31,211 nucleotides of DNA. Source: a virus. Positions 1 to 31,211 of this stretch are shown here, piece after piece. Below the pieces are notes generated by a model. The model did no database searches and was not told the DNA's origin. It saw only the letters and a program-made list of their open reading frames with translations. Made by a program: the position numbers and the translations under genes. Location: positions 1 to 31,211 of IMG/VR virus record IMGVR_UViG_3300032116_000897, one strand, 5' to 3'. Position 1 is the stretch's first letter, and each line of letters begins with the position of its first letter.

Positions 1-25
1 CGACTGGCAAACTGCTTGGGTCGAG

Positions 26-478
26 TCAGTTGGTAGGGTTCCCATGCCCACCCCCTCCAATGAGCGAGCGAATGCGCTTGGCCTCCTGCTCGAACGGCGT
101 AAGGAGTTCGAGCGCGCGGTTGAGCCGGTCGGCGTCCCACCCGGTGATCTCGGAATCCATTTTGCGCTGCCACATTTCAAACTTCATGCTGAGACCTTCA
201 ATGGTAAGGATGGCGCGGGTCTTGTCCGCCGGGTTGAGGGCGGGCTTGGCTTCGGGTAAGGCGAGGCCGAGGTCAAGCTCGAGCTGTGCCTCGGTGTCCG
301 CAGTGAACTCCATGCCCCACTTGTCGGTCGAGTAGTCGCGGGATTGCTGGAGCCACTTGGCTGCTGCCTTCTTGCAGAGCAAGAGCTGGCTGTGGATGTC
401 TGTCCAATCCTCCTTGGTGAGGGTGGTGGGTAGGGTCAAGCCGGAGAGCGTGACCATGGTGGTGTCGATCAGTTGCAT
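26..478 (-). CDS. Hypothetical phage protein, 150 aa
   Basis: I do not recognise this protein. It is mostly polar and probably helical, with a glycine-rich end (IGGGGHGNPTN) and no membrane segment or cysteine motif. Its ATG overlaps the last 10 bases of the HTH gene upstream, so it belongs to the same leftward early operon and is the last gene of that operon visible here. The length and the central EMWQRKMDSEITGWDADRLNRA stretch look like a soluble small phage protein. The 25 bases left of its stop codon hold nothing I can identify. Confidence 0.7.
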   Translation of the reverse strand: MQLIDTTMVTLSGLTLPTTLTKEDWTDIHSQLLLCKKAAAKWLQQSRDYSTDKWGMEFTADTEAQLELDLGLALPEAKPALNPADKTRAILTIEGLSMKFEMWQRKMDSEITGWDADRLNRALELLTPFEQEAKRIRSLIGGGGHGNPTN

Positions 479-1011
479 GTGGTGGTGTCTGGTTGTTGTT
501 GTTTCTTGCGGGCGATAGCCGCGCGCTTGGCTTCGAGGAAAGGCGAGAGCGCCTTGTCTCGAAAGGTCTTTCGGGAGGAATTGGATTTGCGGAACTTGGT
601 GCAGTCGAATGTCTCACGCTTGCCGCTGAGGACATCTCGCACCCCGATGACATAATGGCTCACCAGCGCGCGGGTAACGCCCAGCTCCCGCGCGACTTCA
701 GCCTGGGAGCGTTTGCCGTTGAGCTGATCGAGGCCGGCCGCGAATGCCAGCGCGTGGGCCATGACGGGCAGGTTGCTCGTCTCGAGGAGCATGCCCACGA
801 CTTTGCCGAGGATGAGCGATTGCGAGCGGCGGACCTCGGCCTCTGTGTGCTCCATCACTCCCCTCGCCTGCTGAGGCGTGACGCCTAACATATCGGCAAG
901 GATCTCCTCCTCGGTGTCGATTTCGCCAGCATAGTCGTGGTAATAAACCGCACCGGCCGCGTGGAGCCGGTCGGCCTCGGTTGGGAATGTCGGGTGGGCG
1001 TGTGGGTTCAT
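469..1011 (-). CDS. Helix-turn-helix DNA-binding protein, 180 aa
   Basis: The C-terminal half has a sigma-region-4/Trp-repressor-like helix-turn-helix: SQAEVARELGVTRALVSHYV, followed by a very basic tail ending in KKQQQPDTTTCN. The N-terminal half is acidic and helical (EIDTEEEILADMLGVTPQQA). The frame stays open further upstream, but I place the start at the ATG at 1011 because it forms an ATGA overlap with the stop of the preceding gene, the pattern seen throughout this operon. It is probably a sequence-specific DNA-binding protein, perhaps a late or middle regulator or a terminase-small-subunit-like protein. The HTH is clear; the role is inferred from position only. Confidence 0.75.
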   Translation of the reverse strand: MNPHAHPTFPTEADRLHAAGAVYYHDYAGEIDTEEEILADMLGVTPQQARGVMEHTEAEVRRSQSLILGKVVGMLLETSNLPVMAHALAFAAGLDQLNGKRSQAEVARELGVTRALVSHYVIGVRDVLSGKRETFDCTKFRKSNSSRKTFRDKALSPFLEAKRAAIARKKQQQPDTTTCN

Positions 1012-1241
1012 TTGAGTGCAGCGGTTTTGATTTTGGGTCCGGAGAGTTTTAAGCCCTCGGCGATCTCGAGGAACCAAGGGCTTTTGAAAAATCGAGCCGC
1101 GCTGTCTTTGGCGTCCTGCGCGACCATGGTGGCATATTGGCTTTTGTAATCCGTCTTGCGGTCAATGTCGTCGTAGGCTTCTAAGATGATCCGAGCGGCC
1201 AGCGCGCGGTATCCGTAGTCGTGGTCGGCGTTCTTGGTCAT
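1008..1241 (-). CDS. Hypothetical small phage protein, 77 aa
   Basis: Unrecognised basic, helical protein with no cysteines or membrane segment. Its start forms an ATGA overlap with the gene upstream and its stop overlaps the HTH gene downstream in the same way, so translation is probably coupled across all three. A central aromatic patch (ARFFKSPWFLEI) looks like a small folded core. Confidence 0.7.
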   Translation of the reverse strand: MTKNADHDYGYRALAARIILEAYDDIDRKTDYKSQYATMVAQDAKDSAARFFKSPWFLEIAEGLKLSGPKIKTAALK

Positions 1242-1483
1242 TGCCCTGCCTCCTTAAGTTGCTCCCATGCGTTTCGGTAAAATCGAACATCCGCCAAAAG
1301 CACTTGGTTGGAATCCGACATTTGCTGAGCCAACTCCCTCGCCTCGTCGCGCTCGCGTTCTAAGCGCCGAGCAAAGTCCGCGCTGACTTTGCCGGTGCTG
1401 GCCTCGAAGCGGCGCTTGAGCTTGCTGATCGAGGTGAATGTCGTCACTTCCGCATCCGTTTCAGGCGTAGGTTGCTCGCTCAT
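1238..1483 (-). CDS. Small coiled-coil protein, 81 aa
   Basis: Reads PETDAEV near the N-terminus, then a charged helix (ADFARRLERERDEARELAQQ). This arrangement, ETDA followed by ADFAR-LERERDEAR, recurs in small phage proteins of unknown function. The frame is open further upstream, but the start is placed at the ATG at 1483 because it makes an ATGA overlap with the stop of the RuvC-like gene. The whole C-terminal two thirds is predicted by eye to be one long helix or coiled coil. Confidence 0.7.
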   Translation of the reverse strand: MSEQPTPETDAEVTTFTSISKLKRRFEASTGKVSADFARRLERERDEARELAQQMSDSNQVLLADVRFYRNAWEQLKEAGQ

Positions 1484-1923
1484 TTCCCCGCCCTCCTGGC
1501 GAACTCCGCGATGAGGAGAGCGTCCGCGATGGCGTGCGTGACCTTCAGCGCAGGGAAAAACTCCTGCGCCCGGCGCTTGGACACATTCTTGTCTCCCTTG
1601 GTCAAACACCCCATGGCCTTCTGCCACACGGCAGGCCTTACGCGCTCGTAAGGGACGCCCAGCGCGGTCAGAGCCATTTCTAAATGGCCGAACCCATTTC
1701 CAAAAGTGAAAGCACTTTTAACGCCCATCTGCGGACTGGACCACACAGATTCTAGTGCAGCGGTTATTGAATAATTCTCCAATTCTGCCGTGCTTTTTAT
1801 TTCGTGTATCAACTCCCATAAATCTCTTATGGTTTGCGGCATCTTATATGCTTGAACAAAATTGTTATTTATTGTGGCGATTCCGCCGTTGATTCCTGGG
1901 TCAATGCCAATGTAAATGTTCAT
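1480..1923 (-). CDS. RuvC-like Holliday junction resolvase
   Basis: RNase H-fold nuclease, expected to cut branched DNA during phage recombination or before packaging. Visible acidic motifs: IGIDPGINGG at residues 5-14 (first catalytic Asp), ALESVW near residue 55-60 (Glu), and HAIADALLIAEF near the C-terminus (final Asp). At 147 aa it is slightly shorter than bacterial RuvC and typical of phage versions. A strong ribosome site (AAGGAG) precedes the ATG. Odd: the 5' half of the gene (about 1680-1923) is clearly more AT-rich than the 3' half, matching the adjacent HNH gene. This suggests a recombination or co-conversion boundary inside the gene. Confidence 0.85.
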   Translation of the reverse strand: MNIYIGIDPGINGGIATINNNFVQAYKMPQTIRDLWELIHEIKSTAELENYSITAALESVWSSPQMGVKSAFTFGNGFGHLEMALTALGVPYERVRPAVWQKAMGCLTKGDKNVSKRRAQEFFPALKVTHAIADALLIAEFARRAGK

Positions 1924-1965
1924 ATTTCTCCTTGCTTTTTTGTTGCGTTTATTTATATTTGGAAA

Positions 1966-2562
1966 ATGCCAGCTAAATTCTTACAAGACGACCAAAGCAA
2001 AGTGATTCATAATTGTGGTAAAATTCTTTTCGACATGGGCGACGGAAGGTTTTACGAAAGAAAAAAAACGAAATTTCGACCAGCTGGCCAACGATTTTAC
2101 TGGAGGTATATAAATTGTTGTGTTTGTGGAGCCCCGAAATTGAGAACGGTAGGCGACATTTCGAAGCGAAAAGGCAAATTAACTTGCAGCAAAAAATGCT
2201 GGATAAAGCAGCGATCTGGGTCAGGCCACCACGCTTGGAAAGAAAAGACAGAAAAAATTCGAGCGAACGGAAAAACCGCGCTGAAAATATGGATGCCAGA
2301 TCATCCTTCTGCAAAAAAGGGAAGAGTTTATGAGCATCGCTATGCGATGGAACAAAAAATCGGGAGATTGCTAACCGATCAAGAAGTTGTTCACCACATT
2401 GATTGCGACCCACATAATAATCACCCGAGCAATCTTTCTTTATGCAATAATGGGACGCAGCACTTATTAGCGCATGGTTCTCTGAATTTATGTGTGAAAA
2501 AATTGCTGGAAAATAAAATACTTGGCTTTGATGATTCATCGAAAAATTACTTTTTAATTTAG
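1966..2562 (+). CDS. HNH homing endonuclease, free-standing
   Basis: Plus-strand gene inside the minus-strand early operon. Counting from the ATG at 1966 (198 aa), CCVC at 51-54 and TCSKKC at 73-78 form a probable zinc-binding knuckle. The nuclease core reads VYEHRYAMEQKIGRLL at 121-136, then VVHHIDCDPHNNHPSNLSL at 141-159, with His143/144, Asn152 and His153 as the likely active-site and metal ligands. The frame is open back to 1834, but that part would overlap the RuvC-like gene antisense. DNA here is far more AT-rich than its neighbours, and the stop lies 3 bp from the end of the convergent helicase gene. These are signs of a mobile selfish gene. Confidence 0.85.
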   Translation: MPAKFLQDDQSKVIHNCGKILFDMGDGRFYERKKTKFRPAGQRFYWRYINCCVCGAPKLRTVGDISKRKGKLTCSKKCWIKQRSGSGHHAWKEKTEKIRANGKTALKIWMPDHPSAKKGRVYEHRYAMEQKIGRLLTDQEVVHHIDCDPHNNHPSNLSLCNNGTQHLLAHGSLNLCVKKLLENKILGFDDSSKNYFLI

Positions 2563-2565
2563 GTT

Positions 2566-3870
2566 TCATTTCTTGTTGGTTGTTTGGGTTTCTCTCTCGT
2601 CCCGTGGGACAAATTGGGATATCGCGCCGTGCATGAGGATCGGGAACGCCCCGCCTCGCTCGCCCTCGCGGTTCTTGACCACCGTCAGCCAGCTCCCTGT
2701 GTCACCGTGGCCGATGAACCACACATGGTCGCTGTGGTGGCCGATGGCCCGCGACTCCCGTAGTTTCGGCGGGTTGTCGTCGTTGAGTTGGGAAGCTGTG
2801 ACCACGGCCACATTCAGATGAATGGCGAGGGATTTGAGCCGCTTGGTGAGTTCCGAGACATGCTGCTCGCGCGTCTCGTTGCTGCCTAAGGCACGCAGGT
2901 GAACGAGTTGGACATAATCCACGATCACGATGTCCGCCTTGTCCTTGGCCACCAACTCGCGCACGGCGCCATCGATCTGCTCCCACTCGGTCAGCGTGCT
3001 CTCGACCTCGAGCGCGTAGTGCGCCAGCTCGGCCGTGGCCGCTGTGAATTTGTTAAGGTGCTCGTTCTTGGTGTCCGCGCGGTTCACATACTTGAGGATG
3101 CCGATGTTAAAGCCACACATCGCCGAAAGGATCCGGCCCACGACCTGAGTCGCCGGCATCTCGAGCGAAAAGACCGCCACACGCTTCCCAGCCCGCAGAG
3201 CATGGAGCGCCATTTGAATCAGCATGATGGACTTGCCTCCCGAGGTCGGAGCCGCCACGGTCAGGAGTTCGCCGCGCTTGAGTTGTGCCGTGCGATCCAA
3301 TTCGCCCAGGCCGGTGCCGAAGCACTCCGTCGGCTCGGTCTTTTCCATTTCGATGGTCAGGTTTTTGATGATGTCCTTCAGCCCCGCCCGCTGCGTGTCC
3401 TGCATGGCCGCCGTCTCGGTCAATACCTGCGCCAGCCCCGCGATGTCCCCCTCCTGCCGGAGAAAGCCCTCCTCCGCCTTGCGGACCGCCGAGAGCGCCG
3501 TGCGGTAACGCCGCGCGTCCATGAGGTATCCGCGATGCCATGCCGCCGTTCCCGGGTCGCCCGTCGGCATCACCGTAGAGAGGTCGATCAACTCTTGAGC
3601 GCCTCCCGCGTCGTCCAGTAGCCCCTGCCGATCGAGGAGGGACTGCACGGCGAAGAAATCCGTCGAGACGCGCGCCTCGTGGAGTTCCCGGATGGCGCGG
3701 AGGATGATGCGGTGCTTCTCGTAAAAAAACAGATCCTCGGGCCAGCTCATCGCGTCCAGGCAGGCAAAGTTTTGGAGCAAGCACGAGATGGCCGCCCGCT
3801 CGCTCGATTCAGATAAAGGCACTGCCGCCTTTGGCATAGGGATGACTTTTTGTTCGATCATTGCGTTCAT
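2566..3870 (-). CDS. dnaB-like: DnaB-type replicative helicase
   Basis: Hexameric 5'-3' helicase for the phage replication fork. The N-terminal domain (about residues 18-115) begins with the usual SESSERAAISCLLQN segment. The RecA-type domain has Walker A APTSGGKS at 207-214, Walker B IVIVDYVQL at 314-322, sensor TASQLN at 358-363, the DnaB motif LRESRAIGHHSD at 370-381 and the basic KNREGERGG at 399-407 that supplies the arginine finger. The 434-aa length fits phage DnaB proteins. It overlaps the upstream putative initiator/loader gene by 4 bp (ATGA), as expected for an initiator-helicase pair. Confidence 0.93.
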   Translation of the reverse strand: MNAMIEQKVIPMPKAAVPLSESSERAAISCLLQNFACLDAMSWPEDLFFYEKHRIILRAIRELHEARVSTDFFAVQSLLDRQGLLDDAGGAQELIDLSTVMPTGDPGTAAWHRGYLMDARRYRTALSAVRKAEEGFLRQEGDIAGLAQVLTETAAMQDTQRAGLKDIIKNLTIEMEKTEPTECFGTGLGELDRTAQLKRGELLTVAAPTSGGKSIMLIQMALHALRAGKRVAVFSLEMPATQVVGRILSAMCGFNIGILKYVNRADTKNEHLNKFTAATAELAHYALEVESTLTEWEQIDGAVRELVAKDKADIVIVDYVQLVHLRALGSNETREQHVSELTKRLKSLAIHLNVAVVTASQLNDDNPPKLRESRAIGHHSDHVWFIGHGDTGSWLTVVKNREGERGGAFPILMHGAISQFVPRDERETQTTNKK

Positions 3871-4322
3871 AGGGACAGGACGGGCGCGTTGCCGTAGGCA
3901 ACCGCCTTATTATTCTTCTCTTCTCTGGTCCCTTTTTTGTCCCGATTGGATCGGGACATATTCGGGACATCATCGGGACGCCGATGCTTGGCTTTGTTAG
4001 CCGCGTTAAGTGCTCTTTCTTTAGCGCTTTGGCTTATGTGGCGGTCGAAGTTTACGAAGGTCATATCCGTGTCTTTGATCTTCAACCAGCCCGCTTCGAC
4101 CATGCTCTCGGCGAAGCGTTGATGGCCGCCGATTGTGTTCAAATGTGCAAACGCCGAAATGTGTGTCCTTCCCCCAGCGGGACAATTTCGGGACGCCCAC
4201 GCCCACACTTTGACGAGCCTCCCGACCACCAAATCAGGCTCCATTTCGCAGTTCGTTGCGATCTGAAGCACCTCCGGCTTTTCAGCCACATGGTGTTCTA
4301 TTTTTAGCCATTCTCCTGCCAT
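3867..4322 (-). CDS. Putative replication initiator or helicase-loader protein
   Basis: The N-terminal half (MAGEWLKIEHHVAEKPEV, then DLVVGRLVKVWAWA) resembles the winged-helix phage replication proteins that sit next to a DnaB gene. The C-terminal part is basic and disordered (KAKHRRPDDV onward), a layout typical of lambda-O-like or DnaT-like proteins that bind DNA with one end and a helicase with the other. Its stop overlaps the helicase start. I see no origin-like iterons in the gene. The assignment rests on family resemblance and on the neighbour. Confidence 0.7.
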   Translation of the reverse strand: MAGEWLKIEHHVAEKPEVLQIATNCEMEPDLVVGRLVKVWAWASRNCPAGGRTHISAFAHLNTIGGHQRFAESMVEAGWLKIKDTDMTFVNFDRHISQSAKERALNAANKAKHRRPDDVPNMSRSNRDKKGTREEKNNKAVAYGNAPVLSL

Positions 4323-4323
4323 A

Positions 4324-4536
4324 TTATTTCCTTCCTTTTCTGGGGTTCGCTTCCGCCTCGATCAAATACTCCCGCACCCGTGCCAAATCCGCCTCGGCCT
4401 GGCCCCGATCCTCCAGCGCGTAGGTGTGCTGGTAGGTCGGGAATGGCTTGCCACGGTGCAAACGCGGCCCGATTGGGACATCGTTCGCGCAGATGGCCAA
4501 CCGGAGCGCGAGGCGGATATGGCGAGGATCATTCAT
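4324..4536 (-). CDS. Hypothetical small protein, 70 aa
   Basis: Unrecognised. A mixed N-terminus (NDPRHIRLALRLAICAND) is followed by an acidic helix and a basic tail (ANPRKGRK). The frame extends further upstream, but the ATG at 4536 gives a TGATG overlap with the SSB-like gene and is the likely start. One base separates its stop from the start codon of the initiator-like gene, so it is tightly embedded in the replication operon. Confidence 0.65.
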   Translation of the reverse strand: MNDPRHIRLALRLAICANDVPIGPRLHRGKPFPTYQHTYALEDRGQAEADLARVREYLIEAEANPRKGRK

Positions 4537-4970
4537 CAAAACGGAATCTCGTCTGCTTCCGCTGGGGAGGTTTTGGGTGCTGGCTTGGTCGCTGCCGCCT
4601 TGGGCGATACCCAACGCTCGAGGGTGTTGAAACGGTGGCCGCTGTCTCCCGGCTCCTCGCCGAGGACGACGCGCGCCGTCTTGCCGACGAATTGCTCGGG
4701 CTGAACATCCACTTCCTCCCCTGGCACCACGGCAAAGCCGCAGGCTTCGCGCACTTGGTCAACCTTCCACGCCGCTTTCGCCGTAAAGGTCAAATGCTCG
4801 TGGACTTCTGGACCCTCGCCGCCATCGGGCAAGGCCACGCGGCACTTGAGCTTGATCATCTCATTGCCCGCCTGGCTGAGTTTCAGTTCGCCGTGGAAGA
4901 TTTCAACGGCATATTCCCCTGGCTCGACAAAGTAGGTCTTGCGGGGTTCTGTCTGTGTGTATTTTGGCAT
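4536..4970 (-). CDS. Phage single-stranded DNA-binding protein (DUF669-like)
   Basis: A beta-rich N-terminal domain (KTYFVEPGEYAVEIFHGELK, then NEMIKLKCRV) looks like the OB-type fold of phage DUF669/SSB-like proteins. It is followed by a low-complexity Ala/Pro linker and the acidic tip ADEIPF. That tip matches the conserved DDIPF-type end of bacterial SSB, which recruits replication and repair partners. The gene sits directly downstream of a nuclease and a Sak4-like ATPase, the usual company of an SSB in phage annealing/recombination modules. Confidence 0.75.
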   Translation of the reverse strand: MPKYTQTEPRKTYFVEPGEYAVEIFHGELKLSQAGNEMIKLKCRVALPDGGEGPEVHEHLTFTAKAAWKVDQVREACGFAVVPGEEVDVQPEQFVGKTARVVLGEEPGDSGHRFNTLERWVSPKAAATKPAPKTSPAEADEIPF

Positions 4971-4973
4971 AAG

Positions 4974-5981
4974 TTATTTCTTGGTTTTGATTTGGCGCAG
5001 GGTTGTGATCGGTGCCCCGCATTTCACCGCTGATTCATCCACCTCCACGCCGGAGTCGGCGCAGAATTGGCGAAAGTTCTTGCCGCTCATCTTCCCGCCG
5101 AGGGCGAGAATGAGGGTCTCTTTGGAAACATTGGCCGCTGCCTTGGCTATGGCATCGGCCTCGACGAAATCGCGGCCGGCCATGCTGGAGACCTTCCAGC
5201 CTGGGATTTCTTCCCCATCGGCGAGCCGGGTCTTGAGGAGTTCGAGGAGCGGATCCGCGAGGTGCTTCTCGGCCGCTTTCCAGTTGGCCGCGAAGACCGA
5301 GAGCGCCAGCGGGTCCGCCGCGATGTCCGCGCGGATCTCATCCAGCGCCCGCTCGCCCTTGACCAAAGCCAAAGCCTCGGAGGATTGGCGCACGATGGCT
5401 CGGCACCCGTTGAAATTGGCACACCAGCCGCAGTATTCATTCGGAGTCGGCTCGGCTGTCCGGCTCGATGCCTCGGCGATGAGATTGCTGACCGTGGCCT
5501 CCGCCTGGTCGCGTGTGAAGTCGTAGGTTCTACGCAATCGCTGATCGATGTAGACCACATGTGCCGTCCACGAATCGGCGAAGTGCTCCTGCATGCAGGC
5601 GAGGGCGTAAGCCGCCAACTGCTGGCGGTAATTTCTGACTTGGCCGGTCTTGATGTCCGCGACCCACTTGGCCCGAACGCATACCGCGTCGGCAGTTCCG
5701 GGTTTGGATAGGCCGGGAACCTCCATACCCAAATGCTCCTCGCGGGTCTCGACATGGTAGCCGCCGGAAAGGACGCGGAGTTCATTCGCGCCCCACTCCA
5801 CCGCCTTTTTGTCCTCGGCGCTCAGTAGGTCGAAGGTCGTCGGGTCATCCATGAAAAGCTCGCGGAGAGCCTTGTCCAACAAAGTGCCGCGCTCGGCCGC
5901 CGCGCTGGCTCCTGGCGCACTCGAAAAGAGGGCGCACTCCGCCAGCTTCGGCAGGGACGATGGGGAGATTTCCTTAATCAC
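4974..5981 (-). CDS. PD-(D/E)XK exonuclease with Cas4/AddB-like cysteines
   Basis: RecB-family nuclease related to DUF2800/Cas4-type proteins, 335 aa. With the GTG at 5981 as residue 1, the motifs are SPSSLPKLAEC (Cys16), GTADAV (Asp98), ADIKTG (Asp109, Lys111) and QLAAYA at 121-126. A C-x2-C-x5-C cluster lies at Cys184, Cys187 and Cys193. One N-terminal cysteine plus this cluster is the ligand set of Cas4/AddB iron-sulfur nucleases. The GTG start is chosen because it makes a GTGA overlap with the upstream gene and has GGAGG just ahead of it. It probably resects DNA ends for the Sak4-like partner. Confidence 0.82.
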   Translation of the reverse strand: MIKEISPSSLPKLAECALFSSAPGASAAAERGTLLDKALRELFMDDPTTFDLLSAEDKKAVEWGANELRVLSGGYHVETREEHLGMEVPGLSKPGTADAVCVRAKWVADIKTGQVRNYRQQLAAYALACMQEHFADSWTAHVVYIDQRLRRTYDFTRDQAEATVSNLIAEASSRTAEPTPNEYCGWCANFNGCRAIVRQSSEALALVKGERALDEIRADIAADPLALSVFAANWKAAEKHLADPLLELLKTRLADGEEIPGWKVSSMAGRDFVEADAIAKAAANVSKETLILALGGKMSGKNFRQFCADSGVEVDESAVKCGAPITTLRQIKTKK

Positions 5982-6910
5982 GCCGCCACCTCCATTTGAG
6001 CGGCTTTTGCCTTGGCGACCAAAGCCTCGGGCCGTGCCACGATCTGCTGGCGGAGTTTGGGATTCGCGTCCCGCCATGTCTGCCCCTCGGTCAGCGATCC
6101 ATTAGCTAGGAGGAAGGCGTTTACGGCCTCCTCGTTATCCTCGAGGACGGCCACCGACTCGCGGCCGATGATCTCAACCGCAGGCTCCGAGGTTTTGGGT
6201 TTAGCCACCGGCTGGAAGAGGTGCGCCACCGCAGACCACTCCATGGGAATCTCGTCTGGGAGGCCGCTGCGGGTCTTGGCGTCGTAAGCGGCGCTGTGCG
6301 TGGTATAAATGACCCTCTCCTTGCCGCCGATCCCCTTGGCCTTGCCGCCGTCGTTGGTCACCGACTTCGTCTTGAACCGGAAAAACCAAAGCTCGTCCGC
6401 CCACTCTTTAACGAGCGGCGAGGACTGCTTGGATAGCTTCAGCTCATACCTGTCGTAGGCCGCCAGGATGTCCGGCGGTTCCGTGCGTTGCACTTTGCTG
6501 TGAGCGATAACCACCACATTTTTGCCTCCCTCGATGAGTCGATCCAAGGCACCGAGGAACCGGCTCATCTTTTCCGCTGCCATCACCCAGCCCTTGCCGA
6601 AACCGAAATCCTCCACGCTCTGCTTCTTGTTAGCCGCCAGCAAATCCTCGACCGCCAACCGCTCCGCCCAATCGGCGCTGTCGATAACCACGGTGCCGTA
6701 GTCCGTTTTGCCCACCTCCGCGATGCACTCGCCGAGTTGCTTCCACGAGTCCACCGCCACGCGATCGACATCCAAGTGGGCCGTCCCACCCTCGATGTCG
6801 AGGAAGAGAGGCTTGGGGAATTGAGCCGCAAAGGTGGACTTGCCAACCGATTCCACCCCGTAAATGACCACCCGCTGTGGCCGCTGTTGTTTTCCTTTTA
6901 TGATATTCAT
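5978..6910 (-). CDS. Sak4-like RecA-fold ATPase (AAA_24 type)
   Basis: ATP-binding phage recombinase candidate, 310 aa. Walker A GVESVGKST lies at 18-26, an acidic strand FLDIEGG at 36-42, Walker B TVVIDSADW at 73-81 and a sensor strand NVVVIAHS at 131-138. These are the landmarks of the short RecA-like Sak4/AAA_24 proteins that promote single-strand annealing in phages. The C-terminal third is less conserved. It is followed by an exonuclease (GTGA overlap) and an SSB-like gene, making a three-part recombination set. A weak ribosome site (AAAGAGTG) precedes the ATG. Confidence 0.83.
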   Translation of the reverse strand: MNIIKGKQQRPQRVVIYGVESVGKSTFAAQFPKPLFLDIEGGTAHLDVDRVAVDSWKQLGECIAEVGKTDYGTVVIDSADWAERLAVEDLLAANKKQSVEDFGFGKGWVMAAEKMSRFLGALDRLIEGGKNVVVIAHSKVQRTEPPDILAAYDRYELKLSKQSSPLVKEWADELWFFRFKTKSVTNDGGKAKGIGGKERVIYTTHSAAYDAKTRSGLPDEIPMEWSAVAHLFQPVAKPKTSEPAVEIIGRESVAVLEDNEEAVNAFLLANGSLTEGQTWRDANPKLRQQIVARPEALVAKAKAAQMEVAA

Positions 6911-7030
6911 GTCACTCTTTGTTTCTAAGTAGTTGCGCGTTTTTTAGGATGCGCGCCCCCCTTGGCTCCTGCCCCCCGCTAAGGTCGGAAGGCGAAGCGG
7001 AAATTATTTGCTATTCGTGAACGGCGTATC

Positions 7031-7222
7031 TCATTCGTCCGACGGCGAGTAAGTCAGGCAGCTCCACCGAAGCTCGGTCTCGGCTCGGAGCGCCGCCGCG
7101 AAGCAGTCCACGCAGAGCGGCCCCAAGTCCTTGTCCACAAGTGCCGCGATTACGGTCTTGCCCTCGCAGGTGCAGAGGTGGCAAAAGCTCGAGTCCACCG
7201 AGGCGTTTTCGATGAGATCCAT
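7031..7222 (-). CDS. Small zinc-ribbon protein, 63 aa
   Basis: Two cysteine pairs, CHLC and CVDC, flank a beta-rich stretch (KTVIAALVDKDLGP), which suggests a single zinc ribbon or rubredoxin-like knuckle. Acidic tail, no membrane segment. The ATG follows an AGGAC site in the end of the upstream gene, 5 bp away. Another frame is open across this stretch, but the paired cysteines favour this one. About 120 bp to its left, before the Sak4-like gene, hold no gene I can support. Confidence 0.6.
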   Translation of the reverse strand: MDLIENASVDSSFCHLCTCEGKTVIAALVDKDLGPLCVDCFAAALRAETELRWSCLTYSPSDE

Positions 7223-7227
7223 GGCGC

Positions 7228-7389
7228 TTAGTCCTGGTCATCGAATTCCCTCCACCGGCGCTCGCGTTCCTTGCGGCGGTTCTCCATGTCGCGGAAGCGG
7301 TTCAAAATCGTCTGCTGGCCAGACCAGTAAGCGGCGCACACCGACCCGAGCGTCACGATCGCCAGAATGAAACCTTCCCATGCGCTCAT
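7228..7389 (-). CDS. Small membrane protein, 53 aa
   Basis: One predicted transmembrane helix (WEGFILAIVTLGSVCAAYW, near residues 4-22), then a strongly basic cytoplasmic-type tail with NRRKERERRW. The ATG at 7389 makes an ATGA overlap with the stop of the gene upstream, and the reading frame is uninterrupted to TAA. Its place among tiny early genes suggests a membrane-associated accessory function such as superinfection exclusion or host takeover, but nothing in the sequence proves this. Confidence 0.65.
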   Translation of the reverse strand: MSAWEGFILAIVTLGSVCAAYWSGQQTILNRFRDMENRRKERERRWREFDDQD

Positions 7390-7568
7390 TCGACTTCCTC
7401 CCCAGCCGCCGGCCAGTTCTCATAGGTTTCCCAAATCTCGGGGAACGCGACCTTGAGCCTTTGCAGATTGTCCGGATCTGCGGCCGCCGAGGCGTGAGCC
7501 AAAGCCCGCACAAACGCCCCGCCAAAGCGGTGCATGAATTCGATGGCCTTGAGTTCGGAGATGGTCAT
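7386..7568 (-). CDS. Hypothetical small protein, 60 aa
   Basis: Helical, mildly acidic protein (MTISELKAIEFMHRFGGAF) that I do not recognise. GGGAGG lies 9 bases before the ATG at 7568, and the ATG overlaps the stop of the tiny membrane-protein gene upstream (ATGA). The frame is open further upstream, but the ribosome site and overlap decide this start. Confidence 0.65.
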   Translation of the reverse strand: MTISELKAIEFMHRFGGAFVRALAHASAAADPDNLQRLKVAFPEIWETYENWPAAGEEVE

Positions 7569-7672
7569 CGGGCGAGCCTCCCTGTGAGTGCCAGCAAAAG
7601 AAGCGGCACGGTGATGATCTGAAAAAAGTCGAGCGCGTAGCCCAAGCAGCGAAGTGTGGTGTCGGCGTCCAT
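7565..7672 (-). CDS. Tiny membrane protein, 35 aa
   Basis: One hydrophobic helix (FFQIITVPLLLLALTG) in a 35-residue protein ending LAR. Evidence that it is a gene despite its size: GGAGGGCGAAATA before the ATG, a TAATG overlap with the gene upstream and an ATGA overlap with the gene downstream. Function unknown; phage peptides of this kind often modulate a host membrane protein. Confidence 0.55.
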   Translation of the reverse strand: MDADTTLRCLGYALDFFQIITVPLLLLALTGRLAR

Positions 7673-7821
7673 TATTTCGCCCTCCGTTCAAAGACCACCG
7701 AGAAGGGGGTCACCTTGAATGAGCGCCAGAATTTCAAGCGCGCCTCGTCCGGCGTGCTGGCGTGGATGTAATCGCCGAAGGGTCCGAAAACTCCGTTCGC
7801 GGTGCAGAGATAAAGATTCAT
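7672..7821 (-). CDS. Hypothetical small protein, 49 aa
   Basis: Reads MNLYLCTANGVFGPFGDYIHASTP and then a basic, aromatic half ending VVFERRAK. It looks like a compact beta/alpha domain of the kind phages use for small regulatory proteins. The start codon overlaps the stop of the HTH gene upstream (TGATG) and the stop overlaps the next start (TAATG). No function can be given. Confidence 0.6.
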   Translation of the reverse strand: MNLYLCTANGVFGPFGDYIHASTPDEARLKFWRSFKVTPFSVVFERRAK

Positions 7822-8027
7822 CAAGCAGCCCTCCTCATCGCCATCGCGGCCGATTTCGCGGTCTTGTTTCCCTTGTTAATGGCGAGGGTCGAAATGACCT
7901 CCTGCACCGATTGGAATCTCCAATCCCGCCCCACCTTGATCGCAGGGATGAGATTTAGGCGGGCATATTTCCGAACGGTAAACGGGGCGAGATTCAGCTC
8001 CGTGGCGAGTTGATCGACGGTGATCAT
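7821..8027 (-). CDS. MerR/excisionase-like HTH protein, 68 aa
   Basis: A short winged-helix DNA-binding domain of the excisionase/helix_turn_helix_17 type: ITVDQLATELNLAPFTVRKY for the HTH, then LNLIPAIKVGRDWRF for the wing, then a basic Ala-rich tail. The best-placed start is the ATG at 8027, with AAAAGGAGGCGGC in front of it and an ATGA overlap with the RHH gene. With an integrase in the same window it is a fair candidate for Xis, but it is equally like early regulators of this fold. Confidence 0.75.
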   Translation of the reverse strand: MITVDQLATELNLAPFTVRKYARLNLIPAIKVGRDWRFQSVQEVISTLAINKGNKTAKSAAMAMRRAA

Positions 8028-8194
8028 GCCGCCTCCTTTTGCTCGAGCTTCTCGATGAGTAGCTGACGAACGAACCCGCTGAGGCTCATGCCGCGTTGAT
8101 AAGCGTGCTTTCTCGCGGCGTTTATCAGTTGTGGAGGGAGCGAGATTCCCGCCGCTTTTGCTTTCCGGTTCTCCGGGACTGGTCTGTTTGCCAT
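8024..8194 (-). CDS. Ribbon-helix-helix repressor, first early gene, 56 aa
   Basis: A CopG/Arc-type RHH protein. The basic N-terminal arm is followed by the strand AAGISLPPQLI, helix A (NAARKHAYQRG) and helix B (SLSGFVRQLLIEKLEQ). It shares the string AGISL-P-LI, the helix spacing and a similar basic arm with the divergent plus-strand gene at 8301, so the two look like paralogues. It heads the leftward early operon. There is no clear Shine-Dalgarno before its ATG, and a promoter-like sequence ends almost at the start codon, so a leaderless message is possible. Its place is that of Cro in a lambda-like switch. Confidence 0.75.
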   Translation of the reverse strand: MANRPVPENRKAKAAGISLPPQLINAARKHAYQRGMSLSGFVRQLLIEKLEQKEAA

Positions 8195-8197
8195 GCG

Positions 8198-8228
8198 CCA
8201 ACAATTAGCAAAAGTTGACGCACTGAAA
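8198..8228 (-). promoter_or_regulatory. Candidate early leftward promoter
   Basis: On the minus strand TTTTCA (about 8223-8228) is followed after 16 bases by an extended -10-like TGC-TAATTG (about 8201-8209). The start site would fall close to the RHH ATG at 8194. The -10 overlaps one arm of the AATTGTTGG repeat, so a repressor bound there could block it. The boxes are weak matches to the sigma-70 consensus. Confidence 0.35.
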
Positions 8229-8236
8229 ATAAAAAA

Positions 8237-8254
8237 ATGGGGTGTTCACCCCAT
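8237..8254. promoter_or_regulatory. 18-bp palindromic operator candidate
   Basis: ATGGGGTG-TT-CACCCCAT is a palindrome with perfect 8-bp arms in the centre of the divergent region. Neither strand has a run of T after it, so it is not a terminator. RHH dimers typically bind symmetric sites like this; which of the two RHH proteins binds is unknown. Confidence 0.55.
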
Positions 8255-8264
8255 AGGTTAAAAA

Positions 8265-8292
8265 TTGACAATTGTTGGAGGCGTGATATTTT
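8265..8292 (+). promoter_or_regulatory. Candidate rightward promoter, leaderless RHH transcript
   Basis: TTGACA at 8265-8270 and TATTTT at 8287-8292, spaced 16 bp, make a good sigma-70-like promoter. Transcription would begin at about 8299-8300, at the ATG at 8301, giving a leaderless message as for lambda cI from pRM. The -35 box abuts the AATTGTTGG repeat at 8270-8278. Confidence 0.5.
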
Positions 8293-8300
8293 CTATTGAC

Positions 8301-8633
8301 ATGAATCCGAAAAAACCGATTTCGCGCAAATCCAAGAGCGCGGGAATCTCGCTGGAGCCTGATCTAATCAAGCGCTCCAAGGATTTCGCGGAAAAGAATG
8401 GATTCGGCAGTTTGTCGAATTGGGTGCGCTTTTTATTGACGCAAGAACTCAGCCGGGCCGCTGGAAATCCGAGCTACAAGCTCGAGGAAGTCAGCAAGCC
8501 AACCGCTAAAAACAACGGTTCAGAAAAGGGAAAAGTCCAGTCGGGTGCTGGTGTTGTGATCAAGCCGGAATCCGAAACTTCCGCTTTTGGTCACTTAACT
8601 CCTACGAAGAAAAACTCCCGAAAGGCTTCGTAG
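8301..8633 (+). CDS. Divergent ribbon-helix-helix regulator, 110 aa
   Basis: After a basic arm (NPKKPISRKSK) comes the RHH unit: strand SAGISLEPDLI, helix A (KRSKDFAEKNGFG) and helix B (SLSNWVRFLLTQELS). It is plainly similar to the minus-strand RHH gene at 8024-8194. The C-terminal 55 residues are polar and look disordered, unlike the short paralogue. I start it at the ATG at 8301; the frame is open to 8265 but that would run into the promoter. Its position opposite the early operon and convergent with integrase suggests the maintenance repressor. The stop codon lies inside a 9-bp inverted repeat. Confidence 0.72.
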   Translation: MNPKKPISRKSKSAGISLEPDLIKRSKDFAEKNGFGSLSNWVRFLLTQELSRAAGNPSYKLEEVSKPTAKNNGSEKGKVQSGAGVVIKPESETSAFGHLTPTKKNSRKAS

Positions 8634-8634
8634 G
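8601..8634 (+). repeat. Inverted repeat at the 3' end of the RHH gene
   Basis: CCTACGAAG (8601-8609) and CTTCGTAGG (8626-8634) form a perfect 9-bp stem around a 16-base loop. The TAG stop (8631-8633) is in the right arm. No T run follows, so it is not a canonical terminator. The loop begins inside a slippery-like GAAAAAC sequence. Confidence 0.55.
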
Positions 8635-8767
8635 GCAGGTCCACGACTTAACGCAAGACCCCGACAACCCCATGCCCGTCATGCGCTGGCCCGAATTACT
8701 CGGGGGGGGGGGGGGGGGTAAATTGTTGGCTTTTACTGCTTTAGACTTGGCCTCCCGCGCCCTCTAA
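8615..8767 (+). other. Possible -1 frame extension of the RHH gene
   Basis: The -1 frame is open from 8510 to the TAA at 8765-8767, whose last bases overlap the stop of the convergent integrase gene. It has no usable ATG before the tail end. From 8615 it reads 50 codons with a protein-like pattern (LPKGFVGQVHDL, then DNPMPVMRWPELL), a six-glycine run from a poly-G tract and KLLAFTALDLASRAL. A -1 slip at GAAAAAC (8609-8615) would fuse it to the RHH protein. It could equally be a frameshifted gene remnant, a sequencing indel or chance. Confidence 0.35.
8702..8718 (+). repeat. Homopolymer of 17 G
   Basis: Seventeen uninterrupted G. It lies between the plus-strand RHH gene and the convergent integrase gene. 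Tracts of this length are unstable by slippage and are poorly read by sequencers, so the true length is uncertain. A change of 1 or 2 bases would alter the frame of the overlying plus-strand extension ORF. Confidence 0.9.
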
Positions 8768-9792
8768 AGCGCCCAAAAAGCCTTTGCCTCTTTTTCCCGC
8801 ACCGCCCGCGCGTAGCGTTCCCGCACCATCTTGGGCGAGGAATGACCTAGATAGTAAGCCGTCTTCCCCGCGTCCTGCCATGCCGCGTAGTGCATCGAGG
8901 CCGCCGTGTGGCGCAGACAATTCTGCGGCCATTCGTCCCACCCCATTTCGAGAGCCAGCGCCGTCCTCGCCCGCTTGATGTGATCCTCATCGAGGCAGTC
9001 CCATTTCTTCGGAAGGTGCCGCTTGAGCGCCGGCAGGATAGGCACGAAGCGCGGCCGAGGATCTGGATCGGTAGACTTGGTTTGGGGGACGAAAATTTCG
9101 ACCGCCTCGATATGCTCCGGCCGCGCCCGCCCCACCTCACTGATTCGCATCCCTCCAAAGACTCCCAGAACCAGCCATGCGCGCATTCGGTCACAATTTG
9201 AAGTGAGGCCGATCAGCCTCTTCACCTGCGGCACCGTCAGCAAATGGTGGACCGGTGCCGCCTGCGGCCTCTCCGCCCGCTGCACCGGCGAGCGGTCCAG
9301 GTGCTCGTATCGAACGAGCCAGTTGAAAAAGAGGCGAAGATAAACGAACCCCTGCTGCCGCGTCGTGCCGCTCCATTCTTTGCGCGCCAGAAACGCATCG
9401 ATGTCCCGAGGCGACACCGCCGCCAGCGGCATCCGCCCCTGAGCCTCGACATAGTGTCCAATCCACCATTGCACCAGCCGCGCATTGCTCCCCCGGAGCT
9501 TCGGCAGCCGGAGCATTTGAAATTCGCGCCACCCCTCCGAGACCGTCTTGCCCGACTCGGCAAAAGAATCCGTCCCTTTCGCCTCAAGCTGCCGCAAAAT
9601 TTGATCCCGGTAAGCCACCGCGCCCGCCGCCTCGTCGAAAAAAGCCCGCTTCCGCTTCCCCGAGATTTTGCTCCACACGCAAAATTTTTCCACCCCCCGG
9701 ACCATCGCCCGCTGAATCGACACGGTGCTTGTGTTGCTCTGCGTTGCTAGTGCTGTTGGCACCGTTGGCACGATGTTGGCTCGTTTAGGCAT
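8764..9792 (-). CDS. int: Tyrosine-recombinase integrase
   Basis: Phage integrase, 342 aa. An N-terminal core-binding (SAM-like) domain spans about residues 80-175, with the catalytic domain after it. Catalytic residues visible: Arg216 (FGGMRISEV), Lys239 (PQTKS), Arg294 (NCLRHTAAS), His316 (YLGHSS) and Tyr327 (RERYA). The position that is usually His in the H-x-x-R box is Asn291 here, a tolerated but less common variant. Its start is 87 bp from the tRNA-Thr fragment, as expected for an integrase beside its attP. It is convergent with the plus-strand RHH gene. Confidence 0.94.
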   Translation of the reverse strand: MPKRANIVPTVPTALATQSNTSTVSIQRAMVRGVEKFCVWSKISGKRKRAFFDEAAGAVAYRDQILRQLEAKGTDSFAESGKTVSEGWREFQMLRLPKLRGSNARLVQWWIGHYVEAQGRMPLAAVSPRDIDAFLARKEWSGTTRQQGFVYLRLFFNWLVRYEHLDRSPVQRAERPQAAPVHHLLTVPQVKRLIGLTSNCDRMRAWLVLGVFGGMRISEVGRARPEHIEAVEIFVPQTKSTDPDPRPRFVPILPALKRHLPKKWDCLDEDHIKRARTALALEMGWDEWPQNCLRHTAASMHYAAWQDAGKTAYYLGHSSPKMVRERYARAVREKEAKAFWAL

Positions 9793-9828
9793 TTACAGCA
9801 ATCAAGCGCAACACAGAGAAACATCAAC

Positions 9829-9867
9829 AAAAAACCCGCAGAAGCACACCAGGAGAGCCTCTGCGGG
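9829..9867 (-). terminator. Intrinsic terminator of the late operon or att-side tRNA
   Basis: Read on the minus strand, CCCGCAGA pairs with TCTGCGGG (plus 9860-9867 and 9835-9842) and is followed by six T (9834-9829). It lies just past the tRNA-Thr fragment. It would end leftward late transcription before integrase, and may also serve as the terminator of the host tRNA gene after integration. Confidence 0.75.
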
Positions 9868-9879
9868 CATTTAAGAAGG

Positions 9880-9924
9880 GAGCCGACGGCGGGATTTGAA
9901 CCCGCGACCTATCGATTACGAATC
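9880..9924 (-). other. Probable attP core: 3' half of tRNA-Thr(CGT)
   Basis: On the minus strand this reads as the 3' part of a tRNA: anticodon loop TTCGTAA (anticodon CGT), the 3' side of the anticodon stem, a 5-nt variable loop, a perfect T-arm (GCGGG-TTCAAAT-CCCGC) and the 3' acceptor strand CGTCGGC. The D-arm and 5' acceptor strand are absent; the sequence turns into unrelated DNA at the anticodon stem. Such a 3' tRNA segment beside int is the standard identity block by which tyrosine integrases restore the host tRNA after insertion. No encoded CCA. Confidence 0.8.
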
Positions 9925-9943
9925 TAAAAACGGCCTTTTATTT

Positions 9944-10249
9944 TCAACGCTTTGCAGAGATGTTGGCACGGCGTTGGCTCACTGGCCGGAAAATGGCGAC
10001 TTCGCGGATGCCGTGGGCGGTCTGGATGTTGGCCTTGGATTTTTCAAATTTCTTTTGGCGGATGAGGACTCTTAGCCGGGAGGAGATTCCGGTGAGGCTG
10101 TGGCCGGTTTCTTCGACCATTTGCGAAATTGTTTTCCAGCCTTGCGCGGCAAGCGCGGCGAGGTCGTCCTCTTTGGTGGACGCGTAGAAATCCGCCCAGG
10201 CGCTTTTTAGATCGGGAGCAGCCAGGGCTGGCCTTTTTTTCTTTCGCAT
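9944..10249 (-). CDS. Small winged-helix-like protein, 101 aa
   Basis: A basic start (MRKKKRPAL) is followed by LAALAAQGWKTISQMVEETG and GISSRLRVLIRQKKFEKSK, which looks like a winged HTH, then a strand-rich end (GIREVAIFRPV). It is the last gene of the leftward late region, immediately before attP. The ATG at 10249 is the best start, although it overlaps the phosphoesterase gene by 43 bp. It could be a late DNA-binding protein; no role can be assigned from sequence. Confidence 0.6.
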   Translation of the reverse strand: MRKKKRPALAAPDLKSAWADFYASTKEDDLAALAAQGWKTISQMVEETGHSLTGISSRLRVLIRQKKFEKSKANIQTAHGIREVAIFRPVSQRRANISAKR

Positions 10250-10938
10250 AGATTCACGGTGAGGGAATTGTCGCAGTAGTGCCCCCACGCGAAGCCTTGC
10301 GACCATGCCAGCGTGGCGCGGCGTTCGGCGGCATACGGCATGTCGAAATTGGCGAGCATGCCGACGCAGTAGCCGGAGGCGCCATCGATGTTGCGGGCGC
10401 GTTCCCAGCCGACGCGGTGCAGGTGGGCCATGACCACATTCCCGTAGGTCTCCGCGTGGTCGCGGATGGCGCTGACATTGAACATCGAGCCGTGGACGAA
10501 TTTGGTGCCGCCGAGTTCGACGAAATTGCGGATGCCGTAGGGTGTGAGCGGAGCGCGGAGTCTTTTGGCGGTGTCTTCGATTTTTTGAATCGTGAGGTTG
10601 GCGGCGTAGGCGAGGAGGGCGTTCGGGCTTTTGGAGAATTTCCAGAGTCTGGCTTCGTGGTTTCCGCAGAGTATTTGGTTGGGCTCGAGCTCGTGGAGGA
10701 ACTCGATGCCGGCCATCAGGTCTCCCGCGACATCGGCGGCGTGGTCGGCGTCGTTGCTGTCGCGGATGGCTCCGGCGCGGAAGGCGGAGAGGTCAATGAA
10801 GTCGCCAAGGTGGATCGTGGTCTGGGGCTTCCAGGCGGCTTTGAATTTCAGCACGGCGGCGCGGGCTTCGGGATCGATCTCGGCGCCGTGGCTGCATCCC
10901 ACAGCCATCCACTTTTTCCATTTTTTAATTGGGGTCAT
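10207..10938 (-). CDS. Calcineurin-like metallophosphoesterase, 243 aa
   Basis: Motifs of the metallophosphoesterase fold appear in order: GCSHG near the start (in place of the usual GD-x-H), HLGDFID (GDxxD), LCGNHEARL (GNHE), FVHGS and VMAHLHRVG (close to GHxH). Most metal ligands are present; the first Asp is replaced. The start at 10938 makes an ATGA overlap with the gene upstream. Phages commonly carry such enzymes near lysis genes; the substrate (nucleotide, nucleic-acid end or phosphoprotein) cannot be read from the sequence. Confidence 0.82.
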   Translation of the reverse strand: MTPIKKWKKWMAVGCSHGAEIDPEARAAVLKFKAAWKPQTTIHLGDFIDLSAFRAGAIRDSNDADHAADVAGDLMAGIEFLHELEPNQILCGNHEARLWKFSKSPNALLAYAANLTIQKIEDTAKRLRAPLTPYGIRNFVELGGTKFVHGSMFNVSAIRDHAETYGNVVMAHLHRVGWERARNIDGASGYCVGMLANFDMPYAAERRATLAWSQGFAWGHYCDNSLTVNLCERKKGQPWLLPI

Positions 10939-11192
10939 GGCAGGTCGGGAATTTCGTTGTCTTTGCGGAGTTCCCACAAATAGGAGCGGACTTTTTCGAG
11001 CGTGGCGTCGCAACCTTTTTGGGTCTGGCCTTCGTCGTCTCGCCATTCGCGGAACTCCCCTCCCCCATGTTTAAGAAAGGAGCGGATTTCGTTAAGAAGG
11101 TCGTCGAGTATTAAAACGGTATCCATGCCTTTGACCGCGCAGATGTGTTCGGTTCGTTCGTCGGGCAGGGTGAACTCAAGCGTGGCCTTCAC
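10935..11192 (-). CDS. Conserved-type small phage protein, 85 aa
   Basis: Begins with a GTG at 11192, preceded by GAGGAGGAAACC and overlapping the upstream stop (GTGA). The sequence (VKATLEFTLPDERTEHICAV, then DDLLNEIRSFLKHG and VRSYLWELRKDNEIPDL) resembles a family of small phage proteins that begin MKATLEFNLPEE. These have no established function. It is linked by overlaps to the phosphoesterase and to an acidic protein. Confidence 0.7.
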   Translation of the reverse strand: MKATLEFTLPDERTEHICAVKGMDTVLILDDLLNEIRSFLKHGGGEFREWRDDEGQTQKGCDATLEKVRSYLWELRKDNEIPDLP

Positions 11193-11443
11193 GCGGTTTC
11201 CTCCTCGTCGTCTTCCTCTTCTTCCTCGTCCTCGAGCGGCCAAAGGATTTCCTCGGCTTCGCGGGCGAGGTTACGGGCGGCGTGGCTGTTGCCGAATTTG
11301 AAGTCCATGTCGTAGGTCGTGCCTTGGTCTTCCCAACTGACCACGCACACGCCGACCTCGAAATGCTCGGCGAGGGTTTGCCGGACTTGCAGGAGTATGG
11401 CCTCGCGGTCTTTCGGCAGGTTGGCTTTGGCTTTGCGGCTCAT
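11189..11443 (-). CDS. Small acidic-tailed protein, 84 aa
   Basis: A basic N-terminus (MSRKAKANLPK) leads into a beta-containing middle (VGVCVVSWEDQGTTYDMDFKFG) and then an extreme acidic tail (EDEEEEEDDEEE). The ATG at 11443 overlaps the amidase stop (ATGA). The frame runs much further upstream antisense to the amidase, but the overlap and loss of protein-like character favour this start. Function unknown. Confidence 0.65.
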   Translation of the reverse strand: MSRKAKANLPKDREAILLQVRQTLAEHFEVGVCVVSWEDQGTTYDMDFKFGNSHAARNLAREAEEILWPLEDEEEEEDDEEETA

Positions 11444-12039
11444 GCGGCGCGGTTCAAAGCGGCGAGAAGGGCGGCGTGGGCGGCTGGGGAGCAATCGTCT
11501 TTGCGGCCTGGCGCGACATCGGCGTGGCGGATGATGTTGGAAAGGGGGATGTGGTATTCGTCGAGGATCGGCAGGAGGTATTCGACGGCGCTGAGGATGG
11601 CGTCTTCGCTGAGGGGCGTCGTGTAGGTGTCGCCTTCCCATGCCATGCCGATAGCGAAGGTGTTGGCGTCTTTGCGGCCTTGCCAGCTTGAGACGCCGGC
11701 GTGCCATGTGCGCTGGCTTGGCGTGGCGAGCACGGTTCGCTTGCCGTTGCGGGCCACGATGCAGTGGTAGCTGACTTTTGAAACGGGGTCCATGCACCAC
11801 GAGACCGATCCGGCATACGCGCCGGAGCTGTGGTGGAGCACGATGTGGGTGGGCCGGATGACGCGGCCGGCCGAGACATTAGGCGTCTTGCGGTTGGTCT
11901 GCGGGTAGTAGCGGACGGGGGCAGATGCCGTCGGGGACGACGGCGTTCCTGCGGGCTTCGACTTCTCCGGTGCTGGTGCTGGCGCAGCGGGTGGCTGGGC
12001 CATGGGGAACATTCGGCGGAGGAAGTCGAGGAGGTGCAT
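11440..12039 (-). CDS. Endolysin: N-acetylmuramoyl-L-alanine amidase (Amidase_2)
   Basis: Zinc amidase that cuts the lactyl-L-alanine bond of peptidoglycan. Key segments: HIVLHHSSG (zinc His), YHCIVARNGKRT, TWHAGVS, IGMAWEGD and IRHADVAPGRKDDCSP (second zinc His and final ligand Cys region). The N-terminal 40 residues are a Pro/Ala-rich linker with no signal peptide, so release should depend on a holin. The start is the ATG at 12039 or the GTG just before it at 12042; both overlap the lipoprotein gene. Confidence 0.9.
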   Translation of the reverse strand: MHLLDFLRRMFPMAQPPAAPAPAPEKSKPAGTPSSPTASAPVRYYPQTNRKTPNVSAGRVIRPTHIVLHHSSGAYAGSVSWCMDPVSKVSYHCIVARNGKRTVLATPSQRTWHAGVSSWQGRKDANTFAIGMAWEGDTYTTPLSEDAILSAVEYLLPILDEYHIPLSNIIRHADVAPGRKDDCSPAAHAALLAALNRAA

Positions 12040-12290
12040 CACTTGTCTTTCAGCGCTGGGAGGGTTTTCTGGAACTGGCCGAGGGCGTGCCAGAGGTCGC
12101 GGTTGGCGGCTTCGCCTTCGCTGAGGCGGGGCTCGTAGCGGATGCTGGTGCGGATGTGGAGCGTGCCTGCTTCGCCGACGCGGTCACCGAATGGCGGCAC
12201 AGGGACGGCAACGCAGGAGGTGAGGAAGGCCATCGCCAGGCAGAGCCAGCCGATGATCATCAACACGGCCGCGACTTGTTTGGGATTCAT
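12039..12290 (-). CDS. Small lipoprotein, outer-spanin candidate, 83 aa
   Basis: A lipoprotein signal peptide: MNPKQ, a hydrophobic core (VAAVLMIIGWLCLAMAF) and the lipobox LTSC with the acylated cysteine at residue 26. After it come a Pro-rich segment and a polar domain. Together with the coiled-coil membrane protein at 12485-12754 it could form a two-component spanin (o-spanin/i-spanin). Unlike many Rz1 proteins it is not nested in the partner gene and is not very proline-rich. Start overlaps the holin-like gene (ATGA). Confidence 0.65.
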   Translation of the reverse strand: MNPKQVAAVLMIIGWLCLAMAFLTSCVAVPVPPFGDRVGEAGTLHIRTSIRYEPRLSEGEAANRDLWHALGQFQKTLPALKDK

Positions 12291-12460
12291 TTTCCTTTTC
12301 GGAAAACATTGATCGCGCCGACGAGGCCGAGGCCGGCGGCGACGATGGCTTCCTGATGCTCGGGCTCGACCTTGAGGCCGATAGCGGTGCCAACCAAAAT
12401 AAGGCCGCGCCATGTGGAGTTTTCCGCGAGACGGTCGAGGATGTAGAGGAGTGCTTTCAT
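12287..12460 (-). CDS. Holin-like membrane protein, 57 aa
   Basis: Two short hydrophobic helices (RGLILVGTAIGL and AIVAAGLGLVGAINVF) joined by VEPEHQE, with a basic end (RKGK). The motif around EPEHQEAIVAAGLGLVGAINVFR resembles small phage holin-type proteins found next to endolysins. The ATG at 12460 has AGAAGGGAG just upstream. It lies two genes before the amidase in transcription order. The role is inferred from topology and position. Confidence 0.65.
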   Translation of the reverse strand: MKALLYILDRLAENSTWRGLILVGTAIGLKVEPEHQEAIVAAGLGLVGAINVFRKGK

Positions 12461-12484
12461 CTCCCTTCTCCGCATGTCAAAGGG

Positions 12485-12754
12485 TCACGGGCGATTGGCT
12501 AAGATTTGCTCGATGCGCTTGGTGCGTTCGTCGATGCGGGCCAAAGTCTCGGCGCGATCGGCGGCGGTGGCTTCGATCTTTTGCAGTCGCTGCTCCTGCT
12601 TTTCGTTCTCCACCTCCACTCGGGAGACTTTTTCGGGAAGAATCCACCACGCTTGAGAGGCGCTGAAGACGGTTGCCACCAGGGCGAGCGCGGCGATGAA
12701 CTCGCCGACGCTCATTTTTAACCCTGGTCTGTTTCGGACGATCTCGCTGCTCAT
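12485..12754 (-). CDS. Membrane-anchored coiled-coil protein, i-spanin-like, 89 aa
   Basis: An N-terminal transmembrane helix (about residues 17-39, with WWILP at its end) is followed by a periplasmic coiled coil (KVSRVEVENEKQEQRLQKIE onward). This is the topology of Rz/i-spanin. It starts with a TAATG overlap on the fibre gene and sits at the front of the lysis cassette. An accessory holin or antiholin is an alternative reading. Confidence 0.6.
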   Translation of the reverse strand: MSSEIVRNRPGLKMSVGEFIAALALVATVFSASQAWWILPEKVSRVEVENEKQEQRLQKIEATAADRAETLARIDERTKRIEQILANRP

Positions 12755-14103
12755 TAGCTGTTCGCCTGAGCTAGAAGCGTTCCGACGATGTTCGTGGTCG
12801 CCACATTGGCGAGGCGGTCGGTGTTGAGTAGATCCGTTTTCGCTTTGATGGCTGCGATGTTGGCCGATGGGATGTCGCCTGTGGCTGCTGGCGAGGCGGG
12901 CAGGTTGTCGGTTTTGGATTTGATCGCGCTGATGTCGCTGTTCGCAGGCGCTGTGTAGGCGCTGCTGGCGAGGCGGGTGCTGACGGCGGCGTCCACGCGG
13001 CCCAGCTCGGTGCTGAGCTCGGTGCGGACGGCCGATGCGTTTTGCGCGGCGGTCGGTGGCGTGGTCGGCGCGGTGTAGTTGGCTGCGGCGAGGCGCGAGG
13101 AGATCGCGGCGTCGATGCGGCCGAGTTCGGTGCCGAGTTCAGTTCGCACGGCTCCTGCCACTGCCGAGGCGCTAGGCGCGGCGGTCGTCGGGATGCTGTC
13201 CAGCTTTCCGCCGTTGCGCTCGAGGTCGGCGCGGACGGCGGCGACGAGTGAGACTTCGGAGAGGTTGGTGTTGCCGATGGCTCCGACGATGGCGTTGAGG
13301 ACGGCTTGGCCGTCGGCTTCGTTGAGGATCGAGGATTCCACGGCGGCCGCGATGGCGGTGCGCTCGGCGCTGGTCAGCGAGTAGCCGGTCTTGTCGGCGG
13401 CGGCCCAGACTGCGGTGGTGATTTCTTCGGCGGTCGGAGGAGTTGTCGGGGCTGTATATGACGAACCGGCCAAACGCGACGACACGGAGGCATCCAGACG
13501 GCCGAGTTCCACGGCGAGTTCGGCGCGGATGTCAGCCACGGATGGGGCTGATGTGGGCGCGACATAATCCGCATCGGCCAAACGGCTCGAGATGCTGGCG
13601 TCGAGATTGGCGAGTTTGGTCGAGTTGCTGTCCATCTCCTGCCTGATGGCTGTGACGGTCGGCGCGGCGCTGGGGGCAGTGTAATCTGCGGCGGCGAGGC
13701 GGGATGAGATGTTTTGATCCACCCGGCCAAGCTCCACCGAAAGCTCGGTGCGGACCTGTGAGGCGATGGCGCTGGCAGATGGAACGGTGGGAGCGTTGGT
13801 GAGGGTTGTCGTGGTGGCGCAGAGGGTGACATTGGCCACGGTGTCGGTGGAGGGGTTGAAGGTGCTGGCGGGGACTTCGGCGGTGCCGCTCCAGACGATG
13901 CTGCCGCTGCCGACATTGGCACCGGCGCTGCGGAATGCGAGTTGGTAGGTGCCAGCGCTGCCGGTCATGTCGCCGGTATAGAATCCGCTGGTGCTGATTT
14001 CGGTGAGCGAGATGGCCGAGCCGATGGCAGAGCCGGATTGGTAGGGTTGAGCGGTGACGGTGAGGCCGCTGGAGGGCAGGGCGATGTTGAGTTCGTTGGC
14101 CAT
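12754..14103 (-). CDS. Repetitive tail-fibre or adhesin protein, 449 aa
   Basis: The N-terminal ~95 residues form a beta-rich domain (ITVT-like strands, SGFYTGDMTGSAGTYQL) that may be the attachment or head domain. The rest contains at least five copies of a repeat centred on ELGR-DA-ISSRLA-A-YTAP (copies end near 144, 183, 219, 346 and 386). Helical parts alternate with YTAP turns, which would give a rod of short coiled coils. No chaperone or peptidase domain is visible. It is the last of the fibre genes before the lysis cassette. Confidence 0.75.
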   Translation of the reverse strand: MANELNIALPSSGLTVTAQPYQSGSAIGSAISLTEISTSGFYTGDMTGSAGTYQLAFRSAGANVGSGSIVWSGTAEVPASTFNPSTDTVANVTLCATTTTLTNAPTVPSASAIASQVRTELSVELGRVDQNISSRLAAADYTAPSAAPTVTAIRQEMDSNSTKLANLDASISSRLADADYVAPTSAPSVADIRAELAVELGRLDASVSSRLAGSSYTAPTTPPTAEEITTAVWAAADKTGYSLTSAERTAIAAAVESSILNEADGQAVLNAIVGAIGNTNLSEVSLVAAVRADLERNGGKLDSIPTTAAPSASAVAGAVRTELGTELGRIDAAISSRLAAANYTAPTTPPTAAQNASAVRTELSTELGRVDAAVSTRLASSAYTAPANSDISAIKSKTDNLPASPAATGDIPSANIAAIKAKTDLLNTDRLANVATTNIVGTLLAQANS

Positions 14104-14107
14104 GATT

Positions 14108-14524
14108 TTAGGAGTTTAGAGTGATGAGTGTTTCGGTGAGGGTTTCCTCAAAAGAGTGCGGGGCGGCGGGCCAGTTGCTGGCGGCGGGGGCGAGGCCGCT
14201 GGCGATCATTCCGTCGAGCCAGGCTTGGACGGCGTTGAGCTTTGGCGAGGATTTCGCGGCGGCATCGAGGCGGAGCTTTTGATAGAGCAAAGTCGTGCTG
14301 CGGTTGCCGCCGTAGCCTTGCTCGGCTGTCCATTCTTCGGCGGTGTAGACAGGTGCGGCAGGCGTGATCCACTCGCCGTTGCCCCATGTGGCGTCTTCGC
14401 TGGGCTTGGGGGGGAGTGGGGCGTAGTCGGCAGCTTTGGGGTTGCCGTTCGCGGCCCATGCGGCGAGGGTTTCGGGCGCGAGGTTGACGAGTTCGTTGGT
14501 GGTGAGGTTGTAGTGGTTAAGCAT
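14108..14524 (-). CDS. Hypothetical tail-accessory protein, 138 aa
   Basis: Unrecognised. It has a Pro-rich middle (PLPPKPSEDATWGNGEW), a Trp/Tyr-rich centre and a helical C-terminal half. Its position between a LamG-type protein and a fibre, with an 8-bp overlap upstream, suggests a fibre-assembly or tail-tip accessory, as do the similar small genes at 18896-19147. I see no family motif. Confidence 0.6.
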   Translation of the reverse strand: MLNHYNLTTNELVNLAPETLAAWAANGNPKAADYAPLPPKPSEDATWGNGEWITPAAPVYTAEEWTAEQGYGGNRSTTLLYQKLRLDAAAKSSPKLNAVQAWLDGMIASGLAPAASNWPAAPHSFEETLTETLITLNS

Positions 14525-15155
14525 AAACGCGAGGGTGGGTTGCGACGGTGGCGGTGTTGTTGTTGGTGATGGTCAAGCCGCCTTTTTGGTCGATGAGATC
14601 GCGGACGAGCGGGGCGTAGAAGACAAGCGACTGCGGCCGCACCTTGTCGCAGGTCATGCCTTTGGCGAGGGAGGCGACTTCGGCGGCGGTGAGGGCGGCG
14701 TTCCAGATTCCTATTCCGGCAATGTTTCCGTTAAAATAAAGGCCTGTTGAGTTGCTCGCAGTTCTCGCTCCAATTTGTGTGCTTGTTGCATCATTTTGAG
14801 TGCCTACATTGTTTGTGTTTGTTGCACCGCTTGCTCCGTTTGCAAAAATTTCGCGGGAGGTTGCCGAGCCAAATACAGCGCAAGCGTGATTCCACGCATT
14901 TAGCGTTGTGCTTCCCCCTTGCGCTTGAAAACTACCTCCGGTGCCAAGCGAAACCGCTCTAATTGGTCTGCCCGCTACATTGCCGTCAAATGTTAGTTGA
15001 TTGCGGTGCGTGCCAGAGTTTTGACCAACGCAAATTAAAGCTTGGGAAATGGTTTGAGTCGGAAAAAACCAAGCAGAAATTGTCATTGGGCTTCCGCTCG
15101 CTGGCGCGGCTGCCATAGAAAGATACTGATTCGTCCCGTTAAAGTTGCAGGCCAT
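14517..15155 (-). CDS. LamG/concanavalin-like adhesin protein, 212 aa
   Basis: The whole protein is one lectin-type beta-sandwich: FNGTNQYLSM at the start, MTISAWFFPTQ, LNAWNHACAVF, FNGNIAGIGIWNAALTAAEV and LVFYAPLVRDLIDQKGG. This pattern (short strand, SAWF, W-H, G-I-W-AALTAAEV) is characteristic of LamG-like domains, which bind carbohydrates. The DNA from about 14730 to 15120 is more AT-rich than neighbouring genes, which suggests a module acquired by exchange. Probable receptor-binding protein. Confidence 0.8.
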   Translation of the reverse strand: MACNFNGTNQYLSMAAAPASGSPMTISAWFFPTQTISQALICVGQNSGTHRNQLTFDGNVAGRPIRAVSLGTGGSFQAQGGSTTLNAWNHACAVFGSATSREIFANGASGATNTNNVGTQNDATSTQIGARTASNSTGLYFNGNIAGIGIWNAALTAAEVASLAKGMTCDKVRPQSLVFYAPLVRDLIDQKGGLTITNNNTATVATHPRVYA

Positions 15156-15157
15156 AA

Positions 15158-15862
15158 TTAAGCAACCTGTTGAACTTCGATGGCGATGAGTTCGGCGTCT
15201 CCGGTCATGGTGTCGTTGGTGGCATCGTCGGCATCGCGGTAGATGCGGATGCGGAAGGTGTCGCCCACGGCGAGGGAGTCGATGTTGGTGGCGGTGATCT
15301 CGGCGACAGTGACGATGCCCGAGGTGCCGTTGGCTGCGCTGGTGACGAAGGTTGCGGTGTCGAACGAGTCGGCATCGAGGTCGGTGTTGGATCGCTCGAA
15401 CTGGACGCCCCATCGGACATTGCCGCTGGTGGCGGTGGTGGCCATCCAGGCGAGGCGGATTTTGAGGCCGCTGCTCAAATCGGCGTAGTCGGGGATGACG
15501 CCGGAAAAGATCGCGGACTCGTCGGTGGCGGCGTCGAAATCAAGAACGGCGATGGAGTTTCGCGTGTCGAGGGTTGCAAACGCAGTGGCGGGGGGCTGGT
15601 TGTCCTTCGCGGCGGTGAATCGGGCGAGGGTTTTTGACGCGAGGTAGGTGCCGCTGCTTGCGTTGAGCGTGGTGCCGGAGATGCTTAGTGCGGTTCCAAG
15701 TTCGAGGTGGGTGAGCTTTCCTGCGGAGTCGTCCCAGAACAGCAGCTTGTCGGCTCCGGCGTCAGCGGCGGAGATGGCTCCGTCGGTGGCTGTCAGTGCG
15801 TCGGCGGCGGTGGTGTCGATGGAAACGCTGTCGCCGGAGGCGAGGATGGGTGTTGCGATCAT
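15158..15862 (-). CDS. Structural tail-fibre protein, 234 aa
   Basis: Thr/Ala/Asp-rich, beta-type sequence. The N-terminal half reads ATDGAISAADAGADKLLFWDD and TALSISGTTLNASSG, a form seen in phage tail fibres. The C-terminal half is a jelly-roll-like segment (LKIRLAWMATTATSGNVRWGVQFER, then FRIRIYRDADDA) common in tail-associated virion proteins. The start at 15862 lies 3 bp from the stop of the gene upstream. Probably a fibre subunit or capping protein. Confidence 0.65.
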   Translation of the reverse strand: MIATPILASGDSVSIDTTAADALTATDGAISAADAGADKLLFWDDSAGKLTHLELGTALSISGTTLNASSGTYLASKTLARFTAAKDNQPPATAFATLDTRNSIAVLDFDAATDESAIFSGVIPDYADLSSGLKIRLAWMATTATSGNVRWGVQFERSNTDLDADSFDTATFVTSAANGTSGIVTVAEITATNIDSLAVGDTFRIRIYRDADDATNDTMTGDAELIAIEVQQVA

Positions 15863-15865
15863 GGT

Positions 15866-16240
15866 TTAAGAGTAGGTCAGGGTGGTGCGGTCGTTCCACG
15901 CGCCGGTGGCGCTGGCTTCGGTGGAGGAGTTGCCGTCTGCGGAAAATTGGGTGCGGGAGATTTCCCAGGACTCGGAGTCGTAGATGGAGCCGGTGGCGGG
16001 GACATCCGAATACAGGAGAAAGCCGAGGTATGTGGTGTCGCCTGCGGAGTCGAAAACGAAGACGCGGTCAGGTGCTTCGCCTGCGCCTGCCAGGCGATAT
16101 ACCTCTCCAGTGGCAGGGTTGCGGCTGTAGATTCTCCGGTCGCTGTGGTTCACACAAATCTCTCCCAGCGAAAGCTGAGAGGTCGTCGGAACTGCTCCGC
16201 TCTGGACCGACTTTTTGGGAATGATTGTGGGATTTGGCAT
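15866..16240 (-). CDS. Small tail-fibre-associated protein, 124 aa
   Basis: Begins PNPTIIPKKSVQSGAVPTT, then LSLGEICVNHSDRRIYSRN, which resembles the LGELAVN-GK-Y segment found at the start of many phage fibres and tropism proteins. The C-terminal half is beta-rich and acidic. An A-rich leader (eight A on the minus strand) and a large hairpin lie upstream of its start. Confidence 0.6.
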   Translation of the reverse strand: MPNPTIIPKKSVQSGAVPTTSQLSLGEICVNHSDRRIYSRNPATGEVYRLAGAGEAPDRVFVFDSAGDTTYLGFLLYSDVPATGSIYDSESWEISRTQFSADGNSSTEASATGAWNDRTTLTYS

Positions 16241-16269
16241 GGGCCGGATTTATTCAGCGGTTTTTTTTA

Positions 16270-16314
16270 ACTCCCCCGCTTGGCGAGGCGCTATGTAGCG
16301 CCCCGCCGGGGAGT
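16270..16314. repeat. Large imperfect hairpin between fibre genes
   Basis: Outer arms ACTCCCC / GGGGAGT and an inner perfect GGCGCTA-TG-TAGCGCC stem (16287-16302) give a long, GC-rich foldback of about 45 bases in the 87-bp gap between two fibre genes. A run of eight T precedes it on the plus strand. For the minus-strand message it is followed by an A run, so it is not a standard terminator. Confidence 0.7.
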
Positions 16315-16327
16315 GGTTGCTGGTGGA

Positions 16328-17242
16328 CTAGTAAACTCCGCCGTCGATGGTCGTCTCGAGCGCGGTGATGCGGGTCTCGTGGTCGGCGACATCGGCCTCG
16401 ACTGCGTCCAGGCGGCTGTCCGCGCTGGCACCTTCGAGTGCGGTGATGCGGTTCGAGAGGCTGGTGTCCGCTGTGGCGCGAGTGCTGGCCTCTGAATCGA
16501 TGTTGCCTTGGAGGGTCGTGTCGGCGGCGCTGCGGGCGGATGCCTCGCTGGTGATCGCCGATGCGCGGTTGCTGGCCTCGGTGCTGATCGCGGTCGCGTT
16601 GTCGATGATGTCCTGCTCTGCGGCAGAGACACGAGTCGTTAGCGCGGTGGCTGCCGAAACGACGCCATCGATGCGCAGGCCCAACGCTGTGTCGTCGGCA
16701 CCACGAGTGCTGATCTCGGAGGCGAGAGCGGCGTTGTTGCTGGTGACATAACCGGCGAACGCAGAGTCGTTGGTCGTATCGACCGAGTTGATGAGGGTGA
16801 CGATTTCCGCGAAGCTGTCTTTGTCAGCCTGGGAAGCGGAGAGGATCGCATCAACGCGATTTTTCTCGGTCGTGATCTTGCCGTCCAAAACGGAGTCGGC
16901 TGAGGAACGAGCGGAAGCCTCGGCAGAAACTGCGGCGGCGCGGTCCGAAATCTCGGTTGCGAGGTTCGCGGCGATCACGCCTTCGGCTGCGGTGGCGCGG
17001 GAGATTTCGCTGTTGAGGTTTGATGTCAGCGTCGAGTCGGCCGAGCTGCGGATCGAGGCTTCGGCTGCGACTGCATCGGAGACGAAGGTTTTCTTTGCGA
17101 AAACATGCTCGCCGCCGATTGGCAGGACGCCTTCGGCTGTGCCGATGAAGAAGGATTTGTTTGTTGTGTCGAATGCGACCTCTCCGACTTGAAGAGAAAC
17201 CGGCGATCCAGATCCGCGTTTTACTTTGATGATTTGTGGCAT
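16328..17242 (-). CDS. Coiled-coil tail fibre, 304 aa
   Basis: The N-terminal ~50 residues (IIKVKRGSGSPVSLQVGEVA, then NKSFFIGTAEGVLPIGG) are the usual phage-fibre head. They are followed by a long stalk of degenerate heptads of the type EASARSSADS and ISRATAAEG, repeated at least ten times, and end in RITALETTIDGGVY. The stalk is a predicted trimeric coiled coil. The IDGGV-aromatic ending recurs in the neighbouring 75-aa gene. Probable long fibre stalk. Confidence 0.78.
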   Translation of the reverse strand: MPQIIKVKRGSGSPVSLQVGEVAFDTTNKSFFIGTAEGVLPIGGEHVFAKKTFVSDAVAAEASIRSSADSTLTSNLNSEISRATAAEGVIAANLATEISDRAAAVSAEASARSSADSVLDGKITTEKNRVDAILSASQADKDSFAEIVTLINSVDTTNDSAFAGYVTSNNAALASEISTRGADDTALGLRIDGVVSAATALTTRVSAAEQDIIDNATAISTEASNRASAITSEASARSAADTTLQGNIDSEASTRATADTSLSNRITALEGASADSRLDAVEADVADHETRITALETTIDGGVY

Positions 17243-17286
17243 GGTGGTGGTGGGTTAGTGGTTGGTGTTCGTGGGTGGGGTGAATG

Positions 17287-17514
17287 TCAAAAAACGCCGC
17301 CATCGATGATGGAAATCAGCGTGGCGTAGGCGTTCGCCGAGGGGCTCCAGCGGTAGGGCATTCCCTCGTCGAGGGCTTGATACAAGCGGTCCGCTTTTCC
17401 GATGCTTGGGAAGGCCGAGCGGGTGGGATATTCGACGACGGAGGGGGGGAGGGTCAGGTCGAAGCTCGAGAGGTCGAGTTGCTGGGAAATGTTGCTCTCG
17501 GTAATTGTTGTCAT
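17287..17514 (-). CDS. Small tail-fibre module protein, 75 aa
   Basis: Contains VVEYPTRSAFPSIGKADRLYQALDEGM, PYRW and ends SIIDGGVF. FP-x-G-K/A followed by a Y-RW segment is a common phage-fibre element. The start is the ATG at 17514, which overlaps the long fibre gene (ATGA). Its IDGGVF ending matches the end of the coiled-coil fibre gene next door, suggesting a shared interface. Confidence 0.6.
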   Translation of the reverse strand: MTTITESNISQQLDLSSFDLTLPPSVVEYPTRSAFPSIGKADRLYQALDEGMPYRWSPSANAYATLISIIDGGVF

Positions 17515-18899
17515 GCGAAGGCGAGAGTCTCCCGGTTGAGCCATGAGCCGGTGGCTTGGGCGGTTGAAAGGACGCGACCGGCGGCGTTGAGGGTGCTGCG
17601 TTTAATTGTCCAAGTGCTAGCGGTCTCGGGCAGTGCTGGCGCGGCGGGGCGGTTGGCGTTGAGGAGTCGGCCGCTGTAGGTCGTGAGGCCGTCGAGGCTG
17701 GAGTCGAAGGCGAAGAGGTAGAGGGTCGGATCGATGGGCGGCTGGACGGTTCGCAGGCCGAGGGCTGTGCAGGCGATCTGCGTGCCTGCGGCGGGCGGGG
17801 CGTCGAAGGTGATCGTTCCCGAGGCTTCGCTGACGGTGTAGTCGGTCGTCGGCGCTTGAGTCACGCCGTTCAGCGCGACGAGGACGGACTCGGGGTCGTT
17901 GCTGACGATGCCGTCGATGGGGAAGGTGACGCTGGTGCCGTCGCCATAGCGGATCGTGGAGTTGATCGAGAGGCCGGGGGCGGCTGCGATGATGTAGCTG
18001 GAAAGGCCGGTGATCTCGGTGGCGGCGTGGGTGTGGATCGTGTCGGCTTTGGAGAGCTCGACCCACAATTTGAAGGCTGGCGAGGCAGAGGGATCGAACG
18101 CGGCCCAGTAGCTGGAGCCGGGTGGGTAGCCGGGGTTCGGTTCGCCGGTGCGGATGTAGAGCGCGCCGTTGTAGCTGACGACTTGGCCGGGCCAGTAGTC
18201 CGCGCCGTTGTCGTAGAGGCCGCGATAATCGACGGCCTCGGGCTGGAGTGCAGTGTCGGCCTTGGCACCTTGCGCGGCTGTGGCTTTGCCTGCGAGGGCA
18301 TCGGTGAGACCGGTGACTTCCGCGATGGTGTGGTTGTGCTCGGAGGGCGCGAAGGTGGAGGGCTTGCCGGTTAGGCTGCTCCAATCGACGGGCGGGGAGA
18401 CGGCGACGACGGCGCTGGCGAAGTCGGTGATGTCGGCGGCCGTGTGCGTGTGGGTGTCGAGCTGGGTCTGGAGCGAGTTGATGCTGGAGGCTGCTTCCGC
18501 GATGCTGTCTAGCGCGGCTGGGTCCAGATTTTCGGTGAGATAATCTATCCGCTGGCCGAGCGCGAGATCGGCAGCCTCGAGGTCGGCGAGGTTTTGATCG
18601 AGGCCGGTGACTTCGCTCGTGGGGTGCGTGTGGCTCGAGGGCGGGAATGTGGACGGCTTGCCGGTGACGCTGTCCCAGGTCGGCGGCGGGGCGAGTTCCG
18701 CGATGGCCTGGGCCGTGCGCAGGGGCGTCATCCACGATTCGTGGCTGGTGCCTGCTTCGGCTTCTTCCTGCGTGGATTTTTCGATTGTTAGGACGGCCCA
18801 GGCGGAGCCGGTCCAGCGCCAACGGCGGCCATCGATGGCGGGGGCCGTGAGTGGCGGGTAGATTTGGCCGAGGGCGGGGTCTTCGGGGAAGGCGATCAT
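17511..18899 (-). CDS. Modular tail-fibre protein, 462 aa
   Basis: Short head (IAFPEDPALGQIY), then AEAGTSHESWMTPLRTAQAI, a segment shared with the 628-aa fibre at 19129-21015. There are several H-x-H tail repeats (SSHTHPTSEVTGL, DTHTHTAADITDF, EHNHTIAEVTGL), a beta-rich knob (LYDNGADYWPGQVVSYNGAL, YIRTGEP) and further beta-repeats (IRYGDGTSVTFPIDGIV). The HTH-type repeats (His-Thr-His) are typical of phage tail-fibre shafts. Probable host-range determinant. Confidence 0.78.
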   Translation of the reverse strand: MIAFPEDPALGQIYPPLTAPAIDGRRWRWTGSAWAVLTIEKSTQEEAEAGTSHESWMTPLRTAQAIAELAPPPTWDSVTGKPSTFPPSSHTHPTSEVTGLDQNLADLEAADLALGQRIDYLTENLDPAALDSIAEAASSINSLQTQLDTHTHTAADITDFASAVVAVSPPVDWSSLTGKPSTFAPSEHNHTIAEVTGLTDALAGKATAAQGAKADTALQPEAVDYRGLYDNGADYWPGQVVSYNGALYIRTGEPNPGYPPGSSYWAAFDPSASPAFKLWVELSKADTIHTHAATEITGLSSYIIAAAPGLSINSTIRYGDGTSVTFPIDGIVSNDPESVLVALNGVTQAPTTDYTVSEASGTITFDAPPAAGTQIACTALGLRTVQPPIDPTLYLFAFDSSLDGLTTYSGRLLNANRPAAPALPETASTWTIKRSTLNAAGRVLSTAQATGSWLNRETLAFA

Positions 18900-19147
18900 G
18901 GCAGGGCGGTGGCGAATTCCTCGGCAGTGATTTCTTTAGCCCCCTCGGCGGCGAAGCGCTCGGCTATGGGCGCGATGGCGGCGAGGAGGCATTGGCCATT
19001 GGCATCGCGGGGGGCTTGGTCGGCAGGGGCAAACCAGGTGGCGGCCTGCGCGGAGGGGAATCCGCTGGCGGCATCCATGGAAGCGCGGATGGCTTCGTAG
19101 GTTTCGGGGTCAGCCAGGAAGAATCGGTTCACAGCGAAATCCCCCAT
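18896..19147 (-). CDS. Small tail-accessory protein, 83 aa
   Basis: Helical protein (MGDFAVNRFFLADPETYEAI, then ASGFPSAQAATWFAPADQA) with no domain I recognise. It overlaps the fibre gene upstream by 19 bp and the one downstream by ATGA. Small proteins between fibre genes often act as fibre-assembly factors or chaperones; that is an inference. Confidence 0.6.
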   Translation of the reverse strand: MGDFAVNRFFLADPETYEAIRASMDAASGFPSAQAATWFAPADQAPRDANGQCLLAAIAPIAERFAAEGAKEITAEEFATALP

Positions 19148-21015
19148 TTGGTCGAGAGGTAGCTTTGCACCTGCTGAATCTGCGAGCTGGTGAGCTCGGT
19201 GTTGTAAAAGAGCACCTCGGCGATGTTGCCGTTAATGGAATCCGAAAAGGAATTAATGACGCCGATCTGGGCTTTTTTTAGCGTTTTGCCAGAAAATGAG
19301 ACAGCTTCAGTGGCGCTGGCCGCGTTGATTTTTGTGGTGATCGAGGTCGTCGTGATGAATGAGCCCGCGATCGCCAGAGTGTTAGCCGAATACGGCACAA
19401 CGGCCGCGTAGCTCGAGGTATTGGCGACATAAGCGCCGATGCTGCCTGAGGAATTTCCGACCAGCGGTATGATGTTTCCCGAAAGGCTGTAGTCGAATGC
19501 GCCGGAATTGTCGTTGAGCGTAAAAAAACGGTTGTATTGGATCGCCGTGGAGCGGAAGACGATGAAAAGCGAGATGTTGGTGAAAAAATAATCCCACGCG
19601 GTGGACATGCCGTCGTTCGCGCCATCGAATGCCAGAGTTTCGAGGCCGTTAAATGTGGCGCGGGTGGGCTGATTATTGACCACGCTCTGCACGAAATCAT
19701 TTCCGGCCGAGGATTTGTCCTTCCAGCGGGCCACGGGAGAATTTGCCGCGACCGCGTTGCCGCTGGCATCGAGGAGCGTGGCCTCGTCCGAGGCGTCGAG
19801 CCAGAGTTGCAGGCCAGTGATCGAGGAGGGCGTGAAGGTGCTGCCGCCGCCTCCGCCGCCCGAGCCTCCGCCGGTGAGGAGCGAGACATTGCCCAAAGTG
19901 ACGGCGCTGGCGGTGGTGGCACCGCTGGGGATCACGATGTAGAAAGTGGTAGCAGCAGGCGAGGCGGGGAGTGCGGCAACGACCTGCATCGAGGCCACGC
20001 CGGTGCCGGAGATTTTGGAGGCGAGGGAGGTGGAGAGATCCGTGACATCCGCGATGGCGTGCTGGTGGGAGAGCGGGGCGCGGGAGTCGCTCAATCGGGA
20101 GTCGGTGGTGATGACGGCGGTGCCGGTGATGGCCGTCGGAGCGATGCCTGTGGCGGGCGCGTAGGAGCCTGAGGGTTGCTTGGCATCGAGGGCGGCTTGG
20201 AGGCCGGTGGTGTCGGCGATGCTGTGCGTGTGGCCGGGTTGGCTGGCCGAGTCGGCTTTCGCTCCTTGCGCGGCTGTGGCGTAGTTGCTTGCGGCTGTGG
20301 CTGCGGCAGTGCCGAGGGTGGGCTTGTCGGTGAGGTCGTTGTAGCTGGTGACTCCGCCGCCGCCAGTGCCGCCAAGGTCGCCGGTCGAGGACCCGCTGGT
20401 TTCTAGCCATTGGCCTCCGATCAGCGCGAATTGGCGGCCGGTGGAGGTGTTGACCCAGAATTTGTAGTTGCTGCCTGCGGGGGGTTGCGTGGTGCCGAAA
20501 TACGCGGGCTCAGCGAGCGCCTCGATGGCCTGCGCGGTCCTGAGCGGCGTCATCCACTTCGCGTTGTCTGTGCCGGCTTCGGCTTCGGCTTGTGAGGCTT
20601 TGCCGTCGGGGATTGCGGCGGGGGTGCCCTCGTCGCCGGTGATGACGGCGTTTTGGAGTTCCACCGCGAGGGTGGCGGTGCGGTGGGCGGTGCCTGGCGC
20701 GCCCCAGCGGATCTCGAGGAGGGCGGAGATGCTGGCGGGGTTGGAAGAAAACGCGGCCTCGACGGGGATGGTATTTAAAACAAGTGTCGTCTCTCCCGGG
20801 GCCGCGAAAGCGAGAAAGTTGGAGTCGGAGAATTTGGCCTTGAGGCCGACGGCGGCGGTCGTGCCTGCGGGGGGCGTGGCGGTTGCGCCGTTCTCGACAT
20901 ACACGACCTCGATGGGGAGCGTGTCGCGGCGTTTGAGGATGAGGCGGTCGAGCGCGACATTCGACGCGGCGGACTTAACGAAGCGCCGGTTTTTGAGGTC
21001 GAGGAAAAGTTTCAT
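19129..21015 (-). CDS. Large tail fibre with C-terminal LamG-like domain, 628 aa
   Basis: Domains in order: a beta-rich head (about 1-135); the AEAGTDNAKWMTPLRTAQAI segment; FWVNTSTGRQFALIGGQW; fibre-shaft repeats (GHTHSIADTTGL, HQHAIADVTDL); a Gly-rich linker (GGGSGGGGGG); and a lectin-type domain from about 395 (ITGLQLWLDASDEATLLDA, WKDKSSAGNDF, TLAFDGANDGM) to the end. The GLQLWLDASD...WKDKS pattern is typical of LamG-like receptor-binding domains. The gap before its start (21016-21062) holds a TGTCAAA motif. Confidence 0.82.
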   Translation of the reverse strand: MKLFLDLKNRRFVKSAASNVALDRLILKRRDTLPIEVVYVENGATATPPAGTTAAVGLKAKFSDSNFLAFAAPGETTLVLNTIPVEAAFSSNPASISALLEIRWGAPGTAHRTATLAVELQNAVITGDEGTPAAIPDGKASQAEAEAGTDNAKWMTPLRTAQAIEALAEPAYFGTTQPPAGSNYKFWVNTSTGRQFALIGGQWLETSGSSTGDLGGTGGGGVTSYNDLTDKPTLGTAAATAASNYATAAQGAKADSASQPGHTHSIADTTGLQAALDAKQPSGSYAPATGIAPTAITGTAVITTDSRLSDSRAPLSHQHAIADVTDLSTSLASKISGTGVASMQVVAALPASPAATTFYIVIPSGATTASAVTLGNVSLLTGGGSGGGGGGSTFTPSSITGLQLWLDASDEATLLDASGNAVAANSPVARWKDKSSAGNDFVQSVVNNQPTRATFNGLETLAFDGANDGMSTAWDYFFTNISLFIVFRSTAIQYNRFFTLNDNSGAFDYSLSGNIIPLVGNSSGSIGAYVANTSSYAAVVPYSANTLAIAGSFITTTSITTKINAASATEAVSFSGKTLKKAQIGVINSFSDSINGNIAEVLFYNTELTSSQIQQVQSYLSTKWGISL

Positions 21016-21062
21016 GCCGCTGCCGAGCGGCGGGTGTCAAATCACTCGGGCTTCCGAGTGGC

Positions 21063-21386
21063 TCACGGAGCGGGCGGGAGCGGATTGACCACAGAGGACA
21101 CAGGGGGCACAGAGGGGGAGGAAATGGCTTCCCACTTGCCGAGAGGGCATCGCTCGGTTGCCATGCGGAGTTTTGCCCAGGTGGAGCACCCGCACTTGCG
21201 GCAGCGGCCGGTGGCGTTCAGCGCGGTGGCGTCCCATTCGAGGCAGGCGCGGCAGGTGGCTTCGCGGGTGGCGAGGATTTCCGGCGGGGTGCTGGCGAAG
21301 CCAGCGCGAGCGAATCGGTGCGCGGCGTGGCCGAAGCGGGCGATCATTTGGGCGCGGCGTTGGGCGAGATCAATTTTTGTAATCAA
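21063..21386 (-). CDS. Zinc-ribbon phage protein, 107 aa
   Basis: The centre reads CRACLEWDATALNATGRCRKCGC and then RMATERCPLGKWEA, a cysteine pattern (C-x2-C...C-x2-C...C) known in small phage proteins of unknown role. The start is probably the TTG at 21386, which overlaps the upstream stop (TTGA); the first ATG is at residue 14. The last ~18 residues (SVPPVSSVV...) are encoded by one arm of an intergenic repeat, so the natural C-terminus has been replaced. Confidence 0.65.
   Translation of the reverse strand: MITKIDLAQRRAQMIARFGHAAHRFARAGFASTPPEILATREATCRACLEWDATALNATGRCRKCGCSTWAKLRMATERCPLGKWEAISSPSVPPVSSVVNPLPPAP
21083..21121. repeat. Single arm of a CCACAGAGGACACAG-type repeat
   Basis: CCACAGAGGACACAGGGGGC followed by ACAGAGGGGGAGG matches the left arm of the full element at 21883-21995. 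It lies in the 3' end of the zinc-ribbon gene and forms its last codons. No matching second arm follows, so it is a partial copy. Confidence 0.7.
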
Positions 21387-21877
21387 GGGTTTCTGCTGAA
21401 AGTAAAACTAAATTGTGGATAAGGCGGTTCCATCCTCGGAACAAAAGTCCCATATGGCGTTTTGCCATCTTGGAATGGGAAATATACATTGACTGGAGGT
21501 TCTTCGTCTGTAATTACAATAAAATCAAATATGCAAGTTGCATAAATTTCATCGCATGGCGATCCGGCGGGGGCGCAAGGAACGATCTCTTCAATGTCTC
21601 CTGAAAAGCCAGAACTCCAAGTATAAGCCCACTCAATGCTCCCTGTAATTGGATGCGTCCCGCACCACATAAGTGAGCAGTCGTATGGATTTGTCCATAG
21701 CATCCCCCCACTTGGACTGGAAAGGGGTGTTTTTTCCATAAGCATGCCATTCACATAAATGGTGAGATTCTCAAATCCCTCGCACCCCCCACAACACGCG
21801 CACTCAACGGCGCGAAGGCCAGCCGTGCCGTCGGTCTTGATCTTGATGGCGCCAGAGGATGTGCGGCCGAGGGTCAT
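21383..21877 (-). CDS. Hypothetical cysteine-rich virion-associated protein, 164 aa
   Basis: Starts MTLGRTSSGAIKIKTDGTAG and then VECACCGGCEG, an opening seen in tail-module proteins of verrucomicrobial-type phages as I recall it. The rest is aromatic and beta-rich (IEWAYTWSSGFSGDIEEIV). Six cysteines suggest disulfides or a metal site. Noticeably more AT-rich than the surrounding fibres, which suggests recent acquisition. No function is known to me. Confidence 0.6.
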   Translation of the reverse strand: MTLGRTSSGAIKIKTDGTAGLRAVECACCGGCEGFENLTIYVNGMLMEKTPLSSPSGGMLWTNPYDCSLMWCGTHPITGSIEWAYTWSSGFSGDIEEIVPCAPAGSPCDEIYATCIFDFIVITDEEPPVNVYFPFQDGKTPYGTFVPRMEPPYPQFSFTFSRNP

Positions 21878-21882
21878 GGGAA

Positions 21883-21995
21883 TTTAACCACAGAGGACAC
21901 AGAGAACACGGAGAGGAAGGCCGAGGGCGGGTTGGGAATCCTTTTTAACATGTCTCTTCTTGGCCTCCGTGCTCTCCGTGTTCTCCGTGGTAAAA
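21883..21995. repeat. Full palindromic intergenic element (CCACAGAGGACACAG type)
   Basis: The left arm starts TTAACCACAGAGGACACAGA and runs about 40 bases; the right arm (about 21960-21995) is its imperfect reverse complement (CTCCGTGTTCTCCGTGGTAA). The element fills the gap between two structural genes almost exactly. Repeats of this sequence family are widespread between genes in several environmental bacterial phyla. A second, one-armed copy is 800 bp away. Confidence 0.75.
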
Positions 21996-22003
21996 ATCTG
22001 CAT
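21884..22003 (-). CDS. Possible 39-aa ORF made by the repeat element
   Basis: The ATG at 22003 overlaps the upstream stop (TGATG), with GGAGGA a few bases upstream, and the frame runs through the repeat (FTTENTESTE... to LRVLCVLCG). Peptides with TTENTESTE and LRVLCVLCG are typical conceptual translations of such repeats. I consider it most likely a fortuitous ORF, though it could be translated by coupling. Confidence 0.2.
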   Translation of the reverse strand: MQIFTTENTESTEAKKRHVKKDSQPALGLPLRVLCVLCG

Positions 22004-22710
22004 CAGCATTCCTCCGTTGCGATCCATTGCAGCGCGCCGTCTACCGCGCCGAGGACATGGGTGCCGCTGGCTGGGGCAGTCAAAGGCTGCCACTGCTTGT
22101 CTTTGTAAAAGATGATCGAATTGTCGGCGGGGGTGACTTTCTGCCAGGCTTTAGCATCGGCGGACCAATAAATCATCTGGCCATCTTCCTCGGGATTTAC
22201 AGACACCCAACCGCCGAGGCCGCCGTTTGCATTTTTATCCCATGCCAAAAAAGCGCCGGGCTCCGTGACAGTCACCAATTCCCAGCCGCCCCTATCGTTG
22301 TTGGCTTTTTTGTTCCAAAATAAAATCTCTCCTTGGTTTTGAGGCTTGGCAATCATCTGCCACCCGCCGAGGTTATTATTCAACTGAGTATTCCAGTAAA
22401 AAAAATGTCCTTGTTCCGTTGGCTTGGCCATCTGCCACCCGCCAGCGTTGTCGTTCAGCTCGCGGTTCCAAAAAGGCACATCCCCGTGGGCGGTGCCTTT
22501 GAATGGGTTTTTTAAAGAAATCTTTCGGGTCGTGTGCGGAGAGTCTTCGCCTTTGCTGTCGGTGATTTCAAATTCCTCCTCCTTAAACTCTCCTGCGGCA
22601 TAAACGAAATTTCGCATCAGGTCGCCGGCAGAAATGGCGTAGGGGTAGCCCCTGCCACTTGATGCGGGTGGCGCTTTTATCTTTGCTTCAAAATCGACGG
22701 GGAGGCTCAT
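22003..22710 (-). CDS. Tandem FW-N-GGW repeat tail protein, 235 aa
   Basis: An N-terminal domain (MSLPVDFEAKIKAPPASSGR, then YPYAISAGDLMRNFVYA) is followed from residue 79 by about seven tandem units of 17-26 residues. The first four read PFWNRELNDNAGGWQ, FYWNTQLNNNLGGWQ, LFWNKKANNDRGGWE and LAWDKNANGGLGGWV; the last three are eroded (IYWSADAKAWQ and so on). Regular Trp-Gly-Gly-Trp units suggest a beta-propeller-like or beta-solenoid receptor-binding domain. More AT-rich than its neighbours. Confidence 0.72.
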   Translation of the reverse strand: MSLPVDFEAKIKAPPASSGRGYPYAISAGDLMRNFVYAAGEFKEEEFEITDSKGEDSPHTTRKISLKNPFKGTAHGDVPFWNRELNDNAGGWQMAKPTEQGHFFYWNTQLNNNLGGWQMIAKPQNQGEILFWNKKANNDRGGWELVTVTEPGAFLAWDKNANGGLGGWVSVNPEEDGQMIYWSADAKAWQKVTPADNSIIFYKDKQWQPLTAPASGTHVLGAVDGALQWIATEEC

Positions 22711-23366
22711 TATTCTGCGGCGTAGCCAAAGGTGATTGTCAGCTCATCGATGTGGCCGAAATTTGTGCGCTGAGCGCTCAAGACCACCACGCTCCAACTC
22801 AGATAGAGGGTAGCTGGGGAACCGGATGGGACGGTGCCTGTCACTCGGCGGTTGCGCAGGCGCTTAAAAAGATTTGTGGGGGCCGCCGGGAAATCCTCCA
22901 TTGTTTCCGTGCTTTTCAGCGTTTTTTGCATCGTCAGAGTTTCGATCTCCCAGAACTCCTCGACCGTATATTGCGCCGGAGCAACTCCTTCGCCTTGGTT
23001 AATGCTGAAGGACTCAGAGTATTTTTCCAACGTCAGACCTCGCGTGGTGATGCCGCTTTCATTTGTTCGCCCATACGCGCTGACTCTGTAATCGGTGAAA
23101 CCTTCCTCCCGCCGGGATTCCTGGACTTCTGGGAAAATCTTGAGGGTTGGCTCGAAGTTGGTGCCGTCGGAATTTGGCCAATCGATGGCGGGATATTTGT
23201 CGCCGTCTGGCATATTGGCCCCGACGGCTAAGAGTGCGCGGTGGGTGGCTTGTTTTTCGGTGAGGCCGAAGTAGGTCTGATCCACGCGCACGAGTCCGGA
23301 GGGGAAAGTGGTGACCGCCCGGCCGGGCTGAGGAATAAGCAAGAGGTCGTTTGTGATATATACCAT
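22710..23366 (-). CDS. Tail-tip or distal-tail-type structural protein, 218 aa
   Basis: Beta-rich virion protein directly after the tape-measure gene in transcription order, with a TAATG overlap to the repeat protein downstream. Segments include TNFEPTLKIFPEVQESRRE, GFTDYRVSAYGRTNESG and VEEFWEIETLTMQ. The place fits a distal tail protein or tail-hub component of a siphovirus. No family-defining motif is visible, so the role rests on synteny. Confidence 0.6.
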   Translation of the reverse strand: MVYITNDLLLIPQPGRAVTTFPSGLVRVDQTYFGLTEKQATHRALLAVGANMPDGDKYPAIDWPNSDGTNFEPTLKIFPEVQESRREEGFTDYRVSAYGRTNESGITTRGLTLEKYSESFSINQGEGVAPAQYTVEEFWEIETLTMQKTLKSTETMEDFPAAPTNLFKRLRNRRVTGTVPSGSPATLYLSWSVVVLSAQRTNFGHIDELTITFGYAAE

Positions 23367-23369
23367 TGA

Positions 23370-26243
23370 TCAAGCCGCAAGAGCGGCAGTTGGCAGTTTA
23401 GGTTCGATTTTTTCGATGACGCTTTTGATCGCCTCGACGACGGTTTGAAGAGTGCCGATGTCGGCGATGGCATTCCCGCCTGCGCCTCCCATGCCGCCGG
23501 AGCCACCGGCTCCGCCCGCACCGCCGGCGCCACCTTGGAAAGAGTTTTTGATGTCGGATTGGAGCTGTTGGAGCTGCTGATTAAAATCCTCGCGATCGAT
23601 TTTGATCGTTGCGGGAATTTCTACTTTTTCAGCCCCGAGGGAGTTGATTTTTTCCTCAGCGGTTGTGGTGTCCGCATCGATGGTGACAGGGCCGAGGGAG
23701 TTGATTTTTTCCTCAGCGGTTGTGGTGTCCGCATCGATGGTGACAGGGCCGAGGGAGTTGATTTTTTCCTCAGCGGTTGTGGTGTCGGCTTCGACGGTGA
23801 CGGCGGCTTTCTTGCCGTTGTTGGCGAGGATGCGGTCGAGGGCGAGCTTGGCTTCTTCGACGGTCTTGAGGCCGAGGGATTCGAGGAGGAGCTTGGTGCG
23901 TTTCTCGCCGACGATGCCGTTGAGTTGATTCTGGAAGGCATCCATGTTTTCGAAGCCCTGAGCTTTCAGGAGGAGCTTGGCTTCTTTGGTGCCGGCGAAG
24001 CTGTCGAGCTTTTGCTTGGCGCGGTCGAAATCCTCTTCGCCGGTGATTTGGAGGGCGAGCTGGCGCTGGGCCTCGGTGGGGATGCCTTCGAGGTTGGCTT
24101 TGATCTCTTCGATGGATTGCGCGCCGGTGGCGGTGAAAGCGGCAGTGAAGTTTTTCTGCACCGTCTCCATGTCTTGGAGGGTCTTGTAGGCTTCGGACAG
24201 TGTGTCTTTGCCCGTGACCTGCATGGCGACTTGCACAGACTTCGGGTCGCCGTTTGCAGCGATGCTGGCGAGGAGGTCTTTCCAGCGAGCGTCGTCCACC
24301 TTCGTGCTAATGGATACGGAAACGGTGCGGTCGCCGATAGAGTTTGCGGCGTTCTTTGCGTTTACGAAATTTGTGGCGAGGACTCCGGCTTCTTGTTTGG
24401 TGACGCCGAGGGTTTTCTGATACTCGGTTGTGAGCTTGGCGATTTCCTCAGTGGCTTTCTTCTGCTCAAGTTGCTTTTCAAGCGCGGTGGCGAGTTCGGT
24501 GTTGCCTGCGGCTTTGGCTAGGTTCAGTTGGGTTTCAAGCTCGACTAGCTCTCGTTGACCTTCAACATTCTTTGCCTGCTTTTCTTGGATCTTTTCAAGT
24601 TTCTCGGCATGGCTGCCGTAGGTGGTATCGATGAGCGTGGATAGGTCTTTGCTGGTGGTGAGTTGCTCATTGACTCCTCCAAATCCAGCGGCCTGCTCCT
24701 CGACCTTGCCGGTTATGGAATCGGAGAGGTTGTAGTTGTCTGTGAGGAGATTTTTGCCTCCGAGGATTTGGTTGTTTACCCCGCCCCACGAGCCGCTGAT
24801 CGCATCAAGTTTCGGAGCGAAATCGGAGGTGAGGGAAAAAGCGCTGGCGATGTTTTGGCCTGTGGCCTGCGCCGAGGTGCCAAGGGCATCGACTTTTCCG
24901 GTGGCGGTGTCGGAGGCGGTGCCGACATTTTTCAATCCGGTGGTGGCTGTCTGCGCGGCGGTGCCAGTGCCTTGGATCGATGCGGCGGCGGTGTCCTGAG
25001 CATCGGCGGCGGCGCGGCCTTTCTGCTCAAGCATCGTCCAAAGATCATCCATCGGAGAGATGAAATTGATCGCCTTTTGCATGTAGTAATTGAACCCATC
25101 AAGGCTCTCCGCAACGGCGTTTATGGCTTTGCCAAAAGTGGAGGTGTTTGATGGCGCTGTCGTGAGCAGATCGATGAGTTCTTTCAGCGCCTCGGAAGCG
25201 CCGATGGTGACGAAGCTCAGTTTCTCCAAGCGAGGGGAAAGGAACTCGCCCACATCTTGGCCAAGTCCTGCCGCATCGACTTGCTCCATCGATTTGCCCA
25301 AATCCTCAAGCGCCGGGATCGTCTCGCTCAAAACTCCGGCGGCGAAGGCAGCCATCTTTCCTTTGACGGCATCGATGGTCTCGGCGGCCGCGTCGAAGGT
25401 GGCGGCGTTTTCATCCATGACCTCCTCGAGGGATCCCACTTTGGCGCGGGCGTCTTCGAGGTTGGTGCTAAAATCGGAGAAGAGGGGTAGGAGCTTGCCG
25501 CCGAGCTTGTCGCCGAAAACCTCGGAGGCGGCAGCGGCCCGGGCCGTGGGGTCTTCGATGCCCGCGATCTTATCTGCGAAAACTTGCATTTGCTCGGTCG
25601 GCGTCTTGCCTGCGAGATCGGACATGGAAACGCCGAGGCTTTGCATGGCCGCGCGCTGCTTGTCGCCGCCATTGGCAGCATCCTGCATGAAATTCTGGAG
25701 CTTATTGATCGCGGTGCCGACCGTGCTGGCCTCCAGGCCGGAGTTTTTAAACGCGGTCTCGAGCACCAGGAGCTTGCCGGCCGATTCACCTGTGCGCTGG
25801 GAGAGTTCGTTTAACCGCCCGCCTAGGTCGAGGGCGTCGGAGAAGCCTTGCACAACAGATTGAGCAGCGTCGAACGCGAGGCTAATGATTTTCTGAAAAC
25901 CTTCGGCGGCGAGGTTGCCGACGGTGAATGCTCCGGCGATTTTCTTGAACTCGGCGTCGAAGATGCCGCCAACCGATTGGGCGCTTGATCCGGCGGTGTC
26001 GATGTCATCACCGAGCTTTTTGATTTTCGGAGAGGATTCGGCAGAGGCGTCACCCATGGCCTTGAGGCGTTTCTCCATGTTCTCGACCTGGCCGATGCGC
26101 CGCATCGTTTGCTCCAGTTCTTCCATGGAAAGCTCGCCGCTTTTGACCTTCCCCTGAAGGTTGCCCATCTCGGTCTGGATTTGCTGGAGGGCTTTTTCCA
26201 GCCCGACATCTGTTGCACCGAATTCTACTGAGACATCTGCCAT
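23370..26243 (-). CDS. Tail tape-measure protein, 957 aa
   Basis: The longest gene in the window. The N-terminal half has coiled coils (LEKALQQIQTEMGNLQGKV, QTMRRIGQVENMEKRL) and a hydrophobic stretch (FDAAQSVVQGFSDALDL, then GGRLNELSQRTGESAGKL) common in tape measures. The C-terminal half has long helical repeats, three tandem 19-residue units and a Gly-rich stretch (GGAGGAGGAGGSGG). At roughly 0.15 nm per residue the tail would be about 140 nm (inference from the lambda rule). A good GGAGG site lies upstream. Confidence 0.9.
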   Translation of the reverse strand: MADVSVEFGATDVGLEKALQQIQTEMGNLQGKVKSGELSMEELEQTMRRIGQVENMEKRLKAMGDASAESSPKIKKLGDDIDTAGSSAQSVGGIFDAEFKKIAGAFTVGNLAAEGFQKIISLAFDAAQSVVQGFSDALDLGGRLNELSQRTGESAGKLLVLETAFKNSGLEASTVGTAINKLQNFMQDAANGGDKQRAAMQSLGVSMSDLAGKTPTEQMQVFADKIAGIEDPTARAAAASEVFGDKLGGKLLPLFSDFSTNLEDARAKVGSLEEVMDENAATFDAAAETIDAVKGKMAAFAAGVLSETIPALEDLGKSMEQVDAAGLGQDVGEFLSPRLEKLSFVTIGASEALKELIDLLTTAPSNTSTFGKAINAVAESLDGFNYYMQKAINFISPMDDLWTMLEQKGRAAADAQDTAAASIQGTGTAAQTATTGLKNVGTASDTATGKVDALGTSAQATGQNIASAFSLTSDFAPKLDAISGSWGGVNNQILGGKNLLTDNYNLSDSITGKVEEQAAGFGGVNEQLTTSKDLSTLIDTTYGSHAEKLEKIQEKQAKNVEGQRELVELETQLNLAKAAGNTELATALEKQLEQKKATEEIAKLTTEYQKTLGVTKQEAGVLATNFVNAKNAANSIGDRTVSVSISTKVDDARWKDLLASIAANGDPKSVQVAMQVTGKDTLSEAYKTLQDMETVQKNFTAAFTATGAQSIEEIKANLEGIPTEAQRQLALQITGEEDFDRAKQKLDSFAGTKEAKLLLKAQGFENMDAFQNQLNGIVGEKRTKLLLESLGLKTVEEAKLALDRILANNGKKAAVTVEADTTTAEEKINSLGPVTIDADTTTAEEKINSLGPVTIDADTTTAEEKINSLGAEKVEIPATIKIDREDFNQQLQQLQSDIKNSFQGGAGGAGGAGGSGGMGGAGGNAIADIGTLQTVVEAIKSVIEKIEPKLPTAALAA
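23637..23807 (-). repeat. Three tandem 57-bp repeats in the tape-measure gene
   Basis: Copies start at 23637, 23694 and 23751. The first two are nearly identical at DNA level and the third (by coordinate) diverges after the middle. Each encodes the 19 residues EEKINSLGPVTIDADTTTA. In-frame gain or loss of a unit would change tail length by about 3 nm. Confidence 0.9.
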
Positions 26244-26247
26244 AATT

Positions 26248-27048
26248 TTACGCGGCCTCCTGGAGTTTGGTGATGCGGCCTTTGAGGATTCGGGCCATCT
26301 GGTTTTTCATTTTTTCTGCGACAACGGATTGCGCCATAAGTTGCTCGCTGGGGCGGATCACCTTGTCGGCCCATGGAATCGAGTTTGTGAGGGTGACCGT
26401 TGGGCGAAAGAGGTTGCCGGTATTATCGGTGACGCTCCCGAAGCCTTTCGAGTGGCGGGTGACCCACGGCTTAATGCCGCGAGTGAGTGCGCCAGAGACA
26501 ACCTTGCGGAGCTGGTTGGCGCATTCGGCCCAGCCGCTCTTGGCGAGACCGGCGAGCTTTTGTCGCTCGGCGATGTAGTTGTGCAGAGTGGTGGAGTCCT
26601 GCGAGAGATAGAATTTGCTCGGGCGCTTGTAGGTGCGGCCGGTGCTTTTGTTGCGGTTCTCCCCATGGATTCCGCGCATCGCATCGCTACCGACAACGGT
26701 GAACGCTTCGCTGCCCATTCCCACCTTGGCGAGAATTTCGGAAAGGGTGCTCCAGCGGTTCGCAAAGTAGTTTTTCTTCAGCGATGCCTTCAGCTTTTCG
26801 CTGGTTGTCTTTTCGAGGAATTTCAAAAAATAGACCGGCGGCTTGATGATGTTGGAGATGTCCTTGCGGATGCGCTCGTTTTGCTGCTCCTCGCTCTCGT
26901 GGCCGAATGCCTGAGTCCGTCGGGCCAACTCCACGCACAAAAGCCGAGCGTTCATGTGGACGGCGTCGGGAATCGTGGTTTCACGGATCTTCGCGTAGTC
27001 CTTCATGATTTTCTCGAACTTCAGATTGGTGAGTTTGAACTTTGGCAT
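26248..27048 (-). CDS. Virion or tail-assembly protein, 266 aa
   Basis: Basic, mostly helical protein with KLTNLKFEKIMKDYAKIRET at the start and VVAEKMKNQMARILKGRITK at the end. It lies between the tail chaperones and the tape measure and starts at a TGATG overlap with the chaperone frameshift product. The position suggests a minor tail or tape-measure-associated protein; I know of no family motif in it. Confidence 0.6.
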   Translation of the reverse strand: MPKFKLTNLKFEKIMKDYAKIRETTIPDAVHMNARLLCVELARRTQAFGHESEEQQNERIRKDISNIIKPPVYFLKFLEKTTSEKLKASLKKNYFANRWSTLSEILAKVGMGSEAFTVVGSDAMRGIHGENRNKSTGRTYKRPSKFYLSQDSTTLHNYIAERQKLAGLAKSGWAECANQLRKVVSGALTRGIKPWVTRHSKGFGSVTDNTGNLFRPTVTLTNSIPWADKVIRPSEQLMAQSVVAEKMKNQMARILKGRITKLQEAA

Positions 27049-27661
27049 CAGGTGATTTTCGCAAATGCGGCGTCTATTGCGGCGAGGGAGTCAAAATCCA
27101 CCTTGCGTGAGTTGCGGGTCCAGGTGCGGCGGCGGCCGTGGGCGGCGTCGTCGGCGTGGATGATTTGGAGCCCTGCGGCGAAAGGTAGGTCTTCAAGGAT
27201 TTCGCGATAGCCCCAGCCGGTGGTCTTAGCGATGCGGTAAACATAGCCTGCGAGCCAACCGGGGCCGTTTAGTTTCCCCCTGCGGACTTTCCGCCTTGGG
27301 TCTCGGAGAAGGACGCGAAGTATTCGTTCGTGCGCTCGAGGCAGAGCTTTTGGAGTTCGGCGATCTCGGAGGCGGATGGGTTTTGTTTTTCCATCCAGTC
27401 ATCGACCGCGATGGCGAAGCGGGAGAAGTCGTTGACCACGGAGCGCACGGAGGCTTTGGGCGCGGAGTGGATGAAGGCGAAGCCGCCGGATCGCCAGAGG
27501 ATATCCATGTCGGGCGAGAGGATTTTGTTGCGCTGCATCCAGGAGATTTCCAGCGCGGCGGTGGGGCGCATCTCCCAGCGGGAGAGTGCTTGCGGGCCAC
27601 TGGTCATGGCGCGCTCGCGGAGGGCTTCGTCGTCGGTGAGGAGGTCGTTTGTGTCTGTCAT
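27048..27661 (-). CDS. Tail assembly chaperone, GT-like -1 frameshift product, 204 aa
   Basis: The first 130 residues are those of the G-like protein. A -1 slip at GGGAAAC just before its TAA continues translation for 74 codons, reading LNGPGWLAGYVYRIAKTTGW and then GYREILEDLPF, to the TGA at 27048-27050. The extension frame has no start codon of its own and ends in a TGATG overlap with the next gene. This is the lambda G/GT design, in which the fusion loads the tape measure with tail tube subunits. Its position before the tape measure supports this. Confidence 0.85.
27269..27661 (-). CDS. Tail assembly chaperone, G-like protein, 130 aa
   Basis: The non-shifted product: TDTNDLLTDDEALRERAMTS, SRWEMRPTAALEISWMQRNK, FSRFAIAVDDWMEKQNPSAS and ending ETQGGKSAGGN before the TAA at 27269-27271. 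Largely helical and acidic, as G-like tail chaperones are, and about the usual length. It lies between the tail tube cluster and the tape measure. Confidence 0.75.
   Translation of the reverse strand: MTDTNDLLTDDEALRERAMTSGPQALSRWEMRPTAALEISWMQRNKILSPDMDILWRSGGFAFIHSAPKASVRSVVNDFSRFAIAVDDWMEKQNPSASEIAELQKLCLERTNEYFASFSETQGGKSAGGN
27272..27278 (-). promoter_or_regulatory. Programmed -1 frameshift site GGGAAAC
   Basis: Zero-frame codons are GGG GGA AAC TAA, so G-GGA-AAC is a canonical X-XXY-YYZ slippery heptamer directly before the stop codon. After the slip the next codons are CTA AAC GGC. Lambda uses the closely related GGGAAAG. I did not find an obvious downstream pseudoknot by eye. Confidence 0.8.
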
Positions 27662-27694
27662 GTGTTTGTCGTTTGGGTTGGTTGGTTTGGGTGA

Positions 27695-28120
27695 TTAGCA
27701 GCAAAAGCATTTCTTTTTTGTGGTCGAGGCGTAGTCCTGACCGCGTTGACCAGCGGCACCGGCACGGCCTGCCGCGCCGGGTTTCCCCATCGTTTGGCGG
27801 GCCTCTTCGCGGAGTCGGGAAATATAGGTGCCATTAATGATCTCGCGCTGGGTGGCGATGGCTTGTTTTAGCTCGGAGATTTTTTGTTTTTGCGAATTGA
27901 TGACTTCGCGCAGTTCTGGGTAGGCATTCGAGAGGAACTGCTCTAGCCGTTGAGCGGCTTGGCCTGAAATGGGGCGGTCTCCGAGTTTGTCGCAAATCTT
28001 CTTCCGCAGATCCGCCTGACGATCGCCTATGGAAGAGTCCAGTTCTAAGTCGCGAGCGTCTAGCTTGGCCTCGATTTCATCCAGGCGAGCAAGTTTTTGT
28101 TCACGCTCTCGGGCGGTCAT
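27695..28120 (-). CDS. Coiled-coil protein with collagen-like and CFCC tail, 141 aa
   Basis: A long coiled coil (EREQKLARLDEIEAKLDARD onward, and INSQKQKISELKQAIATQRE) ends in a collagen-like run GKPGAAGRAGAAGQRGQD of six G-X-Y triplets. The last residues are KKKCFCC. Short collagen triplets are known in phage fibres and could trimerise the protein. The polybasic, three-cysteine end is unusual. It sits between the tail tube region and the tail chaperones, so a virion or tail-assembly role is likely. Confidence 0.68.
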   Translation of the reverse strand: MTAREREQKLARLDEIEAKLDARDLELDSSIGDRQADLRKKICDKLGDRPISGQAAQRLEQFLSNAYPELREVINSQKQKISELKQAIATQREIINGTYISRLREEARQTMGKPGAAGRAGAAGQRGQDYASTTKKKCFCC

Positions 28121-28518
28121 AGAAATTTGGCGAAGCGCTTCTTGTCGGCTTCGGTGGCGTTTTCGGAGATGCTCACGATCTTGCCGTTGCGCTCGAAAAC
28201 GATCTGGCGGGGGATGGCCTTGATGGCGGTGAGGAGCTGATCGCGGTTGCGCAGGGCGGCGAGCATGTAGGACACGGGTGACTCGGGATTTTTCTCGATG
28301 AAGTCCTCGCTGGCGAAGGCGCGCATCACCTCATCGGCTTGCTGGCCGGTGGTCGGGTGCGAGGCTTTGAAGTGGAAAACGGTGGACTCGTCGCCGGATT
28401 CGCGCTTGATGCGAGTCGCGGGGGCTTTGTCGCTCTCGAACTCGAAGCCGAGGGCCGTGAGGATGCTGGCGAGCTTGAGGTCGCGCGTGTTGAAAATGGC
28501 AATGTGTCGTGGTTGCAT
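28117..28518 (-). CDS. Hypothetical tail-module protein, 133 aa
   Basis: Mixed alpha/beta protein: QPRHIAIFNTRDLKLASILT at the start, DQLLTAIKAIPRQIVFERNG near the end. Strand-helix alternation suggests a compact fold. It precedes the coiled-coil/collagen gene with an ATGA overlap and follows the tail tube, a place where siphoviruses keep small assembly proteins. No known family is recognised. Confidence 0.6.
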   Translation of the reverse strand: MQPRHIAIFNTRDLKLASILTALGFEFESDKAPATRIKRESGDESTVFHFKASHPTTGQQADEVMRAFASEDFIEKNPESPVSYMLAALRNRDQLLTAIKAIPRQIVFERNGKIVSISENATEADKKRFAKFL

Positions 28519-28533
28519 TTCTCGTGGGGTGCG

Positions 28534-28563
28534 GCCGGGGAGCCGCTAGGCGACTGCCCCGGC
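28534..28563. repeat. GC-rich hairpin after the tail tube gene
   Basis: GCCGGGG (28534-28540) pairs with CCCCGGC (28557-28563), with a small GCCG/GGCGA-like inner pairing. It sits in the 59-bp gap between the tail tube gene and the next gene on the minus strand. There is no T run, so it may act as an RNA stabiliser or processing barrier rather than a terminator. Confidence 0.5.
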
Positions 28564-28577
28564 GCGGAGGGTGGGGA

Positions 28578-28946
28578 TTAGGCGGCGGTCATCGCGGTGC
28601 CGTAGCTGCGGAGAGTCGCGGACACGGTCTCGAACTGCTCGGCGGCGAAGCTGGTTTCCAAGCTGGTGCAGATGGTCGTGCTGCCGAGGGATGTGCCAGC
28701 GGGCATCGTGATCGAGGCGGTGCCGCCCACGGTCAGCGAAAAGCTGCCGGTGCGCATGCCTTCGACGGAAACCTCTTGGATCGGCTCGCCGACGGCCACG
28801 GCGACGACGCTGCCCTGGTCGTCTTTCACCTCTTGGACATCGGCGGATTCCGAAATCGAAAAGCCGGTGACGATGAGGCCGGAAACTTCCGGTGTTCCAT
28901 AAGTGGCCGAGGAAACGGCCGATGAGCGATAGATTGAAGCTGCCAT
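28578..28946 (-). CDS. Major tail tube protein, 122 aa
   Basis: Beta-rich, low in aromatic residues: SGLIVTGFSISESADVQEVK, then DDQGSVVAVAVGEPIQEVSV and EGMRTGSFSLTVGG. This is the form of siphovirus tail tube subunits (a strand, SADVQEVKDDQG, then beta-sandwich). Its place downstream of the connectors and upstream of the chaperones and tape measure fits. The 5' leader is nearly the same as that of the capsid gene. Confidence 0.75.
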   Translation of the reverse strand: MAASIYRSSAVSSATYGTPEVSGLIVTGFSISESADVQEVKDDQGSVVAVAVGEPIQEVSVEGMRTGSFSLTVGGTASITMPAGTSLGSTTICTSLETSFAAEQFETVSATLRSYGTAMTAA

Positions 28947-29000
28947 GATTTTGAGTTGGTTGGGTTGGGTTGTGGGTTTCGGAGAGGGGCGGGTGTCAAA
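28947..29000 (-). promoter_or_regulatory. Shared leader upstream of tail tube gene
   Basis: The minus-strand message enters this gap through GCGATTTGACACCCG, passes CGAAACCCA-CAACCCAACC and ends ACTCAAA before the ATG. The same order of blocks is found before the capsid gene. No Shine-Dalgarno is seen in either. A 19-base block, CGGGTGTCAAATCGCGGCG on the plus strand, is identical in both. Confidence 0.55.
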
Positions 29001-29391
29001 TCGCGGCGAGGCCGAGGGTCAGCTGCGCGGTGCAGAGCCAGCGGTCGTCGGTCTGGGATTCGGTGAAGGTCTGGAGGTCGGCGCCGAGGAGCGTGGCGGT
29101 GGGGGCGAAGGCGGCGGCCAGGGCCGTTGCGGCGTAGAGTGAGGAGCGGAGGGAGTCGACGAGCTGGCGGTGTTGCTCGATGTCTTGGGTGCTCGGCGTC
29201 GAGAGGAGGATCGCGGCGGTGGCTTTGTGAAGGCTGGTGCTCATGGCCTCGACGGACTCGCAGGCGGCGATGATCGAGGGCGCGTCGCCGGGGATTTCGG
29301 CGTTGCTTTGGCCGGTGTGGATGGCGATGCCGTCGAAGGCGGGGAGGTTTTGCAGCCAGGTGGCGAGGGATTGCTCGACGGCGAGATTCAC
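28996..29391 (-). CDS. Tail terminator/completion-like protein, 131 aa
   Basis: Starts with a GTG at 29391 that makes a GTGA overlap with the connector gene and follows a strong AGGAGG. The sequence (LAVEQSLATWLQNLPAFDGI, then IAIHTGQSNAEIPGDAPSII) has the size and alpha/beta character of siphovirus tail-completion/terminator proteins, which sit at this point in the head-tail region. Its last codons and downstream bases repeat those before the capsid gene. The assignment is syntenic. Confidence 0.62.
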   Translation of the reverse strand: MNLAVEQSLATWLQNLPAFDGIAIHTGQSNAEIPGDAPSIIAACESVEAMSTSLHKATAAILLSTPSTQDIEQHRQLVDSLRSSLYAATALAAAFAPTATLLGADLQTFTESQTDDRWLCTAQLTLGLAAI

Positions 29392-29708
29392 AGGCGACCT
29401 CCTGGGGCGATGGTCACGATGTGCTCGGCGTCGCTGGTGGATTCGGCGATGTCCTTGATCGTGTAAGAGCGGCCGCGATAGGTGAGCGCCTCTCCGCGCT
29501 GGGGCGGGGTGGCGAGGTCAGCGGCGAGGAGGTGGCAGCGGAATTGGCCGCCTTGGGTGAGGCCGCCGGTGCTGAGATCGAGCGAGATGGCGATAGGCGC
29601 GAGGACCACGCGGAGGGTTTGGCCACGGAAGCCGACTTCGACGCCGTGCGCGGAGTTGGCGACTCGGACGGATTGGTTTCGGAAAGCGGAAATCGCGGCG
29701 GCGGTCAC
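29388..29708 (-). CDS. Head-tail connector (head-closure-like) protein, 106 aa
   Basis: Begins with a GTG at 29708. Beta-rich with RVANSAHGVEVGFRGQTLRV, then DLATPPQRGEALTYRGRSYT and IKDIAESTSDAEHIVTI. RGE-x-L-x-YRG-x-SY-x-I followed by a D-I strand is the pattern of lambda gpFII/head-closure-type proteins. The gene is followed by a tail-completion-like gene, the usual connector order. A TGTCAAA motif and a terminator hairpin lie upstream. Confidence 0.7.
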   Translation of the reverse strand: MTAAAISAFRNQSVRVANSAHGVEVGFRGQTLRVVLAPIAISLDLSTGGLTQGGQFRCHLLAADLATPPQRGEALTYRGRSYTIKDIAESTSDAEHIVTIAPGGRL

Positions 29709-29734
29709 GCTTCTGGGGAAGTGTCAAAAAGCAG

Positions 29735-29769
29735 AACGCCCCGCCGGGAGTGAGAACCGGCGGGGCGTT
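29735..29769 (-). terminator. Intra-operon terminator between capsid and tail genes
   Basis: A perfect 13-bp stem (AACGCCCCGCCGG at 29735-29747 with CCGGCGGGGCGTT at 29757-29769) and a 9-base loop. On the minus strand it is followed by CTGCTTTTT. It lies in a 96-bp gap after the 80-aa gene next to the capsid gene. It would let only part of the transcripts continue into the tail genes. Confidence 0.75.
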
Positions 29770-29804
29770 TGCGGGCTGGCGCGGGGAATCGCGCGGGTAG
29801 CGGG

Positions 29805-30047
29805 TTATTTCTTCTTTGGCTTTGGTGACTCTTCTTCCGGCTCGGTGGCGACGGCGGGGGCGCTGGCTTTTTTGGCGTGGCGCTTGAGCGTGTCACCGAG
29901 GCTGACGACGAGGGTTTCGTCGGCAGTGAACTCGCCGGCGACTTGCTTGGCTTTGAAGTCGGCGAGTTGGTCGGCGAGCGGGACGCTCGGCAGGTGTGTG
30001 ACCTGCCAAGCGTTGCCGATGCGGTTGAGTGTGATGCCGAGGCGCAT
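29805..30047 (-). CDS. Small head-associated protein, 80 aa
   Basis: MRLGITLNRIGNAWQVTHLP forms a short strand segment, then a helical part and a disordered tail with PEEESPKPKKK. It lies 5 bp after the capsid gene and before the terminator, so it is co-transcribed with capsid. It could be a head decoration, connector or assembly factor; no motif decides. Confidence 0.6.
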   Translation of the reverse strand: MRLGITLNRIGNAWQVTHLPSVPLADQLADFKAKQVAGEFTADETLVVSLGDTLKRHAKKASAPAVATEPEEESPKPKKK

Positions 30048-30052
30048 TCGGA

Positions 30053-30958
30053 TTAGGCCGAGACGATGCGCTTGAGGGCGGCACCGTGGCCGAGGGCGAA
30101 GCCGTAGTTGACCTCGATGACGCTCTTCTCGGTGTCGGTGTCGGGATCGCCCCAGCTACGATACTCGATGGCGAGGCCGGTCTCTGGATCGACTGCCACT
30201 TCGTAGGCGGTGAGGTTGTTGCGGACGCCGGGGCTTGGCTGCACGGGCGAGAAGGCAACCAAGATCGCCTCGGGGAGTGCGACCATACCGACGAGGTTTT
30301 GGCTATTGCCGGGGATCAGGTTCGTGCCGACGACATCGAAGCCAGCAATCTGTGGGAGACGGCCGTTTTGGATGGCGGATGCGCTGCCGACTGCGGCGGC
30401 GTTCTTGATGCCGGAATCCTTGAGGAGCGCGCCTTCGTAGGCGTTGTCGAGGATCATGACGCGGCTGGATTTTGGCCACTTGGCAACATCGAGCGCGGTC
30501 TTGATGGTGATCATGTCGTCGCTGTCGAACGCGGAGGCCGCGCCGGTGTGGATCGCTGCGCCGTAGTTGGCGAGGGTCACGACGGAGAGAATATCACGGA
30601 GGATGTCTTCGGCGAGCTTGCGGCCTTTCAAGAAGCCGAGTTGCTCAGGATTGAAATAAGGCTGGCGGGCGAGTTCGCTCGAGGTGAACGAGAGCGCTTG
30701 ATACTTGCGCTTGTTGACCGTGATCTCGCGGGAGTTGATGGCGTTTGTGTCGCCGAAAGAATAAGTGCCGTTGAAGTCGCTCGTCGCGTCAGTGGCGAGA
30801 GGGTAGAACGGAACGCTGATCTTGTCGGTGCCTTGGAGCGGGACGCTGTTGTAGACAGTCGAGAAGGAGTTGAGCGGGAGAAGCGCCTCACGCAGTGCGA
30901 CGAGCGCGCTGTCGAGGACGACATTCAGTTTGAGTTCGGAGCTGATGGTTGTGGCCAT
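30053..30958 (-). CDS. Major capsid protein, 301 aa
   Basis: HK97/P22-fold-type coat protein. Starts ATTISSELKLNVVLDSALVA, then TVYNSVPLQGTDKISVPFYP; has VNKRKYQALSFTSSELARQP (E-loop region), LAEDILRDILSVVTLANYGA (spine helix), SSRVMILDNAYEGALL and ends with GLAIEYRSWGDPDTDTEKSV and NYGFALGHGAALKRI. This order (N-arm, beta E-loop, long helix, P-domain strands, RSWGDP) is typical of phage coat proteins of about 300 residues. It is flanked by a head-assembly gene upstream and small head genes downstream. Confidence 0.85.
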   Translation of the reverse strand: MATTISSELKLNVVLDSALVALREALLPLNSFSTVYNSVPLQGTDKISVPFYPLATDATSDFNGTYSFGDTNAINSREITVNKRKYQALSFTSSELARQPYFNPEQLGFLKGRKLAEDILRDILSVVTLANYGAAIHTGAASAFDSDDMITIKTALDVAKWPKSSRVMILDNAYEGALLKDSGIKNAAAVGSASAIQNGRLPQIAGFDVVGTNLIPGNSQNLVGMVALPEAILVAFSPVQPSPGVRNNLTAYEVAVDPETGLAIEYRSWGDPDTDTEKSVIEVNYGFALGHGAALKRIVSA

Positions 30959-31016
30959 TTGAGTGGGTGGGTTGGTGGGTTAGGTTTTGGGTTTCGTGGA
31001 TTGGTCGGGTGTCAAA
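30959..31016 (-). promoter_or_regulatory. Shared leader upstream of capsid gene
   Basis: Fifty-odd bases of CA-rich leader on the minus strand (ACCCAAAACCTAACCCACC...) run from GATTTGACACCCG to ACTCAAATGG. It matches the tail tube leader at 28947-29000 in the first 19-base block and in block order. No -10 box or Shine-Dalgarno is clear. Confidence 0.55.
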
Positions 31017-31211
31017 TCGCGGCGGTCTTGGCGTGGGCTTCGAGGGCTTTGCGGTTCGCACGGAAAATGCGGGTCTTCTCGGCTCCGGTGGCGTTTTTCC
31101 ACTGGTCGTAGATGCTCGCGGTGTTCGCGGACTGATCGATTTCGGGAACGACGCGGGCGGCGGAGAGGCCGAAGGAGCGTTGCAAACGGCCGAGGTCTTC
31201 GCGGTCTTGAG
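31012..31211 (-). CDS. C-terminus of head assembly protein (scaffold or protease), partial
   Basis: Only the last 66 codons are inside the window; the rest is cut off by the right edge. The visible end is helical and charged: LGRLQRSFGLSAARVVPEID, YDQWKNATGAEKTRIFRANR and KALEAHAKTAAI. A helical segment of this form is common at the end of phage scaffold or head-maturation proteins, which precede the capsid gene. The TGA is at 31012-31014, at the start of the shared leader. Confidence 0.55.
   Translation of the reverse strand, partial: QDREDLGRLQRSFGLSAARVVPEIDQSANTASIYDQWKNATGAEKTRIFRANRKALEAHAKTAAI

Follow-up and report, generated by a model that had tools for sequence, protein, structure and literature searches.

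The divergent RHH genes and their surroundings

The DNA analysed here (the window) is a complete virus record of 31,211 bp, which is linear and may be a fragment. Two divergent genes, designated RHH A and RHH B, were found where the preliminary description of this DNA had placed them (8024-8194 on the minus strand and 8301-8633 on the plus strand), with a gap of 106 bp (8195-8300) between them. The features of the locus are as follows.

7821-8027, minus strand: excisionase/HTH_17-like gene, directly downstream of RHH A with a 4-nt overlap
8024-8194, minus strand: RHH A, 56 aa, opening the leftward early operon; putative regulator, Cro-like or lytic-side
8199-8217, no strand: operator-like dyad O_A at the start of RHH A, with covarying arms CAACTATTGcCAATAGTTG / CAACAATTGcTAATTGTTG
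8237-8254, minus strand: GC palindrome and T-run, terminator-like on the minus strand
8259-8277, no strand: operator-like dyad O_B, over the -35 box of P_B
8265-8292, plus strand: P_B (TTGACA-16-TATTTT), a strong promoter
8301-8534, plus strand: zero-frame part of RHH B up to the slip site, 78 aa; putative lysogeny-side repressor
8301-8633, plus strand: unshifted (zero-frame) product of RHH B, 110 aa, with its ATG at 8301
8528-8534, plus strand: slippery heptamer G_GGA_AAA in the zero-frame register
8528-8767, plus strand: -1 frame tail of RHH B (GKSPVGCWCCDQAGIRNFRFWSLNS..LPKGFVGQVHDLT..LLGGGG..), with its stop at 8765-8767
8702-8718, plus strand: tract of 17 G at the end of the tail
8764-9792, minus strand: tyrosine integrase, convergent with RHH B

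Leftward from RHH A, the gene order is putative excisionase, small genes, Sak4-like protein, exonuclease and DnaB-like helicase. The RHH pair sits where the switch of a temperate phage usually lies. A conventional CI-like repressor, which the preliminary description had set against an RHH switch, was not found in S24 form, as the S24 peptidase domain that marks CI/LexA-type proteins had no match in 8 records. HTH_3 gave a single sub-threshold match in 5 of the 8 records, which in the window falls at 637-714, at the distal end of the early operon, and no other repressor candidate was found in the families tested (S24 and HTH_3) in these records. An HNH-endonuclease-like ORF, read from the sequence at 1834-2562 on the plus strand, lies opposite to and between the RuvC-like and DnaB genes and is a possible homing endonuclease.

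Protein scans of viral contigs recovered the pair in 15 related contigs, in which RHH A is conserved. RHH A and RHH B share 45-47% identity over about 50 residues, in agreement with the likeness described earlier. RHH A matched several RHH/CopG-type Pfam families (E 2e-4 to 0.1) and RHH B gave one weak RHH family match, all below the curated cut-offs. The RHH domain of RHH B covers residues 12-54 approximately. Structure prediction was run for RHH B, and the AlphaFold model, a monomer in which no strand was assigned, contains helices at residues 20-32 and 38-53 (pLDDT about 88) preceded by an extended N-terminal stretch. The model is compatible with the strand-helix-helix layout of the MetJ/Arc/CopG superfamily, but a Foldseek search with it returned no significant PDB match. 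The C-terminal part of the 110-aa product is disordered by prediction. An alternative TTG at 8265 would extend RHH B to 122 aa, and its position falls in the -35 box.

CopG_antitoxin and RelB profiles were among the weak matches at the RHH pair, and RHH folds are common among antitoxins, which would fit an antitoxin-like or partition-type locus. No toxin partner was recognised beside RHH A or RHH B, however, and the two genes are divergent and without a co-transcribed toxin; we consider such a locus very improbable.

The intergenic region and its variation among relatives

The promoter P_B ends 8 nt upstream of the RHH B ATG, and its spacing was unchanged in 9 of 10 distinct intergenic regions of cassette I, the cassette type of this locus (the tenth, L014, was parsed wrongly). 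Because P_B ends so close to the start codon, the RHH B mRNA is probably leaderless, which would account for the absence of a Shine-Dalgarno site at RHH B. No matching promoter was found for RHH A; the promoter-like boxes first described on both sides were therefore retained on the side of RHH B but not on that of RHH A.

A 9-bp inverted repeat had also been described between the genes, and is better represented by 14-nt arms at 8198-8211 and 8265-8278 that are 86% complementary. These arms are parts of two 19-bp dyads, O_A and O_B. The dyad arms covary among relatives, and O_B is a perfect 9/9 dyad in L004 and L006. A search pattern taken from the relatives and from the searched locus itself matched only O_A and O_B in 31 kb, with 0.03 matches expected. 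The operators are likely these two dyads, at 8199-8217 and 8259-8277.

The 18-bp palindrome of the preliminary description does exist, at 8237-8254, but was rejected as an operator since it is not conserved among relatives and cassettes; its right half is gone in L004, L014 and several other cassettes. The palindrome and its T-run bear a closer resemblance to a terminator. A scan of positions 7900-8900 against Rfam gave nothing above the gathering score.

Relatives of the locus were collected with a Sak4 alignment scan, which yielded 80 loci; 59 of these and two MAG contigs made up 61 loci with enough upstream DNA. An RHH gene on each strand, divergent or nearly so, was found in 57 of the 61. 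This count includes L133, whose contig ends before the B gene and which was admitted for its known-type A gene; the strict count is 56 of the 60 loci that reach far enough. An A-side RHH gene was present in all 61 loci, and in four of them (L119, L121, L123 and L151) it was a distant one and no B gene was detected. In the related contigs, the pair is usually flanked by a putative excisionase on one side and an integrase on the other. At the Verrucomicrobiota genome loci whose Sak4 is more distant (L174-L189), about 8 kb of upstream DNA contained no convincing pair of RHH genes, and the RHH switch therefore appears limited to the closer family. On one 56.8-kb contig, that of L067, two different terminase types were observed (L153 and L154), and this contig is possibly chimeric or composed of two adjacent elements.

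Across 56 loci, A types and B types co-occurred in restricted combinations only, and the RHH pair and its operators varied jointly, as a cassette. Other cassettes carried different motifs near both genes, such as GGTGCAC or CGGTGCTAC. When operators were matched over five classes in three data sets (two phage sets and one cross-phage comparison), the pairing of A-side with B-side sites within each class ranked first among 120 permutations. Within cassette I alone the match between A and B operators was weaker, and 16 of 500 shuffles equalled it. Matching within the own class would be expected of RHH pairs that each recognise their own operators. Divergent regulators with common operator-like sites at both genes would correspond to a cI/cro-like arrangement. 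The DNA-binding domains and operators were swapped together, and in several phages the boundary of the exchange was the slip site described below. The intergenic regions of L044, L046, L048, L067 and L078 contained a TTGACATCCGCATGGACACTAGGTTTGCGGGCGAAAAT-like segment that is common to cassettes with differing operators.

Over the whole family, A and B proteins formed separate groups (2 label changes versus 11 in shuffles) in a tree whose few columns give weak support inside. Because of this separate grouping, the split between A and B is probably old. A and B of cassette I are strikingly alike. The earlier suggestion that duplication of one RHH gene gave rise to both regulators is thus plausible within this cassette, but family-wide the split looks old.

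Reading frame of RHH B

The zero frame of RHH B stops at 8633, and the -1 frame remains open and conserved up to the G tract, for a full -1 product of about 155 aa; the preliminary description had noted neither this tail nor the 17-G tract. A profile of the tail matched behind 51 of 65 B genes, in all 51 in frame -1 and in none in frame 0 or +1. The identical tail type was found behind different RHH domains, each time in -1. An X_XXY_YYZ heptamer in register was present in 29 of the 35 unique B genes, against 2.8 expected (an approximately tenfold excess), in a set of genes that are related and so not independent draws. The heptamers were mostly GGGAAAN (GGGAAAA/C/G/T), with AAAAAAA in L116, and by eye L067 carries one too, in addition to the 29. 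GGGAAA was invariant across 19 aligned genes, which were selected for carrying GGGAAA. Frameshifting has been reported at both G_GGA_AAG and G_GGA_AAC (PMC5009743). Five unique genes in two clades (L093/L110/L126/L130 and L106/L114/L117) lacked a canonical heptamer, and their tail is in -1.

The pattern of substitutions changes at the same place. In cassette I, the variable columns move from zero-frame position 3 to -1-frame position 3 near 8528-8534. Substitutions in the RHH region fell mostly at zero-frame codon position 3 (227/177/611 for positions 1 to 3). In the overlap, the -1 frame gave 384/295/622 and 401 synonymous to 294 nonsynonymous changes, which is coding-like, whereas the zero frame gave 289/618/432, with position 2 the most variable, and 176 to 525, which is not. 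By sequence comparison, the -1 frame is coding.

Two other accounts of the frame change were weighed against this evidence. A sequencing or assembly error, or gene decay, would be favoured by the adjacent poly-G tract, which is an assembly hazard and at which many contigs end exactly. Yet the change was to -1 in 51 of 51 genes, over many contigs and several RHH domain types, and the -1 frame is under purifying selection; we give an error or decay practically no credence. Alternatively, the tail could be encoded by a distinct, overlapping gene that starts independently, with no need of a frameshift. An in-frame TTG was found in 2 of the 35 unique genes, and weak ATC/ATT codons in many, but 33 of 35 have no ATG, GTG or TTG in the stretch that leads from the last -1 stop to the conserved core. 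The enrichment of heptamers in the exact register also argues against a separate gene, which we regard as improbable. Programmed -1 frameshifting is probably how RHH B is read, as judged from these comparisons. The -1 tail, the heptamer enrichment, the switch in substitutions and the lack of an own start together indicate that the 110-aa ORF is probably an unshifted by-product of a frameshifted gene. The 110-aa protein was initially taken as the finished repressor, which is not supported, as the conserved C-terminus lies in the -1 frame.

No downstream stimulatory RNA structure was common to seven single-sequence folds (z -1.7 to +0.85), and a possible pseudoknot was seen by eye. Stimulators of -1 frameshifting are common but not universal (PMC4066793).

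Searches for homologs of the tail in Pfam, PHROGs, NCBIfam and PDB returned none that was convincing, and an AlphaFold model of the tail was of low confidence and was not used. Many tails begin with a Cys-x-Cys motif. Among the 14 of 65 B genes without this tail type (alpha), several have a shorter -1 tail (KRxCxxCPTxLS...KN*; by eye in cassette VI, L017/L030 and L104/L143), and others are truncated or at contig ends. In L004 / L032, RHH B is truncated or damaged and the tail is missing; this phage may have lost lysogeny.

The end of the tail is variable. Relatives have 9-17 G or an interrupted tract, with which the last residues of the tail and its stop change; this may reflect phase variation or an artefact of assembly. 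The tails of L064 (6100-6160) and L065 (1850-1930) have no G tract and end in CCAGCCA-type tandem repeats that differ in copy number, followed by a small lipoprotein-like gene (MKPLLALLALLLAGCAS...).

A candidate RHH switch and known systems

Three MAGs named Verrucomicrobia or Terrimicrobiaceae contained relatives of the Sak4-like protein, and a Victivallis MAG contained one that was more distant. Among isolated phages there was no integrase match, and the RHH B match was weak and at chance level only. The host is probably Verrucomicrobia; the assignment of host and lysogeny is based on MAG binning and on the integrase and excisionase genes.

The preliminary description had proposed a lysis-lysogeny switch made of RHH proteins, with the long one on the repressor side. 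By comparison, the divergent pair at the switch position, the cassette-specific sites and the lack of an S24 repressor in 8 records support the switch. Position suggests, by analogy, that RHH B is the lysogeny side and RHH A the first gene of the lytic operon, but the 110-aa form was not retained as the repressor. We consider it likely that the locus serves as immunity region in a family of temperate phages, in which a divergent RHH pair acts on common dyads and RHH B is frameshifted. The pair could instead provide autoregulatory tuning of the early operon or the excisionase, with lysogeny held otherwise or the phages not truly temperate. This would fit the accessory role of the RHH proteins of P22 (Arc and Mnt), the linear and possibly fragmentary record, and the lack of an integrated copy, since none was found and the two longer MAG relatives are phage-like contigs. 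Such tuning appears rather unlikely given that no other repressor candidate was found in the families tested, that both genes and their operators covary cassette-wise, and that the pair is placed between the excisionase and integrase genes.

In the immunity region as we propose it, RHH A would head the leftward lytic/early operon and RHH B would be transcribed oppositely, probably as a leaderless mRNA. The two proteins probably recognise the same cassette-specific dyads beside each gene start. By analogy with CI/Cro, B would repress the lytic operon in the lysogen, and upon induction B would in turn be repressed by A. Some of the ribosomes would slip one base at GGGAAAN and produce the RHH domain with the conserved tail of about 45-75 residues, and unslipped ribosomes would produce a short RHH B with a disordered end. 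Because the short and long forms have the RHH domain in common, the tail probably adds to or alters oligomerisation, cooperativity or the sensing of and response to a signal; the Cys-x-Cys motif offers a hint only as to this role. More speculatively, and with considerable doubt, the slip rate at GGGAAAN may set the ratio of the two repressors and couple the decision to translation, and the slip site may also serve as the point at which specificities are exchanged onto a constant tail whose end is varied by the G tract or tandem repeats.

In the open-access literature, we found no described phage whose switch is formed by two opposing RHH proteins, or whose repressor acquires its tail through frameshifting. 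If true, the present reading would describe a bacterial-phage switch in which both opposing regulators are RHH proteins, and in which the lysogeny repressor obtains its conserved C-terminus only through ribosomal frameshifting. With standard annotation, the tail would be overlooked and the repressor recorded incorrectly. The naturally occurring cassettes, which are numerous and carry matched operators, would form a ready test set for RHH specificity and the evolution of immunity, in phages of a host phylum for which few temperate phages have been studied so far.

A close comparison is lambda cI/cro, in which divergent repressor genes with common operators lie between the recombination genes and the early operon, operators and DNA-binding domains are exchanged as linked units, and the repressor mRNA is leaderless. 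The locus described here resembles it in its divergent regulators, common operator-like sites, position, linked exchange and probably leaderless repressor mRNA. It differs in that the proteins are RHH and not helix-turn-helix, an S24 autocleavage domain was not found, and the repressor C-terminus would come from the -1 frame. Arc and Mnt of P22 are likewise phage RHH repressors; unlike the pair proposed here, they are accessory immI regulators of ant beside the conventional c2 repressor that P22 also carries.

An RHH protein in a lysogeny-keeping (CI) role, as is putative for RHH B, is known in F55 of the Sulfolobus virus SSV1, which attaches to repeats located at early promoters as well as at the promoter of its own gene (PMC5569661). 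F55 differs in belonging to an archaeal virus and in using tandem repeats, and the available part of the paper describes no partner RHH protein or frameshift (PMC5569661). Frameshift fusion in mobile elements is known from OrfA/OrfAB of the IS3 family, where it joins a DNA-binding regulator ORF to a second domain (PMC5009743), and from FseA of an ICE, where ORFs are fused by +1 frameshifting; these fusions yield a transposase and an excision activator, respectively, and not a lysogeny repressor. In cro of the Lactobacillus phage A2, -1 frameshifting was seen in E. coli, gave a product 12 residues shorter and was reported to be apparently irrelevant in the phage's own host (PMC5009743). Like A2 cro, RHH B would be a switch gene with -1 frameshifting, but here the -1 frame adds a conserved part.
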